In this document: one piece after another, positions 1 through 64,000 of the stretch | How positions within the stretch are numbered: the first letter of the stretch is position 1 | Layout of the letters: each line of letters opens with the position of its first letter | Assembly: GCF_004765605.1 (NCBI RefSeq) | Contig: NZ_SRLC01000001.1 | Span: forward strand, 992,001-1,056,000 | Length of the DNA: 64,000 nucleotides | Direction of reading: 5' to 3' | From: Hymenobacter aquaticus | GTDB lineage: Bacteria; Bacteroidota; Bacteroidia; Cytophagales; Hymenobacteraceae | Translations under genes and position numbers: made by a program | The notes under the pieces: model-generated | Database searches by the model: none | What the model was told of the DNA's origin: nothing | The model's input: the letters and a program-made list of their open reading frames with translations, nothing else

Positions 1-927
1 CGTGCGCAGCAGCACGGCCCGGCTTTCGCCCAGGGCCAGGGCGGCCACTTCGCGCCGGGGCAGCTGGGCCAGCTGCCGCTCAATCTCGGCCGTCACCTGC
101 GGCAGCAGCTCCACCGAGTCCGTGAGCAGCATCACCTGCGAGTCGGGGCCGTGCTCGGCCTGGGAAAGCAAATCGGCGGCCACGAAAGCCGGGCTGGCGG
201 TTTTGTCGGCAATCACCAACACCTCCGACGGGCCGGCGGGCAGGTCGATGGCCACCCCGCGCTGGGCGGCCAGCTGCTTGGCGGCCGTCACGTAGCGGTT
301 GCCGGGCCCGAAGATCTTATCCACGGCTGGCACGCTCCCGGTGCCGCCGGCCAGGGCGGCCACGCCCTGGGCCCCGCCGGCTTTGATGATGGTGCTGATG
401 CCCAGCAGCTGGGCCGTGAACAGAATCACCGGATTCACCGAGCCGTCTTTCTGCGGGGGCGTGCACAGCACGATTTCCGGGCAGCCGGCCAGGCGGGCCG
501 GCACGCCCAGCATCAGCAGGGTGCTGAACAGCGGGGCCGTGCCCCCGGGAATGTAGAGGCCCACCCGCTGCACCGGCACCGACTTGCGCCAGCAGGTCAC
601 CCCGGGCATGGTTTCTACCCTGGTGATTTCTTCGCGCTGGGTCAAGTGGAACTTCCACAGGTTGGCGTGGGCCTGCCGGATGGCGGTTTGCAGCGCGGCG
701 GGCACCTGGGCCACGGCGGCCGTTACTTCTTCGGCCGTCACGCGCAGGTCGGTCAGGGCGGCGCCGTCCAGCTCCTGGGCGTAGTGGCGCAGGGCCTCGT
801 CGCCGCGCTGGCGCACGTCGTCGAAGATCTGGCGCACGCGCTCCTCCACCTGCCGGGCTTCCCCGGCGGCGGGCCGCTGCTGCAGCGCCGCCCATTCAGC
901 CTGACTCGGATAGTGAATTACTTGCAT
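1..927 (-). CDS. hisD: Histidinol dehydrogenase, C-terminus cut by the window edge
   Basis: Catalyses the last two steps of histidine synthesis, oxidising L-histidinol to L-histidine with two NAD+; a cytoplasmic zinc enzyme. The minus strand read from the ATG at 925-927 stays open to base 1, giving about 309 of the roughly 430 residues usual for the family. Family blocks visible in order are PGVTCWRK, QRVGLYIPGG, PEIVLCTPP, IKAGGAQG, DKIFGPGNRYVTAAK and DLPAGPSEVLVIAD, then EHGPDSQ close to the active site. The gene follows hisG on the same strand with a 157-bp spacer that carries an inverted repeat. It should be co-transcribed with hisG and the rest of the his operon beyond the left edge. 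Confidence 0.94.
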   Translation of the reverse strand, partial: MQVIHYPSQAEWAALQQRPAAGEARQVEERVRQIFDDVRQRGDEALRHYAQELDGAALTDLRVTAEEVTAAVAQVPAALQTAIRQAHANLWKFHLTQREEITRVETMPGVTCWRKSVPVQRVGLYIPGGTAPLFSTLLMLGVPARLAGCPEIVLCTPPQKDGSVNPVILFTAQLLGISTIIKAGGAQGVAALAGGTGSVPAVDKIFGPGNRYVTAAKQLAAQRGVAIDLPAGPSEVLVIADKTASPAFVAADLLSQAEHGPDSQVMLLTDSVELLPQVTAEIERQLAQLPRREVAALALGESRAVLLRT

Positions 928-930
928 CCT

Positions 931-1083
931 TTCTAATGTGCTAATGTGTTGGAATGTGCTGATGTGCTAATCCTGGCTGGACGTGTTGAAAGATGCTAAT
1001 GCGGGGAATGGGCGGCAATGCTCCTGACTCAGTTTTTGACACAGCATTAGCACATTTACCCACATTAGCACCTGAGCACATTA
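931..1083. repeat. Intergenic inverted repeat of TGCTAATGTG-type words
   Basis: Left arm about 931-971 consists of overlapping words such as CTAATGTG and GATGTGCTAA; the right arm about 1041-1083 is the imperfect reverse complement (CATTAGCACA, CACATTAGCA, GAGCACATTA). It fills the hisG-hisD spacer. The same word family recurs near 16160, 49603 and 55310. No coding potential is visible. It may fold in the his mRNA, but a role is not demonstrable from sequence. Confidence 0.75.
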
Positions 1084-1084
1084 C

Positions 1085-1936
1085 TTAAGAAATCATCTTT
1101 TCGATGGGCAATACCAGGATGCCTTCGGCGCCGACGGCCTTGAGCTGGCCGGTGATGTGCCAGAAGTCGTCCTCATTCACCACCGACTGCACCGATACCC
1201 AGCCTTCCTCGGCCAGGGGCGTCACCGTGGGCGACTTGATGCCGGGCAGCAAAGCCTTCACCGCCTCCAGGGAAGCCACCGGGGCGTTGAGCAGGATGTA
1301 CTTGTTGCGGCGGGCCCGGCGCACCGACTGCATCCGGAACTGCAACTGTTCGAGCAGCGCCTGCTTTTCGGCGCTCAGCGTCTGGTTGGCAATGAGCACG
1401 GCCTCGGAGCGGAACACGGTTTCCACCTCGCGCAGGCCGTTGCCCAGCAGCGTCGAGCCCGAGGACACGATGTCGCAGATGGCGTCGGCCAGGCCGATGC
1501 TGGGGGCAATTTCCACCGAGCCGCTGATCGTGTGCAGGTTGGCCTGCACGCCTTCGCCGGCCAGGTAGCGGCCCAGAATCTGCGGGTACGAGGTGGCAAT
1601 GTTCTTGCCCTGCAAATCGGCTACCGAGCTGTAGGCCTCCGAGCGCAGGATGGCCAGCGACAGGCGGCACTTGCTGAAACCCAGCTTTTCGACTTCCAGG
1701 TCCGGGAAGCCGGCTTCGACCAGCACGTTCTGCCCCACGATGCCCAGGTCGGCCACGCCGTCCTGCACGTAGCCGGGAATGTCGTCGTCGCGCAGAAACA
1801 GGATTTCCAAGGGAAAGTTAGTGGCTTCGGTTTTGAGCTTGTAGGAGCTGCTCATGAAGGAAATGCCGCACTCCCGGATGAGAGTAAGCGAATCCTCGCT
1901 CAGGCGACCTGATTTCTGAATGGCCAGACGAATCAT
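1085..1936 (-). CDS. hisG: ATP phosphoribosyltransferase, long form
   Basis: First enzyme of histidine synthesis: condenses ATP with PRPP to phosphoribosyl-ATP. The 283-residue product begins MIRLAIQKSGRLSEDS at the ATG at 1934-1936. A longer open frame upstream (to 2305) runs through the attenuator and is rejected as the start. The catalytic part carries GVADLGIVGQN and the P-loop-like block DIVSSGSTLLGNGL. The C-terminal 70 or so residues (SPTVTPLAEEGWVSVQSVV...) match the regulatory HisG_C domain, the site of histidine feedback in long-form enzymes that do not need HisZ. It is the first structural gene of the operon; the leader at 1937-2284 probably regulates it by attenuation. Confidence 0.95.
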   Translation of the reverse strand: MIRLAIQKSGRLSEDSLTLIRECGISFMSSSYKLKTEATNFPLEILFLRDDDIPGYVQDGVADLGIVGQNVLVEAGFPDLEVEKLGFSKCRLSLAILRSEAYSSVADLQGKNIATSYPQILGRYLAGEGVQANLHTISGSVEIAPSIGLADAICDIVSSGSTLLGNGLREVETVFRSEAVLIANQTLSAEKQALLEQLQFRMQSVRRARRNKYILLNAPVASLEAVKALLPGIKSPTVTPLAEEGWVSVQSVVNEDDFWHITGQLKAVGAEGILVLPIEKMIS

Positions 1937-2023
1937 AAGAAAGTGGGATGGGAAAGGAATGCCGCGAAACCAACTCCCCAACGGGGCGGCAGGCGGGCAC
2001 GGAAACAGATACGAAGAGAAGGG

Positions 2024-2110
2024 AAAAAGGCCGGCGGCCGGCTCGACTACGGCAACGGCGGGCGGGGCCGCCTTTCCGGGGCGGCCAGGCACTCGGTATA
2101 CGACGTGCCC
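2024..2110 (-). promoter_or_regulatory. Predicted his attenuator: mutually exclusive hairpins and terminator
   Basis: On the minus (mRNA) strand the segment GGCGGCC at 2072-2066 can pair with GGCCGCC at 2086-2080, forming a 7-bp hairpin, or with a second GGCCGCC at 2039-2033. The second copy lies inside a GC-rich hairpin (GCCGG/CCGGC, about 2042-2030) that runs directly into five T residues (2028-2024), an intrinsic-terminator shape. A further possible stem pairs GGGCAC at 2110-2105 with GTGCCT at 2092-2087. Alternating pairings downstream of a His-rich leader ORF and upstream of hisG are the usual attenuator layout. Folding energies were not computed. Confidence 0.72.
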
Positions 2111-2142
2111 AACGGGGTCAATATGCTTGTATCGTTCCTCTC

Positions 2143-2259
2143 TTAAGAGGAATGATGCCCGTGCAGATGATGATGCGCCGCGCGCAGCCAGCCAGTAGCC
2201 TGGCCCGAGTGGGCGGCCTGGGAGCTGAGGGTGCACAGGAAAAGCGCGGCGAAGGGCAT
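2143..2259 (-). CDS. hisL: Histidine-rich leader peptide of the his operon
   Basis: A 38-residue ORF on the minus strand starts at the ATG at 2257-2259 and ends at TAA 2145-2143. Its C-terminus reads HHHLHGHHSS, six His in eight consecutive codons, plus one more at residue 17. It starts about 11 nt after the predicted transcription start and lies upstream of alternative hairpins and a terminator, all before hisG. In his operons controlled by attenuation a ribosome stalls at such codons when charged tRNA-His is scarce, favouring the antiterminator. The peptide itself need have no function. The symbol is by analogy with enterobacterial hisL; no homology is implied. Confidence 0.82.
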   Translation of the reverse strand: MPFAALFLCTLSSQAAHSGQATGWLRAAHHHLHGHHSS

Positions 2260-2276
2260 AAAGGCGAATTGCTGGG

Positions 2277-2306
2277 CAAAAGTACACGCGGCGGGCTCGA
2301 AACAAA
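2277..2306 (-). promoter_or_regulatory. his operon promoter
   Basis: Read on the minus strand, TTTG (2306-2303) is followed after 18 nt by TACTTTTG (2284-2277), an exact match to the Bacteroidota housekeeping -7 consensus TAnnTTTG with near-standard spacing. The inferred start, about 2270, sits just before the leader ORF at 2259. Confidence 0.75.
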
Positions 2307-2440
2307 ATTATTCCGGCAAAAAATCTTGGGAACCCTGACCTTTGCGGGGAGATGCTGAGCCAACCGGCTTTTTGGCACTATTGTTTCGGAATACTCCGTT
2401 CTTTGGTTTTTGCTTCCGCCGCTCCTGCCTATTGCTGCTT

Positions 2441-3388
2441 ATGCTTCCCCTCCGTTCGTTTGTTTCCGCTACCGGCCGGCTGGGCCTACTGCTGGCGCTG
2501 GCCGGTAGTATTTCCGCCGCCCCCGCCCAGGCCCAGATGCCTGACTCGCTGACCTCGCCCACGCCGGCGGGCCCCACGGTGCGGGGCCCCGAGCTGCCCC
2601 TGCCCCAGGCCAGCCCCCACGCCGTGGTGCTCCAGACCATCGGCCTGACCGACGTCACGGTGGATTACCATACGCCCACGGTGCGGGGCCGCGCCATCTG
2701 GGGCCAGCTCGTCCCCTACGGACAGGTGTGGCGGGCCGGGGCCAACGAAAACACGATAGTCTCCTTCTCCGACCCGGTTTCGCTCAACGGCCAGGCCGTG
2801 CCGGCCGGCAAGTACTCGTTTTACATTCTGCCCAAGTCGGACCAGGACTGGGAACTGATTTTGAACCGGGTCATCAACCACTGGGGCAACGAGGGCTACG
2901 ACGCCCGCGCCGACCAGCTGCGCGTGCCGGTCGTGCCGGAAACGTCTTCCATGCACGAAAACCTGGTGTACTGGTTTTCGGAGGTGAAGCCCAATAGCGG
3001 CCGGCTGAACCTGTCCTGGGAAAAGCGCACGGTCAGCCTGCTCATCGAAACCGACGTGCACGCCAAGGCCCTGGCCGGCATCCAGAAAGTGCTGGCGGCC
3101 CACCCCGAAAACTGGCAGCTGCTGGCCCAGGCCGCCGACTACCTGGTGCAGAACAACATTCAGGCGGAGCTGGCCCTGCAGTACATCAACGAGTCGCTGC
3201 GGCTCAAGGAAGCTTACACCAACACCTGGATTAAGGCCCGGCTGCTGGCCTCCAAGCAGGATTACGGCACGGCCATCGTCTACGGCCGCCGCGCCCTGAA
3301 GCTGGGCGAAAAGGACGACCCCAACTTCCGCAACGTGCAGCCCAACATGCGCATTACGCTCACTGAGTGGCAAAGCAAGGCGTATTAG
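2441..3388 (+). CDS. DUF2911-family exported protein
   Basis: A 315-residue protein of unknown biochemical role. The ATG at 2441 is preferred over an in-frame ATG at 2342 because it starts directly with a signal peptide (LGLLLALAGSISAAPAQAQ, cleavage near residue 32). Residues about 55-200 carry the DUF2911 pattern: VTVDYHTPTVRGRAIWG, VPYGQVWRAGANENT, GQAVPAGKYSFYILP and LILNRVINHWG. The C-terminal 120 residues look like TPR-type helical repeats (HPENWQLLAQAADYL, ALQYINESL). It is divergent from the his operon and convergent with the TonB receptor; a terminator lies at 3450-3483. DUF2911 proteins are common in Bacteroidota and usually periplasmic. Confidence 0.85.
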   Translation: MLPLRSFVSATGRLGLLLALAGSISAAPAQAQMPDSLTSPTPAGPTVRGPELPLPQASPHAVVLQTIGLTDVTVDYHTPTVRGRAIWGQLVPYGQVWRAGANENTIVSFSDPVSLNGQAVPAGKYSFYILPKSDQDWELILNRVINHWGNEGYDARADQLRVPVVPETSSMHENLVYWFSEVKPNSGRLNLSWEKRTVSLLIETDVHAKALAGIQKVLAAHPENWQLLAQAADYLVQNNIQAELALQYINESLRLKEAYTNTWIKARLLASKQDYGTAIVYGRRALKLGEKDDPNFRNVQPNMRITLTEWQSKAY

Positions 3389-3395
3389 GTTTGGG

Positions 3396-3553
3396 GGTTA
3401 GTGCTTGGTGCCTAGTGCCGAGTGGTTAGTGCTTAGCAGTTACGGACATAAAAGGCCCGTCAGAAGATTCTGACGGGCCTTTTTTATATACACAGACTTG
3501 CTGTTCAAGCTTGACCTCCCTGCCAAGCACTAGGCACTAGGCACCAAGCACCT
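3396..3553. repeat. Inverted repeat of TAGTGC/GGTGCC words around a terminator
   Basis: Left arm 3396-3438 repeats TTAGTGCTTGGTGCCTAGTGC-like words; right arm 3521-3553 is its imperfect complement (CCAAGCACTAGGCACTAGGC). The bidirectional terminator at 3450-3483 lies between them, so the whole gap between two convergent genes is one large imperfect palindrome. Confidence 0.75.
3450..3483. terminator. Bidirectional terminator between convergent genes
   Basis: A 16-bp perfect stem, AAAAGGCCCGTCAGAA paired with its complement, has A and T runs at its two ends. It serves the DUF2911 gene on plus and the TonB receptor gene on minus. Confidence 0.9.
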
Positions 3554-6095
3554 AAAACCGGGCAATGACGCGCAGGTTGACCACGCGCCGGGACAGGTAG
3601 TTGGGCACGGCGTAGGTGCGGCCGTTGATGTCCTGCACGTAGCTGTAGCCGGCCACGTTGTTGGCCGCCAGCACGTTCAGGACTTCCAGGCCCAGCCACA
3701 GGCTTTCCAGGTGCCCGGGCTTCCTGGTTTCGGTGGAGTTGCTGAGCGAAATGACCTTGGAGAAGCCCAGATCCACGCGCTTGTAGCTGCGGGTGAGCTT
3801 GGTGGTGCCGCGCTCCTCGGGCAGGTTGGGCGGGCTGAACGGCAGGCCCGTGCCGAACACCAGGTTCACGTAGCCCTTCACCGAGGGGTTACCCGGCAGC
3901 TGGTCCTGGAAGAAGATGCCGAAGTTCAGGCGCTGGTCGGAAGGGCGGCGGATAAAGCCCTGGGCGGCCTTCCCGATGGTGTCGCCGGCGGCGTTGTAGA
4001 GCGTGACGGAGTCGCCCACGATGTTTTCGCGGGTGGTCAGCACACCCAGGCTAAACCACGACTCCACGCCTTTCACGAACTCCCCGCTCACGCGCGTATC
4101 CAGGCCGGCGGCGTAGGCCTTGGCGTTGTTCTTGGCGAAGTAGCGCAGCCGCACGTTGTCGATGTCGTAGGGAATCACGTCGGTCAGGTGCTTGTAGTAC
4201 ACCTCGCTGGTGAATACGAACGGCCGGTTCCACTGGCGGAAGCGCAGCTCGTTGCCGGCAATAACGTGCAGGGAGCGTTGGGCCCGCAGCTCCGGGTTCA
4301 GGGCCGCCGACTGCACCACCACCGCCTGGGGCGTGGCCTGGGTGCCGCGGCTCTGGTCGCGCAGCTCGCGGTAGAACGGCGGCTGGTAGTACAGGCCCGT
4401 GGCCAGCTTAAACGACAGGTTGGGGTTGCGACGCGTGACAAACGAATACTGCACCCGCGGGCTCACCGTCAGCTGCCCGTTCACCGACCAGTAGTTGGCC
4501 CGCACGCCGTAGGTCAGGGTCTTGAGCGAGTCCAGCTCGATGGTGTGCTGGGCGTAGCCCTGGTAGCGGGTGCTGGCCAGGTTCAGGTCGGACACCAGCC
4601 GGGTGCGGCGGTAGTCGGGCACGAAGTCGGCCGAGTCCACGAAGCTGTATTCGTTGAGTTGGTCCTCGATTTTCTCCCGGCCGGCCTTCACGCCCCAGCG
4701 CACGGTGTGCTGCGCCCCGGGCGTCCAGCGGCCCCGGGCCTCCAGCGTGGCCACCCGGGCCACCAGGTTGTTGCGCGAGTGGTCGAAGCGCGAGCCCACG
4801 TCGCGCTGCCGCACCGGCTGGTTGAAGTCGTCGGAGTTCGGGTCCCGGTTGATTTCGGCAAAGCTGTAGGCAGCCTCGATGTCGCGGTACTCAAACTCGC
4901 GGGAAATAAAGGCCCCGCCCAGCAGCTCGCCCTGCAAATTGCTGCTGAAGTTGTGGCGCAGGTTCAGGCCGCCCTGGTAGGTATCGTACTGCATCCGCTC
5001 CCGCCCGTCGTAGGCAATGAACAGGCGGGTAAACTGGTTGGTGGACGTGCTGAACGTGGCCTGGCCCGACTCCGGGTTGAAGCGAAAGTCGTTGTGGGCG
5101 AAGGTCGTCAGCAGGCCCAGGCTGGTCCGCTCGGGGTTGTCTTTGGGCCCCAGCGCGGCGTTGACGTAGGCCTGCCCGTCGTAGAACGTGGGGTTGTAGC
5201 CGCCCTGCTGCTGCTTCAGGGACCGGAGCACGTAGGTGGCGTTCTTGTAGCGGATGCCGGCCAGGTAGCTGATGCGCTTGTTGGGCGAAGTGGCTTCCAC
5301 GTGCATTGAGCCGCCCACCAGGCTGGCCGTGGCCGAGCCCCCGAACTTCTGGGGCTTTTTGTACTCGATGCTGAGTACCGAGGACAGCCGGTCGCCGTAC
5401 TTGGGCTGCCAGCCGCCGGAGGAAAACTCGATACGGTCCACCAGGTCGGGGTTCACGAAGCTGAGGCCCTCCTGCTGGGCCGAAGTCACCAGAAACGGGC
5501 GGTACACCTCGATGCCGTTGACGTAGACCAGGTTTTCGTCGTAGTTGCCCCCGCGCACGGTGTAGGTGCTGGTCAGCTCGTTGTTGGCTACCACCCCGGG
5601 CAGCGTGGTCAGAATCTTGTTGAAGTCGCCGAAGGCCGAGGGCAGCTCCTTCACCGCCCGCGGGTCGAGGCGAATGACGCTGACCTGCTCGCGGGTGTCG
5701 GCCTCGTCGTTGCGGGCCCGCACGGTTACGTTTTTCAGCGCCCTTGTGTCCAGGGCCAGGGTAATGGTCAGCTCCCGGGTTTCCGAGAGGTTCAGCACGA
5801 TGCGCTGGGCCTGGTAACCCAGGCGGCGCGCCACCAGCGTGGGTTGCTTGCCCCCGAGCGGACGCACCACGCTCAGGGCAAACCGGCCCTTGTCGTCGGT
5901 GTTGGTACCGCCGGGCTGGCCTTCAATTCCCAGGCTTACCTGCTCGAGCGGCGCGCCACTGGCGTCGGTAATGGTACCGGTAATCAGCACGCGGGCGGTT
6001 TGCTGGGCCCGGGCCGTGGGCCCGGCGGCGACCAGGAGCACCGCACTCAGCAGGCTGGCCCGCAGCGTCGTCTGGAAAACGTACGAGTGCTGCAT
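3552..6095 (-). CDS. TonB-dependent outer-membrane receptor with CarboxypepD_reg domain
   Basis: An 847-residue outer-membrane receptor; the ligand is unknown. In order: signal peptide (residues 1-30, ending ARAQ); a carboxypeptidase-regulatory-like beta sandwich about 35-115 (VLITGTITDASGAPLEQVSLGIEG, ARRLGYQA); a plug about 140-240 (LPGVVANNELTSTYTVRGG, NYDENLVYVNGIEVYRP, DLVDRIEFSSGGWQPKYGDR); then the 22-strand-type barrel ending in an aromatic residue (VIARF). No SusD partner is next to it, so a polysaccharide locus is not indicated. Its ATG overlaps the stop codon of rpe (TAATG), implying translational coupling with an unrelated enzyme. Confidence 0.92.
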   Translation of the reverse strand: MQHSYVFQTTLRASLLSAVLLVAAGPTARAQQTARVLITGTITDASGAPLEQVSLGIEGQPGGTNTDDKGRFALSVVRPLGGKQPTLVARRLGYQAQRIVLNLSETRELTITLALDTRALKNVTVRARNDEADTREQVSVIRLDPRAVKELPSAFGDFNKILTTLPGVVANNELTSTYTVRGGNYDENLVYVNGIEVYRPFLVTSAQQEGLSFVNPDLVDRIEFSSGGWQPKYGDRLSSVLSIEYKKPQKFGGSATASLVGGSMHVEATSPNKRISYLAGIRYKNATYVLRSLKQQQGGYNPTFYDGQAYVNAALGPKDNPERTSLGLLTTFAHNDFRFNPESGQATFSTSTNQFTRLFIAYDGRERMQYDTYQGGLNLRHNFSSNLQGELLGGAFISREFEYRDIEAAYSFAEINRDPNSDDFNQPVRQRDVGSRFDHSRNNLVARVATLEARGRWTPGAQHTVRWGVKAGREKIEDQLNEYSFVDSADFVPDYRRTRLVSDLNLASTRYQGYAQHTIELDSLKTLTYGVRANYWSVNGQLTVSPRVQYSFVTRRNPNLSFKLATGLYYQPPFYRELRDQSRGTQATPQAVVVQSAALNPELRAQRSLHVIAGNELRFRQWNRPFVFTSEVYYKHLTDVIPYDIDNVRLRYFAKNNAKAYAAGLDTRVSGEFVKGVESWFSLGVLTTRENIVGDSVTLYNAAGDTIGKAAQGFIRRPSDQRLNFGIFFQDQLPGNPSVKGYVNLVFGTGLPFSPPNLPEERGTTKLTRSYKRVDLGFSKVISLSNSTETRKPGHLESLWLGLEVLNVLAANNVAGYSYVQDINGRTYAVPNYLSRRVVNLRVIARF

Positions 6096-6802
6096 TAGCG
6101 GGTGGGCTGCGCGTCGGCTTCGACCAGGGCATTGAGCTGCTGGCGCATGTCGGCCAGCGTAGCCACCGGGTCGGGCGAGTTGAACACGAAGCTGCCGGCC
6201 ACCAGCACGTCGGCTCCGGCCTCAACCAGGGCGGCGGCGTTCTGCAGGCTCACCCCGCCGTCAATTTCAATCAGGGCCGCCGAGTTGTAGTCCACGATCA
6301 GCTCTTTCAGGGCCGCTACCTTGCGCAGGGTGTTGGGAATAAACGACTGCCCGCCAAAGCCCGGATTCACCGACATGATGCACACCAGGTCGAGGTCGGC
6401 AATGATGTCTTCCAGCACGCTCACGGGCGTGTGCGGGTTCAGGGCCACGCCGGCCCGGCAGCCCAGGGCCTTGATTTGCTGCACCACGCGGTGCAGGTGC
6501 GGGCAGGCTTCGTAGTGCACGGTAATGTTGGCCGCCCCCGCGTCGCGGAATGCCGAGAGGTAATGCTGGGGCTCCTCTATCATCAGGTGCACGTCCAGGG
6601 GCTGCTGGGCGTGGCGGTGAATGGCTTGCAGCACCGGAATGCCAAAGGAGATGTTGGGCACGAAGCGGCCATCCATGACGTCACAGTGCAGCCAGTCGGC
6701 GGCGCTGGGGGCCAGGCGCTGGGTTTCAGCCTGGAGGTTGGCAAAATCGGCGGCCAGCAGGGACGGAGCCAGCAAGGGAGCAATACGACGGGTCGGATTC
6801 AT
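6095..6802 (-). CDS. rpe: Ribulose-phosphate 3-epimerase
   Basis: Interconverts ribulose-5-phosphate and xylulose-5-phosphate in the pentose phosphate pathway. The 235-residue TIM-barrel protein starts at the ATG at 6800-6802 (MNPTRRIAPLLAPSLLAADF). Signature blocks are PSLLAADFANL, HCDVMDGRFVPNISFG with metal-binding His/Asp, VHLMIEEP, MSVNPGFGGQSF and LIEIDGGV. The upstream extension of the frame lacks family similarity. The last base of its stop codon is the first base of the TonB receptor start. A TACCTTCG box just upstream is a possible weak promoter. Confidence 0.96.
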   Translation of the reverse strand: MNPTRRIAPLLAPSLLAADFANLQAETQRLAPSAADWLHCDVMDGRFVPNISFGIPVLQAIHRHAQQPLDVHLMIEEPQHYLSAFRDAGAANITVHYEACPHLHRVVQQIKALGCRAGVALNPHTPVSVLEDIIADLDLVCIMSVNPGFGGQSFIPNTLRKVAALKELIVDYNSAALIEIDGGVSLQNAAALVEAGADVLVAGSFVFNSPDPVATLADMRQQLNALVEADAQPTR

Positions 6803-6887
6803 AGTGCGAAGGTAACGCTTTGGCAAGCAGGTTTTGGTATACGCCGGGGCAGGGAAATGTGCGCGGGGCCTGGTTCCGCCACGCAAA

Positions 6888-6926
6888 AGACCGCAGCCCG
6901 GCCCCCGGGAGGGCGAGCTGCGGTCT
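6888..6926 (-). terminator. Terminator after the zinc-ribbon gene
   Basis: AGACCGCAGC (6888-6897) and its complement (6917-6926) form a 10-bp stem. On the minus strand it is followed by TTTT. It lies 55 bp downstream of the 107-residue gene. Confidence 0.8.
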
Positions 6927-6980
6927 GAGCGGAGCCGTGCGCAGCGGCGGCCGGCCGGGTACTTGCCCCGGCCCGCGGGC

Positions 6981-7304
6981 TTATTTCTCGGCCTTTTTCC
7001 AGGCCTGCCAGTCCAGGCCGCCGTCTTCGCGCTTGCGCAAAAACACGGTCTGGTCGTCCTTCTGGGTTTTGCCGAAGGTCACGTCGCCCCGGCAGTCGAG
7101 GCACTTGACGGAGGTATACTTGAACTTGTCCTGGGCCACGCGCGAGGTCAGGTCCAGATTGTCGGAGGCGCACAGGCCGCAGGCCAGCACGTCGGGAAAG
7201 CTCAGCCGGTCGTATTCGGCCACGACTTCGTGGAAGTTCGTGCCCTGCACCGTGAAGTGAAACTGGCGGCGCCCAATGCGCTTGGTAACCATTAACTGCA
7301 ACAT
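6981..7304 (-). CDS. Small zinc-ribbon-like protein of unknown function
   Basis: A 107-residue protein; I do not recognise a named family. The sequence shows two CxxC pairs, CGLC near residue 42 and CLDC near residue 69, spaced as in a zinc ribbon. The surrounding residues are basic at both ends (VTKRIGRRQFHF; KREDGGLDWQAWKKAEK). There is no signal peptide, so it is probably cytoplasmic. It is a single gene with its own terminator downstream and a possible -7 box TAACTTTC about 50 bp upstream. A role in nucleic-acid binding or as a metal-binding adaptor is only a guess. Confidence 0.75.
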   Translation of the reverse strand: MLQLMVTKRIGRRQFHFTVQGTNFHEVVAEYDRLSFPDVLACGLCASDNLDLTSRVAQDKFKYTSVKCLDCRGDVTFGKTQKDDQTVFLRKREDGGLDWQAWKKAEK

Positions 7305-7405
7305 AGAAAAGAGAGGATTAAGAAGCTGTTTTCAGACAGAAAGTTACTAATAATTTTGGCTGAAACCAACGCCCCATTATTCCTTTTTAAACGAACGGAC
7401 AGCAA

Positions 7406-7440
7406 AAAGGGCGACTATTGCCTTCCAACAGTCGCCCTTT
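7406..7440 (-). terminator. Terminator of the subtilase gene
   Basis: An 11-bp perfect stem, AAAGGGCGACT and its complement, is followed by a T run on the minus strand, 31 bp after the subtilase stop codon. Confidence 0.88.
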
Positions 7441-7470
7441 CGATAAAATCAACTAACTGAGTTAGCAAAC

Positions 7471-9174
7471 CTACTGCTTTTCGAAGCGCACGGTGCGTTG
7501 AGCCTTGGCGCTGGCAATGGTGCAGGTATACACGCCCTTGGCCAGCGGACCGGGCCGGAGCTGCACCTGGGCGGCGGTGGTGGCGGGCAGCTGCTGCTGG
7601 GCCACCACGGCGCCGCGGGCATCGTAGACGCGCACGCTCAGCGGGCTGCCCTGCAAGTCGGGCGTGAGCTGCACGGCCAGCTCGTCGGTAGAGGTCGGGT
7701 TGGGATACACCACCAGCTCGCTTGGGGCCCCGGCCGCCGGGGCGGTGGGCAGCGGCGTGCCGGGGTTGGCCAAGGCGTAGGCCTGCACGAAGTTGGGCAC
7801 GCCGTAGCCGACCAGGTTGTTGGGCGTGCTGGCCCGGGAGCCGGAGCGCTGCAGATAGCTGATAACCTGCTGGGCCGTCAGGTTGCGGTTGGCCTGCCAG
7901 AATCCGGCCACCATCCCGGCCGTAATGGGGCAGGAAAAAGAAGTGCCGTTGCCCCGCGTGGCCGTCCCCGAGGGCGTCAGGATGGCCGACTGCACGCCCA
8001 TAGCCACGACGTTGGGCTTGAGGCGCCCGTCGGCCGTGGGCCCTACCGAGCTGAAACCGGCCAGCTGCTGGGACGCATCCACGGCACCCACCGTCAGAAT
8101 GGAATCGGCATCGGCCGGGGCCGTGATGTAGCGCCAGCCGCTGGCACCCTCGTTGCCGGCGCTATTCACGACCAGCATGCCCACGCGGGCGGCCCCGGCC
8201 GCGGCCCGGGTCGAAATAGCCGTGCGCCCGTTCAGGTCGGCGTAGGCGTAGTCGATGGACGGGTAGTCGAAGGTGTTATAGCCCAAGGACGAGCTGATGA
8301 CGTCCACGCCGGCCGAGTCGGCGTACTCGGCCGCAATCAGCCAGTTCATTTCCTCCACCGGGTGCTCGGAGTAGATATCCTCCGTCACGCACAGGCGGTA
8401 CTTGGCTTTGGGGGCCGTGCCGATAAAAAAGCCCGGCTGGTTGGCGGCCATCGTCGAGAGGCAGTTGGTGCCGTGGTCGTTGCGCAGGTACACGTCGCGG
8501 ATTTTATCCACGAAATTGAAGCCCGCCAGCATACGGCCCTCGTCGAACAGCGGCTGAAAAGCCGGAATCTGGTCGACGCCGGGAAAGCCCGCGTCGAAGA
8601 CGGCAATCTGCATGCCTTCGCCCCGGAAGTTGGCGCTGTGCATCGTCACGGCTCCAATCATGTTGGCCTGGGCGTAGGCCGGGCCGTAGTCGGCGGGGGC
8701 CGCGGCGGGCCGCTGCTCCTGCGGGAGCACCACGGGCTGGGGGTCGCGCTTGCGGGCCCCGGCCTGGGCGCGGTTCAGCGTCACGACGCTGCGCACGAAG
8801 GGCAGCCCCTGAATGGTGGCCAGGGTGGTCGAGTCGCAGGCCACCACGGCGGCGTTAAACCAGCGCGAGGTGTACCAGAGCTGCGCCTTAGGCACGGCCT
8901 TGAGCTGGCTGACGTAGGCGGGGTTCACCGGCAGGTCGCGGGGCAGCACGGCAATGTTCTGCCGGGTGCGGCGCTGAATGGAAGCCGCCGAGAGAAACGC
9001 CTGGGGCTGGGCCGGACTAAAGGGCGAGTTGGCTTTGTCGCGGAAATAAATCAGGTGCTTGCGCACGGTGGGCGTGGCGCGCTGCGGGGCACCGGGCGTA
9101 CCCGGCCCGGCGGCCCGGCCCGGCAGGGCGCTCAGGCCCAGGCCCGCGAGCAGCAGCAAAGTAGAAAGGCGCAT
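7471..9174 (-). CDS. Secreted S8 (subtilisin-like) serine peptidase with T9SS sorting domain
   Basis: A 567-residue secreted peptidase. The start chosen is the ATG at 9172-9174, which gives a clean signal peptide (MRLSTLLLLAGLGLSALPGRA); a longer in-frame start at 9303 buries it. A pro-region is followed by the catalytic domain with Asp194 (AVFDAGF), His234 (NDHGTN) and Ser412 (GNGTSFSCP); the oxyanion Asn lies in VNSAGNEG. The final 80 or so residues (ELVVYPNPTSTDELAVQL to TVRFEK) have the VYPNP motif of type A T9SS C-terminal sorting domains, so export by the type IX system to the surface or medium is expected. The gene is monocistronic with its own terminator. Confidence 0.93.
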   Translation of the reverse strand: MRLSTLLLLAGLGLSALPGRAAGPGTPGAPQRATPTVRKHLIYFRDKANSPFSPAQPQAFLSAASIQRRTRQNIAVLPRDLPVNPAYVSQLKAVPKAQLWYTSRWFNAAVVACDSTTLATIQGLPFVRSVVTLNRAQAGARKRDPQPVVLPQEQRPAAAPADYGPAYAQANMIGAVTMHSANFRGEGMQIAVFDAGFPGVDQIPAFQPLFDEGRMLAGFNFVDKIRDVYLRNDHGTNCLSTMAANQPGFFIGTAPKAKYRLCVTEDIYSEHPVEEMNWLIAAEYADSAGVDVISSSLGYNTFDYPSIDYAYADLNGRTAISTRAAAGAARVGMLVVNSAGNEGASGWRYITAPADADSILTVGAVDASQQLAGFSSVGPTADGRLKPNVVAMGVQSAILTPSGTATRGNGTSFSCPITAGMVAGFWQANRNLTAQQVISYLQRSGSRASTPNNLVGYGVPNFVQAYALANPGTPLPTAPAAGAPSELVVYPNPTSTDELAVQLTPDLQGSPLSVRVYDARGAVVAQQQLPATTAAQVQLRPGPLAKGVYTCTIASAKAQRTVRFEKQ

Positions 9175-9284
9175 TCGAAAGGGAGAGAAGCAGTGGAAAG
9201 GTAACCAGCGGGAAGATACGCAAATACCGGTTTGGTGGCGAACAGGCCGGTAACAGCCCGAGCGGGCCGGGTGGGCAAACAAAA

Positions 9285-9311
9285 GGCGGCAGGTGAAATA
9301 CACCTGCCGCC
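9285..9311 (-). terminator. Terminator after mnmA-lipoprotein pair
   Basis: An 11-bp perfect stem, GGCGGCAGGTG with a 5-nt loop, is followed on the minus strand by TTTTGTTTG, 46 bp after the lipoprotein stop codon. Confidence 0.85.
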
Positions 9312-9356
9312 CGAAGTTCGTTGCATCGGCCGCGCTACGTACGCCAGTCCGTTGGC

Positions 9357-10123
9357 TTACAGCTTGCCCTGCTCAATGAGAATCTCGTGCCGGGCCTGCC
9401 CCTTGTAGATGCGCGAGTTAGACTTGCCGCAGGTTGGCGACTGGTCGTCGCAGTAAATAAAGCGGCGGCGCACCCGGTACACCGGCCCCGCGCCCTTGGC
9501 GTACACCTGGCGGTAGGTCGAGCGGTAGTACTCGTCATCAGCCCCGTAGACGTTGCCGTTATTCACGATTAAGGCGGTAGTGAGCGTCTGCTCGTAGCGG
9601 TAGGGTTTGCCGCCCACCGTGGTCTGGAAAGGCTGCCCCACGCTTTCGTAGCGGCGGTTGTCCTTGCCCTGCGTCAGGCTGTCGGTGTCGACCAGGGCAA
9701 AAGCGTACATGTTCCAGGCCCGGTCGGGGCGCACGGGAAACACCAGCTCCACCGTGCGCCGGTTGTTGCTGGTCAGCAGCAGAGTTTTGCTGGTGGCCGC
9801 CACGAACATCACGCTGTCGTCGCGCCATACGTCGGTGGGCAGCGCGCGCCGGGCCCGCACCACCCGGAACACCGGCTGGCCCGTCGCGTCGCTGACCTGG
9901 TCGGTCACCGTTTCCCGGAACTGGTAGCTGCTGGGCGTGCGCTGGTAGGCGTTCCAGAGCGTATCGGCCACGGCGTAGACCCGGTAGCGGCCCACTTCCA
10001 GCGGGTAGTAGTCGGTGCCCGACTCCGGGCCGGGCACGGTGTCGTTCTGGCAGCCGGCCAGGGCCAGAGCAGCCAGCGGAGCCGCGACGAGCAGGTTTTT
10101 CAGCGAAGCGAAACGGGCTGATT

Positions 10124-10127
<4 letters not shown>
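9357..10127 (-). CDS. Uncharacterised lipoprotein
   Basis: A 256-residue predicted lipoprotein with signal sequence and lipobox LALAGC, modified Cys at residue 26. The mature part begins QNDTVPGPESGTDYYPLEVGRYRVYAVADTLWN, a pattern seen in many small Bacteroidota lipoproteins of unknown function; it is rich in beta-strand-like segments and has a CDDQSPTC pair near the end. The start codon overlaps the mnmA stop by 4 nt (ATGA), so it is translated from the mnmA transcript. Nothing in the sequence links it to tRNA modification; the association is probably transcriptional only. Confidence 0.85.
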
Positions 10128-11284
<1,157 letters not shown>

Positions 11285-11333
11285 ATTGGTTGAAAGCCAA
11301 GAGTGCTCCCGAAAGTTTCCGGGGCCCATTCGG

Positions 11334-11341
11334 CAAAGGTA
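11334..11341 (-). promoter_or_regulatory. mnmA promoter -7 box
   Basis: TACCTTTG on the minus strand matches TAnnTTTG exactly and lies 50 bp before the mnmA ATG. No good -33 TTTG is present at 19 nt. Confidence 0.6.
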
Positions 11342-11565
11342 CTAAGTCCGCCGTTGCCAGCCGCCCAGGCCCCGACAAATGCCTTGGCAGCAGGCAAAAA
11401 CTCGTTTTTTAGCCCCCCGCTGGCAACCATCGGCCATCCGCTTCCCGAGTGGATTTGGGCCGGGACAGGGGCGGCGGTAGTTACGCACTGAGTTTTTATG
11501 CCGAATATTACCGCCGCATCTTGCTTTTTTCCTGTTCGTTTCGCTTCCCTCCTGTTCGTTTCTCC

Positions 11566-12192
11566 ATGCCTTTGATTACCTCCGTGCTTGTACGCGGCAT
11601 CAATAACCTGTCGGACGCGCGCTACTGCGCCGGAATGGGGGCCGACTACCTGACGTTTCGCCTCGACCCGGCCCTGCCCGAGCACCTGGCCCCGGCCGTG
11701 GTGCAGGAGCTCAGCGGCTGGGTAGCCGGCGTGCAGCTCATTGGCGAGTTTGATTCGCTTTCTATTCCGGAAATCAACGAGCTGGTCGCCGCCTGCGGGC
11801 TGCACTACGTGCTGATGCACCGGCGCCGCACCCCCGAGGAGCTGGCCCAGCTCACGGTGCCGGCCCTGAAGCTGATTAAGTGGATTCCGGACATGCTGGC
11901 CGAGGACGTGGAAAAGCGCTTCCGCGACCAGCAGCCCCACGTGGCCGGCTTCGTACTGGCCGTGGCCCCGCCCGAGGGCCTCTCGCACATGCAGCGCACC
12001 GAACTCACCCAGCAGGCGCGCACCTACAAGCTGTGGCTGGGCACCAGCTTTGCCGCCCAGCAGCCCATCCGCCAGTTCGTGGAGGAAATTCAGCCCACCG
12101 GCATCGTGCTCGAAGGCGGCCAGGAAATCAAGCCCGGCCTGCGCGACTTCACCGAGCTGGAGGCCGTTTTCGAGGCGCTGGAAGAGGAATAA
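11566..12192 (+). CDS. Phosphoribosylanthranilate isomerase-like TIM barrel, catalytic Cys missing
   Basis: A 208-residue protein resembling TrpF. The ATG at 11566 is chosen because the family-like N-terminus begins there. The start of strand 1, SVLVRGINNLSDARYCAGMGADYLTF, aligns with the TrpF pattern KICGIxxxEDAxxAxxxGADYxGF, but the catalytic Cys is Arg10. No obvious equivalent of the catalytic Asp is seen (KLWLGTSF stands where TrpF has LLDS). Other TrpF-like segments are GVQLIGEFDSLSIPEIN and the C-terminal GIVLEGGQEIKPGLRDF. It is therefore probably not a working TrpF; related paralogues of unknown role occur in Bacteroidota. It is divergent from mnmA with no trp genes nearby. Confidence 0.75.
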   Translation: MPLITSVLVRGINNLSDARYCAGMGADYLTFRLDPALPEHLAPAVVQELSGWVAGVQLIGEFDSLSIPEINELVAACGLHYVLMHRRRTPEELAQLTVPALKLIKWIPDMLAEDVEKRFRDQQPHVAGFVLAVAPPEGLSHMQRTELTQQARTYKLWLGTSFAAQQPIRQFVEEIQPTGIVLEGGQEIKPGLRDFTELEAVFEALEEE

Positions 12193-12211
12193 GCCCGCCC
12201 GGCAATTCGCC

Positions 12212-13051
12212 CTAGCCCATAACGGCAACCAATTCGAAGAACGGCTCACTCAGCCGTTCTTCGCCTTTACACTGCACCCAGCGCGCGGCCTGGTCCCGGG
12301 GCAGGCTTTTGGTGAACAGCCGCCAGGCCACGTTGCCTTCCAGCGTGACTTCGGCGGCCAGCGGCCCGGCGTAGTGCTGCCCCAGCTCCCAACGCCCGGA
12401 CGCCGAGCGCCGCAGGTACCAGGTATCGGCGGCGGGACCGGTAACGGCAAAGGAAATGACCTGCCCGGGCTCGGCCCCGACGTGGCGGTAGTGGTGCGGC
12501 AGGGCCCGCAGGCAGGTACTGAGAAACGGGTGGTACAGCTCCCGCGTGAGCAAGGGCGGCTCCTGCCCCACGGCCTGCCGGATCTGCTGCTGGTGGTGCC
12601 ACTTCTCGGTGTAGTCGCGGGCCACGTGAAACCAGTTGGCCGATACGGCTTCGCCCGCCCAGGCCACCGAAAACGGGGCCGGCGCCGCCGGGTCCAGGCT
12701 GGCCAGGTAGCGGTTGTACTCCGGCCCCGACACTTCCAGCAGCCACCGGATAACGGCCGGGCTCAGGCGGCGGCCCGCCACCACCCACTCGGCATTGAGC
12801 TGGTTGAGAAAGGCCACGATTTCCGGGTACGAGGTACCGGCCGGCTGCCCGCCAAAATGCCCGTCGCGCAGCATGGACAGGCTGCGCAGGTTGCCATCGA
12901 GCAGGTGCAGGGCCACGTCGCACACCTGCCAGCCCGGGGCCAGCGTGGGCCGCTCCCACTGCTCGGGGCGCAACGAGGCCAGCACCGTCAGCAGGTGCTG
13001 ATCCAGCACGGGAAACAGGTGCGCGGTGCGTAGGGGCGGCAAAGGCTGCAT
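12212..13051 (-). CDS. DinB/maleylpyruvate-isomerase-type (MDMPI_N) protein
   Basis: A 279-residue four-helix-bundle protein. The N-terminal half (LRPEQWERPTLAPGWQVCDVALHLLDGNLRSLSMLRDG) matches the MDMPI_N/TIGR03083 pattern, in which a conserved His (here in DVALHLLDG) binds metal; further His residues are in FHVARDYTEKWHHQQQIR, the second metal-binding block. The C-terminal part is an SCP2/MDMPI_C-like region. Actinobacterial relatives use mycothiol. Bacteroidota lack mycothiol but make bacillithiol (bshB1 is at 42534), so a bacillithiol-linked transferase is conceivable. The substrate is unknown. Convergent with the TrpF-like gene, 19 bp apart. Confidence 0.8.
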   Translation of the reverse strand: MQPLPPLRTAHLFPVLDQHLLTVLASLRPEQWERPTLAPGWQVCDVALHLLDGNLRSLSMLRDGHFGGQPAGTSYPEIVAFLNQLNAEWVVAGRRLSPAVIRWLLEVSGPEYNRYLASLDPAAPAPFSVAWAGEAVSANWFHVARDYTEKWHHQQQIRQAVGQEPPLLTRELYHPFLSTCLRALPHHYRHVGAEPGQVISFAVTGPAADTWYLRRSASGRWELGQHYAGPLAAEVTLEGNVAWRLFTKSLPRDQAARWVQCKGEERLSEPFFELVAVMG

Positions 13052-13068
13052 GGCCGGTTGAGGCGTGA

Positions 13069-13731
13069 TTAGCTCAGCTGAAACTGCAGGTACTTGATGG
13101 GAATGCCCTCGGCCCGGAAGCGCTTTTCGTAGTGAGTCTGGATGTCCTCGGCGTGGGGCAGCAGGTCGGGGGCGGCGTACAAATCCTTGGTGTGGGCCAG
13201 CACCGTGGTGCCGGGGCGCTGCTGCACGGTTTCGAGGGTATAGTCGAACAGGTCGCCGGCGTCGGTTTTGAGGTGGACCAGGCCGCCGGGGCGCAGAATC
13301 TGCTGGTAGAGGTCCAGGAAGCGCGGGGCCGTGAGGCGGCGCTTGGCGTCGCCCAGGCGGGGGCGCGGGTCGGGAAACGTAATCCAGATTTCACTGAGCT
13401 CCCCGGGGCCGAACTGCTCGAGCAGATCCAGGGCCCGCATGCGCACGAAGCCCACGTTGCCCAGGCCCTGCTCCTGGGCCCGGGTGCTGCCAATCCAGAT
13501 CCGGTCGCCTTTGATGTCGAGGCCCAGGAAATTGCGCTCGGGGTAGCGGGCGGCCAGCCCCACGGTGTAGTCGCCCTTGCCGCAGCCCACTTCCAGGGTA
13601 ATAGGGTGCTCGTTCCGGAAAAAATCCGTTTGCCAGCGGCCTTTCAGCTGCTGGTAGGTGGGCTTGCCCGGCTCTACGATATCGGTTCGCTCGGCATTTT
13701 CCGAGAAGCGCTTCAGTTTAATTCGACCCAT
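13069..13731 (-). CDS. trmB: tRNA (guanine-N7-)-methyltransferase
   Basis: Forms m7G46 in tRNA using S-adenosylmethionine. The 220-residue product starts at the ATG at 13729-13731 (MGRIKLKRF). The SAM-binding motif I is EVGCGKGDYTV; further blocks are NFLGLDIKGDRIW, ITFPDPRPRLGDAKRRL, which carries the catalytic FPDP motif, and the C-terminal THYEKRF. The start lies 14 bp inside the 3' end of folC, so the two are read as one transcript. Confidence 0.95.
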   Translation of the reverse strand: MGRIKLKRFSENAERTDIVEPGKPTYQQLKGRWQTDFFRNEHPITLEVGCGKGDYTVGLAARYPERNFLGLDIKGDRIWIGSTRAQEQGLGNVGFVRMRALDLLEQFGPGELSEIWITFPDPRPRLGDAKRRLTAPRFLDLYQQILRPGGLVHLKTDAGDLFDYTLETVQQRPGTTVLAHTKDLYAAPDLLPHAEDIQTHYEKRFRAEGIPIKYLQFQLS

Positions 13732-15052
13732 TTGATTGGTTACTCTGCAAATACAACTCTTCAATTTCAGCCACCACAAACGTGCTGCCCCCGATAAAAA
13801 TCACGTCGGGGGGCGCGGCGGCGGCGCGGGCAGCGGCCACGGCGGCGGGCACGGGCCCCAGCACCGTACCGCGCAACCCCAGCGCGGCGGCGCGCGCGGC
13901 CAGCTCTTCGGCCGGCAACGCCCGCGGAATGTTGGCCTGGCAAAAGTAATAGGTTGCCGCCGTTGGCAGCAACGCCAGCATCCTGGTCACGTCCTTGTCG
14001 TTGACCACGCCCAGCACGATATGCAGCCGCTGGTAGGGCAAGCGGGCCAGCTGCCCGGTGATAAAGCGGATGCCGGCCTCGTTGTGCCCCGTGTCGCAGA
14101 TCATCAGGGGCTGCCGGCCCAGAATGGTCCAGCGGCCCCTAAAGCCGGTCAGGCGGCGCACGTCGCGCAGGCCCTCGCGCACGGCAGCTTCGGGAATAAG
14201 CCAGCCCTGCCGGCGCAGCTCGTCGAGCACGGCCAGCACGCCCGGCACGTTCAGGCGCTGGTAGTCGCCCACCAGGCCCACGTCCAGCCGCTGGCTTTCG
14301 CCCGTGCCCAGGTGGGTTACCAGCAGCGGCTGGGTTTCGTCGTCCGGCGCGGGCGTCGCCGCCAGGCTGGTTTGGTAGAGTCCGTCGGCGAAGAGCAGCG
14401 GAGCCCCCACTTCCCGGGCTTTCTGCGCAAATACTTCCTGCACCTCCGGCTGGGTCTGGCTGACGACGACCGGCACGCCGGGCTTGATGATGCCCGCTTT
14501 TTCGGCCGCAATCAGCGGCAGCGTGTCGCCCAGCAGGTTCTGGTGGTCGAAGCTGATGTTGGTAATCAGCGACACCAGCGGGGTGATGATGTTGGTGGAA
14601 TCGAGGCGGCCGCCGAGGCCGACTTCCACCACGGCAATATCCACCTGCTGCTCGGCGAAATAGGAATAGGCCAGGGCTACGCACATCTCGAAGAAGGACG
14701 GCTGCACCTGTTCGAACAAGGGCCGCCACCGCGCCACCCAGCGCACCAGGTAGTCGGGGTCCAGGTCCTGGCCGTTGAGCTTGATGCGCTCGGTAAACTC
14801 CCGCAGGTGGGGCGAGGTGTAGAGGCCTACCTTGTAGCCGGCGGCCTGCAGCACGGCGGCCAGCAGGTTGGAGCTGCTGCCCTTGCCGTTGGTACCAGCC
14901 ACGTGCACGGCCCTGAATTGCCGCTCGGGGTGGCCCATGGCCTCGGCCAGCGCCAGCGTGTTGCCCAGCCCACTCTTAAAGCCGGCCGCGCCCACGCGCT
15001 GAAACATCGGGAGCTGGTCGTAGAGGTAGGCTAAGGTTTCGGCGTAGGTCAT
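13718..15052 (-). CDS. folC: Folylpolyglutamate/dihydrofolate synthase
   Basis: Adds glutamate to dihydropteroate and/or folates (ATP-dependent Mur-ligase fold). A 444-residue protein of usual length. The P-loop is HVAGTNGKGSS (about 50-60). GLYTSPHLREFTERI, VVEVGLGGRLDSTNI and ITNISFDHQNLLGDTLPLIAAEKAGI are the standard FolC blocks, and HNEAGI contributes to the C-terminal domain. The start MTYAETLAYLYDQLPMFQRVG matches the family N-terminus. It follows the TonB gene after a terminator-like hairpin at 15101-15128 and overlaps trmB at its end. Confidence 0.96.
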   Translation of the reverse strand: MTYAETLAYLYDQLPMFQRVGAAGFKSGLGNTLALAEAMGHPERQFRAVHVAGTNGKGSSSNLLAAVLQAAGYKVGLYTSPHLREFTERIKLNGQDLDPDYLVRWVARWRPLFEQVQPSFFEMCVALAYSYFAEQQVDIAVVEVGLGGRLDSTNIITPLVSLITNISFDHQNLLGDTLPLIAAEKAGIIKPGVPVVVSQTQPEVQEVFAQKAREVGAPLLFADGLYQTSLAATPAPDDETQPLLVTHLGTGESQRLDVGLVGDYQRLNVPGVLAVLDELRRQGWLIPEAAVREGLRDVRRLTGFRGRWTILGRQPLMICDTGHNEAGIRFITGQLARLPYQRLHIVLGVVNDKDVTRMLALLPTAATYYFCQANIPRALPAEELAARAAALGLRGTVLGPVPAAVAAARAAAAPPDVIFIGGSTFVVAEIEELYLQSNQSNGSN

Positions 15053-15092
15053 GCGAGAGAAAAGAAAGGTCGGCGGCGGGGTTCACAGTGCA

Positions 15093-15128
15093 AAAGAAAA
15101 CCGCCGGCCGGAATAATCCGACCGGCGG
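15093..15128 (-). terminator. Terminator-like hairpin between tonB and folC
   Basis: CCGCCGGCCGGA (15101-15112) and its near-complement (15117-15128) form a 12-bp stem with one mismatch. On the minus strand it leads into TTTTCTTTT. It may end or attenuate the envelope operon before folC. Confidence 0.75.
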
Positions 15129-15155
15129 GTCCCGATTGCTGCGTAATAGCCGAGC

Positions 15156-16040
15156 TTAGCGCACCGTAATCCTGAAGGTGTAAAAGCCGGTGGCGCCCCC
15201 GGCGGCCGAGCTGGTCCGGCGGAAGTCGGCGTTTTCCAGCGCGTCGCGGCACACTTTCTCCTGGGCCGGCGTCACGTTGCCCGACACCTTGGTCACGGAC
15301 TCCACTTCGCCGTCGGAGTTAATCTTGATTTTGAAGCGGACAAAGCCCGAGGTGTTGTCCAGGGCGGGGGCATCGGGCTTGGAAACGAAGGCCCAGCCGG
15401 CCATTTCCAGGCCGCCCGAACCCGGGCTCAGGCCGCTGCCGCCGCTGCCGGGCTGCCCGTAGAGGGCCTTGGCGTCGAGCGAGCCGTTGGGGTTGCCCTG
15501 GTCGCCCACGGCGCCGGCTTTGTCGCCGTTGTTGTTGCCAGTGGCTGCGGTGCTGGTCCCGTTTTCGCCGTTACCGCCGCCGTTGGCGCTGCCTTTTGGG
15601 GTGTAGAGCGTGCGGGGCTTCTCCACGGGCTTGGGCACTTCCTTTACCTCTTCTTTCTTGGGCGCGGGCTTCTCCACGGGCGGCACGCTCACCGGGCTTT
15701 CCTCGGCCTCGCTGGTCACGATTTTATCCTCGGAGGCCTGCTGGGGCACGGGCTCGGCGGCCTGCTGCACGGGCCGGGGCTCGGGGTCGGGTGAGGACGC
15801 GGGCGGGCGGCTGTCTTCTCGGTTCGGCGACTCGTTGGCCAGGGCCTTGCTCTGAATGTCGCCCGAGCCGGCCTCGTCGATGCCGTAGTTCAGCTCCACC
15901 CCGTCGCCGCCCAGGCCCAGCAGCGGCGGGTCGGGGCCCTTGAAGACGGTAAAGACGAACAGCCCGATAAGCAGCGCGTGGACGACCACCGTGCCAATAA
16001 TTGCCTCCCGGCGGTGCTGTTCGCGGTATTCGATGGGCAT
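15156..16040 (-). CDS. tonB: TonB-family energy transducer
   Basis: A 294-residue inner-membrane-anchored energy transducer coupling the ExbB-ExbD proton channel to outer-membrane transporters. It has a short cytoplasmic N-terminus, one membrane segment at about residues 14-34 (AIIGTVVVHALLIGLFVFTVF), and a long Pro/Glu/Lys-rich periplasmic spacer (about 60-180). The C-terminal TonB domain includes GFVRFKIKINSDGEVESVTKV and CRDALENADFRRT. It ends the exbB-exbD-tonB series with a 196-bp spacer that contains an inverted repeat. An equivalent role for a Tol-like or gliding-type system cannot be excluded. Confidence 0.92.
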   Translation of the reverse strand: MPIEYREQHRREAIIGTVVVHALLIGLFVFTVFKGPDPPLLGLGGDGVELNYGIDEAGSGDIQSKALANESPNREDSRPPASSPDPEPRPVQQAAEPVPQQASEDKIVTSEAEESPVSVPPVEKPAPKKEEVKEVPKPVEKPRTLYTPKGSANGGGNGENGTSTAATGNNNGDKAGAVGDQGNPNGSLDAKALYGQPGSGGSGLSPGSGGLEMAGWAFVSKPDAPALDNTSGFVRFKIKINSDGEVESVTKVSGNVTPAQEKVCRDALENADFRRTSSAAGGATGFYTFRITVR

Positions 16041-16157
16041 TGGTGGTTTTTCGTTAGTGGGTTTCGGTTTTTGGCCGCTGTTGCCGCAGTCAACACGATT
16101 TGGGCAAGCAGTATTCCAAAAACCAGGCGCAACGTCAGCGTTGGCAATACGCTAAAA

Positions 16158-16226
16158 TACAAAATGTGGGCAATGTGCTAATGGCCACTGCTGCGCGGCA
16201 CATTCCTCACATTCCCCACATTTCTC
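16158..16226. repeat. Inverted repeat of GCACATT words between exbD and tonB
   Basis: Left arm about 16160-16183 (AATGTGGGCAATGTGCTAATG) and right arm about 16197-16225 (GCACATTCCTCACATTCCCC) are imperfect complements. This is the same word family as at 931-1083. Confidence 0.65.
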
Positions 16227-16236
16227 CCTTTAAAAA

Positions 16237-16647
16237 TTACTTCCCGGCCGACTGCTGGGCCTGGGTGGCCATAACCATCTTCACCTTGAGGCGGTTGCCG
16301 ATTTCGAGAATGTCGACCAGCTTCTGCACGTTCAGCGACGAGTCGACCCGCAGTACCACGGTGGGCGCCTCCAGGCCGGCAATGCGCTGCTGCAGGGCCG
16401 TTTCCAGGGTGGCGGCCGTTACGGGCTGCCGGTCGAGGAAGTACTGCCCGGCGGCATCCACCGAGATGTTGATGGTTTCCTTCATGACGGCCTTGCCCGA
16501 GCGGGCATTGGGCAGCATGAGCTTGATAACGTTGGGGTTGACCATGGTGCTCACGATCAGGAAGAACAGCATCAGAAAGAACATGATGTCGTTCATCGAG
16601 CTGGTCTCGACGTGCGAGGAGAGCTTACGGCGCCGGCTGAGGTCCAT
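16237..16647 (-). CDS. exbD: ExbD/TolR-family biopolymer transport protein
   Basis: A 136-residue proton-channel subunit. After a basic N-terminus (MDLSRRRKLS) it has a single membrane helix, MNDIMFFLMLFFLIVSTMV (residues 18-36), which contains the conserved Asp20 used in proton flow. The periplasmic domain includes NISVDAAGQYFLDRQPV and VVLRVDSSLNVQKLVDILEIGN. It works with ExbB upstream and TonB downstream. The spacer to exbB holds a TTAGTGA inverted repeat. Confidence 0.93.
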   Translation of the reverse strand: MDLSRRRKLSSHVETSSMNDIMFFLMLFFLIVSTMVNPNVIKLMLPNARSGKAVMKETINISVDAAGQYFLDRQPVTAATLETALQQRIAGLEAPTVVLRVDSSLNVQKLVDILEIGNRLKVKMVMATQAQQSAGK

Positions 16648-16650
16648 GCG

Positions 16651-16750
16651 GTGAATGAGTGAAATGGTGATTTAGTGAGTTTAGGATTTAGCAGTTTTTC
16701 TGCTCGGCAGAACATCAAACTCACTAAATCACTAAGTCGCTAACTCACTT
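16651..16750. repeat. Inverted repeat of TTAGTGA/ACTCACTAA words between exbB and exbD
   Basis: Left arm about 16651-16692 (GTGATTTAGTGAGTTTAGG) and right arm about 16713-16750 (AACTCACTAAATCACTAAG) flank a smaller hairpin, CAGTTTTTCTGCTCGGCAG. The right arm ends at the exbB stop codon. The same words occur at 44555-44670. Confidence 0.75.
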
Positions 16751-17462
16751 AATTGTCCTGAAGAATGTCCATGAACTCGATGGCGGAGTTTTCCATGCGG
16801 AAAATCAGGCGCTCGACCATGATGCTGAGCCAGTGGTAGCCCACGTGGGCGATGATGCCGACGATGAGGCCGGCGGCCGAGGTCACCATCTTGGTGTAGA
16901 GACCACCCGAAATCTGGGCAATGCCGAAGTCGCCGGTGGTGGAAATGGCGTAGAAAATCTTGATTACCCCGATGATGGTGCCCACGAAGCCCAGCATAGG
17001 CGCAATGCCGGCAATAATGCCCAGGATGCTGATGTTCTTCTCGAGGCGGGCAATTTCGATTTTACCCACGTTTTCCACGCTGCTTTCAATGTCCTTCAGC
17101 GGCAACCCGATGCGGCGGATGCCTTTCTCCACCATGCGGGCCAAGGGCGAAGGGTTCTGGGCGCAGAGCATTTTGGCGCCCTGCAAGTCCCCTTTCACCA
17201 TCAGCCCCCGGATACCGGCCATAAACGAGTCGGGATTCACGGCGGCCCGGCGGATGGTCAGGTACCGCTCAATGATGATGTAAATCGAGACGAACGAGAG
17301 CAGAAACAGCGGCACCATGATCCAGCCGCCCTTCAGAATCAAATCAATCAGGGAAAGGTCGCCGGTGGCGGCCGCCGCGTCGGCAGCCTGGTTTGCGGCA
17401 GTAGCAGCGGTATCGACGGTGGCAGTGGCAGCGGTGGTTACCTGCAGCAGAAAAGAGGTCAT
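16749..17462 (-). CDS. exbB: ExbB/TolQ/MotA-family proton channel protein
   Basis: A 237-residue inner-membrane protein that forms the proton channel with ExbD. The N-terminus is Ala/Thr-rich (TTAATATVDTAATAANQAADAAAATG) before the first membrane helix (about 45-67, GGWIMVPLFLLSFVSIYIIIERYL). Two further helices are at about 135-157 (LGIIAGIAPMLGFVGTIIGV) and 180-205. GIAPMLGFVGTIIGVIKIF is the MotA_ExbB signature. Its ATG is one base after the stop codon of the HU/SPOR gene, so the two are coupled. Confidence 0.94.
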   Translation of the reverse strand: MTSFLLQVTTAATATVDTAATAANQAADAAAATGDLSLIDLILKGGWIMVPLFLLSFVSIYIIIERYLTIRRAAVNPDSFMAGIRGLMVKGDLQGAKMLCAQNPSPLARMVEKGIRRIGLPLKDIESSVENVGKIEIARLEKNISILGIIAGIAPMLGFVGTIIGVIKIFYAISTTGDFGIAQISGGLYTKMVTSAAGLIVGIIAHVGYHWLSIMVERLIFRMENSAIEFMDILQDN

Positions 17463-17463
17463 G

Positions 17464-18618
17464 CTAGTAGTTGAGTACCCAGAGAGAAGAGCCTAAGTGC
17501 TTGCGCAGCACCGGCAGTTGTTTTTGTGCTTCGGCCTTGGTGGCGTAGTCGATGGCCGAGAGGCGGAACTTGCGGCTGCCGGGCGCCGGCAGCACCACGC
17601 GGGCATTGCGGTGGCCGTGGTTGACCAGGGCCTGCCGGCCCTTTTCGGCGTGCGCCAGCGTGGTATAGGCGCCCACGATGACGTAGGCCCGGCCGGTGCG
17701 GGCTTTCACGGTAGTAGTCGGAACGCTGGCCGGCGCCACGGCCGGTTTGGCTACCGACGCGGCCACGGCCGGCTTGGTTGCAGCGGGGGCTTTGGCCACG
17801 GCGGGCTTGGCGGCTACGGGCTTGCGCACTGCTACGGCTTTGACCGGGTCCGTTGCGGCCGGGGCCGCTTTAACCGCCGGAGCTTCCATTACGGGCGTAC
17901 GGGCCGGGGCCGCTTCGTTCCAGGAGTCGTTGGCCAGGGCGGCCTGCTGACGCGCCACGGGCTGGGCTTGCGTTTCCACCGGCGCGGTCTGCACGGTGGT
18001 CTGCTCCTGCTCCGAGGTTATTTTCCAGCTGTCGGGCAAGTAGCCCAGGCGGGAGGCAAACTGATAGTTGGCGGACAGAATCAGGCCGGCAATAACCAGC
18101 GTGGCGGCAATTCGGAACGTTTTCATCGCGCGGCGGGAACGGCTGACGGCTAAAAGGGGCGCGGCCTGCTGCCGGTCGCGGGCCAGCAGCGCATCGGTGG
18201 CCCGGATGGGGCGCGACACGAGCTCGGGCAGGCCGTAGCTGGCCGTGAGCAGGTTCTGGCTGCCAGTGTATTCAAAATCGAGGCCGCGGCCGGCCGCCTG
18301 GCGGAAAATGCCGATGCCGGGCAGCTCGGCGCGCTGGCTGGCTTCGAGCTCGGCCTGCAGCCGCCCCACGGCTTCGCGCACCAGCAGGCGGGCCTGGGCC
18401 GTGGTCAGGTTCAGGGAGCGGCTCAGGGCATCGACCAGCAGGCCGTCGTTGCGGGTCAAAGACTGGTTGAAGGCCACGCGCTTGGCCGGCGGGGCCAGGG
18501 TGTGGCGCACCGGGTGCACCTGGGCCGGGGCATAGTCGGCAATCAGGCCCCCGAAATCGGGAATGATAACGCAGTCGTGGTCCCGCAGCAGGGTACGGAT
18601 GTGGTCGGAGAGCTGCAT
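17464..18618 (-). CDS. HU-domain (CCDC81-type) and SPOR-domain membrane protein
   Basis: A 384-residue protein. The ATG at 18616-18618 (MQLSDHIRTLLRDHDCVIIPDFGGLI) is preferred over an in-frame TTG nine bases upstream. Residues about 1-110 have the CCDC81-like prokaryotic HU domain pattern (CVIIPDFGGLIADY, FNQSLTRNDGLL, LPGIGIFRQ). A membrane helix is at about 167-185 (FRIAATLVIAGLILSANYQ). A long Ala/Pro/Lys low-complexity spacer leads to a C-terminal SPOR domain (YVIVGAYTTLAHAEKGRQALVNHG...), which in known cases binds denuded peptidoglycan. Its position directly before exbB suggests a link between cell-wall binding and the proton-channel complex. Confidence 0.87.
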   Translation of the reverse strand: MQLSDHIRTLLRDHDCVIIPDFGGLIADYAPAQVHPVRHTLAPPAKRVAFNQSLTRNDGLLVDALSRSLNLTTAQARLLVREAVGRLQAELEASQRAELPGIGIFRQAAGRGLDFEYTGSQNLLTASYGLPELVSRPIRATDALLARDRQQAAPLLAVSRSRRAMKTFRIAATLVIAGLILSANYQFASRLGYLPDSWKITSEQEQTTVQTAPVETQAQPVARQQAALANDSWNEAAPARTPVMEAPAVKAAPAATDPVKAVAVRKPVAAKPAVAKAPAATKPAVAASVAKPAVAPASVPTTTVKARTGRAYVIVGAYTTLAHAEKGRQALVNHGHRNARVVLPAPGSRKFRLSAIDYATKAEAQKQLPVLRKHLGSSLWVLNY

Positions 18619-18668
18619 TGGCGGCAAGGATTAGGTAAAGTGAACCCGAGTGAAACCGGTAAGCATGC

Positions 18669-18735
18669 AAAAGACCTCCGGACCGTGGGCAGCGCCGCGG
18701 GGGCGGCAGTGCGGGCGACCTGGAGGCCTTGCGTG
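18669..18735 (-). terminator. Possible terminator after the outer-membrane barrel gene
   Basis: On the minus strand GGCCTCC and GGAGGTC bracket a GC-rich stretch, and the second arm is followed by TTTT. The stem is long and imperfect, so this is tentative. Confidence 0.45.
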
Positions 18736-18776
18736 CTAGGGGCGGATCGGCGACTCGGGCATCAACTCAATTATGT

Positions 18777-20477
18777 TCAAAAATCATACGTTACGCCCGC
18801 CAGCAGGTTGAATCCTTTCACCGGATAGTTCAGGAAACGCTCATACTTGCGGCCCAGCAGGTTATTGCCTAGAGCAAATATGGACAGATTTTCCATAATA
18901 CGGTAATCGGCCCGCAAGTTGAGGTCGACGACCGTGTCGGTGGGACGCACGATCTGGCCCACCTGTTTGCCATCGACGAGGCGGCGCGAGTAGCCCGAAC
19001 CGTAGCTGGAGCTGTAGGTGTATAACTCGGCGCCCAGCAGCAGCTTATCGTACATGTTGTAGTTACCGAACAACGTCGTCTGCAGGGCCGGGCGGTGGAA
19101 GGCCTCGGCCAGGGTGCGGGTCTTGTAGCCGTTGTAATCGGCCTTGAAACCAAGGCGCACCTGCTCGGCGGCGTTGTAGAGAACTTCGCCGTGGACGTTG
19201 ATCAGCTGGGTGGCCTTGCCGTCGTAGACCAGGTTGAACTTGGTCGAGTCGCGGGGGCTGTTGTTGTAGAAGTACAGGTTCCGGTCGTTCGACAGCGTCA
19301 CCTTGGCATTCACCGACAGGGCCCGGGCCGGCGTCGAGTTGAAGCCGACGTAGACCGTGGGGCCGCGGCGGGTGTCGGCCACCTGCTGGTTGGGCGCCAG
19401 CCAGGGATTTTCGGTGGTCAAATCGTACATCGTCACGCGCTGCACGCCCCCGCCCAGGCCGGCAAAGACCACGAACTTATCTTCCGACACGGTGTAGCCC
19501 ACCCGGATGGCCGGGTACACGTTGAACTGCGGGGCCCGCCGGATGGTGTCGCCGGTGTAGCCCAGCGTGGCCCCCACCGACAGGGCCAGCCGGTCCAGGG
19601 TCAGCTCGTAGGCGGGCGTCACCTGCACGTAGGGCCGGCTTACTTTCAGCGAATCCTTGTAGGAAATCAGCGACAGGTCGCCGTTGACGGCCACCCGGCT
19701 GTTCTCGCCGAGCGTGTAGCCCGAGCGCAGCGAGGCGTTGAAGTTGCTTTCACTGGCCTTGTAGTTGTCTTTCCAGTAGTTGAAGCCCACGCCGAAGTCG
19801 TACTGGAAGGGCGCGTCGGCGGCCTGGTTGCGGGCGTACAGCTTCACGGCGGCCCGGCTAAAGACCTGCTTGAGGCTGTCGGTGGGCGGCGGCAGGCGGC
19901 GGGTTTCGCGGTTGTAGCCGTAGAAGTTGTACCGCTCCCGGCCCAGGTCGAGCTTGGCGCCCAGGGTCATGGGGCCGTTGTAGGTTTCGCCGCTCAGGCC
20001 CAGGCTGGTTTGGCTGGAGCCCGAGTTTTTCTTGTCGACCGGCCCCGAGGACGAGGACAGGTGGCTGAAGTCGAGGCCGTAGCTGGCCGTTTCGCTGCGG
20101 GTGTTGTGCAGGTAGGCCTTGGCGTAGAGCGTGCCGTAGTTGCCGATGGCGCCTTTCAGGTAGTTGCCGGTTTGCGGGGCCAGCTCTTCCTGCTGAATCG
20201 AGAGCACCCGAATCGAGGGGTTGAGCCGGTCGGCGGGCAGCCGGAAATCGGGGTAGGTATAGGAAACCGGGCTGGTGGTTTTGGCCGGCGGGTCAATCTT
20301 GATTTTCTCGAAGTTGCGGGTGGCTTCGGGCAGCTGGTTTACCCGCTCCTTGACAATCTCAATTTCGGCGTCTTCAATCTTGCCGCCCGTTTTACCGGTC
20401 TTCTGGGCCCACGCCAGCGTGGGCGCGGCCGCGAGCAGCACGGCCAAAGGCAGCAGTTTGGAGGAAGGAAGGGTCAT
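18777..20477 (-). CDS. TonB-receptor-like outer-membrane beta-barrel protein without plug
   Basis: A 566-residue outer-membrane protein with signal peptide (residues 1-24, ending LAWAQ). There is no recognisable TonB box or plug domain; after a charged N-terminal stretch (IEDAEIEIVKERVNQLPEATRNFEKIKI) the sequence is alternating barrel strands to the end. The terminal segment NLSIFALGNNLLGRKYERF ... GFNLLAGVTYDF is typical of TonB-dependent receptor C-termini, including the terminal Phe. It lies between the giant TPR gene and the HU/SPOR-exbB-exbD-tonB genes. I infer that it is the outer-membrane partner of that complex; the ligand is unknown. Confidence 0.85.
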   Translation of the reverse strand: MTLPSSKLLPLAVLLAAAPTLAWAQKTGKTGGKIEDAEIEIVKERVNQLPEATRNFEKIKIDPPAKTTSPVSYTYPDFRLPADRLNPSIRVLSIQQEELAPQTGNYLKGAIGNYGTLYAKAYLHNTRSETASYGLDFSHLSSSSGPVDKKNSGSSQTSLGLSGETYNGPMTLGAKLDLGRERYNFYGYNRETRRLPPPTDSLKQVFSRAAVKLYARNQAADAPFQYDFGVGFNYWKDNYKASESNFNASLRSGYTLGENSRVAVNGDLSLISYKDSLKVSRPYVQVTPAYELTLDRLALSVGATLGYTGDTIRRAPQFNVYPAIRVGYTVSEDKFVVFAGLGGGVQRVTMYDLTTENPWLAPNQQVADTRRGPTVYVGFNSTPARALSVNAKVTLSNDRNLYFYNNSPRDSTKFNLVYDGKATQLINVHGEVLYNAAEQVRLGFKADYNGYKTRTLAEAFHRPALQTTLFGNYNMYDKLLLGAELYTYSSSYGSGYSRRLVDGKQVGQIVRPTDTVVDLNLRADYRIMENLSIFALGNNLLGRKYERFLNYPVKGFNLLAGVTYDF

Positions 20478-20569
20478 ATGGTAAGGTCTTGGAGCCGGCC
20501 GGGGGCCGTAATAGCGCCCGGCCAGCTCAAATGGACTTCTGGATAAGGAAAAAGCACTGCCGCAGCGAG

Positions 20570-23500
20570 CTACTCGCTGCTGCCCGCGTCCGGGGTGGCC
20601 GTCGAATCGGCGGGCTGCGCCTGGGTGGGTTGCAGAGCGTTGCGGCCCGGCGTTTTGCCCTTGGTAGCCGGGGCTTTGGCCGGCGGCGTAGCTTTGCCGG
20701 TCGGTGCTTTCGCCGGCGGCGTCTTGGCCGGCGGCGGGGTTTTGCTACCGCCCGTGGCGCCGCCGCCGGGCTCGGCCGACAGCGCGGCCAGGCGCTGCTT
20801 GGCTCCTTCGATGACTTCGGCCACCGGGAATTTATTCTCGATGATGGAGTTCAGCGTGGCCTTGGCCTGGAAGGTTTCACCCTGGGCCGTGTAGATGTCG
20901 GCAATCAGCAAAAAGCCCCGGCCCTGCCACAGCTCGTAGTTCGAGGTGTTGGTTTTGTAAGCCGCGTCCAGGGCCTCGGGGTACTTTTTCTGCTGAAACA
21001 GCACGTCGGCCAGCAGGTACTGGGCCTCGGCCCCGGTTTCGTCGGCGGCGGTGGCGGCCGTGGTCAGCTCGGGCGTGGCCAGCTCGTAGTTGGCCATTTT
21101 GTAGCTGGCTTTGCCCAGATACAGGTTGGCCGCGTTGGTGGCGTTCAGCGAAGCGCCGCCCACGCTGCGCAGCTCCTCGGCCACGCGCCGGGTGCCGGCG
21201 TAGTCGCCGGTTTCGTAGAGGCTTTTCATCAGCCCGATGCCGGCGTTGGCCACCTCGCGCTTGTTCTGCGACACTTCCCGCAGGCGGGTGTAGTACTGAA
21301 TGGCCTCGGGGTAGTTCTTGGCTTCAAACTCGAGGTCGGCGACGCGGCCGATGGCCCGGTTCAGGAACTCGCTCTTGCCTTCCGTTACCACGGCGCGCAT
21401 GCGGGTCAGGCCGTCGGCCTTCTTGCCGGTCTTGATGTAGGAATCGGCCAGGAAATAGCGGCCGTCGGCGGCCAAGACATTGCTGGGGTACTGCTTCAGG
21501 TACGACTCCAGGCGGGTAATGGCCTGGGGGTACTTCTCGGCCAGGTACAAGGATTTAGCGGCCTCAAACTCGACGCTTTCGGTGGCCTTGCTCTCGGGGT
21601 TCTGCTGCTTAAACTGGGCCAGGTACTGGTCGAAGTCCTCCGTTTTGCCCGTGGCCGAGAGGCTTTCCTGCAGGCTGTAGATGGCGCTGCTGGCGGCCTT
21701 GGTGCGCGGGTACTGGTCGAGCACCTGCTTGAAGTCAGCAATGGCCTTGTCGTGCTGATTGAGGTTGGCATAGGCCACTCCGCGCTTCTGCAGGGCCTGG
21801 GGAATCAGCTGGCTGTTGGGCCGGTTGGTGATGAGCTTGGTGAAGCCGTCCACGGCGGGCTGGAAGTCGCCGGCCTCGAAGTCGAACTGGGCCTGCTGGT
21901 ACACCGCGTCGTCGGCGTAGCGCGAGGTGGGCGAGGTTTTGAGCAGGGTGCTGAGCGTCTTGGTGGCCTCGTCGCGCCGGCCCATCAACCCCAGGGTCAC
22001 GCTTTTCTGGTAGTAGGCGTAGTCCTTGTCGGCAGCGTTGGCGGCAATAACCTTGTCGTAGAGCTCCAGGGCCTGGGGGTAGCTTTTGCCCACGTAGTAG
22101 GTGTCGGCCACGCGCAGGGTCACGTCGTAGTAGTTCGGGTCGGTGGGCTTGGCAATCGGGTCGCTGAGGTAAGCCTGGAACTGGGTGCGGGCCGGGGCGT
22201 ACTGCTGGGTGTTGTAGTAGGCGTAGCCCAGGCCGTAGCGGGCTTTCTGGTCGAAGTCGGTGTCGGCCGCCGAGCCGCTGCGGGCCGTGCGGGCCGCGGC
22301 GGTGTAGGCCTGAATGGCTTCGGGATACTTCTGCCCTACGCTATAGATTTCGCCCTTGAGCACCTGGGCCGCGGCCCGCAGCGCGTCGTCTTGTGGGTAC
22401 TTCAGCGACTTATCAACCAGCGGCAGAGCCTGCGAGTACTGGTTATTGTTGTAGAAGGTGGCGGCCTGCAAATAGGTCACGCGCTGGTAGGTGGCGTTGA
22501 GCTTGGCGCTGCGGTCGTCGAGGCCTTCGAGGTAGCTGATGGCCTGGGTAAAGTCGCTGGAGTTGAGGAAACTCTCGCTCAGGATGTCGTCGGCGGCCGC
22601 CGCGTTCTTGGAGCGCGGAAACTTCTTGTTGAAGTCCTTCAGGGCCGTAATCACCTCCTGGGTGTTGCCCAGCTCGTAATTGATCTGGGCGTACTTGAGG
22701 GTGGCGTTTTCGGTGATGTTCTTGTCGAAGGCCGTTTTGCGGGCCGCGTCGAACGAGTTCAGGGCCTGCTGCTTCTGGCTGGTTTTGAGGTAGCTCAGGC
22801 CCAGGTGGTAGGCCGCGTTCTGGCCCAGCGAGTCGCGCTGGGCGGCCACGCCCTTCAGGCTGCCGATGGCGCCCGGGAAGTCGCCCATCTTGTAGTTGGA
22901 GTAGCCGATCTTGTACTGCACCCGGGGCTCGATCTTCTTGCGGCCGGCGGCGTACTTATCGAAGTACTCGGCGGCCTGCTTGAAGTCCTGCTTCTGGTAG
23001 AAGGCGTCGCCCACGAGCAGCTGAATTTCGTCGGCGCTCTGCGGGGGCGGCGTCTGGGCCAGGGCCTTGGTGCCGTAGCCGATCAGCCCGTCGAAGTCGC
23101 CCTCCTTGTAGTAGATCTGGCTCATAATGGCCGGCACCACGAGGCGGTAGGCGTCGTTCTGCTCGGCCACGCTTAGGTCCTGGCGGGCGGCGGCGTAGTC
23201 GCCGGCCCGGAAGGCCAGGTAGCCCGCGTAGTAGCTGCTGGCGTAGCGGTACTCGTGGTTGCCCTGCTTGTTGCGGTCAAACAGGAGCTTGGCCTTGTCG
23301 AACTCCTTTTGGGAAAAGTAGCTGTAGGCCAGCTTAAACTCGGCCTCGGCCCGCTGCTCGTTGCTGAGGTTGTCGGCCCCCACGCGCTGCAGGTAGTCGA
23401 TACTTTTGGCGTAGTCCTTCTTGTCGAAGTAGAGCTTGCCGAGCTCAAAAAAGGCCTGGGCGGCTTTGGGGTGGGCCGGGTTGTGGGCCGCGAAGGCCAG

Positions 23501-23788
23501 CACCTGCCCTTCCGCGTCGGGATGAAACAGGTAGAGGCCACTGATGGCGCGGTAGTACTCCGCGTCGGTGGTCCGGTCGCGCAGCTCGCCGGTGCGGCGC
23601 TGGGTTTGGTCTAAGTAGCGCTGGAAGGCCTGCTGGGCGGCGCCGTACTTGCCGCGGTCAAAGAGTTCGAGGCCTTCCTGAAAGTATCGTTCGTCGGCGG
23701 TAAACACCTGGGTTTGCTGGGCGGAAGCCGCCAGCGGGGCCGCGGCGCTGAGCGAGGCGGCCAGCGCAATCCGGGGAAATATCTTCAT
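20570..23788 (-). CDS. Large exported tetratricopeptide-repeat protein
   Basis: A 1072-residue protein with a signal peptide (MKIFPRIALAASLSAAAPLAASAQQ), so it is periplasmic or outer-membrane associated. From about residue 30 to 990 it is built of TPR units, e.g. YAKSIDYLQRVGADNLSNEQRAEAEFKLAYSYF-type helices and repeated Y..A...Y patterns. The last 75 residues are Pro/Ala/Lys/Thr-rich low complexity. Such long TPR proteins serve as scaffolds in envelope complexes. It is the first gene of a leftward operon with the barrel protein, HU/SPOR protein, ExbB, ExbD and TonB. A TACTTTTG box lies 47 bp upstream. Confidence 0.88.
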   Translation of the reverse strand: MKIFPRIALAASLSAAAPLAASAQQTQVFTADERYFQEGLELFDRGKYGAAQQAFQRYLDQTQRRTGELRDRTTDAEYYRAISGLYLFHPDAEGQVLAFAAHNPAHPKAAQAFFELGKLYFDKKDYAKSIDYLQRVGADNLSNEQRAEAEFKLAYSYFSQKEFDKAKLLFDRNKQGNHEYRYASSYYAGYLAFRAGDYAAARQDLSVAEQNDAYRLVVPAIMSQIYYKEGDFDGLIGYGTKALAQTPPPQSADEIQLLVGDAFYQKQDFKQAAEYFDKYAAGRKKIEPRVQYKIGYSNYKMGDFPGAIGSLKGVAAQRDSLGQNAAYHLGLSYLKTSQKQQALNSFDAARKTAFDKNITENATLKYAQINYELGNTQEVITALKDFNKKFPRSKNAAAADDILSESFLNSSDFTQAISYLEGLDDRSAKLNATYQRVTYLQAATFYNNNQYSQALPLVDKSLKYPQDDALRAAAQVLKGEIYSVGQKYPEAIQAYTAAARTARSGSAADTDFDQKARYGLGYAYYNTQQYAPARTQFQAYLSDPIAKPTDPNYYDVTLRVADTYYVGKSYPQALELYDKVIAANAADKDYAYYQKSVTLGLMGRRDEATKTLSTLLKTSPTSRYADDAVYQQAQFDFEAGDFQPAVDGFTKLITNRPNSQLIPQALQKRGVAYANLNQHDKAIADFKQVLDQYPRTKAASSAIYSLQESLSATGKTEDFDQYLAQFKQQNPESKATESVEFEAAKSLYLAEKYPQAITRLESYLKQYPSNVLAADGRYFLADSYIKTGKKADGLTRMRAVVTEGKSEFLNRAIGRVADLEFEAKNYPEAIQYYTRLREVSQNKREVANAGIGLMKSLYETGDYAGTRRVAEELRSVGGASLNATNAANLYLGKASYKMANYELATPELTTAATAADETGAEAQYLLADVLFQQKKYPEALDAAYKTNTSNYELWQGRGFLLIADIYTAQGETFQAKATLNSIIENKFPVAEVIEGAKQRLAALSAEPGGGATGGSKTPPPAKTPPAKAPTGKATPPAKAPATKGKTPGRNALQPTQAQPADSTATPDAGSSE

Positions 23789-23834
23789 TAACGGGGCGTT
23801 ACGGGAAAAAGGGCGCTGCCGGCCCGGTATTGGC

Positions 23835-23842
23835 CAAAAGTA
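23835..23842 (-). promoter_or_regulatory. -7 box of the TPR/envelope operon
   Basis: TACTTTTG on the minus strand is an exact TAnnTTTG match, 47 bp before the TPR gene ATG. Confidence 0.6.
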
Positions 23843-24020
23843 GCGAAAAAAGGCAATGGGTTGCTTTTTGGCCGCTCAGAAGCTAGCAACGCGGCCAGCT
23901 CGCCGTTTGGTGTGCGCCACCCTGGCCGCGTTGCCGCCGCGATATTCTTTTTCCGCTTCCCCCGCCCCCGCTGCTCCCGCGCCGCGCCATGTCCTGCCCG
24001 CAACCTCGCGGTTCCGGACC

Positions 24021-24188
24021 GCGAGGCTGCGGTTCCAAACCGCGAGGCTGCGGTTCCAGACCGCGAGGCTGCGGTTCCAAACCGCGAGGTTGCGGCTCCG
24101 GACCGCGAGGTTGCGGCTCCGGACCGCGAGGTTGCGGCTCCGGACCGCGAGGCTGCGGTTCCGGACCGCGAGGTTGCGGCTCCGGACC
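24021..24188. repeat. 21-bp minisatellite, eight tandem copies
   Basis: Eight head-to-tail units of 21 bp (168 bp) follow the consensus GCGAGGYTGCGGYTCCRRACC with only transition-type variation; variants alternate between GCGAGGCTGCGGTTCC and GCGAGGTTGCGGCTCC. Partial inverted-looking units flank it on both sides (CGCAACCTCGCGG; GCAACCTTGCGG). Because 21 is a multiple of 3 several frames stay open, reading (PRGCGSx)n on plus and (PEPQPRG)n on minus. It lies just after the stop of the Kai-operon kinase. Confidence 0.95.
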
Positions 24189-24204
24189 GCAACCTTGCGG
24201 CAAC

Positions 24205-25929
24205 CTACCGCCGGAAATACACGCTGAACGTGGAGCCCACGCCCAGCTGACTTTCCACCTCAATGCGGCCCCCGGCGTTTTCCACGATTTTCTTGACCAT
24301 GTAGAGCCCGATGCCCGAGCCTTCCACGTGGTCGTGCAGGCGCTGAAACATGCCGAACAGCTTCGGCCGGTCCTGGCGCAGGTTCATGCCCAGGCCATTG
24401 TCCTGCACGCGTAGCACGGCGTAGTCGCCCTCCCGCTGGCAGCTGACGACGATGTGGGGCGGGCGCTCCGGGGCCCGGTACTTCAGGGCGTTGCTGAGCA
24501 GGTTATATACTACGCTGCGCAGGTTTTTCTCCGAGAAGGAAATGGTGGGGCAGCTGCTCAGGGTCCGGTCGATGGTGGCCTGCGCCGCCAGCAGCAACGG
24601 GGCCAGGTCCAGCTCCACTTCCGTAATGATGCGCCCCACGTCGAGGGTGGCGGCCGAGTGCCCGTGCTCCTTCTGCAGCTTGGTTACTTCCGTCAGGTGC
24701 TCGATGGTGCGCTTGAAGCGGTCCACCGAATCCTGCATCATCGTCAGAATCAGCGGCACCTGGTCGTTGGCGCCGGCCGCTTCGGCGGGCAGCTCCAGCA
24801 GCAGGGCGTGCAGCAGCCCTTCGATGTTGCTGATGGGCGCCTTCAGGTCGTGGGAAGCGGTGTAAATGAAGTTATCCAGGTCGACGTTGGCCCGGGTGAG
24901 CTGCTCGTTGTTGTCGCGCAGCTGGTGCTGGGCTTGGTCGATGTGCTCCAGGGCCTGCTTGTGCTCGTGAATGTCGGTGTAGGCCCCGATCCACTGGATA
25001 ATGTCGCCCTGCTCGTTGCGCGAGGGCCGGGCCCGGCCCAGCATCCAGCGGTACTCGCCGGCCGCGCTGCGGATGCGGCACTCCAGTTCCAGGGCCCGCC
25101 CGGTGGCAATGCTCTGGCGCCACTGCTCCACGGCCCCGGCCAGGTCGTCGGGGTGAATCAGGGCGCTGAAGGTATGGGCCGGGTCCGAGTCCACATCGTG
25201 GCCGGTGTAGTCGAACCAGCGCCGGTTGAGGTAGGTGTTGCGGCCGGTGGGGTCGGCCGTCCAGGCAATGTGCGGAATGCCCTCCAGGATGCGGCTGGCT
25301 TCGGCCGCCACCCGCTCCAGGGCCTGCCGGGCCTGCTGCTGCTGGGTAATTTCCTCGTTTTTGCGGGCAATAACGGTGTTCTGCTCCGCCACCCGGGCCT
25401 GAATGGCCTTGATCTGCTCCTGGGCCGACAAGTCGGTGGCAATGACGGCCAGCACCGGGCTTTCGTGAAAGCTCAGGATGTTCATCGACAGCGACAACGG
25501 CCGCAGGGAGCCGTCCTGGGCCCGCAGGGGCAGCTCGCCCTTGCCTTTGCCGGCCCGCCAGCTGTCCAGCAGCAGCGCGTGCCAGTAGGCGTGAAAGTCG
25601 AGGGGAATGTAGGTATCGAAAACGCCGCCGATGACTTCCTCCAGGGCCCGGCCCAGCCAGCTGGCCAGGCAGGCATTGCCGTAGAGAATGGTGCCGTCCT
25701 CGCTGAGCAGCATGGCCCCTTCGTTCATCTGCTCAATCAGGGTGCGGTAGCCGTGGTCGGCGCCTTCCAGGGTAAAGATGCGCGGCCCCTCGGGGCCCTG
25801 AATGGCCAGCGCGTCGACGGCCCCGGTGCGCACGGCTTCAATCAGGTCTTCGGCTTCCTCCAGGCGGTAGCGCAGCTCCTGATTTTCCCGGGCCAGCTCG
25901 GCCGCACTTTTCCCCTCCAGCTCCTTCAT
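24205..25929 (-). CDS. PAS-domain sensor histidine kinase of the Kai operon
   Basis: A 574-residue soluble histidine kinase; no membrane helices. In order: coiled coil (about 5-40); PAS 1 (about 55-170, [22 protein letters not shown]); coiled coil (about 172-210); PAS 2 with PAC (about 212-335, [33 protein letters not shown]); HisKA with phospho-acceptor His360 in TASHDLKAP; and a HATPase domain with [17 protein letters not shown] and [12 protein letters not shown]. Its ATG overlaps the end of the first kaiB-like gene by 4 nt. No response regulator is nearby. By position it is the probable output of the KaiC-KaiB module, analogous to but not homologous in architecture with SasA. Confidence 0.92.
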
Positions 25930-26255
25930 AGCGGCTGACTGCTCCCCGGCCCGGCCGGCGTAATACCCAGGGCTTTGAGCACCCGTTCCCGGTCCGAGAG
26001 GTCGCCCACGAGGCGGCGCACTAGGCCCGGACTGCGCTTGATGAGCGTGGGCGCCCCGATCAGCTGCTCGCGCTGAGCCAGCTCGGGCTGCTGGTAGATA
26101 TCCACGATCAGCAGCTCGTAGCGGCCCTTCAGGTAGAGCTCACAGATTTCCTTGATGTTGCGCACGGCCCGCGTCGAGTTGGGCGTGGCGCCCGTGATGT
26201 AGAGGTGCAGCACGTACTCGGGTCCGGCCAGCTCCGGCCGTTCTTCCGCTTCCAT
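25926..26255 (-). CDS. kaiB: KaiB-family protein (divergent copy)
   Basis: A 109-residue thioredoxin-fold-like KaiB-family protein. It shows the KaiB pattern: YVLHLYITGATPNSTRAVRNIKEICE, LLIVDIYQQPELAQREQLIGAPTLIKRSP and RRLVGDLSDRERVLKALGI. The IGAPTL and GDLS blocks are conserved. It is the second of two tandem kaiB genes, with no gap after the first and a 4-nt overlap with the kinase gene. It is more diverged than its neighbour (e.g. KRSPGLVRR for KVPEPIRK), so it may bind a different partner. The symbol is shared with the neighbour. Confidence 0.9.
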   Translation of the reverse strand: MEAEERPELAGPEYVLHLYITGATPNSTRAVRNIKEICELYLKGRYELLIVDIYQQPELAQREQLIGAPTLIKRSPGLVRRLVGDLSDRERVLKALGITPAGPGSSQPL

Positions 26256-26588
26256 CTAGGGCTGGAGTTTGCTGCCCAGCGGGCGAATGTCGAGCCCGAC
26301 GAGCACGCGCTCCTCATTCGACAGGTCGCCGATGATTTTGCGGATGGGCTCGGGCACTTTGCGCACCAGCGTGGGAATGGCCAGGATCTGGTCGCCCTCG
26401 GCCAACTGCGGGTCCTTGAGCAGGTCGATGACTTCAATGCTGTAGCGGCCTTTCAGATACTGCTCGCAGTACTTTTTCAGGTTGGCCAGGGCCGTTACCG
26501 ATTTGGGCGTTTGGCCGGCTACGTACAGGCGCAGCTCCCAGGATTCCTCGTCCATGATGTCGGCCGCGGGGGCAGGTGTGATTTCCAT
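26256..26588 (-). CDS. kaiB: KaiB-family protein (canonical-like copy)
   Basis: A 110-residue protein starting at the ATG at 26586-26588; a longer in-frame extension overlaps kaiC and lacks family similarity. [62 protein letters not shown] and [19 protein letters not shown] are very close to the cyanobacterial KaiB pattern (DPQLAE.D.ILA.PTL, GDLS). In cyanobacteria KaiB binds the KaiC CI ring after fold switching. It follows kaiC by 7 bp. Confidence 0.93.
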
Positions 26589-26595
26589 GACGAAC

Positions 26596-28344
26596 TTATG
26601 CGTGGTGCGACGGAGCCCCGGCCGGCTGCGGCGGCAGCGGCTGGGTGAACTGGGCCTTGCCCTCGGCCAGGGCCTGCTGGCGGGCCTGCTCCTCGGTATT
26701 GATCTGGCGCAGCTCCTCCTCCACCGACTCAAACTCGGTGCGCATGTTGCCGATGGTGGCTTCGAGCACGCGGCGGCGGCGCTCCAGCTCCCGGTCTTTG
26801 CGCTCCAGCTCCTGCTGGGCGGCTAGTAGCTGGGCCTGCTCCTGCAGCTGCTGGGTGAGGCGGCTGGCCCCGGTAACGATGCCCCCGGGCCCAATTACCA
26901 CGTCGAGCAGCTGGATGCCTTCTTCGGTGACCAGAAACTCGCGCACCTTGTTGGAGTGGCTCATGCCGCGCGACTTCAGAATGCTGATGCCCCGGTTCCG
27001 CTCCCCGATGCCTTCCAGGTCGCGCACGCTGATCCAGGTGTCGACCAGGGACGAGACGCCTTCCTCGGTCATTTCCTGCTGCACGTTACGCCCGCTGATC
27101 AGGGAAGTGAACAGGGCCGTGATGTTGTTGACTTTCAGGTAGTCGATCAGGCGGATGAGCATGCTTTTCACCTCGCCCAGGTTGCCCACCGAAATCAGGT
27201 TGCTGATCGGGTCGATAACCACCGCGGCGGGCTTGAGCTCCTTGATGAGCCGATGAATCGTGACCAGGTGGCGCTCCAGGCCGTTGAGCGTGGGCCGCGA
27301 CGCCTCAATGTGCAGCTGCCCGCTGGCCAGGTACGGGGCCAGGTCGATGCTGACCGACTGCATGTTGCGCACCAGCTGCTGGGGCGACTCCTCGAAGGCC
27401 AGAAACAGGCAGCGGCCGTGGTGGCGGCAGACTTCGGCGGCGAAGGTGGCGGCCAGCGTCGTTTTGGCCGTACCCGCGGTGCCGGTAATCAGCACGCTGC
27501 TGCCCTTGTAATAGCCGCGGCGGCCGAACATCTCATCCAGAGCCGGAATCCCGGACGAGACGATTTCGTCCGAGACTTCGTGGTTGAGCTGCAAGGAGGT
27601 AACGGGCAGCACCGAAATGCCGGTTTCCATAATCAGGTACGGATACTCGTTGGTGCCGTGGGTGCTGCCCCGGTACTTGACGATGCGCAGGCGCCGGGTG
27701 GTAATCTGGTCGATAACGCGGTTATCGAGCAGAATCACGCAGTCGGACACGTACTCTTCCAGGCCCTGCCGGGTCAGGCTGCCCTCGCCCCGCTCGGCGG
27801 TGATGATGGTCGTCACGCCCTTGGCTTTCAGCCAGTGAAACAGGCGGCGGATTTCGGAGCGTAGCACGCCCTGGTTGGGAAAGCCCGAGAACAGGGCCTC
27901 GATGGTGTCGAGCACCACGCGCTTGGCCCCGATGGAGTCGATGGCGTGGCCCAGGCGGATAAAGAGGCCCTCCAGGTCGTACTCGCCGGTTTCCTCAATT
28001 TCGGACCGGTCGACGTGGACCTGGTCGATGCGCAGCATTTTCCGGGCCTGCAGCTCAGGCAGGTCGAAGCCCAGGGAGGTGACGTTGGCGGCCAGCTCGG
28101 CCGCCGATTCCTCGAACGTCATCAGCACGCCGGGCTCGTTGTGGTCCAGGATGCCGCGCACCAGAAACTCGATGCCCATCAGGGTTTTGCCGCAGCCGGC
28201 CCCGCCGCAGATCAGCGTGGGGCGGCCCAGGGGCAGGCCTCCTTCCGTTATTTCGTCCAGGCCATCAATGCCCGAAGGCGCTTTGGGCAGCGTAGGCAGC
28301 GCCGAAGGCCGGCCGGCGGAAGGAGTAGTGGCGTTATCTAGCAT
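26596..28344 (-). CDS. kaiC: KaiC-like double-domain RecA-fold ATPase/kinase
   Basis: A 582-residue protein with two RecA-like domains. CI has Walker A GGAGCGKT at residues 47-54 and the catalytic pair Glu78-Glu79 (TFEES). CII has Walker A GTAGTAKT near residue 290 and AFEES. In CII the loop [13 protein letters not shown] places Thr426, Ser431 and Ser432 exactly where cyanobacterial KaiC has T426, S431 and T432, so the autophosphorylation pair is Ser-Ser rather than Ser-Thr. After the CII domain a charged coiled coil (about 495-560, [20 protein letters not shown]) replaces the short cyanobacterial tail. It heads a kaiC-kaiB-kaiB-kinase operon; no kaiA is visible. Confidence 0.94.
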
Positions 28345-28490
28345 GCGGCGAGTTAGTCAGCATTACGAAATGCGGGGTCCCAAGGTACGGTTTTCTACCG
28401 GTAGCCCCGGTCCAGCTTGGGCGCAACCCAAACGGGACACCAATAAGTTTCCGCGGGAGTATGCCGCCAGCAAGCAAATCAGCGCCGCCA

Positions 28491-29543
28491 TCAGCTGCCC
28501 GTCACCGCGCTCAGCGGCACCGGGTGCAGAATCAGAAAGACTAATTCCCGCAGAATCTCCCCGTCGCTCATCGAGCCGCTTTCCACGCCCTTGCTCTGCA
28601 AATCGGCCCGGCGGATGAGGTGAATGATGGCGCGGGTGCGGCCGAAGTCGTACACCCGCATAGCCTGGCTGTAGTCTTTCTGGGCAAAGCTGTTCAGGAT
28701 GCCCAGCTTTTTAAAGTCGGCGTCACTGGGGTTGCCGCGCTGGTGGAGCACGAGCAGCTTGGTGAAAAAGCCGAAGAGCAGGGTCAGGTTCGGAATCAGC
28801 GGGTTGGCCTTGGGGTTGGCCTCGAAGTAGCCCAGGATGCGGTTGGCCTTGAGCACGTCGCGCTGCACCAGGGCCTTCTGCAGCTCGAAGATGTTGTAGT
28901 CCTTGCTGATGCCCACCATGCGCTGCACCAACTCCTCGTCGATGGCCTGCCCGGCCGGCACGTTGAGCAGCAGCTTGTCGATTTCGTTGGTCAGCCGGCT
29001 TAGCTCGGTGCCGATGTACTCGGCCAGCATGGCCGTGGCCTGCCCGGTTATCTGCTGCTTTTTGCCCCGCACGTAGCTCGTAATCCAGGCCGGCACCTGG
29101 TTGTCGTAGAGCTTTTTGCTGGTCATTACCACCGCCTTTTCGGCCAGCAGCTTACCCAGCTTCTTGCGCGCGTCCAGGGTTTTGTGCTTGTAGCAGAACA
29201 CCAGCACGGTGGTGTTGAGCGGGTTTTTCAGGTAGGCTTCCAGAAACGGAAACGTCTTTTCCGCCTCCAGATCGGCCACGGCCTGGGCTTCCTTGACGAT
29301 GACGACCGAGCGTTCGGCCATCATCGGGAAGCGCTTGGCCTGGCCCAGAATGGTGGCCACGTCGGTATCCTTGCCGTAGAGCACCACCTGGTTGAAGCCC
29401 CGGTCGTGCTCGGGCAGCACGTGCTTTTCCAGGATGTCGGCAATGTAGTCCACGTAGTAGGGCTCCTCGCCCTGCAGGAAGTACACGGGCGCGTAGTGCC
29501 GCTGGCGCAGCTGCTGCAGAATTTCGTCGGGGGTGGAAAGCAA
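28491..29543 (-). CDS. holA: DNA polymerase III delta subunit
   Basis: Clamp-loader delta subunit that opens the beta clamp. 350 residues, the usual length. The N-terminal AAA-like region has YFLQGEEPYYVDYIADIL and GFNQVVLYGKD; FPMMAERSVVIVKEA is the family block after it. The central part includes LVFCYKHKTLDARKKLGKLL and SRLTNEIDKLLLN. The start MLSTPDEILQQLRQRHYAPVYFL agrees with relatives. It is transcribed away from tyrS from a shared promoter region, with TACCTTTG on the minus strand at 29609-29616. Confidence 0.93.
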   Translation of the reverse strand: MLSTPDEILQQLRQRHYAPVYFLQGEEPYYVDYIADILEKHVLPEHDRGFNQVVLYGKDTDVATILGQAKRFPMMAERSVVIVKEAQAVADLEAEKTFPFLEAYLKNPLNTTVLVFCYKHKTLDARKKLGKLLAEKAVVMTSKKLYDNQVPAWITSYVRGKKQQITGQATAMLAEYIGTELSRLTNEIDKLLLNVPAGQAIDEELVQRMVGISKDYNIFELQKALVQRDVLKANRILGYFEANPKANPLIPNLTLLFGFFTKLLVLHQRGNPSDADFKKLGILNSFAQKDYSQAMRVYDFGRTRAIIHLIRRADLQSKGVESGSMSDGEILRELVFLILHPVPLSAVTGS

Positions 29544-29548
29544 GGTTT

Positions 29549-29742
29549 TAATTATGAATTAAGAATTCTGAATTCTGAATTGGGGCGGCCGGCCGTAATT
29601 CTTCCCGGCAAAGGTACGCCGTAGCCCTTACCTTTGCCCCCTGATCTGGATGAATTGGCTGTTCAAGCCGGCACGCCACAACGTTGCGTAGCGGCCGGCC
29701 CAAACGGCCAATTCATAATTCATAATCCATAATTCATAATTC
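29549..29742. repeat. Large inverted repeat of AATTCATA words between holA and tyrS
   Basis: Left arm about 29549-29595: ATTATGAATTAAGAATTCTGAATT words, ending in CGGCCGGCCG. Right arm about 29691-29742: GCGGCCGGCC followed by AATTCATAATTCATAATCC words. The arms are complementary and enclose both divergent promoters (29609-29636). The A/T heptamer words resemble the short tandemly repeated repetitive sequences described in cyanobacteria. Confidence 0.8.
29609..29636. promoter_or_regulatory. Symmetrical divergent promoter of holA and tyrS
   Basis: TACCTTTG reads rightward at 29629-29636 (for tyrS) and leftward at 29616-29609 (for holA). The two boxes sit in a perfect 10-bp inverted repeat, GGCAAAGGTA and its complement, separated by 12 bp. 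Inferred starts would give leaders of about 100 nt for tyrS and 60 nt for holA. No good -33 element is seen for either. Confidence 0.6.
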
Positions 29743-29746
29743 CACC

Positions 29747-31042
29747 TTGGACTTACTAGAAGAGCTCCGCTGGCGCGGGATGTTTCACGACATGATGCCC
29801 GGCACCGATGAGCATTTGCGCACGGCTGCGCCCATCACCGGCTACATCGGCTTCGACCCCACCGCGGCCTCGCTGCACATCGGCAACCTGGCCACCATCA
29901 TGCTGCTGGTGCACCTGCAGCGCGCCGGCCACCGGCCCCTGGCCCTGGTGGGCGGCGCCACCGGTATGATTGGCGACCCCTCGGGCAAATCGGCCGAGCG
30001 CAACCTGCTCGACGAAGCGGCTTTGCGCCGCAACCAGGCCGGCATTCAGGCCCAGCTGGAGAAATTCCTGGTGTTCGACGACTCGCCCACCGGGGCCCGG
30101 GTGGTCAACAACTACGACTGGTTCAAGGACTTCGGCTTCCTGCAGTTCCTGCGTGAAGTCGGCAAGCACCTGACCGTGAACTACATGATGGCCAAGGACT
30201 CCGTGAAGCGTCGCATCGGCGGCAATGAGGATTCCGGCTCAGAAGGCATCAGCTACACCGAGTTCAGCTACCAGCTACTACAGGGCTACGACTTTTTCCA
30301 CCTCTACAAGGAGCTGGGCACCACCCTGCAAATGGGCGCTTCTGACCAGTGGGGCAACATCACGACCGGCACTGAGCTGATCCGGCGCATGACGGGCGGG
30401 GAAGGCAAAGCCTACGCCCTCACCGGCCAGCTCATTACCAAAGCCGACGGCACCAAGTACGGCAAGAGCGAAACCGGCACCGTCTGGCTCGACCCCACGA
30501 TGACCTCGCCCTACCAGTTCTACCAGTTCTTCCTGGGCGCCGCCGATGCCGACGTGCCCCGCTTGATCCGGGTGTTTACCCTGCTCACCCAGGCCGAAAT
30601 CGAAGCCCTGGAAGCCGAGCACGCCCAGGCCCCCCACCTGCGCCTCCTGCAGAAGGCCCTGGCCAAGGACGTGACCATCCGGGTGCACTCCGAGGAAGCT
30701 TTTGAGGCCGCCCTGGCCGCCTCGCAGGTGCTCTTCGGCGGCGGCGACCTGGCCACGCTCGACGAGGCCACCCTGCTCGACGTGTTTGCCGGCGTGCCCC
30801 ACGTGGAAATCAGCCGCGGCGAGCTGGCCGACCTCGACGCGCTGACCCTGCTGAGCACGGCCACGGGCGGCGCTATCTTCGCCAGCAAGGGCGAGGCCCG
30901 CAAAATGGTGCAGAACAACGGCGTGAAGCTCAACCGCCAGAAAGTAACCCTGGAGCAGTCGGCTACGGCCGTGGCACCCCTGCTGGAGAAGTACCTGGTC
31001 GCCCAGAAAGGCAAGAGCTACTTCCTGATCAAGCTGGTTTAA
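29747..31042 (+). CDS. tyrS: Tyrosyl-tRNA synthetase
   Basis: Charges tRNA-Tyr. The 431-residue class I synthetase starts with TTG at 29747 ([19 protein letters not shown]); the next ATG, 11 codons on, would cut into the conserved ELRWRGM segment. Motifs are [13 protein letters not shown] (HIGH-type), the Tyr-binding [24 protein letters not shown] and [12 protein letters not shown] (KMSKS-type). The C-terminal S4-like domain is [13 protein letters not shown]. The terminator follows at 31070-31103. No T-box is seen upstream. Confidence 0.96.
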
Positions 31043-31069
31043 GCAGCGTCTTCACTTCCGCTGAAACGC

Positions 31070-31103
31070 AAAAAGGCCCCGCCAACTCTGGCGGGGCCTT
31101 TTT
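31070..31103. terminator. Terminator between tyrS and the histone-like gene
   Basis: A 14-bp perfect stem AAAAAGGCCCCGCC with a 6-nt loop and A/T runs at both ends works in both directions for the convergent pair. Confidence 0.92.
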
Positions 31104-31153
31104 GTTTGACGGATCAACCGGCAACCAAGGCCGGCTTCTCGGTCAGGGGCAAA

Positions 31154-31420
31154 CTACTTCTTCTTGGCCGGAGCAGCTTTCTTGGCAGCGGGAGCAGCGG
31201 CTTTCTTGGCCGGAGCAGCCTTGGCGGCACCAGCAGCGTCGCCAGCGGCCGAGTTCTTGGTGTTCTGTACTTCCGTGCGGATGGTCTGGGCCAGGTTCTT
31301 CAGCTCCTGCATGCCTTTACGCACGCGGGTACCAGCGGCCGAGTTCTGCTTGTCATAGAACTTCTCGAAGTCCGATTCCAGGGAGAGAACGAGGTCTTTC
31401 AGTTGGCTATAATTGCTCAT
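31154..31420 (-). CDS. Histone H1-like basic protein
   Basis: An 88-residue DNA-binding candidate. The N-terminal 55 residues form a predicted helical segment (MSNYSQLKDLVLSLESDFEKFYDKQN, RVRKGMQELKNLAQTIRTEV). The last 28 residues are an Ala/Lys/Pro tail (AAKAAPAKKAAAPAAKK). This matches the histone H1-like/Hc1 proteins widespread in Bacteroidota, thought to coat or compact the nucleoid. It is a single gene with a strong promoter: TTG, 19 nt, TATATTAG on the minus strand at about 31462-31491. Confidence 0.88.
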   Translation of the reverse strand: MSNYSQLKDLVLSLESDFEKFYDKQNSAAGTRVRKGMQELKNLAQTIRTEVQNTKNSAAGDAAGAAKAAPAKKAAAPAAKKAAPAKKK

Positions 31421-31461
31421 GAGAAAAAGGTTGAGGGTGTGGGTTTATGTTTTTGAACGGG

Positions 31462-31491
31462 CCTAATATACAGGGATTTCAAATACAAGCA
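31462..31491 (-). promoter_or_regulatory. Promoter of the histone H1-like gene
   Basis: On the minus strand TTG is followed after 19 nt by TATATTAG, seven of eight positions of TAnnTTTG at standard spacing. The AT-rich flank upstream (run of T/A at 31500-31513) is consistent with a strong promoter. Confidence 0.55.
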
Positions 31492-31610
31492 ATAGTTCCA
31501 ATTTTTTTTCAAAACCGCGTTAGCAGCTAATGAGGCTAGGTTTTGGCAAAATCAAACCCCATTTCCAGAATATATACTTAATTGAATATACAAAGAATAG
31601 TGCAAAAACA

Positions 31611-31642
31611 AAGGGGCGCTTTCCCGCAGAAAAGCGCCCCTT
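31611..31642 (-). terminator. Terminator of the serine palmitoyltransferase gene
   Basis: AAGGGGCGCTTT paired with its complement is followed by TTTGTTTTTG on the minus strand, 24 bp after the stop codon. Confidence 0.88.
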
Positions 31643-31665
31643 ACGGCTAGTGTAAGGCGGTTGGC

Positions 31666-32910
31666 CTAGCTGGCCGGCACAGCCTCCGTTTTCGAATAAA
31701 GGCCTTTATCAAGCTTCTCGGCCACTACTTCAAAGGCCTTGATGGTCTGGTCCACGTCGCTCAGCGAATGGGCGGCCGTCGGAATCAGGCGGAGCATGAT
31801 AACGCCCTTGGGCACGACCGGATACACCACGATAGAGCAGAAAATACCGTGATTCTCGCGCAAATCGAAGGTTATTTGCGTGGCGTCGGGGATTTGGCCG
31901 TTCAGGAACACGGGCGTCACGGGCGACGTCGTGGTGCCGATGTTGAAGCCTTTTTCGCGCAAACCGCTCTGCAGGGCCCGTACGACGGTCCACAGATTGT
32001 CTTTCAGCTCGGGCTGGGTCCGGAGGAGCTCCAGGCGCTTGATGGCGCCCACTACCAGCGGCATGGGCAGGGATTTGGCGAAAATCTGGCTCCGCATGTT
32101 GTAGCGCAAATATTCAATTACGCTTTCGGGCCCGGCGACGAAGGCGCCGATGCTGGCCATGCTCTTGGCGAAGGTCGAAAAATAAAGGTCAATCCCGTCC
32201 TGTACGCCCTGTTCTTCGCCCGTGCCGGCGCCCGTCGTGCCCATCGTGCCGAAGCCGTGGGCGTCGTCAACGAACAAGCGGAACTCGTATTTTTCCTTCA
32301 AAGCCACCACGCCTTTGAGGTTGCCCTGGTTGCCCGACATGCCGAACACGCCCTCGGTGATGACCAGGATGCCGCCGCCGGTTTCGTCGGTGATGCGCTT
32401 GGCGCGCTCGAGCTGCTTCTCCAGGCTCTCCATGTCGTTGTGCACGTACACGAAGCGCTTGCCCGCGTGCAGGCGCACCCCGTCGATGATGCAGGCGTGC
32501 GACTCGGCGTCGTACACGATGACGTCGTGGCGGCCGACCATAGCGTCGATGATAGACACCACGCCCTGGTAGCCGAAGTTGAGCAGCATGCAGTCGGGCT
32601 TGTGCACGAAGTCGGCCAGCTCACTTTCCAGCTGCTCGTGCAGGTTGGAGTTGCCCGACATCATCCGCGCGCCCATGGGCAGGGCCATGCCGTACTGGGC
32701 AGCGGCCTCGGCATCGGCCTTGCGCACCTCGGGGTGGTTGGCCAGGCCCAGGTAATTATTCAAGCTCCAGGTAAGAACCTCTTTGCCGCGAAAAATCATA
32801 CGGGGCTCAATCTCGCCTTCCAGCTTGGGGAAAGTGAAGTAGCCGTGGGCGTAGTGCGAATGGCTGCCCAGTGGGCCGCGGTTCGCGGCAATCTTTTCGA
32901 AAAGATCCAC
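31666..32910 (-). CDS. spt: Serine palmitoyltransferase / alpha-oxoamine synthase
   Basis: Condenses serine with a fatty acyl thioester to 3-ketosphinganine, the first step of bacterial sphingolipid synthesis. The GTG at 32908-32910 is chosen as start (VDLFEKIAANRGPLGSHSHYAHGYF). It gives 414 residues, matches the family N-terminus, and lies downstream of two TAnnTTTG boxes; an earlier in-frame ATG at 33033 is upstream of them. PLP Lys249 is in STFAKSMASIG. Other blocks are NNYLGLANHP, NFGYQGVVSIIDAMV, DAESHACIIDGVRL and FVDDAHGFGTMG. A different oxoamine synthase substrate is possible, but this subtype in Bacteroidota is normally SPT. Confidence 0.9.
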   Translation of the reverse strand: MDLFEKIAANRGPLGSHSHYAHGYFTFPKLEGEIEPRMIFRGKEVLTWSLNNYLGLANHPEVRKADAEAAAQYGMALPMGARMMSGNSNLHEQLESELADFVHKPDCMLLNFGYQGVVSIIDAMVGRHDVIVYDAESHACIIDGVRLHAGKRFVYVHNDMESLEKQLERAKRITDETGGGILVITEGVFGMSGNQGNLKGVVALKEKYEFRLFVDDAHGFGTMGTTGAGTGEEQGVQDGIDLYFSTFAKSMASIGAFVAGPESVIEYLRYNMRSQIFAKSLPMPLVVGAIKRLELLRTQPELKDNLWTVVRALQSGLREKGFNIGTTTSPVTPVFLNGQIPDATQITFDLRENHGIFCSIVVYPVVPKGVIMLRLIPTAAHSLSDVDQTIKAFEVVAEKLDKGLYSKTEAVPAS

Positions 32911-32978
32911 GAGGGAAAGGGTTAAATGTGAAAAAGGAAACGGCCGGGTGACCAGGGGCACAACCGTCCGAGAATGTA

Positions 32979-33004
32979 CAAAGTTATGGCAATCTGCAAA
33001 AGTA
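32979..33004 (-). promoter_or_regulatory. Two tandem -7 boxes upstream of spt
   Basis: On the minus strand TACTTTTG (33004-32997) and TAACTTTG (32986-32979) both match TAnnTTTG exactly. They imply transcript starts near 32990 and 32972, upstream of the GTG start at 32910. Confidence 0.6.
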
Positions 33005-33108
33005 GCCCCTGCGCGCGAGGCTTCCAACTCCACGAAAATTAGCCGGCTCGTTTTACGGACTAGGCAGAATGGCGTTTCTTTGGGCTGGAATTGATTTTGC
33101 CGGTCTTT

Positions 33109-33308
33109 GTTTATTCTGTCATCCTGAATGGAACGAAGTGGAGTGAAGGACCTTCCTCACCTACCCCACCAAGCTTTCTTCACTGTGCTGCGGCAGCTCT
33201 TTGCAAGCAGCTATGGCCGTAAGATAAGATTAGAGCGTTGAATTGACTGAGTCACTGAGGTGAGGAAGGTCCTTCGCAGGCTCAGGATGACAGACCAAAC
33301 AGAATAAC
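33109..33308. repeat. Inverted repeat with GTCATCCTGA ... GAAGGACCTT ends
   Basis: Left arm about 33109-33160 contains TTATTCTGTCATCCTGAA and GTGAAGGACCTTCCTCACC. Right arm about 33257-33308 contains GGTGAGGAAGGTCCTTCGC and CTCAGGATGACAGAC, the complement. The same core words form another inverted repeat at 43293-43399. Confidence 0.8.
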
Positions 33309-33350
33309 AACCCTCCTCAAACTACGCCTTTCTCCCCACTCTCCCACCGC

Positions 33351-34856
33351 ATGAAAGAAATCAAGAAGCTGCTGGTCGCTAACCGCGGCGAAATTGCCCT
33401 GCGCGTGCTGCGCTCGGCCAAGGAAATGGGCCTGCAGACCGTGGCCATCTACTCGGAAGCCGACCGCAACGCCCTGCACGTGCGCTACGCCGATGAGGCC
33501 GTGTGCGTGGGCGGGCCGCAGTCGTCGGAAAGCTACCTGCGCGGCGACGCTATCTTAGAAGTGTGCCGCCGCCTGGGCGTCGACGCCATTCACCCCGGCT
33601 ACGGCTTTTTGTCGGAAAACGCGGAGTTTGCCCGCATGGTCACCGAGGCCGGGCTGATTTTCGTGGGGCCCTCGCCCGAGGCCATGAATATTATGGGCGA
33701 CAAGCTCTCGGCCAAGCAGGCCGTGAAGGCCTACGACATCCCGCTGGTACCCGGCACCGACGAGGCTATTTCGGACGTAGAAGAAGCCAAGCGCATTGCC
33801 GCCGAAGTGGGTTTCCCGATTCTGATCAAGGCTTCGGCCGGCGGCGGCGGCAAGGGTATGCGCATCGTGAACAACTCCGAGGAGTTTGAGGAGCAGATGC
33901 AGCTGGCCATCAACGAGGCTACTTCGGCCTTTGGCGACGGCTCGGTCTTCATCGAAAAGTTCGTGACCGGCCCGCGCCACATCGAAATCCAGGTGCTGGG
34001 CGACGAGCACGGCAACATCGTGCATTTGTTTGAGCGCGAGTGCTCGATTCAGCGCCGCCACCAGAAAGTCATTGAGGAGGCGCCTTCCTCGGTGCTCACG
34101 CCCGAGCTGCGGGCCGAAATGGGCCGCTGCGCCGTCGACGTGGCCCGGGCCTGCAACTACACCGGGGCCGGCACCGTGGAGTTTCTGCTCGACGACCAGC
34201 GCAACTTCTACTTCCTGGAGATGAACACCCGCCTGCAGGTGGAGCACCCCGTGACCGAGCAAATCACCGGCCTCGACCTGGTGAAAGAGCAGATCCGGGT
34301 GGCCCAGGGCCTGCCCCTGCCCTTTTCGCAGGAGGATCTGACCATCACCGGCCACGCCCTGGAGCTGCGCGTGTACGCCGAAGACCCGCAGAACAACTTC
34401 CTGCCCGACATCGGCACGCTGACCACCTACGTGCGCCCCCAGGGCCCGGGCGTGCGCGTGGATGACGGCTTCGAGCAGGGCATGGACATCCCGATTTACT
34501 ACGACCCGATGATTGCCAAGCTCGTCACCTTCGGCAAGGACCGCACCGAGGCCATCGAGCGGATGCTGCGCGCCATCGACGAGTACCAGATTACCGGCAT
34601 CCAGACCACCTTGCCCTTCGGCAGCTACGTGCTGCGCCACCCGGCCTTCGTCAGCGGCGACTTCGACACGAACTTCGTGCGCGACCATTTCACCCCCGCC
34701 GACCTCGACGCGAAACCCGACGAAACCACCGCCAAGCTCGCCGCCGTGCTCACGACCATGCTCATGAGCGAAAAGAAAGCCCCGGCCGCGGCTTCTTCCG
34801 ATGCTCCGGCCGCTACGGGCTCGAATTGGAAGCGGAACCGGCTGGGCGTGCGGTAG
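33351..34856 (+). CDS. accC: Biotin carboxylase subunit (acetyl-/propionyl-CoA carboxylase)
   Basis: Carboxylates biotin on BCCP using ATP and bicarbonate. 501 residues: the about 445-residue biotin carboxylase core plus a 50-residue Ala-rich tail. Blocks are KLLVANRGEIALRVLRSA, HPGYGFLSENAEFA, the ATP-grasp loop KASAGGGGKGM, ERECSIQRRHQKVIEEAPS, and MNTRLQVEHPVTE with catalytic residues. No accB or carboxyltransferase gene is adjacent. In Bacteroidota the tailed ~500-residue form is often part of a propionyl-CoA carboxylase, so the acyl-CoA substrate is not fixed by sequence. Confidence 0.93.
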   Translation: MKEIKKLLVANRGEIALRVLRSAKEMGLQTVAIYSEADRNALHVRYADEAVCVGGPQSSESYLRGDAILEVCRRLGVDAIHPGYGFLSENAEFARMVTEAGLIFVGPSPEAMNIMGDKLSAKQAVKAYDIPLVPGTDEAISDVEEAKRIAAEVGFPILIKASAGGGGKGMRIVNNSEEFEEQMQLAINEATSAFGDGSVFIEKFVTGPRHIEIQVLGDEHGNIVHLFERECSIQRRHQKVIEEAPSSVLTPELRAEMGRCAVDVARACNYTGAGTVEFLLDDQRNFYFLEMNTRLQVEHPVTEQITGLDLVKEQIRVAQGLPLPFSQEDLTITGHALELRVYAEDPQNNFLPDIGTLTTYVRPQGPGVRVDDGFEQGMDIPIYYDPMIAKLVTFGKDRTEAIERMLRAIDEYQITGIQTTLPFGSYVLRHPAFVSGDFDTNFVRDHFTPADLDAKPDETTAKLAAVLTTMLMSEKKAPAAASSDAPAATGSNWKRNRLGVR

Positions 34857-34875
34857 GAAGAGTGATACTATAAAA

Positions 34876-34907
34876 ATGTAGCCCGGTTTTGAACAACTGG
34901 GCTACAT
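34876..34907 (+). terminator. Hairpin after accC
   Basis: ATGTAGCCCGGTT (34876-34888) pairs with AACTGGGCTACAT (34895-34907), a 13-bp stem with one G-T pair. No T run follows, so termination is less certain than the fold. Confidence 0.7.
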
Positions 34908-34954
34908 TATGACTCTCAGCTTTTCATTATAGCTAATGTGCTCTATCCAATTCT

Positions 34955-35608
34955 ATGTTTGAATTTGAAGACCCGCTTGGTGATGCTATAGTTGCCTTAC
35001 TCGTGTTGTTGATATGCTACGGCGTATTCAAACAAGTCACTTATTATTTCAAACCATACCACAAGCGGAAGCGTAAACTAGCTAAGCTTATAGCGCAAAC
35101 ACGAAATATATTTGAAATACAACAATTACACCTTGAACAAAATTGGTTAAATTTAATAGCTAATAAATACAGAGCAAACAAGCAGTTTGGGAGTAAAGAA
35201 AACGACTTCACTGTCTTCGCCAACATACCCGATAAGCTTCTACTATTACCATCTGTACATGATTTGATTGATGAGCATTCAGCCCATCTATTTTTTTATA
35301 CAATTCAAGATCGTACTGCAAGTGCTATTGCAAACAACGCCCACTATAAAGCAGGTTGCGTTTACATACCTATAGATATCCTGCCTTTTCCGCTTGATTA
35401 CACAATATTCGCATTAGATTATCTTATTGCAAATGAATCCTTTTATGACAGTGACACGGCAGAAGCTATTGCTCGAAGCAAAACACAAAAACGAGCAATA
35501 CATCGAGTTTTAATTAGTCATATAGTAAATGTTCGCTCTGAACTTCTACCTATTGACATCAATGAGAACGAACGAGTAGGTCAACGAGCAATTGTTAAAA
35601 CTACATGA
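34955..35608 (+). CDS. Unrecognised membrane-anchored protein, low-GC gene
   Basis: A 217-residue protein I do not recognise. It has one N-terminal membrane helix (about residues 10-30, DAIVALLVLLICYGVFKQV), then a basic stretch (KPYHKRKRKLAKLI) and a soluble, Ile/Asn-rich domain. Base composition is clearly lower in GC (by eye near 40%) than neighbouring genes at about 65%, and codon use is AT-biased. This points to recent transfer. It begins the accessory region and is followed by REP-like hairpins. Function unknown. Confidence 0.75.
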   Translation: MFEFEDPLGDAIVALLVLLICYGVFKQVTYYFKPYHKRKRKLAKLIAQTRNIFEIQQLHLEQNWLNLIANKYRANKQFGSKENDFTVFANIPDKLLLLPSVHDLIDEHSAHLFFYTIQDRTASAIANNAHYKAGCVYIPIDILPFPLDYTIFALDYLIANESFYDSDTAEAIARSKTQKRAIHRVLISHIVNVRSELLPIDINENERVGQRAIVKTT

Positions 35609-35686
35609 TGATGCAAGTAATACAGACTGGTAAGCCTATATAAACAGTGTGTCTTGCGTTCTTCCTACCTGTTAGCAATACACCCC

Positions 35687-35714
35687 GCGCAGTCGCTCGG
35701 CTGTGCCGAGTGAC
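35687..35714 (-). repeat. REP-like hairpin, copy 1 (inverted)
   Basis: The reverse complement reads GTCACTCGGC, CACA, GCCGAGCGAC, TGCGC: a 10-bp stem with one mismatch plus the fixed tail TGCGC. It lies in opposite orientation to copies 2 and 3. Confidence 0.8.
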
Positions 35715-35815
35715 GCCTACGCTTGAGCAGCTGTGCTGCGAATTAGGTCGCGCCGCTTGCAGATGTATAGCGCAACCGGAGCGGGACGCTCGCGGCACAG
35801 CCGCTCCACGTAATT

Positions 35816-35843
35816 GTCACTCGGCATAGCCGAGCGACTGCGC
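35816..35843 (+). repeat. REP-like hairpin, copy 2
   Basis: GTCACTCGGC, ATA, GCCGAGCGAC, TGCGC: the same stem and tail as copy 1, differing only in the loop. It lies about 190 bp left of the helix-turn-helix gene. Confidence 0.85.
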
Positions 35844-35966
35844 CCGGCGAGGCGGTGTCGTTCGGCCGCCGCAGGGAAGGCGCAGCCGGCCTCGGGTGCA
35901 ATGGGGCCGTAGCCCGCCGAGTCGGGCGAAACAAAAAACTGTAATCTGTTTTAAATAAATCTCAAA

Positions 35967-36016
35967 GTAGTCTACAAGTGTGTAATCTATGCATAGATTA
36001 CACACTTGTAGACTAC
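35967..36016. promoter_or_regulatory. 50-bp perfect palindrome before the helix-turn-helix gene
   Basis: Two 25-bp arms with no spacer (GTAGTCTACAAGTGTGTAAT... and its exact complement, centre ATGCAT). It ends 13 bp before the ATG at 36030. Its AT-rich sequence contrasts with the surrounding high-GC DNA. It could be an operator for the adjacent regulator or an mRNA hairpin that blocks its start. The paralogous gene at 63699 has a different long palindrome at the same distance. Confidence 0.95.
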
Positions 36017-36029
36017 AACTGCTACCGCT

Positions 36030-36665
36030 ATGTCCCGCCGTGTCCGCGCTTCCGACAGTTTTATTTTCCGGCTACGGGCATGGTTTGGCCTGCGCCAGGA
36101 CCAGCTGGCCCTCTACGCCGGGGTCAGCAAGGCCACGATTCAGGCGGTGGAAAGTGGGCGGCGCACGGCCCCGAGTAAAATGCTGCTGGCGTTGCGGCCC
36201 CTGTTGATGCAGCTGCCCCCTCCTACAGCCCCGCCTACGCTGACGAAGAGAGCCGCCCCCCTTGCCGCGCCGCTGCCAATGGGTACCTTGCCCGTCGGGG
36301 CCGGCACGCCGCTGCCGGATGCGGAGGAGCTGGATTTTCGGCGGCGCGTGTGTTTGCACCAGGCCGCGGGCCTGCGCATGCAGACCGAGAAAATCGAAGA
36401 GCAGGCCCGCGTTATTGCGCGCTGGGCGCAGGCCCTGCCCGCGCTGCTGGAGGCCCACCCCGCCCCCACCGCCGAGGAAATTGCGGCCGATGAGGACGCG
36501 GTAGAGCACCACACCTGGCTGCTGGGCTGGCTCCGGCGGCAGGCCCGGCCGTTGCCGGCCGAGGAAGTCACCCGCTGGCACCTGCTGCAAGCCCGCATGG
36601 CGGCGCTGGAGGCCGAAGCCGCTACGCTGGCCGCCCGGCTGCCGCCGGCACCAGCTACCGAATAA
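36030..36665 (+). CDS. Helix-turn-helix protein with C-terminal helical domain
   Basis: A 211-residue putative DNA-binding protein. Residues about 12-50 (RLRAWFGLRQDQLALYAGVSKATIQAVESGRR) have the Cro/CI-like helix-turn-helix pattern. A Pro/Ala-rich linker (about 60-100) leads to a helical, Glu/Arg/Ala-rich region (DFRRRVCLHQAAGLRMQTEKIEEQ to the end), probably coiled coil or oligomerising. No Shine-Dalgarno; the ATG lies 13 bp after a 50-bp palindrome. A 195-bp inverted-repeat element follows the stop by 20 bp. It is paralogous to the gene at 63699. Autoregulation through the palindrome is inferred, not shown. Confidence 0.85.
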   Translation: MSRRVRASDSFIFRLRAWFGLRQDQLALYAGVSKATIQAVESGRRTAPSKMLLALRPLLMQLPPPTAPPTLTKRAAPLAAPLPMGTLPVGAGTPLPDAEELDFRRRVCLHQAAGLRMQTEKIEEQARVIARWAQALPALLEAHPAPTAEEIAADEDAVEHHTWLLGWLRRQARPLPAEEVTRWHLLQARMAALEAEAATLAARLPPAPATE

Positions 36666-36685
36666 CCCGCAACAGCGGCCCCCAC

Positions 36686-36880
36686 CTGGCGCGAGTTTAG
36701 GCGCAGCCGTAACTCGTGCCCAGCTATACGGTGGAGGTTGTACCTCCACTGCCGCGCCAGCGGCAAGCCCGAACCGCGCCGCCTGGAAGAATCCGGGCGG
36801 CGTTTGTCGTTTTAACGGGGGAGGCGCAGCCTCCCGGCATAGTATGGCACGAGTTACGGCTGCGCCTAAACTCGCGCCAG
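36686..36880. repeat. 195-bp non-coding element with 35-bp perfect inverted ends and four inner hairpins
   Basis: Ends 36686-36720 and 36846-36880 are exact 35-bp complements (CTGGCGCGAGTTTAGGCGCA...). Inside, in order, are perfect stem-loops at 36731-36749 (GTGGAGGT), 36751-36764 (GCCG), 36777-36802 (CGCCGCC) and 36819-36835 (GGGAGGC). The whole element can fold as one multi-branched structure. No ORF on it is convincing. It could be a MITE-like mobile element or a structured RNA. Confidence 0.9.
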
Positions 36881-36943
36881 TGAAGGCCACTGGAACGACC
36901 AGTCGGCGCGGGACACTCGGGGCTTAGCCCCTCCGGCGTAGAC

Positions 36944-36972
36944 GTCACTCGGCAATAGCCGAGCGACTGCGC
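36944..36972 (+). repeat. REP-like hairpin, copy 3
   Basis: GTCACTCGGC, AATA, GCCGAGCGAC, TGCGC; one base longer in the loop than copy 2 and in the same orientation. Copies 2 and 3 thus flank the palindrome, helix-turn-helix gene and 195-bp element as direct repeats 1.1 kb apart. Confidence 0.85.
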
Positions 36973-37091
36973 CAGCTTGGCTTGGGGTGCCCGTTCCCAC
37001 GGCCGCCGCCGAACGGTTCCGGATTTTTTACGTTACCAGAGCCCACATACTTTTTGTACCTATACATTTTCATTCGGTACTACGTGCTTCT

Positions 37092-38843
37092 ATGACCCTG
37101 TTCCCTGCTGCCGAAGACGCGTTATCCGATGAAGCCTTAGCGGCGCGCCTGTTTCCCGGCGGCGGGGAAATGGGGGCCCGCATCCGGGCCCTGGACTGGT
37201 CGGCGACCCTGCTCGGGCCCATGCGCACCTGGCCCCAGAGCCTGCGCACGGCGGTCAGCATCATGCTGGGCTCCCGCTTTCCGATGATGGTGCACTGGGG
37301 CCCCGAGCTGGTGCACTTCTACAACGACGGCTACGCCACCATCCTGCAAGGCAAGCACCCCGGCGCGCTGGGCCAGCCCGCCGAGCCCTGGTGGCGGGAG
37401 ATGTGGCCGTTTCTGCTTTCCATCTTCGAGCCCGTCTGGGCCGGGCAAACCACGTTTTTCGAGAACGGGCTGGTGTTGCCCAACCGCCAGGGCTTCGTGG
37501 AAGAGGCCTACTTCACCTTTTCCCACAGCCCGATCTACGACGAGGCCGGCGCGGTCGGGGGCATCTTCGTGACGGCCCTGGAAACCACCACCACGGTGCT
37601 GCAGCAGCGCCGCCTGGCCCTGCTCTCCCACCTGACGGCCCAGACGGCCCTGTCGGCGTTGCCCGCCGAGGCGGCCCAGCACATCATTGCGGCCCTGGCC
37701 ACCAACGCGGCCGACATTCCCTTTGCCCTGCTCTACGCCCACGAGCAAAGTACCCCGCAGGCCCAGCTGCGCGCCTGGTTCGGCCTGCCCGCCGGCGAGC
37801 CGGCCGCCCCGGCGACGCTGCCAATCGACTCGGCTGCGCCTCCGCAGGTAGGCTGGCCCCTGGCCGAGGTACTCCACGCGGGCCGCCCGCTGCTGGTCGA
37901 AAGCCTGGCCGTGCGGTTTAGCGCCTGGCCCGTCGGCACCTGGAAGGAGGCGCCCACCCAGGCCCTGCTGTTGCCCCTGCAGGCCGGCCCCAGCAGCACC
38001 GGCACCACCAACATCCTGATTGTGGGCCTGAGTGCCCGCCGGCCGCTGGACGAGGCCTACCACACCTTCTTCGACCTAGTGGCCGACTACGCGGGCCGGG
38101 CGCTGGCGCGGGCTACCGCCACCCACGAGGCCCAGCGCCTCAACCAGGCCCTGCGCGAGGCCAATACCTCCCTGGACTCCTTCGTGCACATCGTGGCGCA
38201 CGACTTAAAAGCGCCGGCCACGAATCTGCGCAGCCTGCTGGACGTGTACCGGGAAGAGGCTCCCGGCCCCACCAAAGACCACGTCCTGACGCTGCTGGAC
38301 CAGGAAATCGACCGGCTTACCGGCACGGTGCAGGGCCTGCTGCGGGTGGTGCACGCCCAGCACGGGGCGGCGGCCCCTGCTACCGAAGTAGTGGCCTTTG
38401 CCGACGTGTTTGCCACGGTGCGGGCCGAAGTGGCCGAGTTGCTGCACCAGCAGCAAGGCCGGCTCACGGCCGATTTTCTGGCGGCCCCCCGGGCGCTGTA
38501 CCCGCGCATCTACCTGGAAAGCATCCTGAAAAACCTGGTGCACAACGCCCTCAAGTACCGGGCCGCCGACCGGGCGCCGCTGATTCACGTGCGTACCCAG
38601 CGGCAGGGCGCGGAAGTGGTGCTCACCGTGGCCGACAACGGGCGCGGCATCAACCTGCCCCGGGACCGGGCCCGCCTGTTTCAGGCCTTCACCCGCCTGA
38701 CGGCCGAGGGCGAAGGCGCGGGGCTGGGCCTGCACATGATTCAGTCCATTATCCAGCAGCGCGGCGGCACGCTGGACGTCAGCAGCACCCCCGGCCTCGG
38801 CACAACCTTCACCGTGACCCTGCCCGAAGCCGGTCCGGCGTAA
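37092..38843 (+). CDS. Soluble PAS/GAF-type sensor histidine kinase
   Basis: A 583-residue kinase without membrane helices. The ATG at 37092 is chosen because family-like sequence starts soon after (EMGARIRALDWSATLLGPMRTWPQSLRTAVSIML). Residues about 30-165 form a PAS-like sensor (FPMMVHWGPELVHFYNDGY, EEAYFTFSHSPIYDEAGAVGGIFVT). A GAF-like domain follows (about 180-350). HisKA has phospho-acceptor His370 in HIVAHDLKAP. The HATPase domain has KNLVHNALKY, VADNGRGINL and GAGLGLHMIQSI. No receiver domain or regulator gene is nearby, so it is an orphan kinase. Its kinase core resembles that of the Kai-operon kinase. Confidence 0.91.
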   Translation: MTLFPAAEDALSDEALAARLFPGGGEMGARIRALDWSATLLGPMRTWPQSLRTAVSIMLGSRFPMMVHWGPELVHFYNDGYATILQGKHPGALGQPAEPWWREMWPFLLSIFEPVWAGQTTFFENGLVLPNRQGFVEEAYFTFSHSPIYDEAGAVGGIFVTALETTTTVLQQRRLALLSHLTAQTALSALPAEAAQHIIAALATNAADIPFALLYAHEQSTPQAQLRAWFGLPAGEPAAPATLPIDSAAPPQVGWPLAEVLHAGRPLLVESLAVRFSAWPVGTWKEAPTQALLLPLQAGPSSTGTTNILIVGLSARRPLDEAYHTFFDLVADYAGRALARATATHEAQRLNQALREANTSLDSFVHIVAHDLKAPATNLRSLLDVYREEAPGPTKDHVLTLLDQEIDRLTGTVQGLLRVVHAQHGAAAPATEVVAFADVFATVRAEVAELLHQQQGRLTADFLAAPRALYPRIYLESILKNLVHNALKYRAADRAPLIHVRTQRQGAEVVLTVADNGRGINLPRDRARLFQAFTRLTAEGEGAGLGLHMIQSIIQQRGGTLDVSSTPGLGTTFTVTLPEAGPA

Positions 38844-39217
38844 GAGGCGGCCCAACGCTGCCCATCATTTCCCTGGGTTTGCTTCCGCCACCCGGCCGCG
38901 TGCCGACCAACAATGCAGCCGCAAGGACGGCCGGCCGTGGGGTAGGCACACTATGCAATCCGCTTTCCATCCTAAGACATAGACGACGGGCATTTCCGAC
39001 CCCAGACCTGCCTGCACCAAGCGGCCGGCCCACGCCGCCAAGCCCATCAGGCAGCCGCTGGTCAGCATCGTGGCCCGCAACGCGGGCGTAGCCGGGGGCG
39101 CTGGTAGAAGCGGCGGGGCGTCTGTTTCGGGCTAATAGTTCATATTGCAAGCGGAACGGCCGGCCGCGACGCGGCGGTTGTTCCCCGCTTATTATTACCA
39201 CCTTATTCCCTTGTTGC
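38844..39217. other. 374-bp gap, nothing certain
   Basis: A minus-strand frame at 38865-39080 (71 residues, MRATMLTSGCLMGLAAWAG...) contains a hydrophobic stretch and could be a gene remnant, but I cannot support it. No terminator or clear promoter is seen. The end (39175-39217) is AT-richer and probably holds the promoter of the next gene. Confidence 0.4.
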
Positions 39218-42200
39218 ATGGTTAACAACGACCCGCCCGCTGCCGAGCCGGCCCTGCTTACTTCTTTGCCCGTCGCGGCCCTGCCCATCAGCGCGGGGTG
39301 GGACCTTACGCCCGCAACTGATGCGCAGCCCGCCCAGCTGCAAGTGGCGCTGAGCTTCGACCACCGCCCCTACGAGGGCCTCTACCAGCTGGACGCGGCC
39401 GATGGCCAGCACCTGGTGGCCGCCTTCACCCTGCCCCTCGACCCGGCCTCGGCCCTCGACCCGGCCAACTATACCGTGACCCGACGGGTTCCGAAGGGCG
39501 GTACATTCGTTATCGAACCAGTCGCCGTGCTGGCGGTGGCCCTGAGCCCGGATCAGCGCGTGGTGACGCTGACCGTGACGGAAATGTCACATGACCTTCG
39601 CTACCGGCAGCTCATCCCGACTCCCATCACCGTTACCCTGGGCGCTATCCAATCCAACTACGCCGCCAGTCCGCTGACTTTCTCCGGGGTGTTCGAGCTG
39701 ATGTACGGCGCGGTGAAAATGCTCGTCAGCCTCCCCGTGGCGACCCGCGCGGCCCAGGCCCGGCAGCAGCTGGCGCTACTGCTCCAGCCGCTGGGCCAGG
39801 GCGCGCGGCTGGGCGTAGCCACCGGGCTGCTACAACAGCCGCTGTACTGGGAGCCGGCCCGGGCGACGGAACTGGTGGAAATCTGGCTGGTACCCCTCGA
39901 TAAATTTCTGGCCGACCGGGCCGCCGGGAAAGCGGAAGTGGCCACGCCGTTCCTCGACTACAGCATCGAGCTGCCGCTGACCAACCTGGCCGTAACCGAC
40001 GCCCCGCTGGTGGAGCTGACCTGGCGGCTGACGCTGGCGCCGCCAGCCCCGGCTCCGGGTCCTGCGCCCCAAGCACCGGCCCACGCCAGCCCTAGGCTGG
40101 AGGTGCTCATCCCGCCAGCGGCCAACACGGCGGATGACCTGGCGGCCCTGGCCGGCAAGCTCGAACAGCTCCTGTACCAGCCGGGCCAGCACGAAATCAG
40201 GGTGGCACTGGGCCCCGAGCCAGCCGGGGGCGGACAGTCGCTGTGGGGCATCCGCACCGAGGCCAACAAGCGGCCGGGCCACCAGCTGGCGGAGCCCGGC
40301 CAGCCCGTGGTATTTGCGGCAGCGGCGCTGGCTCCGCCGCTGAGCTCGGCGGCCGACGTGCCCCTGTATGATTTTCAGCCGGCAACGGGCATCGACTTTA
40401 CCCGCCCGGCGCAACACGTTTCCTTTGCCCAGGTCGACGTGAATGAGTGGGAACGGCTGGTAATTGACACCTTCGACGCGCTGACCACGCCCACTTACCA
40501 AGCGGCTATCCGGCGGCTCGACGAGCTGGCCGGCACCTCCCACGAAGCAACGCTGCGAACAAACAAGGACCGGTGGGCCGGCGTGCTGCAACACCGGCTG
40601 CGCCCGGTATTCGCGGCCCAGGCCGCTACCAACCCGGCCGCCGCCCGGGCAGCGTTCCGCCAGCACCTGGGCGCCGGGCCGCTCGGGGCCGTGTACCGCG
40701 TAGCCGCCCTGCAGTTTGCCACCCCGCCGGCACCGACGTCAACGCGGCCCTTGGGCCAGGTGCCCCACCTGGTTGGGGAGGTCAGCCAGACAGAGCCGGC
40801 CGGCCAGGCCCTGACCACGCCGCCGCTACCCCTGGCCCCGGCGGCGCCCCTGTTGGTCTTTGCCGAGTCGCCGGCCACCGACCAGGCCGGGGAGCAGCCC
40901 CACTCAGCCCCTTTCTTCGACTTGGAACTGGCGTATACCGGCCGCCAGCTGGAGCTCTGGCCCGGCGGTGAGAAACCAGCCGATCCGGCCGCGGCGGAGC
41001 TCCGCTTTCTGACGCCGGCCGGGCAGCAGTGGGCCGCCACCCCGCTTACCTCGAACCTGGGAAAATGCCGGGTTCCGGTATTCCAGCACGATTTCCGGCC
41101 CCTGGTGCTGATTGCCCAGGAAATGCTGCCCGCGGCCGGCTCCACCCCCGACGCCCTGCTACGGCGGGACTGCCGCCTGACCTACCAGCAGGACGCGCAC
41201 TACCCGCCGCAGCAGCTCACGTTTACGGTTGCCGCCAACATGGCCGCGGCGGAGTCCCAGTCCCAGCTCCTGCCGGCGGCTCCCCCGGTGCCGGCCGGCG
41301 TTTTTGCCGAACTGGCCCAGCTGCGCAGCGTCTACCCCGCCCTGGCGCCCAACCTGCTCCCGGTGCTGGCCGGCATCAACGCCACTACCGCCGCCGACCA
41401 GCCGGCCGTAACGACCGGCGCGGTGGCCCTGGGGGCATTCAATACGATGATAAGCCGCCTGGTGGCCGCCTCGGAAGGCGCGGCCCTGGTGCAGAGCCCC
41501 GCCGACGCGGCCGGCCAGCCCCCGGCTGCCCCCGGGGTAACTACCTTCGGGCTGCGGGAAGGCACCGCCCCCATCGACGCGGTGGAGGCGCTGGTTATTC
41601 ACGTCAGCCCGCCGGCCCCGGTGGGGCTGCCGATGCCCGTGGTAGCGCTGGAAGGCTATACCACGCAGGTCCATACGGCGGACCAGGAGGGCACCTGGTA
41701 CTACTTCCAGGATGCCGAGGGGCGCGTGCTGGCGGCCGCCGACAGCCTCCCGCTGACTCAGCGCGTGCTCACTCTGCCCGGCCTCCGTATTCTGGCCTAC
41801 CAGAGCTTACAGGTGCAGGTAACGGCGACCTACAACGCGGAGCTGGTGCCCGGCCAGGCTTCCGCCCCGGCCTTTGTGTATACGGCACCGCCCCTTTATT
41901 TCCCCACCGACTCCCGGCAGCCCAGTGACCCGCCAACCGAGCCGCTGGATATTGCCACGCTGCGGCCCGATGGCGAGCCGACGCACACCCGCCGGACGCT
42001 GGCCGGGCATCTGCACCAGCTCTTTGAGTACTTGCTGCCCCCGCAGATGCCCCCGGCCCTGTACCTGCGGCTGGCAGGCGTGTATACCTCGCCCCTGGCC
42101 CCGGGCCTGCCGCCGGTAACGACGCCGGTGCTGCAAATGCCCGTTACGCTGCTCCAGCTTCCGCCGGCTCCCGCCCACCCCACCGCCGCCCCGGACCTGG

Positions 42201-42385
42201 CCCGGATAATCAGCGAAGTAGCGGCCGGGCTTGCGGCCTGGTACCAGCAGACCCGCCCCGAGTCGGCCGAGGGAGCCTTCGTCTTCGACCTGGACCTGCT
42301 CTCCGGCCTGGGCCCGCAGCCGCAGCCCCTGCTCCAGCTCACCGATCTGAGGCTGGGCGTAGCCGACATCACGGATTTGCCGTGA
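39218..42385 (+). CDS. 1055-residue protein of unknown function
   Basis: I do not recognise this protein. It has no signal peptide and no obvious membrane helix, so it is cytoplasmic or released by a non-Sec route. Residues about 40-150 resemble a beta-sandwich of the SbsA/Big type (VAAFTLPLDPASALDPANYTV, ALSPDQRVVTLTVTEM). A second likely beta region is near 820-910 (VHTADQEGTWYYFQDAEGRVLAA, QSLQVQVTATYNAELVPGQ). Between them is an Ala/Pro-rich stretch with a helical block (DVNEWERLVIDTFDALTTPTYQAAIRRLDELAG). It is high GC like the chromosome. It is the last gene of the accessory region, followed by a strong terminator at 42439-42485. Confidence 0.75.
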   Translation: MVNNDPPAAEPALLTSLPVAALPISAGWDLTPATDAQPAQLQVALSFDHRPYEGLYQLDAADGQHLVAAFTLPLDPASALDPANYTVTRRVPKGGTFVIEPVAVLAVALSPDQRVVTLTVTEMSHDLRYRQLIPTPITVTLGAIQSNYAASPLTFSGVFELMYGAVKMLVSLPVATRAAQARQQLALLLQPLGQGARLGVATGLLQQPLYWEPARATELVEIWLVPLDKFLADRAAGKAEVATPFLDYSIELPLTNLAVTDAPLVELTWRLTLAPPAPAPGPAPQAPAHASPRLEVLIPPAANTADDLAALAGKLEQLLYQPGQHEIRVALGPEPAGGGQSLWGIRTEANKRPGHQLAEPGQPVVFAAAALAPPLSSAADVPLYDFQPATGIDFTRPAQHVSFAQVDVNEWERLVIDTFDALTTPTYQAAIRRLDELAGTSHEATLRTNKDRWAGVLQHRLRPVFAAQAATNPAAARAAFRQHLGAGPLGAVYRVAALQFATPPAPTSTRPLGQVPHLVGEVSQTEPAGQALTTPPLPLAPAAPLLVFAESPATDQAGEQPHSAPFFDLELAYTGRQLELWPGGEKPADPAAAELRFLTPAGQQWAATPLTSNLGKCRVPVFQHDFRPLVLIAQEMLPAAGSTPDALLRRDCRLTYQQDAHYPPQQLTFTVAANMAAAESQSQLLPAAPPVPAGVFAELAQLRSVYPALAPNLLPVLAGINATTAADQPAVTTGAVALGAFNTMISRLVAASEGAALVQSPADAAGQPPAAPGVTTFGLREGTAPIDAVEALVIHVSPPAPVGLPMPVVALEGYTTQVHTADQEGTWYYFQDAEGRVLAAADSLPLTQRVLTLPGLRILAYQSLQVQVTATYNAELVPGQASAPAFVYTAPPLYFPTDSRQPSDPPTEPLDIATLRPDGEPTHTRRTLAGHLHQLFEYLLPPQMPPALYLRLAGVYTSPLAPGLPPVTTPVLQMPVTLLQLPPAPAHPTAAPDLARIISEVAAGLAAWYQQTRPESAEGAFVFDLDLLSGLGPQPQPLLQLTDLRLGVADITDLP

Positions 42386-42438
42386 GCCGGGCCGGTTGAA
42401 GATTCGGTGAAGCCCGGGTAGCACTAAGGCTGCCCCCT

Positions 42439-42485
42439 AATGCCCAACAGCCGCTTCGAGCGTATCGGAGCGGCTGTTGGGCATT
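42439..42485. terminator. Strong terminator between convergent genes
   Basis: A 17-bp perfect stem, AATGCCCAACAGCCGCT with its complement at 42469-42485, then TTTT. It serves the 1055-residue gene and probably bshB1 on the other strand. Confidence 0.9.
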
Positions 42486-42533
42486 TTAGAATAGACTATC
42501 GGTTGCCGGTAATCTATTGAGGCGTATCGGCTG

Positions 42534-43253
42534 CTACAGCAGCGCCGTAATATCGCGCACGCCCACGGGCCGCTGCCGGGTGAAGCCTTCCCCGAACTCG
42601 ACGCCGATGATGTGGCCGAACTCCCGGGCCCGGGCTTCCATAAACTGGGTAAACACCGGCGTGGACAGGTACGTGACCGGCTCCTGGCTGTTGGGGTCGA
42701 AGAACTGGGTTTTGTAAGCTTGGATGGACGCCCACTTGCCGGGCCAGAACTCGGTGATGTCGACCACGAAGTCGGGGGCAATCTGCCGGTCCTGGATGTA
42801 GTGGTACACGGTACGGGGGCGCCAAGGCTGCTGGGGCTGGCCGTCGGCGTCGAAGGTTTCAATCATGCGCAGCCCGCTCAGAAAGCAGGCTTCCGAGGCC
42901 AGGCTGGCCCCGCGGCCGTGGTCGGGGTGCCGGTCCTGAATGGCGTTGCAGAGGACCACGTCGGGCTGGTAGCGGCGCAGGGCGGCAATCAGGGGCAGCT
43001 GGTGCTCCCGGTCGTTGCGGAAGAAGCCGTCGGGCAGCCCCAGGTTTTCGCGCGCGCTCAGGCCCAGAATCCGGCTGGCGGCCTCGGCCTCGGCGGCCCG
43101 GGTGGCCGGCGTACCGCGCGTGCCCAACTCGCCGCGGGTGAAGTCCACGATACCGATTTTCTTGCCCAGGGCCGCGGCGGCCAGCAAGGTGCCGGCGGCC
43201 GACATTTCAACGTCATCGGGATGGGCGCCAAAGGCCAGAATATCGAGTTTCAT
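42534..43253 (-). CDS. bshB1: Bacillithiol biosynthesis deacetylase
   Basis: Removes the acetyl group from GlcNAc-malate in bacillithiol synthesis; a zinc LmbE-family enzyme. The 239-residue product starts at the ATG at 43251-43253 (MKLDILAFGAHPDDVEMSAAGTL). Zinc ligands and general base lie in AHPDDVE (residues 10-16), with the second His block HPDHGRGASLASEACFLSGL. The C-terminus GVEFGEGFTRQRPVGVRDI matches the BshB1 subtype (ends near RP..V.D). Other bsh genes are not in the window. Confidence 0.93.
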   Translation of the reverse strand: MKLDILAFGAHPDDVEMSAAGTLLAAAALGKKIGIVDFTRGELGTRGTPATRAAEAEAASRILGLSARENLGLPDGFFRNDREHQLPLIAALRRYQPDVVLCNAIQDRHPDHGRGASLASEACFLSGLRMIETFDADGQPQQPWRPRTVYHYIQDRQIAPDFVVDITEFWPGKWASIQAYKTQFFDPNSQEPVTYLSTPVFTQFMEARAREFGHIIGVEFGEGFTRQRPVGVRDITALL

Positions 43254-43292
43254 GCGGGGTGGGATGTTGGGGTGGTTTATTGCAAAAAAAGA

Positions 43293-43399
43293 ACTGTCAT
43301 CCTGAGCACAGCGAAGGACCCTACAACGGCAGAACAAGTCGTTGTTACGCTTGTCGTACGAACGTGATAAGGTCCTTCGCCGTGCTCAGGATGACAGCT
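43293..43399. repeat. Inverted repeat with GTCATCCTGAGC ... GAAGGACC arms
   Basis: Left arm 43293-43320 (CTGTCATCCTGAGCACAGCG...) and right arm 43371-43399 (...GTGCTCAGGATGACAG) are nearly perfect complements around a 50-bp centre. This is the second copy in the window of the element seen at 33109-33308. Confidence 0.85.
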
Positions 43400-43425
43400 G
43401 TTTAAAAACTACTGCGGTTTCTACT

Positions 43426-44550
43426 CTACTTAATCCGCAGGGTTTTGCCGGGGCGCAGGGTTTTCACGTTGCCGTTCAGGCGCCGCAGCTGGGCCTGCGA
43501 CACGCCGTACTTCTGGGCTACTTCCGACAGGGTGTCGCCGCTGCGGATGCGGTGCGTGACCACGCGGCGGGCCGCCGAGGCCGCCGCTGCGCTGCGCTGC
43601 TTGGCGGCGGCTTTGGCCCGCAGGGCCTTGCTGTAGTAGTCAAACAGGGCCGAGGTAATCTGGAAATTGTCCTTGAGCAGCTTGTAGTCGGGGAAGTCGT
43701 ACATCCGCTCCGGGTCGATGGGGTTGCCCTCGTAGCGCACCTCGAAGTGCAGGTGGGAGCCGGTACTACGCCCGGTGCTGCCCCCGCGCCCGATCAGCTG
43801 CCCGGCTTTGACGAAGGTGCCCGGCGCCACCAGGGCTTTGCTCAAGTGGCCGTAGAGGGTTTCTACGCCGTTGTAGTGGCGCACGAGCAGGTAGTTGCCG
43901 TAGCCGCCGCCGTCCCACTTCGAAATGCGCACCACCCCGTCGAAGGCGGCCCGCACCGAGTCGCCGGTTTCCAGGTCCAGGTCCACGCCGTAGTGCCAGC
44001 GGTAGCCGCGGAAGCCGAAGTCGGACGTGAGCGGGGTCGTGCGCAGGGGCATTTTGGCGAAGCGCTGCTTGCTGGGGTCGGTGAGCCGCAGGTTTAGGGT
44101 ATCCCGGATGCGGCGGCCATCGACCCGGTAGGGGTTGATGTTGCGCGTATCCCAGATAGCATAATAGCCGGCCACCTTAATCCAGGAACTGTCGATCAGC
44201 ACTTCCTCCGACATTTCCACGATCTGCTGCTCGCCCTCGTTGAGCGTCGTGGTATCCTCGCTGACGATGGAGAGCTTCTTGGCGGGGTTAAAGAAAATCG
44301 ATTTGGCCTCGTCCGAGGTGTCGTCGGGCAGGTCCTTGGTTTCAATCAGCACGGTCGTGTCGGGCCGCACGTACCGGATTTTGGGCGACTTAATGCGGAA
44401 GAAGTCTTTCCGCTTGCCCGCCGAGCCGGCCTTGGCTTTGGGCTGAGGCACCTTGCGGCGCTGCGCCAGCCCCTGCTCGGGCGCGGCCACCAGCAGCACC
44501 AGCAGCAGAAACGGCCCCAGCCAGTATTTCACAAATTTCAACAAGAGCAA
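43426..44550 (-). CDS. M23 metallopeptidase with LysM domain
   Basis: A 374-residue exported peptidoglycan hydrolase candidate. N-terminal hydrophobic signal (about 5-29, [23 protein letters not shown]). A charged linker region precedes the M23 (LytM) domain at about 165-275: PLTSDFGFRGYRWHYGVDLD carries the zinc His and Asp, and TGSHLHFEV the HxH motif. So all three ligands are present and it is probably active. The C-terminal LysM domain (THRIRSGDTLSEVAQKYGVSQAQLRRLNG) binds peptidoglycan. Likely role is cell-wall remodelling in growth or division. Confidence 0.93.
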   Translation of the reverse strand: MLLLKFVKYWLGPFLLLVLLVAAPEQGLAQRRKVPQPKAKAGSAGKRKDFFRIKSPKIRYVRPDTTVLIETKDLPDDTSDEAKSIFFNPAKKLSIVSEDTTTLNEGEQQIVEMSEEVLIDSSWIKVAGYYAIWDTRNINPYRVDGRRIRDTLNLRLTDPSKQRFAKMPLRTTPLTSDFGFRGYRWHYGVDLDLETGDSVRAAFDGVVRISKWDGGGYGNYLLVRHYNGVETLYGHLSKALVAPGTFVKAGQLIGRGGSTGRSTGSHLHFEVRYEGNPIDPERMYDFPDYKLLKDNFQITSALFDYYSKALRAKAAAKQRSAAAASAARRVVTHRIRSGDTLSEVAQKYGVSQAQLRRLNGNVKTLRPGKTLRIK

Positions 44551-44554
44551 AAGC

Positions 44555-44670
44555 TATTTAGTGATTTAGTGATTTAGCGACTTAGTGAGTTAGTGAGTTT
44601 GACGTTCGATACTGCGCAATTGGCGCAAGCCGAACGAAAACTCACTAACTCACTAAATCACTAAATCACC
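44555..44670. repeat. Inverted repeat of TTAGTGA words between trxB and the M23 gene
   Basis: Left arm 44555-44600 (TATTTAGTGATTTAGTGATT, then TTAGTGAGTTAGTGAG) and right arm 44637-44670 (ACTCACTAACTCACTAAATC) are complementary around a 36-bp centre. Same words as at 16651-16750. Confidence 0.85.
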
Positions 44671-44671
44671 A

Positions 44672-45616
44672 TTAATGAACTCCCAGCGCAGCCAGGTAGC
44701 GCTCGGCGTCGAGGGCGGCCATGCAGCCCGAGCCGGCGGCCGTGACGGCCTGGCGGTAGGTGAAGTCCTGCACGTCGCCGCAGGCAAACACGCCGTCCAC
44801 GTTGGTTTTGGCCGAGCCGGGAATCGTTTTGAGGTAGCCCTGCTCGTCGTGGTGCAGGTAGGGCTGAAAAATCTTGGAGTTGGGCTCGTGGCCGATGGCC
44901 ACGAAAAAGCCTTCAACGGCCAACTCGCGCGTTTCGTGCGTGAGCAGGTTTTTCACCCGCACGCCCTCCACGGCAAACTGCCCCAGAATCTCATCGGTCG
45001 CCGTATCGAAGAGCACCTCAATCTTGGGATTGTCCAGCACCCGCTTCTGCATGATCTTCGAGGCGCGCATCTCGCCTTTGCGCACCAGCATGTATACTTT
45101 GTTGCACAGGTTAGCCAGGTAGGTGGCTTCCTCGGCGGCCGTGTCGCCGGCGCCCACAATGGCCACGTCCTTGCCCCGGTAGAAGAACCCGTCGCACACG
45201 GCGCAGGCCGAGACGCCCGAGCCGTTCAGCCGCGCCTCCGACTCCAAACCCAGCCACTTGGCCGAAGCCCCGGTGGCAATGATGACGGAGTCGGCGGTAA
45301 TCTGCTTGGTTTCGTCGATAGTCACCCGGTGCGGGTGGCCCGAGAAGTCGACGGCCGTGGCCAGGCCGTAGCGGATATCGGTGCCGAAGCGGGCGGCCTG
45401 CTTCTTGAGGTCTTCCATCATTTCCGGGCCCATAATGCCGTCGGGGTAGCCGGGGAAGTTTTCAACGTCGTTGGTAATCGTCAGCTGGCCGCCGGGCTGC
45501 AAGCCCTGGTACATAACGGGCGCCATGTTGGCTCGGGCGGCATAAATAGCGGCCGTGTAGCCCGCGGGCCCCGAACCGATAATCAGACACTTTACGTGTT
45601 CCGTGGTATTCTCCAT
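44672..45616 (-). CDS. trxB: Thioredoxin-disulfide reductase
   Basis: Reduces thioredoxin with NADPH through FAD. 314 residues from the ATG at 45614-45616 (MENTTEHVKCLIIGSGPAGYTAAIYAARA). The FAD-binding motif is GSGPAGYTAAIYA. The redox-active pair is CAVC near residue 137, the NADPH motif is GAGDTAAEEATYL, and the C-terminal FAD block is VFACGDVQDFTYRQAVTAAGSG. A TACTTTTG promoter box lies 28 bp upstream. Ordinary low-molecular-weight TrxR. Confidence 0.96.
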   Translation of the reverse strand: MENTTEHVKCLIIGSGPAGYTAAIYAARANMAPVMYQGLQPGGQLTITNDVENFPGYPDGIMGPEMMEDLKKQAARFGTDIRYGLATAVDFSGHPHRVTIDETKQITADSVIIATGASAKWLGLESEARLNGSGVSACAVCDGFFYRGKDVAIVGAGDTAAEEATYLANLCNKVYMLVRKGEMRASKIMQKRVLDNPKIEVLFDTATDEILGQFAVEGVRVKNLLTHETRELAVEGFFVAIGHEPNSKIFQPYLHHDEQGYLKTIPGSAKTNVDGVFACGDVQDFTYRQAVTAAGSGCMAALDAERYLAALGVH

Positions 45617-45643
45617 GAGAGTAGGAATGGCAATTTTGAACTG

Positions 45644-45651
45644 CAAAAGTA
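45644..45651 (-). promoter_or_regulatory. trxB promoter -7 box
   Basis: TACTTTTG on the minus strand; TTG lies 17 nt further upstream (about 45671). It is 28 bp from the trxB start. Confidence 0.65.
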
Positions 45652-45841
45652 AGCTTCCCGCGGCTTTTCAACCGTCGGGGCCAAACATTGATTGGGCGCT
45701 AGCCGAAACTGAGCCATAACCCCGAGTATGCCGAATCGTCAGAGCCGCCGGGGCTGGCTTATCCAGAACGGCAGGAGCCCGGGCGCGGGGCAGCACCCTG
45801 GCCGGACCCGACTGTACTTTTCCGGCGTCATTGACTTACCA

Positions 45842-45882
45842 CCAAAGAAAAACCCCAACGTTCTGCTGGGGTTTTTCTTTGG
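45842..45882 (-). terminator. rpoD terminator
   Basis: A 16-bp perfect stem CCAAAGAAAAACCCCA with a 9-nt loop, starting 16 bp after the rpoD stop codon; the arms contain their own A and T runs. Confidence 0.92.
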
Positions 45883-45898
45883 CGGATAAGTAGAAAAC

Positions 45899-46762
45899 TT
45901 ATCCCAGGTAGGGCTTCAGGGCCTTGCTGCGCGAGGTGTGGCGCAGGCGGCGAATGGCTTTTTCCTTGATCTGGCGCACCCGCTCGCGGGTCAGGTTGAA
46001 CTTCTCCCCAATTTCTTCCAGGGTCAGAGAATGCTCGCCGTTGAGGCCGAAGTAGAGCGTAATAACGTCGGCTTCGCGCTTGGTGAGCGTGCTCAAGGCG
46101 CGCTGCACTTCCTTGCGGAGCGAGTCGTTCATCAGGCCGGTGTCGGGCGACTCCTCGTCTTCGTTTTCCAGCACGTCCAGCAGGCGGTTCTCTTCGCCTT
46201 GCACGAAGGGAGCATCCACCGACACGTGACGGCCCGAAATCTTGAGCGTGTCCACAACTTCGGAAGTCGTGAGCTCCAGTACTTCGGCAATTTCTTCGGG
46301 CGAGGGCTCCCGCTCGAATTTCTGCTCCAGCTCGGAAAACGACTTGGAAATCTTGTTCAACGAACCTACGCGGTTCAGGGGCAAACGCACGATGCGGGAC
46401 TGCTCGGCCAGGGCCTGCAGAATCGACTGGCGAATCCACCACACGGCGTAGGAAATGAATTTAAAGCCCCGGGTCTCGTCGAAACGCTTGGCGGCTTTGA
46501 TCAAACCCAGGTTGCCCTCGTTGATCAAGTCGCCCAGCGACAAGCCCTGGTTCTGGTATTGTTTGGCCACCGACACCACGAAGCGCAGGTTGGCTTTGGT
46601 CAGCTTTTCCAGCGCTTGCTGGTCGCCTTCTCGAATGCGTTGCGCCAGCGTTACCTCCTCGTCGGGGGTTAGCAAATCCACCTTGCCAATTTCCTGGAGG
46701 TATTTATCCAGCGACTGGCTTTCGCGGTTGGTGATTTGCTTGCTGATCTTTAGCTGTCTCAT
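45899..46762 (-). CDS. rpoD: Primary RNA polymerase sigma factor (short sigma-70)
   Basis: 287 residues, the length usual for the primary sigma factor of Bacteroidota, which lacks the long region 1.1. Region 1.2 [20 protein letters not shown]; region 2 [45 protein letters not shown] with [10 protein letters not shown]; region 3 [18 protein letters not shown]; region 4 [28 protein letters not shown]. This factor recognises the TTTG/TAnnTTTG promoters noted across the window. A possible promoter with TACTTCCG lies just upstream. Confidence 0.95.
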
Positions 46763-46818
46763 TGCGGGCGCGGAAGTAGAGTATTTCGGAAAATGTTAAA
46801 CATCGGGTACCCTTTCTA

Positions 46819-46856
46819 CGGGTATCGGCTAATTGTGACCAACAGACCGATACCCG
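46819..46856 (-). terminator. Hairpin between pnp and rpoD
   Basis: CGGGTATCGG (46819-46828) and its exact complement (46847-46856) form a 10-bp stem upstream of pnp's stop on the far side. There is no clear T run, so it may be a leader element or a weak terminator. Confidence 0.5.
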
Positions 46857-46881
46857 CGAAAGTTCTACGACGGGAAAATGG

Positions 46882-49047
46882 TTAGGCTTGCGCTTCGCCG
46901 TTGCTGCTGGCGGCCCGCTCGGGCTTGGGCAGCAATACTTTGCGCGAGAGACGGTATTTACCCGTTTTCTTGTCGATATCCAACAGCTTCACGTCGATTT
47001 CCTGGCCTACTTCCAGCACGCCTTCCAGCGTGGCCAGCCGCTCGTGCGACACCTCAGAAATGTGCAACAGACCGTCTTTGCCCGGCATGATTTCCACGAA
47101 GGCGCCGTAGGGCTGAATGCTGCGCACTTTGCCTTTGTAGGTTTCGCCCACCTCGGGCGTCGCGGCAATGGCGCGGATCCGGCCGATGGCGGCCTCCATG
47201 TCTTCCTGGTTGGAAGCGTAGATGCTCACGTGGCCTTTCTCGTCCTTCTCCTCGATGATAACCGTGGCGTTGGTGTCCTTCTGGATCTGCTGAATAACCT
47301 TGCCACCGGGTCCGATGACGGCGCCGATGTACTCCTTGTCGATCAGCATCTTGTGCGAGCGGGGCGTATGCGGCTTCAGCTCGGCGGCGGGCTGGCTGAT
47401 GGTCTTAGCCATTTCGCGCAGGATGTGCAGGCGGCCCTCACGAGCCTGGTGCAGGGCGGCCGTCATGATTTCGGCGCTCAAGCCCTGGATTTTGATGTCC
47501 ATCTGGCAAGCCACGATACCCTTCTCGGTACCGGTTACCTTAAAGTCCATGTCGCCGAGGTGGTCCTCGTCACCCAGAATATCCGAAAGCACGGCGTATT
47601 CGCCGGTTTCCTTGTCCTGCACGAGGCCCATAGCAATACCCGAAACGGCCGCGCGGACGGGAATACCCGCATCCATCAAAGCCATTGAGCCGGCGCAAAC
47701 GGTAGCCATCGACGAGGAGCCGTTCGACTCCAGGATGTCCGACACGATACGCACGGTGTAGGGGTTCTCGTCGTCCGAAGGCATTACTTTCTTCAACGAG
47801 CGCAGCGCCAGGTTGCCGTGGCCGATTTCGCGGCGGCCGGGGCCGCGGTTGGGCTTCACCTCGCCGGTCGAGAAGGCCGGGAAGTTGTAGTGCAGCATAA
47901 ACTTGCTGTAGCCCGAAGTCATGGCCGTGTCGATGATCTGCTCATCGAGCTTGGTGCCCAGGGCTACGGTGGTCAGCGACTGGGTTTCACCGCGGGTAAA
48001 CAACGCCGAGCCATGGGCGCCGGGCAGGTAGTTCACCTCGCTCCAGATGGGACGAATCTGGGTCAGGGCGCGGCCGTCGAGGCGGGTGCGCTCCTTGATC
48101 ATCATGTCGCGGATGGCCTTCTTCTCGGCCGACGAGTAGTAGCGGCCGAACATCTTCATGTCCAGCTCGGGCTGCTCTTCCAGCAACTGCTCGGTCAGCG
48201 TCTTCTTGATAACACCGAAAGCTTCCTTGCGGCCGGCCTTGCTGGTGTTGCCCGACTTGGCTACTTCGTAGGCCTGCTGGTACACGCCTTCCTGAATGCG
48301 CTTTTTCAGGTCGTCGTTTTCCTCGTACTTGGGGTACTCGCGCTTCACGTGGGACTTCTCCACTTCGGCGGCCAGTTCCTGCTGCACGCGCACCTGCTCC
48401 TTGATGGCTTCGTGGGCGTAGGCAATGGCTTCCACCATTTCTTCCTCGCTCACTTCGTTCATCTCGCCTTCCACCATGGCAACCGAGTCGGCGGTAGCAC
48501 CCACGATCAGGTCGATGTCGGCGCGGGCAATGTCGGCGGTCAGGGGGTTGATTTGCAGCTTGCCGTCGATACGGGCCACGCGCACCTCCGAGATGGGGCC
48601 GGCGAAGGGAATATCCGAAATCGAGAGGGCAGCCGAGGCGGCCAGGGCGGCCAGGGCGTCGGGCTGCACGGTCTTATCGGCCGAAATCAGGGTAATCATT
48701 ACCTGCACCTCGTAGTGATAGTCCTTGGGGAACATCGGGCGCAGGATGCGGTCCACGATGCGGCACACCAGAATCTCGTAGTCCGAGAGGCGGCCTTCGC
48801 GGCGCTGGAACGAGCCGGGAATGTTGCCGGCGCCGCCGAACTTCTCTTGGTAATCAACCGACAGGGGCAGAAAATCCACGTCGCCGCGGGCGCTGGGCTG
48901 CGACACGACGGTAGCCAGCAGCATGGCGTCGCCGAGGCGTACCACTACGGCACCGTCGGCGAATTTGGCCAGCTTGCCGGTTTCGATGGAAATCTGCCGA
49001 CCATCGGGCAGGGTAATGCTTTTGGTAATAGCGGTGTAATTGGGCAT
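46882..49047 (-). CDS. pnp: Polyribonucleotide nucleotidyltransferase (PNPase)
   Basis: 3'-5' phosphorolytic exoribonuclease. The ATG at 49045-49047 ([17 protein letters not shown]) gives 721 residues; an in-frame extension to 49167 lacks family similarity. Two RNase PH domains (about 10-230 and 320-560) include [22 protein letters not shown] and the catalytic region [18 protein letters not shown]. The KH domain is [19 protein letters not shown], and S1 is [33 protein letters not shown]. It follows rpsO, the classical rpsO-pnp order. Confidence 0.97.
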
Positions 49048-49100
49048 CTTCTCAGTTTGCTTGAAAAAGCGACAGCGGGCGAGCAGCCTGGAAAAACAAA

Positions 49101-49114
49101 GTCCGGCATCGGAC
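49101..49114 (-). terminator. Small hairpin with T-rich tail before pnp
   Basis: GTCCG and CGGAC with a 4-nt loop; on the minus strand TTTGTTTTT follows. It lies 54 bp before the pnp ATG and may act as a partial terminator after rpsO. Confidence 0.45.
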
Positions 49115-49188
49115 CTGGTTTTGCTCTGGGGTAAGCGCGAATCGTAGGGGCAACAACCCGCTGGCACCGATTCGTTACCAGCTAGGCC

Positions 49189-49229
49189 AAAAAAAGAGCA
49201 GGGAACCTTCGTAAAAAGGCTCCCTGCTC
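49189..49229 (-). terminator. rpsO terminator
   Basis: GAGCAGGGAACC (49196-49207) pairs with GGCTCCCTGCTC (49218-49229) and is followed on the minus strand by seven T residues. Confidence 0.9.
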
Positions 49230-49242
49230 CAGGCGGGCGAGG

Positions 49243-49518
49243 TTACTTGCGGATACCCAGCTCTTTAATGATTGCGCGGTAGCGGTTGATTTCGCGGTGC
49301 TGCAGGTAATCCAGCAGGCGGCGACGCTTACCAACGAGCTTCAGCAGACCCAGGCGGGTCGAGAAGTCCTTCTTGTTCACCTTCAGGTGCTCGGTCAGGT
49401 GAATGATACGGTGGGTAAACAGGGCAATTTGCGATTCAGCCGAACCCGTGTCGGTTGCAGTCTTGGTCAGGCTGTTCTTCGCGAAGATTTCCTGCTTAAT
49501 TTCGGTAGTGAGTTTCAT
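49243..49518 (-). CDS. rpsO: 30S ribosomal protein S15
   Basis: 91 residues, normal length; binds 16S rRNA early in 30S assembly. Typical blocks: [39 protein letters not shown] and [30 protein letters not shown] promoter box at 49589-49596 gives a leader of about 65 nt that begins with a CACCCC/GGGGTG hairpin (49566-49584). Confidence 0.98.
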
Positions 49519-49565
49519 CGGCAGATAGGTTTTCCCCGTCTTGGATTAAATATGAAAAGAAATGT

Positions 49566-49596
49566 CACCCCGCACCTCGGGGTGGCCGCAAAGGTA
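49566..49596 (-). promoter_or_regulatory. rpsO promoter box and 5'-terminal leader hairpin
   Basis: TACCTTTG on the minus strand at 49596-49589; the inferred start near 49583 falls at the base of a 6-bp hairpin (CACCCC, 7-nt loop, GGGGTG; 49584-49566). S15 autoregulates through leader structures in several phyla, so this hairpin could be part of such a site; that is inference. Confidence 0.5.
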
Positions 49597-49602
49597 GGGA
49601 TT

Positions 49603-49884
49603 TAATGGTTAATGTGCTAATGTGTTAGAATGTGCTCATATGCTAATACGTTGAAATGACCCATGGGCTGGTCATCCGTCCTGGCGCGTCGCTGATGCTT
49701 ACTCTGCGCGGCAACCAAAGCCCTTTGGCCGAAAAGCCCTCAACCGTAACCACGATTGAGGGCTTTTCAGGAAAGGATGCTCATCCCACGTTGCAGGACG
49801 AATTGCTCCGTCTCAGCTTCATCCGCGGAATGCTTGCATCACGCGTTTAGCACATTCAACCCCATGAGCACTTGAGCACATTAC
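49603..49884. repeat. TGCTAATGTG-type inverted repeat enclosing a terminator
   Basis: Left arm 49603-49650 (TTAATGTGCTAATGTGTTAG...) and right arm about 49849-49884 (TTTAGCACATTCAACC, TGAGCACATTA) are imperfect complements. The terminator of the permease gene lies between. Confidence 0.75.
49731..49768 (-). terminator. Terminator of the LptF/G-type permease gene
   Basis: GAAAAGCCCTCAA and its exact complement form a 13-bp stem with A/T runs at the base, 118 bp beyond the stop codon. Confidence 0.85.
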
Positions 49885-49885
49885 A

Positions 49886-51319
49886 TCAAACCGCCTTCTT
49901 GTAGCCGCGGAAAGGCAGCTTGATTTTGCGGAAGAGGCGGCCAAAGATGTCGGTTTCGAGCAGGCCGGAGTCGCGGCGGGCCTGGTTGAGGAAGAACAGC
50001 CCCACGGGCAGCAGCAGGGCCGTGGCCATCCACATGCCCGCCCCCACGGGCATCACGCCTTCCCGGCCGTACTTCTCGCCGATGATGGACAGCACGTAGT
50101 AGACGATAAAAAAGACGATGGAAATCAGCACCGGCACGCCCAGGCCGCCCTTTTTGATGATGGCGCCCAGCGGGGCTCCGATCAGGAACATGAGCAGCAC
50201 GGCAATGGACTGGGTGTACTTGCGGTAGATTTCGATGCGGAAGTTACCGGCTTCCTTGGCCAGATTGCTCATGTGCTCGGAGGTGCTGCCCACGTAGGTC
50301 CGCAGGTTGCGCACCCGGTTTTCGGCCTGGTCGACCAGGGCCGTGTTCAGCACCGGCAGCTTGGCGGGCGGCACCTGCCAGCCTTCCACGCGCCGGTTGA
50401 GGGCCCGCCCGGTGGTATCGAGGCGGATGTAGGTGTAGTAGGGGTTCAGCTGGCGCGGAAACGTGCGGCGCTCCACCACCAGCTTGTCGTGCAGCGAGTC
50501 GGTGAACTGCTCCAGCTCCGGGATGTTCTTCATCATCTTGTTATCGACGAAGAGTTCCTTTTTGGTGCGTCCCAGGTCGAAGGAGGCCAGCGAGAAGGTA
50601 ATGAGGTTGCGGTCGAAGCCCTGGCGGATAAAGCTGGCCCCGGCCCGGTCGCGGGAGTCGGGCTGCTCCACGTAGGTGCGGCCGTGGTAGAGCTCCAGCC
50701 CCAGGTAGCTGCCCCCGAAACGGGTAAACATGCGGCCCGAGTCGGCCAGAATCACGGTGGAGTTGCCGCGGCCGTTGGTGTGGTCGTAGATCATGACGCC
50801 CTTGAGCAGGTCGCCATTTTCGCCTTCCTTCTTGTTGACCTTGATGGTGTAGCCGGGCAGGCCGTTGTAGAACACGCCTTCCCGGATGTCGAGGGCCAGC
50901 TTCTGCTGGCGCACGTCCCAGAGCAGGCTGAAGGTTTCCAGGTTGGCGCTGGGCACGATGCGGTTGTTGAACCAGAAAGCCAGCCCGGCCAGCAGCACGC
51001 TCACAATCAGCACCGGGCGCAGAATGCGGATCAGCGAAATGCCGGAGCTTTTAATGGCCGTCAGCTCGTGGTGCTCGCCCAGGTTGCCGTAGGTCATCAG
51101 CGAGGAGAGCAGCACGGCCAGCGGCAACGCCGTGGGAATGGTGATGACGCTGAAAAAGAAAATCAGCTTGGTAATCACCTGCCAGCCCAGATCCTTGCCG
51201 ATCAGGTCATCCATGTACTTGAGCAGGGTGACCATGAGCAGGATGAACTGCACCACGGCGAAGGTGAGCAGGAATGGCCCGGCAAAGGCCCGCAAAATCA
51301 GCTTATCGAGTTTTTTCAT
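49886..51319 (-). CDS. LptF/LptG-family permease
   Basis: A 477-residue inner-membrane permease of the YjgP/YjgQ family, which with LptB moves lipopolysaccharide from the inner membrane. Membrane helices at about 13-35 and 55-78 (LIFFFSVITIPTALPLAVLLSSLMTYGNLGEHHELTAIKSSG is the family core), 98-118, and three near the C-terminus (about 365-465, LLMFLIGAPLGAIIKKGGLG). A long periplasmic jellyroll-type region lies between. Whether it is LptF or LptG cannot be told here; the partner is not adjacent. Confidence 0.9.
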   Translation of the reverse strand: MKKLDKLILRAFAGPFLLTFAVVQFILLMVTLLKYMDDLIGKDLGWQVITKLIFFFSVITIPTALPLAVLLSSLMTYGNLGEHHELTAIKSSGISLIRILRPVLIVSVLLAGLAFWFNNRIVPSANLETFSLLWDVRQQKLALDIREGVFYNGLPGYTIKVNKKEGENGDLLKGVMIYDHTNGRGNSTVILADSGRMFTRFGGSYLGLELYHGRTYVEQPDSRDRAGASFIRQGFDRNLITFSLASFDLGRTKKELFVDNKMMKNIPELEQFTDSLHDKLVVERRTFPRQLNPYYTYIRLDTTGRALNRRVEGWQVPPAKLPVLNTALVDQAENRVRNLRTYVGSTSEHMSNLAKEAGNFRIEIYRKYTQSIAVLLMFLIGAPLGAIIKKGGLGVPVLISIVFFIVYYVLSIIGEKYGREGVMPVGAGMWMATALLLPVGLFFLNQARRDSGLLETDIFGRLFRKIKLPFRGYKKAV

Positions 51320-51429
51320 GGCAGGCTCTCCCCTGCCCGGCTACCGGGTGTGGCCGCCGCGGGGAGCAAAAGACAAACGAAGATACGGCTCGTTTTGCTC
51401 TTGCTCCCCCAAGTTTATTTTTTGGCAAC

Positions 51430-51843
51430 TCAGCCGCCCACCAGCTCGCGCAGCTTCAGAATGAGGCTTTCCCACATTTCCTGCAGCTCGATGTCGTCGG
51501 TTTCCTCCGAGTAGTCAATCACGCGCAGGTACACTTCTTGGGTAAGCTGCGACTCCTCCAGGCTAAAATCGAGGTAGTTGGCGTCGGGCGTGTGGCGCTT
51601 GTTCTGATCCAGGAAAACGTAGCGCACCGAGCGGTTGGTGCGGTGCGAGTTCATTTCCGCGTAGTGCGACTGGTTGTCCCAGATAAAATTGTAGCGGTGG
51701 TCTTCATCGATCCGCACGTCCTGGCAAAACCACTGGGAAAGGCCGGAGGCCGAAGCCAGATACGGGTAAAGGATTTTGGGGGAAGCATTTACGGGAAGTT
51801 CGACCGTAAACCGATGCTTGGAACGAGTAGCAGAAAGAGGCAT
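51430..51843 (-). CDS. START-like domain protein
   Basis: A 137-residue SRPBCC/START-like protein, start at the ATG at 51841-51843 (MPLSATRSKHRFTVELPVNASP). Pattern: YPYLASASGLSQWFCQDVRI, YNFIWDNQSHYAEMN and the C-terminal helix DIELQEMWESLILKLRELVG. START-like proteins of this type are common single genes in Bacteroidota; the ligand is unknown. It has no signal peptide. A TTG/TATATTGG promoter candidate lies near 51907-51935. Confidence 0.85.
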   Translation of the reverse strand: MPLSATRSKHRFTVELPVNASPKILYPYLASASGLSQWFCQDVRIDEDHRYNFIWDNQSHYAEMNSHRTNRSVRYVFLDQNKRHTPDANYLDFSLEESQLTQEVYLRVIDYSEETDDIELQEMWESLILKLRELVGG

Positions 51844-51958
51844 AAGCGGAACAAAACAAGGAAAATAGGGAGAGCCCCCAGCCAGGCAGGCCATGGGTTC
51901 AGCCAATATACACGGCTTTTTTTTTACACAAGGCTTGCGACAGTCGAAATCTTGTCAT

Positions 51959-51966
51959 TACCTTTG
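51959..51966 (+). promoter_or_regulatory. tRNA gene promoter -7 box
   Basis: TACCTTTG, an exact TAnnTTTG match, ends 14 bp before the tRNA 5' end. TTG lies 21 nt further upstream. Confidence 0.65.
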
Positions 51967-51980
51967 CACCACCAAAACAG

Positions 51981-52054
51981 GGCGGGGTAGCTCAGTTGGT
52001 TAGAGCACAGGATTCATAACCCTGAGGTCACGAGTTCAACTCTCGTCCCCGCTA
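51981..52054 (+). tRNA. tRNA with CAU anticodon (Met, or possibly Ile2)
   Basis: A 74-nt cloverleaf: acceptor GGCGGGG with CCCCGCT (one G-U pair), D arm GCTC...GAGC, anticodon CAT at 52015-52017 in loop TTCATAA, T arm ACGAG-TTCAACT-CTCGT, discriminator A at 52054. CCA is not encoded. The first pair is G-U, not the C-A mismatch of initiators, so it is not initiator tRNA. A CAU anticodon could also belong to tRNA-Ile2 with lysidine; Met elongator is favoured. The terminator follows at once. Confidence 0.95.
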
Positions 52055-52402
52055 CACGATAAAAGGCCTTCCTAATCCAGGAAGGCCTTTTTGTTTTTCT
52101 GGTCAGTATGCTTCTTCTCCTGGCTGATCCGGCTCCTACGGATGAGACAGGATTTGCGCCGGCGCAAGTAGCACCGCTTTTCCAGCGTGGCCACTTATCG
52201 TACGAAGGAAATAATCGACCTGATCCGGCAGGCCGGCGGCAGCAAGGCCGGCCACACGGCTGCAGTTGTCGCCGGCGCGGCCAATTCCTGACTACTGCTA
52301 CGCGCGGCAGGATACCTTATGAGCAATGCCTCGACCCTGCTCTTAGGGCACCAAAGCTACCAGAGAAGTCATCAGTTGCCCAGCCAGGCCAAGAGGCCAC
52401 TG
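52055..52402. other. Gap after the tRNA: terminator, then no supported gene
   Basis: The tRNA terminator at 52061-52091 is followed by about 310 bp where no frame has convincing start, length and family similarity. A short plus-strand frame containing TYRTKEIIDLIRQAGG (about 52190-52290) might be a phage-gene remnant, but it cannot be supported. Confidence 0.5.
52061..52091 (+). terminator. tRNA terminator
   Basis: AAAAGGCCTTCCT (52061-52073) pairs exactly with AGGAAGGCCTTTT (52079-52091), followed by more T. Confidence 0.93.
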
Positions 52403-52933
52403 CTACCGCCGCCGGAACCGGATAACCCAGACCCACTCGTTTCGCGCCCAGGCCGTCGGATAAATGGCCGTAATCAAGGCGCGAAAGGCTGCTACGGCCG
52501 ACCCCGCGGGCAGACTGTCCGGATGGCGCGGAGGGGCGCCGCAGCCCGTAGCGGGCCCGGTTCCCGGGGTGGATTCCCTGAGGCAGAGGTCTACTCCTTC
52601 AGCCCATGCTTCGGCTTCGGTAATGGCCTGCACCGGCTCGGCCCGCACTTCCGTTATTTCCAGAACAAGGTCGGGCTCTTCGGTTACGCGCAGCAAACTA
52701 CCCGGCGGGCCAAAAGGACAGGGAATACGCGCGGGATGCGGGGCCGCGCCAGGCTCACCCACTTCAAAGAGGGCGCTTCCCTTATCCATGCCAAGAAACC
52801 GGTAATGGGCCGGCTGCTCTTGGATACCGAACCCGGCAGCAATGCGGCGCCGGGTAACGGTTTTCCGGTTGGCCCGCAGCGCCTCGCGCATAGGCCCGTT
52901 GAAGGAAAGTAGGCCGGGAACCAAGCCAGGCAT
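52403..52933 (-). CDS. Phage-type ASCH-like domain protein
   Basis: A 176-residue protein. LLSFNGPMREALRANRKTVTRRRI at the N-terminus, LEITEVRAEPVQAITEAEAWAEGV in the middle, and ARNEWVWVIRFRRR at the end match a pattern common in small phage and prophage ASCH-domain proteins (FN.PMV.A...G.KT.TRR ... ITdvRvErlQdIsEedA.aEGv ... NPWVWVieF). The usual YGxxGDxLWVRE segment appears weakly as FGPPGSLLRVTEE, so it may have diverged. ASCH domains bind RNA or modified nucleosides. It stands alone after a tRNA, without integrase or structural phage genes. Confidence 0.75.
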   Translation of the reverse strand: MPGLVPGLLSFNGPMREALRANRKTVTRRRIAAGFGIQEQPAHYRFLGMDKGSALFEVGEPGAAPHPARIPCPFGPPGSLLRVTEEPDLVLEITEVRAEPVQAITEAEAWAEGVDLCLRESTPGTGPATGCGAPPRHPDSLPAGSAVAAFRALITAIYPTAWARNEWVWVIRFRRR

Positions 52934-53097
52934 AGTCTTCTAGAATAAGAGCGGTGATTAGGTCGTCAAGATAGCGCAGCCAAGCGAAAACGTCGGCGGC
53001 GAAGCGGGATGGTGCCCGGCGCGGCTTGCGGATAACAGCCTTGCCCGAGCTAGGCGCGTGAGCTGGCTTACCGCTTCTGAGGCAATGACGCGCAAAG

Positions 53098-53126
53098 CAA
53101 AAGCCCGCTGGCAGGGCGGGCTTTTG
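53098..53126 (-). terminator. Terminator of the small secreted protein gene
   Basis: CAAAAGCCCGC and its complement GCGGGCTTTTG form an 11-bp stem 18 bp after the stop codon. Confidence 0.88.
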
Positions 53127-53143
53127 AAGGCGGTGAGCAGCTG

Positions 53144-53374
53144 TTAGCTAAACAGGGCAATGAACCCCCGGTTCGGGTTACCAGGCCCTTTATAGCGTTT
53201 GTAGTTTGGCCGGTGGATAGTGCGCCCGGATTTTGCCTTATCCCGGGGTGTTCTTTTCAGCAACGACACGGAGGGCTTAGCTGAACCACTGCCGACGGTG
53301 GCTGTACCAGCGGCCGAAGATGATGCAACAGCACCCAGCAGCAGACCAAAAACAAGAAGTAGCGTTTTGTACAT
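53144..53374 (-). CDS. Small secreted basic protein of unknown function
   Basis: A 76-residue protein from the ATG at 53372-53374 (MYKTLLLVFGLLLGAVASSSAAG); a longer in-frame start at 53419 would mask the signal peptide and lies upstream of the promoter box. Cleavage is likely near residue 22. The mature part is short and basic (LLKRTPRDKAKSGRTIHRPNYKRYKG) and ends NPNRGFIALFS. No family is recognised. A TATCTTTG box lies 31 bp upstream and a terminator 18 bp downstream, so it is a complete single gene. Confidence 0.75.
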   Translation of the reverse strand: MYKTLLLVFGLLLGAVASSSAAGTATVGSGSAKPSVSLLKRTPRDKAKSGRTIHRPNYKRYKGPGNPNRGFIALFS

Positions 53375-53404
53375 AGTAAGTTTGTTTAGAGCTCGGAGTA
53401 TGTA

Positions 53405-53412
53405 CAAAGATA
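53405..53412 (-). promoter_or_regulatory. -7 box of the small secreted protein gene
   Basis: TATCTTTG on the minus strand, exact TAnnTTTG match; TTG lies 20 nt upstream on that strand. Confidence 0.65.
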
Positions 53413-53746
53413 AATTCAAACAAACACCATATCAAGCACTTATCTTATTTTATAGTATAAGTCAAAGCTCGTAAAAATTAAATCCACTTTCGCTTTTATA
53501 TAACTATTCAACTACTCTCTTGATCAGCACGCCTACGTTTATATTCTAAAATAATTTAATCCCACTGAATACAATTATCGCAACAGTAATCAGATCATTT
53601 ACAATTTTATTTTTCACTTTTCCAGTACTCGCCTACCCTTCGTCGCCGGTGGTTGCCTAGCCAGATTTGTTTTGTCCCTGCTCCTACTTGCTATACTTTA
53701 CAGCCATTGTTCTAGCCCAGATTTCGCCTAGCCACGGCTTTAAAAG

Positions 53747-53783
53747 CAAAAGCCCTCGACCAGCAACTGGTCGAGGGCTTTTG
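53747..53783 (-). terminator. Terminator of the thrS-infC-rpmI-rplT operon
   Basis: A 17-bp perfect stem, CAAAAGCCCTCGACCAG, with a 3-nt loop, 36 bp after rplT, with T run on the minus strand. Confidence 0.93.
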
Positions 53784-53818
53784 GTAAGCGGTCGGGCTGG
53801 CAAGCCAGCCAAGGCTAC

Positions 53819-54163
53819 TTACTTAATCTTGTCCACAATGCCTTTGAAGGCAGCGGGGTGGTTGAGGGCGAGGTCGGCCAGAACCTTGCGGTTCAGCTCG
53901 ATGCCAGCCTTCTTCAGGCCACCCATCAACTGCGAATACGACAGACCATGCTCGCGGGCACCAGCGTTGATACGCTGAATCCAGAGGGCGCGGAACTCCC
54001 GCTTCTTGGTTTTCCGGTCGCGGTACGCGTAGAGAAGACCTTTCTCAACGGCGTTCTTGGCTACGGTCCATACGTTCTTGCGACGGCCGAAATAGCCTTT
54101 CGCCAGACGCATTACTTTCTTACGACGGTGGCGCGAGGCCACGTGGTTTACACTTCTTGGCAT
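53819..54163 (-). CDS. rplT: 50S ribosomal protein L20
   Basis: 114 residues. [36 protein letters not shown] and [14 protein letters not shown]-type blocks (here [47 protein letters not shown]) identify L20, which binds 23S rRNA early in assembly and, in other bacteria, represses its own operon. It is the last gene of the operon. The 138-bp spacer to rpmI contains a TTGTTGATT repeat. Confidence 0.98.
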
Positions 54164-54225
54164 AACCTACTCTTTTTTGGCGGCCGGTGACTATACAAGT
54201 GAAGTCTTCGAGACCGGACGCCGGG

Positions 54226-54292
54226 TTGAAAATTGGGTGATTGTTGATAGTTGGTTGTTGATTGTTAAACGAATAACAGTCAACAATCAGCT
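54226..54292. repeat. TTGTTGATT-word inverted repeat in the rpmI-rplT spacer
   Basis: GGTGATTGTTGATAGTTGG and TTGTTGATTGTTAAAC on the left face AACAGTCAACAATCAGC on the right. It lies within the transcribed spacer between two ribosomal-protein genes, so it should fold in the mRNA. Confidence 0.65.
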
Positions 54293-54301
54293 TTCAGCAA
54301 A

Positions 54302-54496
54302 TCAGATAACCAGCATGTCCTTCACGCGGTTCATGTCCGCGGAGCTAACCAAGGTTACGTGCGTCAGGTTACGCTTCTGCTTGGTCGACTTCTTGGTCAG
54401 GATGTGGCTTTTGAAGGCGTGCTTCCGCTTCACCTTGCCCGAGCCGGTGAGCGTGAAACGCTTCTTAGCACCGGATTTCGTCTTTACTTTCGGCAT
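54302..54496 (-). CDS. rpmI: 50S ribosomal protein L35
   Basis: 64 residues, standard: [37 protein letters not shown] and the downstream block [22 protein letters not shown]. It lies between infC (48-bp gap) and rplT, the universal order. Confidence 0.98.
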
Positions 54497-54544
54497 TGTG
54501 GTATGAATTGAGAAAAAAGAAAAAGCGGATTGAGAGGCAGTTGC

Positions 54545-55183
54545 CTACTCCTGGGCTTCCTTGGGCTGCGCTTCTTTCGGGGCCGGAGCTCCGTCTTTCG
54601 CGGCCGGGGCAGCGGGCTTCGGCTTGGCCACCGACGGCGCTACTTTGGGAGCCAGGTACAGGAACATGCGCTTGCCTTCGAGCTTGGGCAGCTGCTCGAC
54701 TTTGGCCAAGTCTTCCAGAGCCTGGGCAAACTTGAGCAGCAGGATTTCGCCCCGCTCCTTGAACACGATGGAACGACCCACGAAGTGAACGTACGCCTTG
54801 ATTTTGGCGCCTTCCTTCAGGAATTCCTGGGCGTGCTTGAGCTTGAAAGCGAAGTCGTGGTCGTCGGTGTTGGGTCCGAAACGAATTTCCTTCAGGACTA
54901 CTTTCGTAGCCTTGGCCTTCATTTCGCGGGTGCGTTTCTTCTGCTCGTATTTAAACTTCGAGTAGTCGATAACGCGACACACCGGAGGAGTAGCCGTGGG
55001 CGAAATCTCGACCAGGTCGAGGTTCTGCTCCTGGGCCATCCGACGGGCCTGCTCGATAGAATAAATGCCTTGCTCGACGTTTTCGCCGACCAGGCGTACT
55101 TCCCGGGCCGTAATCTTCTGGTTGATTTTGAACGGCTCCTCGACCTGAGCGCGGGGAATGTAGCGGCGGTTTGGGGTTGCTAT
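54545..55183 (-). CDS. infC: Translation initiation factor IF-3, probable ATA start
   Basis: Discriminates initiator tRNA and start codons on the 30S subunit. The family sequence begins [32 protein letters not shown]; the codon just before it is ATA (55183-55181), preceded by AAGGAGG with an 8-nt spacer. No ATG, GTG or TTG lies in frame between a distant TTG at 55297 and this point. A non-AUG start is known for infC in other bacteria (AUU in E. coli), where IF-3 represses its own synthesis. The product is about 212 residues with a Pro/Ala/Lys C-terminal tail. [29 protein letters not shown] is the IF-3 signature. Confidence 0.93.
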
Positions 55184-55191
55184 GAGTTGGT

Positions 55192-55198
55192 CCTCCTT
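55192..55198 (-). promoter_or_regulatory. Strong Shine-Dalgarno site of infC
   Basis: AAGGAGG on the minus strand, 8 nt before the ATA start. Other genes in the window have no such site, as usual for Bacteroidota, so its presence here is exceptional and decides the start. Confidence 0.75.
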
Positions 55199-55309
55199 CT
55201 GAAAGGTGAGCTGATTGTCTTGATGAGCTGGTTGAATCTGACACGACCTAGGCCGCGAGGGTTCAATCAGCGGGCAAATATCCGCCTTTTTTTCCAAACC
55301 CTCAATATT

Positions 55310-55549
55310 TTAATGGGCTAATGCTAGGTTAATGTGCTGATGTGCTAATGGGAAGAATGTGAAGAATGCCCTGGGGAAAGGCTACGGAATGTCCTTACCA
55401 GAAGACAACACTTTGATTTTTAACAGAATACTATTACAGAAAACCCCGCTACCTTTCGGTAGCAGGGCTTCTTATAATAGCAGAGACGTATTCTTAGGTA
55501 TAGGGAGTCATTTCTCCCTTTTCCCACACTAGCACATCAGCCCATCAAC
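55310..55549. repeat. TGCTAATGTG-type inverted repeat enclosing the thrS terminator
   Basis: Left arm about 55310-55350 (GGGCTAATGCTAGG, TTAATGTGCTGATGTGCTAATG) and right arm about 55527-55549 (CACTAGCACATCAGCCCATC) are complementary. The terminator hairpin lies between, as at 49603-49884. Confidence 0.7.
55441..55470 (-). terminator. Hairpin after thrS
   Basis: A stem of about 12 bp around GCTACC/GGTAGC with loop TTTC; on the minus strand it is followed by TTTT. It may end part of thrS transcription before infC. Confidence 0.75.
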
Positions 55550-57490
<1,941 letters not shown>

Positions 57491-57672
57491 GAGTGGGAAA
57501 TAAAGTAGCTATACAAACAGCGTTAGCCCGCAAGTTAGCAGCTTGGGGCGGTTTTTAGCGGGCAAGAATAGAATTGACCCGATATGAGCCCTGATTTTTG
57601 CCGGTCTACCGGTAAACAACCGGCAGTTCCTGCGGCCTAACCGAGACGCAACTGGCGCTGCTGCTCCCGGCC

Positions 57673-58797
57673 TTAGTCAATAGCCGAGGGCTTGAAACGC
57701 TGCACCAGGGGCGCGATTGGCTCCACGGCCCGCCGCCGGAACAGCGTGTCGTTGCGCAGCTGCCGGGCCTTTTCCCCAGCTTTCCAGACTTTGAACGTCC
57801 AGTGGCGGTTGCCGGGGTTTTCGGCCACCAGCAGCCGGTACTGCGCCAGGGCGTCGGCGTTACGCCCCAGGCTTTCGTAGCTCTCGGCCAGCATCTGCCG
57901 GGCTTCGGGCAGGCGCGGCGCCCGGCGCACGGCCCGTTGCAGGTGCGGAATGGCCACCGCGTACTGGCGCTGCCTGAAGGCGGCCAGGGCCAGGCGGTAA
58001 TCGGCGCGGTAGAGGGTGGTATCGAGCAAAATAGCCTTGCCGTAGCAGCGCAGGGCACTGTCGGGCTGGTTCTGAAGCTCGAACTGCCGGCCGTGGTCGT
58101 ACCAGAGCAGGCCGTAGGCAGGGGCCAGCTTCAGGCCCCGCCGGGTGTAGACCACCGCCTCGGCGGGCAGGCGGTAGGCATTGGAGAGAAAAGCCAGCTG
58201 GTGCAGGGTTTCGGGCTGGCGCGGGTCGCGGGCAATGCTGGCGCGCAGGTATTGCAGGGCCTGAGCGGTGTCGGTCAGGGCCTGGTAGGCCACGCCCTTG
58301 TAAAACAGCGCGGCCGCATGGTCGGGCTCCTGCTGCAGGGTCCGGTCGAGCTGGTCGATGGCGTCCTGGTAGTGGCGGGCGGCCAGGTGGGTTTCGCCCA
58401 CCAGCAGGTTGAGCTCGGGGGAGGAAAAGCCGCGCCGCGAAGCTTCCTGCGCTGCTTCCAGGGTGGCCTGGAGGCGGTTTTGGGCCCGCAGGGCCCGGGC
58501 TTTGGTAAAGTAAAACTCCCCCGGGGCGTCGTCGAGGTCCAGGGCTTGGTTGATGTCCTGCAGCGCGGCCGGCACCTGGCCCGCGTCGAGGCGGAAGGCG
58601 GCCCGGCGGGCATAAAGCGAGGCATTGCGGGGCTGGCGGGCAATGGCCCCTTCCAGCTCCTGGGCCTGAATGTGGGGGCCGCTCTGCACCGAGGTCAGGT
58701 TGACCATCGTTTCGGCCCGGCTGGCCGGGGCATTCTCGCAGGCGCTCAGCAGCGGCGCCCCCAGCGCTAAACCCAGAAAAAAACGAAGAAGGCGCAC
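57673..58797 (-). CDS. TPR-repeat lipoprotein
   Basis: A 374-residue TPR protein. The GTG at 58795-58797 is chosen: it gives a typical lipoprotein signal (RLLRFFLGLALGAPLLSAC, lipid Cys at residue 20) and lies 30 bp after a TATCTTTG promoter box; the alternative TTG at 58851 is upstream of that box. About eight TPR units follow (e.g. ARRAAFRLDAGQVPAALQDINQALDLD, AAALFYKGVAYQALTDTAQALQYLRASI). No enzyme domain. It probably acts as an envelope-attached scaffold; function unknown. Confidence 0.85.
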   Translation of the reverse strand: MRLLRFFLGLALGAPLLSACENAPASRAETMVNLTSVQSGPHIQAQELEGAIARQPRNASLYARRAAFRLDAGQVPAALQDINQALDLDDAPGEFYFTKARALRAQNRLQATLEAAQEASRRGFSSPELNLLVGETHLAARHYQDAIDQLDRTLQQEPDHAAALFYKGVAYQALTDTAQALQYLRASIARDPRQPETLHQLAFLSNAYRLPAEAVVYTRRGLKLAPAYGLLWYDHGRQFELQNQPDSALRCYGKAILLDTTLYRADYRLALAAFRQRQYAVAIPHLQRAVRRAPRLPEARQMLAESYESLGRNADALAQYRLLVAENPGNRHWTFKVWKAGEKARQLRNDTLFRRRAVEPIAPLVQRFKPSAID

Positions 58798-58827
58798 GGC
58801 AGGCAGAGGAAAAAAAGGCAACGACAG

Positions 58828-58835
58828 CAAAGATA
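58828..58835 (-). promoter_or_regulatory. -7 box of the TPR lipoprotein gene
   Basis: TATCTTTG on the minus strand, exact TAnnTTTG match, inside the 62-bp gap after the upstream TPR gene. It supports the GTG start of the downstream gene. Confidence 0.6.
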
Positions 58836-58859
58836 CTCGGCCGAGGCACAATGCCGCCG

Positions 58860-59711
58860 CTACAGCGTCTTTTTGACTTTGTGGTGCAGCTGCTTGAGCA
58901 TTTTCTTGTTGAGCTGAATCAGCATCACGCGGCAGCGGCGGCTCATTTCCAGCTCCTCACTGGTCACGGGCGTGAGCTGGGCGGCCTCCTGCAGCACGTT
59001 GCTGGCGCGGGTGCGCTGCCCCTGGTTGAGGTGTACCCGCGCCAGGTCGTAGCAGAACTGAATCTTTTTGGGCTCCAGCTCGTGGGCTTTCACCAGGGCT
59101 TCGATGGCGCGGGGCGTGCTGGCGCTGCCGGGCATGCCGCCCAGAAAAAACTGGCTGTAGAACTTTTCCAGGGGGTTGTAGTGGTCGACGCGGTAGTGCC
59201 AGCGGCCCAGCAGCTGCCAGGCATCGGCCCAGCCGGGCGCTTTGTCGACGGCCTTGAACACGTGGGGCTTCATTTCCTTGTAGGCCACCAGCCGGCCGCG
59301 CGAGCTGAGCAGCGTGGCCTGATTTACCAGGGCCAGAGCCTCGGCGTAGTTCGACTCGGCGCCTTCCGGCTTCACGACCAGGGCGCGGGTGGAATACAGG
59401 CGGGCGGCGGCGAAGTAGGCCGCTTTCCGGGTTTCGTCGGTGTAGCGGGTGCCGATGTGCACGCTCAGCACCGAGGCCTGCCACAGAGCTTCGTAGTGGC
59501 CGGGCGCCTGCCGGAGCACCTGCTCGTACTTGGCCAGGGCCTCCGATTCCTTGTACTGCTGCTGCAGGCTCCGGGCCTCGGCCAGCAGCTTGCTGATGTC
59601 GGGCGCGGGGGCCTGACTGAACGCCCGGGCGCTACCGCTCAGCTCCGCTCCCGCTACGACCAGCAACAGCAACAGCCACTTTTTAGCAAAACGAACCAGG
59701 TAAGCAGGCAT
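58860..59711 (-). CDS. Exported TPR protein resembling the RMDN/FAM82 family
   Basis: A 283-residue protein, start at the ATG at 59709-59711, with signal sequence (VRFAKKWLLLLLVVAGAELSGSARA). The segment WADAWQLLGRWHYRVDHYNPLEKFYSQFFLGGMPGS, followed by IEALVKAHELEPKKIQFCYDLARVHLNQGQ, closely follows the pattern of regulator-of-microtubule-dynamics (RMDN) proteins, in which WxLGxWxY and a glycine loop precede TPR helices. Bacterial members exist; their role is unknown. The C-terminus is basic (NKKMLKQLHHKVKKTL). Confidence 0.78.
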   Translation of the reverse strand: MPAYLVRFAKKWLLLLLVVAGAELSGSARAFSQAPAPDISKLLAEARSLQQQYKESEALAKYEQVLRQAPGHYEALWQASVLSVHIGTRYTDETRKAAYFAAARLYSTRALVVKPEGAESNYAEALALVNQATLLSSRGRLVAYKEMKPHVFKAVDKAPGWADAWQLLGRWHYRVDHYNPLEKFYSQFFLGGMPGSASTPRAIEALVKAHELEPKKIQFCYDLARVHLNQGQRTRASNVLQEAAQLTPVTSEELEMSRRCRVMLIQLNKKMLKQLHHKVKKTL

Positions 59712-59782
59712 GAATAACAAAGAAACGAACCACGGCCGCCCGGACTTGGGCCACCAAATCTGGCCTTGTTTCGCAAGAACAC

Positions 59783-59814
59783 AAAAAAGTACCCCAGCTT
59801 CTCAACCGGGGTAC
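59783..59814 (-). terminator. Terminator of the topoisomerase gene
   Basis: GTACCCC and GGGGTAC (59789-59795, 59808-59814) form the stem; six T residues follow on the minus strand (59788-59783). Confidence 0.88.
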
Positions 59815-59822
59815 GTTTTAAT

Positions 59823-62789
59823 TTAAAACAAGCCGAGCTGGGCCTTGGGTCGGCGCAGGATGGCCTGGGCCCGCTCAATGTCTTCATTCGTGACATCCAC
59901 CGGGCCGGTCAGCTCGGGCAGGGGGCCGGTGGCTTCGGGGCCAGGCGCGGCCGGGCGCGGAATGGTGGCCGGACCTTTCTTCTTGGCCACCTGCCGGCGC
60001 TCCGGCTCGGGGCCTTCATCGGTGAGCAAGGCCACCGAGTGAATCTTGAAGTAGTTGAGCTTGTTGCCCATAGCCTTCCACCCTTTCACGTCGATGAACT
60101 CGTGCAGCCCGATTTTCTCGGTTTCCTTGTCGGCCTTTTTGTCGCGCTGCAGCTTCACTTCCACCTGCGGCTCCTGGAAGCAGGTGGCGCAGAGCAGCTT
60201 CGAGCCTTTGGTTTCGGAAATGAAGGTAAAGCGCTTCTCCAGGGTGCTGGTTTCAATCTTGAAGCGCTTGACGTAGTGGATTTTGGTTTCGCCCTCGGCG
60301 TACACGGCGCTGAGCACGGTGTCGGGCTCCAGCTTGCGCAGCAGCACGATGTTGGGCACGTCGAAGTGGTAGGCCGGGTCGGGCGACTTCAGCTCGTAGC
60401 TGCCGTCCTTGTAGACCACCAGCACCGTGTTGTCGGTGTCGAAGGTGCCCAGGTAGCGGCCGTGGCCGGCGGTGTTGAGGCGGCCCACCACGGAGTCAAA
60501 GAACACCTCCCGGCCGCCCAGCGTCGAGTCGCCGAGGCTTTTCTGGGTGATTTTCTTGATGGGCTGCTTGGTCACGATGTTGCCCATCGAGCCCTTGCCC
60601 TTGATGGCCAGCTCGGCAAAGTCGAAGTCGAACTGCTTGACGCGGGCCGGGGCCTTGTCGGAGAGCTGCACGCTCACGATTTCCGACTCCGAGTTAGGGT
60701 TCGCCGTCAGATACAGCGTTTTGGTACCCTTGGTGCCCTTGGTCAGGTCGTAGACTTTGTCGCGGGTGATGCCCGTGACCAGGAAGCGCTTGGCGAAGCT
60801 GATGCCCGAGGCGCCATCCAGGTAAATCATGTTGTAGACCAGCCGGTCGTCGTTCTTGTTGTAGACGCCCACGTGCAGGATATCCTTGCCCACGAAGGTC
60901 TTCTCGGCGATTTTAGTCACCACAAACGTGCCGTCGCGGCGGATGGCAATGATGTCGTCCAGGTCCGAGCAGTCGCAGACCGTGACGGCGCTTTCGTCCT
61001 TTTTCAGGCCGTAGCCCACGAAGCCGTCGGCGTAGTTCACGTAGAGCTTCTGGTTGGCCACGGCCACTTTCTGGGCCGTTACCACGTCGAAGGTGCGCAG
61101 CTGGGTTTTGCGCTCCCGGCCCGCGCCGTACTTCTTGAGCAGGTTCTCGAAGTAGGCAATGGCGTAGCGGGTGAGGTGGGCCAGGTTGTCGGCCACCTCG
61201 GCCAGCTCGGTTTCCAGCTTCTGAATGTACTCGTCGGCCTTGAAGCCGTCGAACTTGGAGATGCGCTTGATGCGGATTTCGGTCAGGCGCGTGAGGTCGT
61301 CCTCGGTGATGGGGCGGCGCAGCACGATGCGCTGGTCGTCGGCCTTGGCCTTGGAGCCCTCCACGCGCACAAACTTGCTCAGGCCCTTCTCAATGGTATC
61401 GAGAATGTCCTGCCAGGTTTCGCACTCCTCGATTTTGCGGTAGATGCGGTTTTCGATGAAAATCTTCTCCAGCGAGGCCGAGTGCCACTTTTCCTGAAGC
61501 TCATCCTGGCGGATTTCCAGCTCCCGCTCCAGCAGGCGCACCGTTTTCTGGGTGCTCAGCTTCAGCATGTCCTCCACCCCCACGAAGCGCGGCTTCTCCT
61601 CGATAATCACGCAGGTGTTGGGCGAGATGGAGATTTCGCAGTCGGTGAAGGCGTACAAGGCGTCCATCGTGAGGTCGGGACTCACGCCCGTGGGCAGGTG
61701 GACCTGGATTTCCACCTCGGCGGCCGTGTTGTCGACCACCTTTTTGATCTTGATCTTGTTGGCTTCCGAGGCCTTCACGATGCTTTCCATCAGCGCCGTA
61801 GTGGTGGTGCCGTACGGAATGTCGCGGATGACGAGCATGGTCTTGTCGACCTTCTCGATGGTGGCCCGCAGGCGGATTTTGGCCCCGCGCAGGCCCCCGT
61901 TGTAGTTGGTCACGTCGCAGAGGCCGCCGGTCGGGAAGTCCGGAAACAGCTGGATTTCCCGGCCCCGGAGCACGTCGATAGAGGCCTTGCACAGCTCGCG
62001 GAAGTTGTGGGGCATGATCTTGGTGCTCAAACCCACGGCAATGCCTTCCACGCCCTGGGCCAGCAGCAAGGGGAACTTCACCGGCAGCGTGGTCGGCTCG
62101 CGCTTGCGGCCGTCGTAGCTCATCTGCCACTCGGTGATGTCGGGGTTGAACACCACGTCGAGGGCAAACTTCGAGAGGCGGGCCTCGATGTAACGCGGGG
62201 CGGCCGCGCCGTCGCCGGTGCGGATGTCGCCCCAGTTGCCCTGGGTTTCGATCAGCAGGTCCTTCTGGCCCAGGTTCACCATGGCGTCGCCGATGCTGGC
62301 GTCGCCGTGGGGGTGGTACTGCATGGTCTGGCCGATGACGTTGGCGACTTTGTTGAAGCGGCCGTCGTCCATTTCCTTCATGGCGTGCAGAATGCGGCGC
62401 TGCACGGGCTTGAGGCCGTCCTCAATGGCGGGCACGGCCCGCTCCAGAATCACGTAGGAGGCGTAGTCCAGAAACCAGTTCTGGTACATGCCGGCCACGG
62501 TGGCCACGTCGTGAATGGTTTCGCCGGGGGCAAACTTGGGCTCCTCCTCGGTTTCTTCCTCCGTCACGGGCTCGGCCTCGGTGTGAGTTTGCACGTCGGC
62601 GGACGACTCGGCCAGCAGCAGCTCGCCGGCTTCACTGACGACAAACTCGGGAGTTTCCGCGCCGGCGGCAGCGTCGGCGGCGGCATCCGGGGGCGTGGCG
62701 GACCCGAACTCAAAGGAGTCGCCGGCGCCAAACAGGTTGGGCTGCTGCTCTTCGGAATGGGGGTCGTGGGGGTTCTTCTCTTCTGACAC
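59823..62789 (-). CDS. parC: DNA topoisomerase IV/gyrase subunit A
   Basis: A 988-residue type II topoisomerase A subunit; cuts and rejoins DNA via a tyrosine. After an acidic N-terminal extension of about 90 residues comes the breakage-reunion domain: DYASYVILERAVPAIEDGLKPVQRRIL, HPHGDASIGDAMVNLGQ, and catalytic Tyr200 in AAPRYIEARLS. Coiled-coil and beta-propeller C-terminal parts follow. There is no clear GyrA box, and partner subunit B is not in the window, so ParC-like is the better call. The final residues are AQLGLF, close to the beta-clamp-binding pentapeptide QL(S/D)LF. Confidence 0.88.
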   Translation of the reverse strand: MSEEKNPHDPHSEEQQPNLFGAGDSFEFGSATPPDAAADAAAGAETPEFVVSEAGELLLAESSADVQTHTEAEPVTEEETEEEPKFAPGETIHDVATVAGMYQNWFLDYASYVILERAVPAIEDGLKPVQRRILHAMKEMDDGRFNKVANVIGQTMQYHPHGDASIGDAMVNLGQKDLLIETQGNWGDIRTGDGAAAPRYIEARLSKFALDVVFNPDITEWQMSYDGRKREPTTLPVKFPLLLAQGVEGIAVGLSTKIMPHNFRELCKASIDVLRGREIQLFPDFPTGGLCDVTNYNGGLRGAKIRLRATIEKVDKTMLVIRDIPYGTTTTALMESIVKASEANKIKIKKVVDNTAAEVEIQVHLPTGVSPDLTMDALYAFTDCEISISPNTCVIIEEKPRFVGVEDMLKLSTQKTVRLLERELEIRQDELQEKWHSASLEKIFIENRIYRKIEECETWQDILDTIEKGLSKFVRVEGSKAKADDQRIVLRRPITEDDLTRLTEIRIKRISKFDGFKADEYIQKLETELAEVADNLAHLTRYAIAYFENLLKKYGAGRERKTQLRTFDVVTAQKVAVANQKLYVNYADGFVGYGLKKDESAVTVCDCSDLDDIIAIRRDGTFVVTKIAEKTFVGKDILHVGVYNKNDDRLVYNMIYLDGASGISFAKRFLVTGITRDKVYDLTKGTKGTKTLYLTANPNSESEIVSVQLSDKAPARVKQFDFDFAELAIKGKGSMGNIVTKQPIKKITQKSLGDSTLGGREVFFDSVVGRLNTAGHGRYLGTFDTDNTVLVVYKDGSYELKSPDPAYHFDVPNIVLLRKLEPDTVLSAVYAEGETKIHYVKRFKIETSTLEKRFTFISETKGSKLLCATCFQEPQVEVKLQRDKKADKETEKIGLHEFIDVKGWKAMGNKLNYFKIHSVALLTDEGPEPERRQVAKKKGPATIPRPAAPGPEATGPLPELTGPVDVTNEDIERAQAILRRPKAQLGLF

Positions 62790-63424
62790 GGTGGGGTGTG
62801 GCGCCTGCCACGGTTTATGTTCTTGTACCTCTCTTCCGGCGGTGGGGCCGGAAGGCTTTTTACTCTAAACGGCCTGATTCCCAGCGGAAGCCGGCCAAAC
62901 GACGAACTCCGCTGAGCCAGCCAGGGGAAAAGCTACGAAGAAAATCGGAGCCGGCCGGGCCGCCAGGGGGGGCAGCCCGGAATATCAAAAGTACCGTTAG
63001 CTGCGCAGAACGCAATATTTCTAATGCGGCAGCCGGCCATAAAGTTCCTAAAAATATTAGCCAAAGACAAATTCACCACGTAGTTTTAGCTCGGCAATAC
63101 TCCTCTTGCGCTTATCTAACCACGAAATACATACCAAAATAATTAGTACTCTAAAAGCAGGATACTCCCTTTCATCCGCCTACCGGCACAACTGGCGCCG
63201 GGCAAAGTACCATCTGTTACCAGCGGCAGGCCTGCACTCCGCCGATCTGAGGCTATAGCTCATCTTACGGCTGCGGACTTATGCTTTTCTTTCCGGCTTT
63301 CACTCGAACCCGGTGGAATTGAAAATGAATCTTCTTCCGCTCGGTCAGCCGGTACCCAAGGCCTTCAGTTGGCCCGGATGGAATTGCCCCCCGTGGGCGA
63401 AGCCGACGCGGTAGGGCTTTCAAA

Positions 63425-63583
63425 CAGGAAATCGGACCAGCTAGAATCGAAACTTGCTCATTTCATTGGTGACGGTATCAGCCAGCACGCAGGAAATCGG
63501 ACCAGCTAGAATCGAAACAGGTAGTCCATCGTGCCATTCGGGTAAAACCAGTTACCTCAACCGGACCAAGCCGGAATAGCGGC
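63425..63583. repeat. 29-bp direct repeats spaced at 65 bp, third copy degenerate
   Basis: Exact 29-bp copies at 63425-63453 and 63490-63518 (CAGGAAATCGGACCAGCTAG... ending ATCGAAAC). A degenerate third copy follows at 63555-63583 (core CCGGACCAAGCCGGAAT). Start-to-start distances are 65 and about 65 bp. The spaced GGACCA-GC-GAAT cores resemble the multiple terminal repeats of IS21-family ends; a two-spacer CRISPR-like array is a weaker reading. No transposase or cas gene is in the window. Confidence 0.8.
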
Positions 63584-63608
63584 GAAGAGTATATCTGGCA
63601 GCAACTTT

Positions 63609-63684
63609 GTTACCGGTTTTAAAAAAACAAAAACTTGTAACGGCATTCCTGTTACGGGTTTTCGTATTTTTTAAAACCGGTAAC
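63609..63684. promoter_or_regulatory. 76-bp palindrome before the second helix-turn-helix gene
   Basis: Outer arms of 18 bp are perfect (GTTACCGGTTTTAAAAAA and complement). Inner arms (ACTTGTAAC, TGTTACGGGT region) are imperfect. The palindrome ends 14 bp before the ATG at 63699. Its sequence differs from the palindrome at 35967-36016, but position and scale are the same. Confidence 0.92.
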
Positions 63685-63698
63685 CAACCTTCTCTATT

Positions 63699-64000
63699 AT
63701 GACAACTGCTCCGGGAGAGCTTCTTCCCCTTATTCGCTCCTACCTGGGAGTGTCCCAATTGACCCTGAGCAAGTATCTGGGAATTGGGCGCGAGCAGCTT
63801 GCCTACGCCGAGTTGGGCACCCGCCCCCTACCACGCGTCGCCTTGCTCCCTCTGAGTCGGTTGGTGCAGGCCCTGCCAGCGGAGGCGCTGAGTCCGTTAG
63901 CTGCCGGAGAGGCGGCGGCTAACGGCGGCCCGCTGCCGGAGCTGCCCGCGCCCGCAGCCCTGGTGCAACGACAACAGGAGTGCCTGCGGGAAGCCGGGCA
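63699..64000 (+). CDS. Helix-turn-helix protein, paralogue of 36030 gene, cut by window edge
   Basis: The first 100 residues are present. LIRSYLGVSQLTLSKYLGIGREQLAYAELGTRPLP aligns with the helix-turn-helix of the gene at 36030 (RAWFGLRQDQLALYAGVSKATIQAVESGRRTAP), and the following LxxLVQALPAE with LRPLLMQLPPP. A Pro/Ala linker leads to LVQRQQECLREAG, matching DFRRRVCLHQAAG in the paralogue. No Shine-Dalgarno; ATG is 14 bp after a long palindrome. Like its paralogue it is probably a DNA-binding regulator. Confidence 0.85.
   Translation, partial: MTTAPGELLPLIRSYLGVSQLTLSKYLGIGREQLAYAELGTRPLPRVALLPLSRLVQALPAEALSPLAAGEAAANGGPLPELPAPAALVQRQQECLREAG

Follow-up and report, generated by a model that had tools for sequence, protein, structure and literature searches.

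Few kinds of bacterial regulator are as common as the XRE-type helix-turn-helix (HTH) proteins. In type II toxin-antitoxin operons, the HTH gene comes first and is followed by a small second gene, the promoter carries a palindromic operator and many paralogues can be present per genome. The C-proteins of restriction-modification systems are XRE-type HTH proteins of ~80 aa with an autoregulatory operator, encoded beside restriction genes. Divergence of DNA-binding proteins together with their sites has been treated in other families. Cluster A mycobacteriophages are reported to possess one immunity-repressor family whose DNA specificity has diverged into separate specificities (PMC6550527). In two further papers, recognition-helix residues of the MerR family are reported to correlate with operator bases (PMC5045206), and co-divergence of duplicated lac repressor-operator pairs is modelled (PMC1464816).

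We analyzed a window of 64,000 nucleotides (bases 992001-1056000 of contig C1) from a 5.5 Mb Hymenobacter genome. Two genes in the window belong to a family of HTH regulators that invites comparison with all of these systems. Like type II toxin-antitoxin operons with XRE/HigA/HipB-type antitoxins, the family combines a regulator-first gene order with a palindromic operator and a high number of paralogues. In contrast to such operons, its small partner has no convincing match to a known toxin family in the 3-4 cases searched, the intergenic gap is mostly wide rather than short or overlapping, the half-sites lie nearly three DNA turns apart, half of the members are solitary, and strong members are confined, in the samples examined, to Hymenobacter and one split-off genus code. 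The regulator shares the XRE-type HTH with C-proteins, which are among its nearest folds, but at ~200 aa and with an extra C-terminal domain it does not qualify as a controller protein; recurrent neighbour clusters of the members were, by eye, not restriction-gene-like. Unlike the Cluster A repressors, the members are chromosomal as far as seen (by eye, the neighbours of the sampled loci look like diverse chromosomal genes) and numerous per genome, and genome-wide searches for two of the operators placed one solely, and the other almost solely, at its own gene. As described for MerR and the lac pairs, helix residues correlate with operator bases, and duplication would be followed by co-divergence. 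The Hymenobacter family differs in that the sites stand immediately before each gene, where they can be read off, and in that single genomes harbour at least a dozen natural specificities side by side. We found nothing matching this layout in the open-licence literature. Autoregulated HTH genes with palindromic operators and the co-divergence of factor and site are already known; new here are the lineage-specific expansion, the private operators built from units, the readable relation between helix and site and the unnamed partner.

Results

Two paralogous regulator genes with different palindromes

The gene at position 36030 (36030 to 36665, + strand) encodes a protein of 211 aa that matches Pfam HTH_3 with 30.9 bits (cut-off 23). 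Its structural model (pLDDT 88, pTM 0.75) predicts an XRE-type HTH with helices in residues 11-59, a low-confidence Pro-rich linker up to residue ~97 and a helical C-terminal domain (98-203). The second gene lies at the right edge of the window, which contains its 5' part (63699 to 64000, + strand); the rest lies beyond the window, where the last codon ends at G000:C1:1056271, and the full product has 191 aa. Pfam reported HTH_19 alone for this protein (E 0.12), and its family membership was assigned by homology to the 36030 gene. The paralogy of the two genes, suggested by an earlier note on this DNA, was borne out: in a BLASTP comparison of the whole proteins, 184 columns align at 31% identity (E 1e-7), and the alignment extends into the C-terminal half. 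A failure to align beyond the HTH had been set beforehand as one result that would count against the note's reading, and the proteins do align past it. In an alignment of 18 paralogues from the same genome, W145, L146, R171 and E178 are kept, all of them outside the HTH.

Upstream of the 36030 gene, the inverted-repeat score is 25, compared to 10 for the best of 1000 dinucleotide shuffles. A perfect palindrome of 50 bp (35967 to 36016) ends 13 bp before the ATG. It starts with the right half-site of operator unit 1 (TGTAATCTG...AGTAGTCTACA, 37 bp, 35940 to 35976) and covers all but the last base of operator unit 2 (TGTAATCTA...GTAGACTACA, 37 bp, 35981 to 36017); operator features are given without strand, and the units were located by genome pattern search. 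Before the edge gene, the earlier note had described one palindrome of 76 bp with perfect outer arms of 18 bp (63609 to 63684), ending 14 bp before the ATG at 63699. Arms, length and distance stand, but the element is better described as two tandem units than as one palindrome, namely unit A (GTTACCGGTTTT...AACTTGTAAC, 33 bp, 63609 to 63641) and unit B (GTTACGGGTTTT...AAAACCGGTAAC, 34 bp, 63651 to 63684), which were found by the same pattern search. Taken slightly wider, the arms (63606-63626 and 63667-63687) comprise 21 nt each and are 95% complementary. The 160 bp upstream of the edge gene reach an inverted-repeat score of 18, and 0 of 1000 dinucleotide shuffles scored as high (best shuffle 14). 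The two palindromes indeed differ, with GTTACCGG-type half-sites at the edge gene and TGTAATC-type half-sites at the 36030 gene.

In the whole 5.5 Mb genome, the pattern of the edge unit has just 2 matches. Both lie upstream of the edge gene and read on both strands; the reversed control pattern has 0 matches. Genome-wide, the 36030 unit pattern finds its own two units and one other place (C1:2533136), with 0 matches for the reversed control. Units of the TGTAATCT type without a detected family gene were seen in the C1:2533136 region (L227 1433-1537) and in a relative near G045:C1:556886 (L231). Both orphan sites lie near dnaJ and keep their half-sites while their spacers differ; they may be orphan operators, remnants or targets of another member. 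The C1:2533136 site lies upstream of a gene that we take to encode an ECF sigma factor; on its opposite side, at a greater distance, there is a dnaJ region. In G045, a similar site follows dnaJ, while the orthologue of the 36030 gene carries TGTCATCT instead. Because of this different placement and the different half-site of the orthologue, we rejected C1:2533136 as a simple conserved regulated target.

Just left of the edge gene lie two identical, CRISPR-like direct repeats of 29 nt (63425-63453 and 63490-63518) with a 36-nt spacer. To the right of its partner gene (L003 1900-6681), there are Cas6- and Cas3-family genes and two further genes without a Pfam match. The edge cassette is thus placed between the repeat pair and an apparent CRISPR-Cas gene set. 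It also neighbours a gene that is presumably topoisomerase-like. Among 16 relatives compared at this place, no HTH member was found in up to 1.5 kb upstream of the topoisomerase-like gene (flanks were shortened by contig ends in L240 and L244), and no clean insertion ends were readable. One of the relatives, G100 (L236), carries a decayed partner remnant (18.5 bits) upstream of the topoisomerase-like gene at the place of the edge cassette, with no HTH member detected beside it.

The regulator family in Hymenobacter

In total, 137 distinct members were collected by hmmsearch, including L113 and L169, which have no usable start, and a second hit inside the L051 gene. They derive from 100 regions of 15 other genomes and from automatically picked loci; the 15 genomes were chosen among those with the strongest matches and are a non-random draw. 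A7 omits L215 (ambiguous base) and L218, and A5 omits the truncated L214. The genome of the window carries 18 strong full-length members and 1 weaker one, i.e. about 19 real members compared to 22 counted at E 1e-4. Across 101 genomes of the genus including this one, the best match falls below E 1e-25 in 49; another 28 yield weaker matches only, and 24 yield none at 1e-4. With up to 32 candidates scored in each genome, copies per genome reach at least 30-32 at E 1e-4, a count in which some matches cover the HTH only. The regulator family was present at E 1e-12 in 60 of 200 genomes, belonging to 2 of 6 genus codes, in a sample of the taxonomic family, and in 22 of 291 genomes in a sample of the order, where matches outside the taxonomic family were all distant. 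The member of G109, which represents the second genus code, is identical to a member in H. busanensis in its start and in the sequence upstream.

Of 8 members searched against Pfam, 4 exceeded the cut-off for HTH_3, and the 36030 gene is one of these. The predicted fold of the HTH domain resembles HipB, C-proteins, SinR and P22 c2 with a probability of ~1, but with E 0.2 or worse; by fold (weak E of at least 0.2, probability 1.0) and by profile, HipB, C-proteins and HigA are nearest. For the C-terminal domain, fold comparison gave generic helical matches only and no named fold. The same neighbour genes stand beside several members in different species. Neighbours beyond the partner are diverse, and partnerless members likewise stand between diverse genes. 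Two individual members deserve mention: a divergent one (L033/L059, C1:575600) has a partner and a private cluster of GCGCAA-type repeats, and another (L021/L050, C2:669123) has no in-frame ATG near the expected start, perhaps owing to a non-standard start or a frameshift.

Putative operators are built from units of 33-41 bp

Inverted repeats with a score of at least 9 precede 119 of 137 members (87%) within 160 bp of the start, leaving 18 of 137 below the threshold. The same score was reached by 17% of 300 other genes from the same loci, 1.9% of 411 shuffles and 21% of 136 stretches downstream of members. The median best score was 14 for members compared to 6 for other genes, 6 for shuffles and 7 downstream of members, and scores of at least 20 were seen for 29% of members, 3% of other genes, 0% of shuffles and 6% of downstream stretches. 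Among the upstream regions listed, a common plan is recognisable by eye, in which a half-site of 7-9 bp is followed by an A/T-rich spacer and then by its inverted counterpart. Such a unit measures ~33-41 bp from end to end, with a length peak at 37-38 bp, and is present in 1-4 copies in direct or inverted orientation. Since there are members with 2-4 units standing direct or inverted, we regard the unit of 33-41 bp as basic and rejected the long palindrome as the basic element; two units standing inverted yield a giant palindrome. The two arms of big palindromes (51 compared) remain 93% alike in the median even past their outer 10 nt, a hint that one arm is corrected by the other or that symmetry is under selection.

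A fixed distance of 13-14 bp between palindrome and ATG, put forward as a feature of the family, holds for the edge and 36030 genes but fails family-wide: measured from the last half-site to the start in 130 members, the median spacing is 20.5 bp with an interquartile range of 10-40 bp, and we dropped the idea of a rule. For unit extraction 134 members were kept, of which 130 gave a unit; this set includes several terminator hairpins (e.g. L139, L182 and L070) as well as units read in the wrong direction. We also considered whether the units contain a Bacteroidetes-type promoter (TTG, then TA..TTTG) and rejected this for lack of reliable matches, the full motif occurring about once in the 130 upstream regions and TA..TTTG showing no strand preference in them. 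Before single regulators, L147 and L106 have adjoining units with different half-sites (GTAAGGCA and GTAGGGTA), possibly an operator caught between two specificities.

Recognition helix and half-site covary

The proposal that regulators and operators are cognate pairs diversifying together, with the palindrome covarying with the residues of the recognition helix, is well supported by a table of contact residues and by partial Mantel tests (p<=0.002). In 112 members with a unit of 33-45 bp and an arm of 7 or longer, similarity of the helix was associated with similarity of the half-site when C-terminal identity was controlled (partial Mantel r 0.171, with 0.054 as the largest value among 500 permutations). 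Of the single columns, helix position +6 ranked top and +2 was likewise among the best, the numbering being relative to the S of LGVS. At a C-terminal identity of 70-90%, the 8-bp half-site was identical in 22 of 25 pairs with residues +1, +2, +5 and +6 all alike and in 0 of 16 pairs with 0-1 of these four contacts alike, with the reservation that pairs share members and are non-independent, and that the close group of L056, L099, L152, L161 and L185 supplies many of the 25. At 60-70% identity, half-sites were identical in 6 of 8 pairs with identical contacts vs 2 of 40 with 0-1 contacts alike; the background is 2% of 6216 pairs. More distant pairs with identical contacts had half-sites alike at 8/8 positions in 9 of 29 cases and at 7/8 or better in 14 of 29, and of the distant pairs with a fully identical helix 0 of 3 were alike in the half-site. 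This weaker agreement implies that the code does not consist of the contact residues alone and that some extracted units are wrong.

Several correspondences can be read directly. The helix ...YVADIE goes with TTTTGCAGC in L043, L095, L105, L112 and L072, and the orthologues L228 and L229, which have the helix YVADIE and lie outside the test set, again carry TTTTTGCAGC. The helix ...KHIE is found with GTACC, ...RAIE with GTACGG, and ...GH(L/I/V)E with GTAG in most of 14 cases. At one conserved place with the same downstream gene in L097, L107, L148 and L156, RQVQA or RQVEA is accompanied by GTACAC and RHVEA by GTACCY; helix and operator have changed together here.

Half-sites of paralogues in the window's genome were alike at 7/8 positions or better in 8 of 105 pairs vs 6.1% when shuffled. 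Within genomes, half-site pairs were not clearly less alike than between genomes at equal identity, and this comparison revealed no depletion of alike half-sites within genomes, which weakens the insulation part of our reading. The sites of paralogues have diverged, though they are no more different than chance, and these comparisons give no sign of selection for insulation.

A small helical partner follows half of the regulators

Downstream of 70 of 135 members (the extra L051 hit included in the count), on the same strand and within the flank, lies a gene for a helical protein of ~136-141 aa (~138), recognisable by LTTRAECD-like residues close to the N-terminus and AHRATL-like ones close to the C-terminus. 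The order of regulator plus small partner that is typical of type II toxin-antitoxin operons is thus present in 70 of 135 cases. All 10 partners in the window's genome stand beside an HTH member, so we rejected the idea of partners elsewhere under the same operator; 9 of 19 members have no partner. For one partner subgroup in named genomes, 18 of 18 loci had an HTH gene upstream and 17 of 18 had repeats visible by eye. An intact partner without a regulator was not seen at any of the places examined. On a FastTree of 130 members, the presence of the partner changed at least 27 times. Regulator and partner genes are separated by less than 70 bp in 4 of 58 measured cases (with uncertain start codons), by 70-120 bp in 30 and by longer gaps in 24.

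Searches with partners gave no match above curated cut-offs in Pfam and NCBIfam, none convincing in PHROGs (3-4 partners) and none convincing among PADLOC defence models (3 partners). The partner model predicts three helices with the look of a plain helical coiled coil (pLDDT 83, pTM 0.48), and fold comparison returned generic helical matches only. Partner divergence tracks the C-terminal domain of the regulator more closely than the HTH (partial r 0.61 vs 0.32, 67 pairs). Its linkage to the regulator suggests that the partner may be a protein in need of control, for example a toxin or an effector, or that it may modulate the regulator.

Discussion

The genomes contain a regulator family with unit-built operators, two of which are nearly unique genome-wide, with covarying helices and half-sites and with a linked partner. 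We consider it probable that these are autoregulated cassettes organised like antitoxin-toxin operons, in which operators and recognition helices co-diverge. A cassette would comprise 1-4 units that form its private operator, an XRE-type HTH regulator of ~200 aa and, in about half of the cases, a ~138-aa partner in the same orientation. We infer from sequence and models how it may work. The regulator would dimerise via its C-terminal helical domain, and two HTH heads on long Pro-rich linkers would bind the two half-sites, an arrangement that would suit half-sites nearly three DNA turns apart. The choice of bases would be made mainly by recognition-helix residues, above all +6 and +2, and occupied units shortly before the start codon would repress the cassette's own promoter. 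After duplication, helix and operator would diverge together, with insulation from sister cassettes perhaps favoured by selection. The least certain step concerns the partner, which would most likely be an effector or toxin-like protein under the control of the regulator.

A sharper form of this explanation is a new type II toxin-antitoxin system, in which the HTH protein would be antitoxin and autorepressor, the 138-aa protein the toxin, and partnerless members orphan antitoxins. The gene order, the HTH gene often found alone while an intact partner never was where examined, and the proximity of the HTH domain to HipB, C-proteins and HigA agree with it, as does a partner that co-diverges more with the C-terminal than with the DNA-binding domain. 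However, the partner resembles, by the look of its model, a plain coiled coil and matches no toxin family or PADLOC entry convincingly, 54 of 58 gaps are 70 bp or more, and in G100 the decayed remnant of a partner persists at a place where no HTH member was detected; we therefore advance this sharper form only tentatively. That the partner might instead be an antirepressor or co-sensor capping or mimicking the regulator's C-terminal domain, the cassettes being small feedback switches, strikes us as rather unlikely. Both parts are predicted as packed long helices and both co-diverge, but helical bundles resemble one another by chance, the genes past the partner are diverse and half of the members have no partner.

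It is very improbable that the palindromes act as RNA or DNA hairpins (5' leader structure or cruciform) in place of protein sites. The two palindromes of the window (z -8.2 and -8.9) and that of L041 (z -9.0) have strong predicted folds and the arms of big palindromes are alike far inwards, yet half-sites covary with recognition-helix residues, the mainly direct units of L008 fold weakly (z -2.5, four regions folded) and the edge region has no Rfam match at gathering score. As three of the four regions fold strongly as RNA, an additional role as leader RNA is possible, which would leave the covariation unexplained. We give next to no credence to a mobile element, for instance REP/RAYT-like or phage-derived, with palindromes as its ends or immunity sites, and the suggestion of a mobile regulator family found no support in the comparisons and searches made. 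The patchy distribution, the wide range of copy numbers and solitary cassettes between diverse genes would fit such an element. Against it, matches of either protein include no transposase or integrase family (a MobT relaxase matched weakly, over the HTH), repeats are enriched upstream but near control level downstream, and several members stand beside the same genes across species. In REP/RAYT systems, a transposase stands beside REP palindromes dispersed in many copies, while the edge operator pattern occurs in the genome only before the edge gene. By tblastn, plasmid records matched neither regulator nor partner (one query sequence each) and 50,697 phage records did not match the 36030 regulator; viral contigs scanned for one partner subgroup contained none.

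Going beyond the autoregulated cassettes, it is conceivable, if far from assured, that the family is a new two-gene system, selfish or defensive and restricted to the genus, whose copies each form their own DNA 'immunity group', with operator, helix and partner diversifying such that up to ~30 copies coexist without cross-talk. Its orthogonal XRE repressors would then make up a naturally evolved library from which a helix-to-base recognition code could be read.

The sites of XRE-type HTH proteins are rarely readable from sequence, and the Hymenobacter family is the contrast. Since a likely site immediately precedes nearly every family gene, genomes can be mined for large numbers of regulator-site pairs. 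Such pairs may serve to test the recognition code, to predict new specificities and to supply candidate orthogonal repressors. The family also exposes an unnamed partner family tied to the regulator, and it offers a natural experiment on the parting of duplicated regulators.
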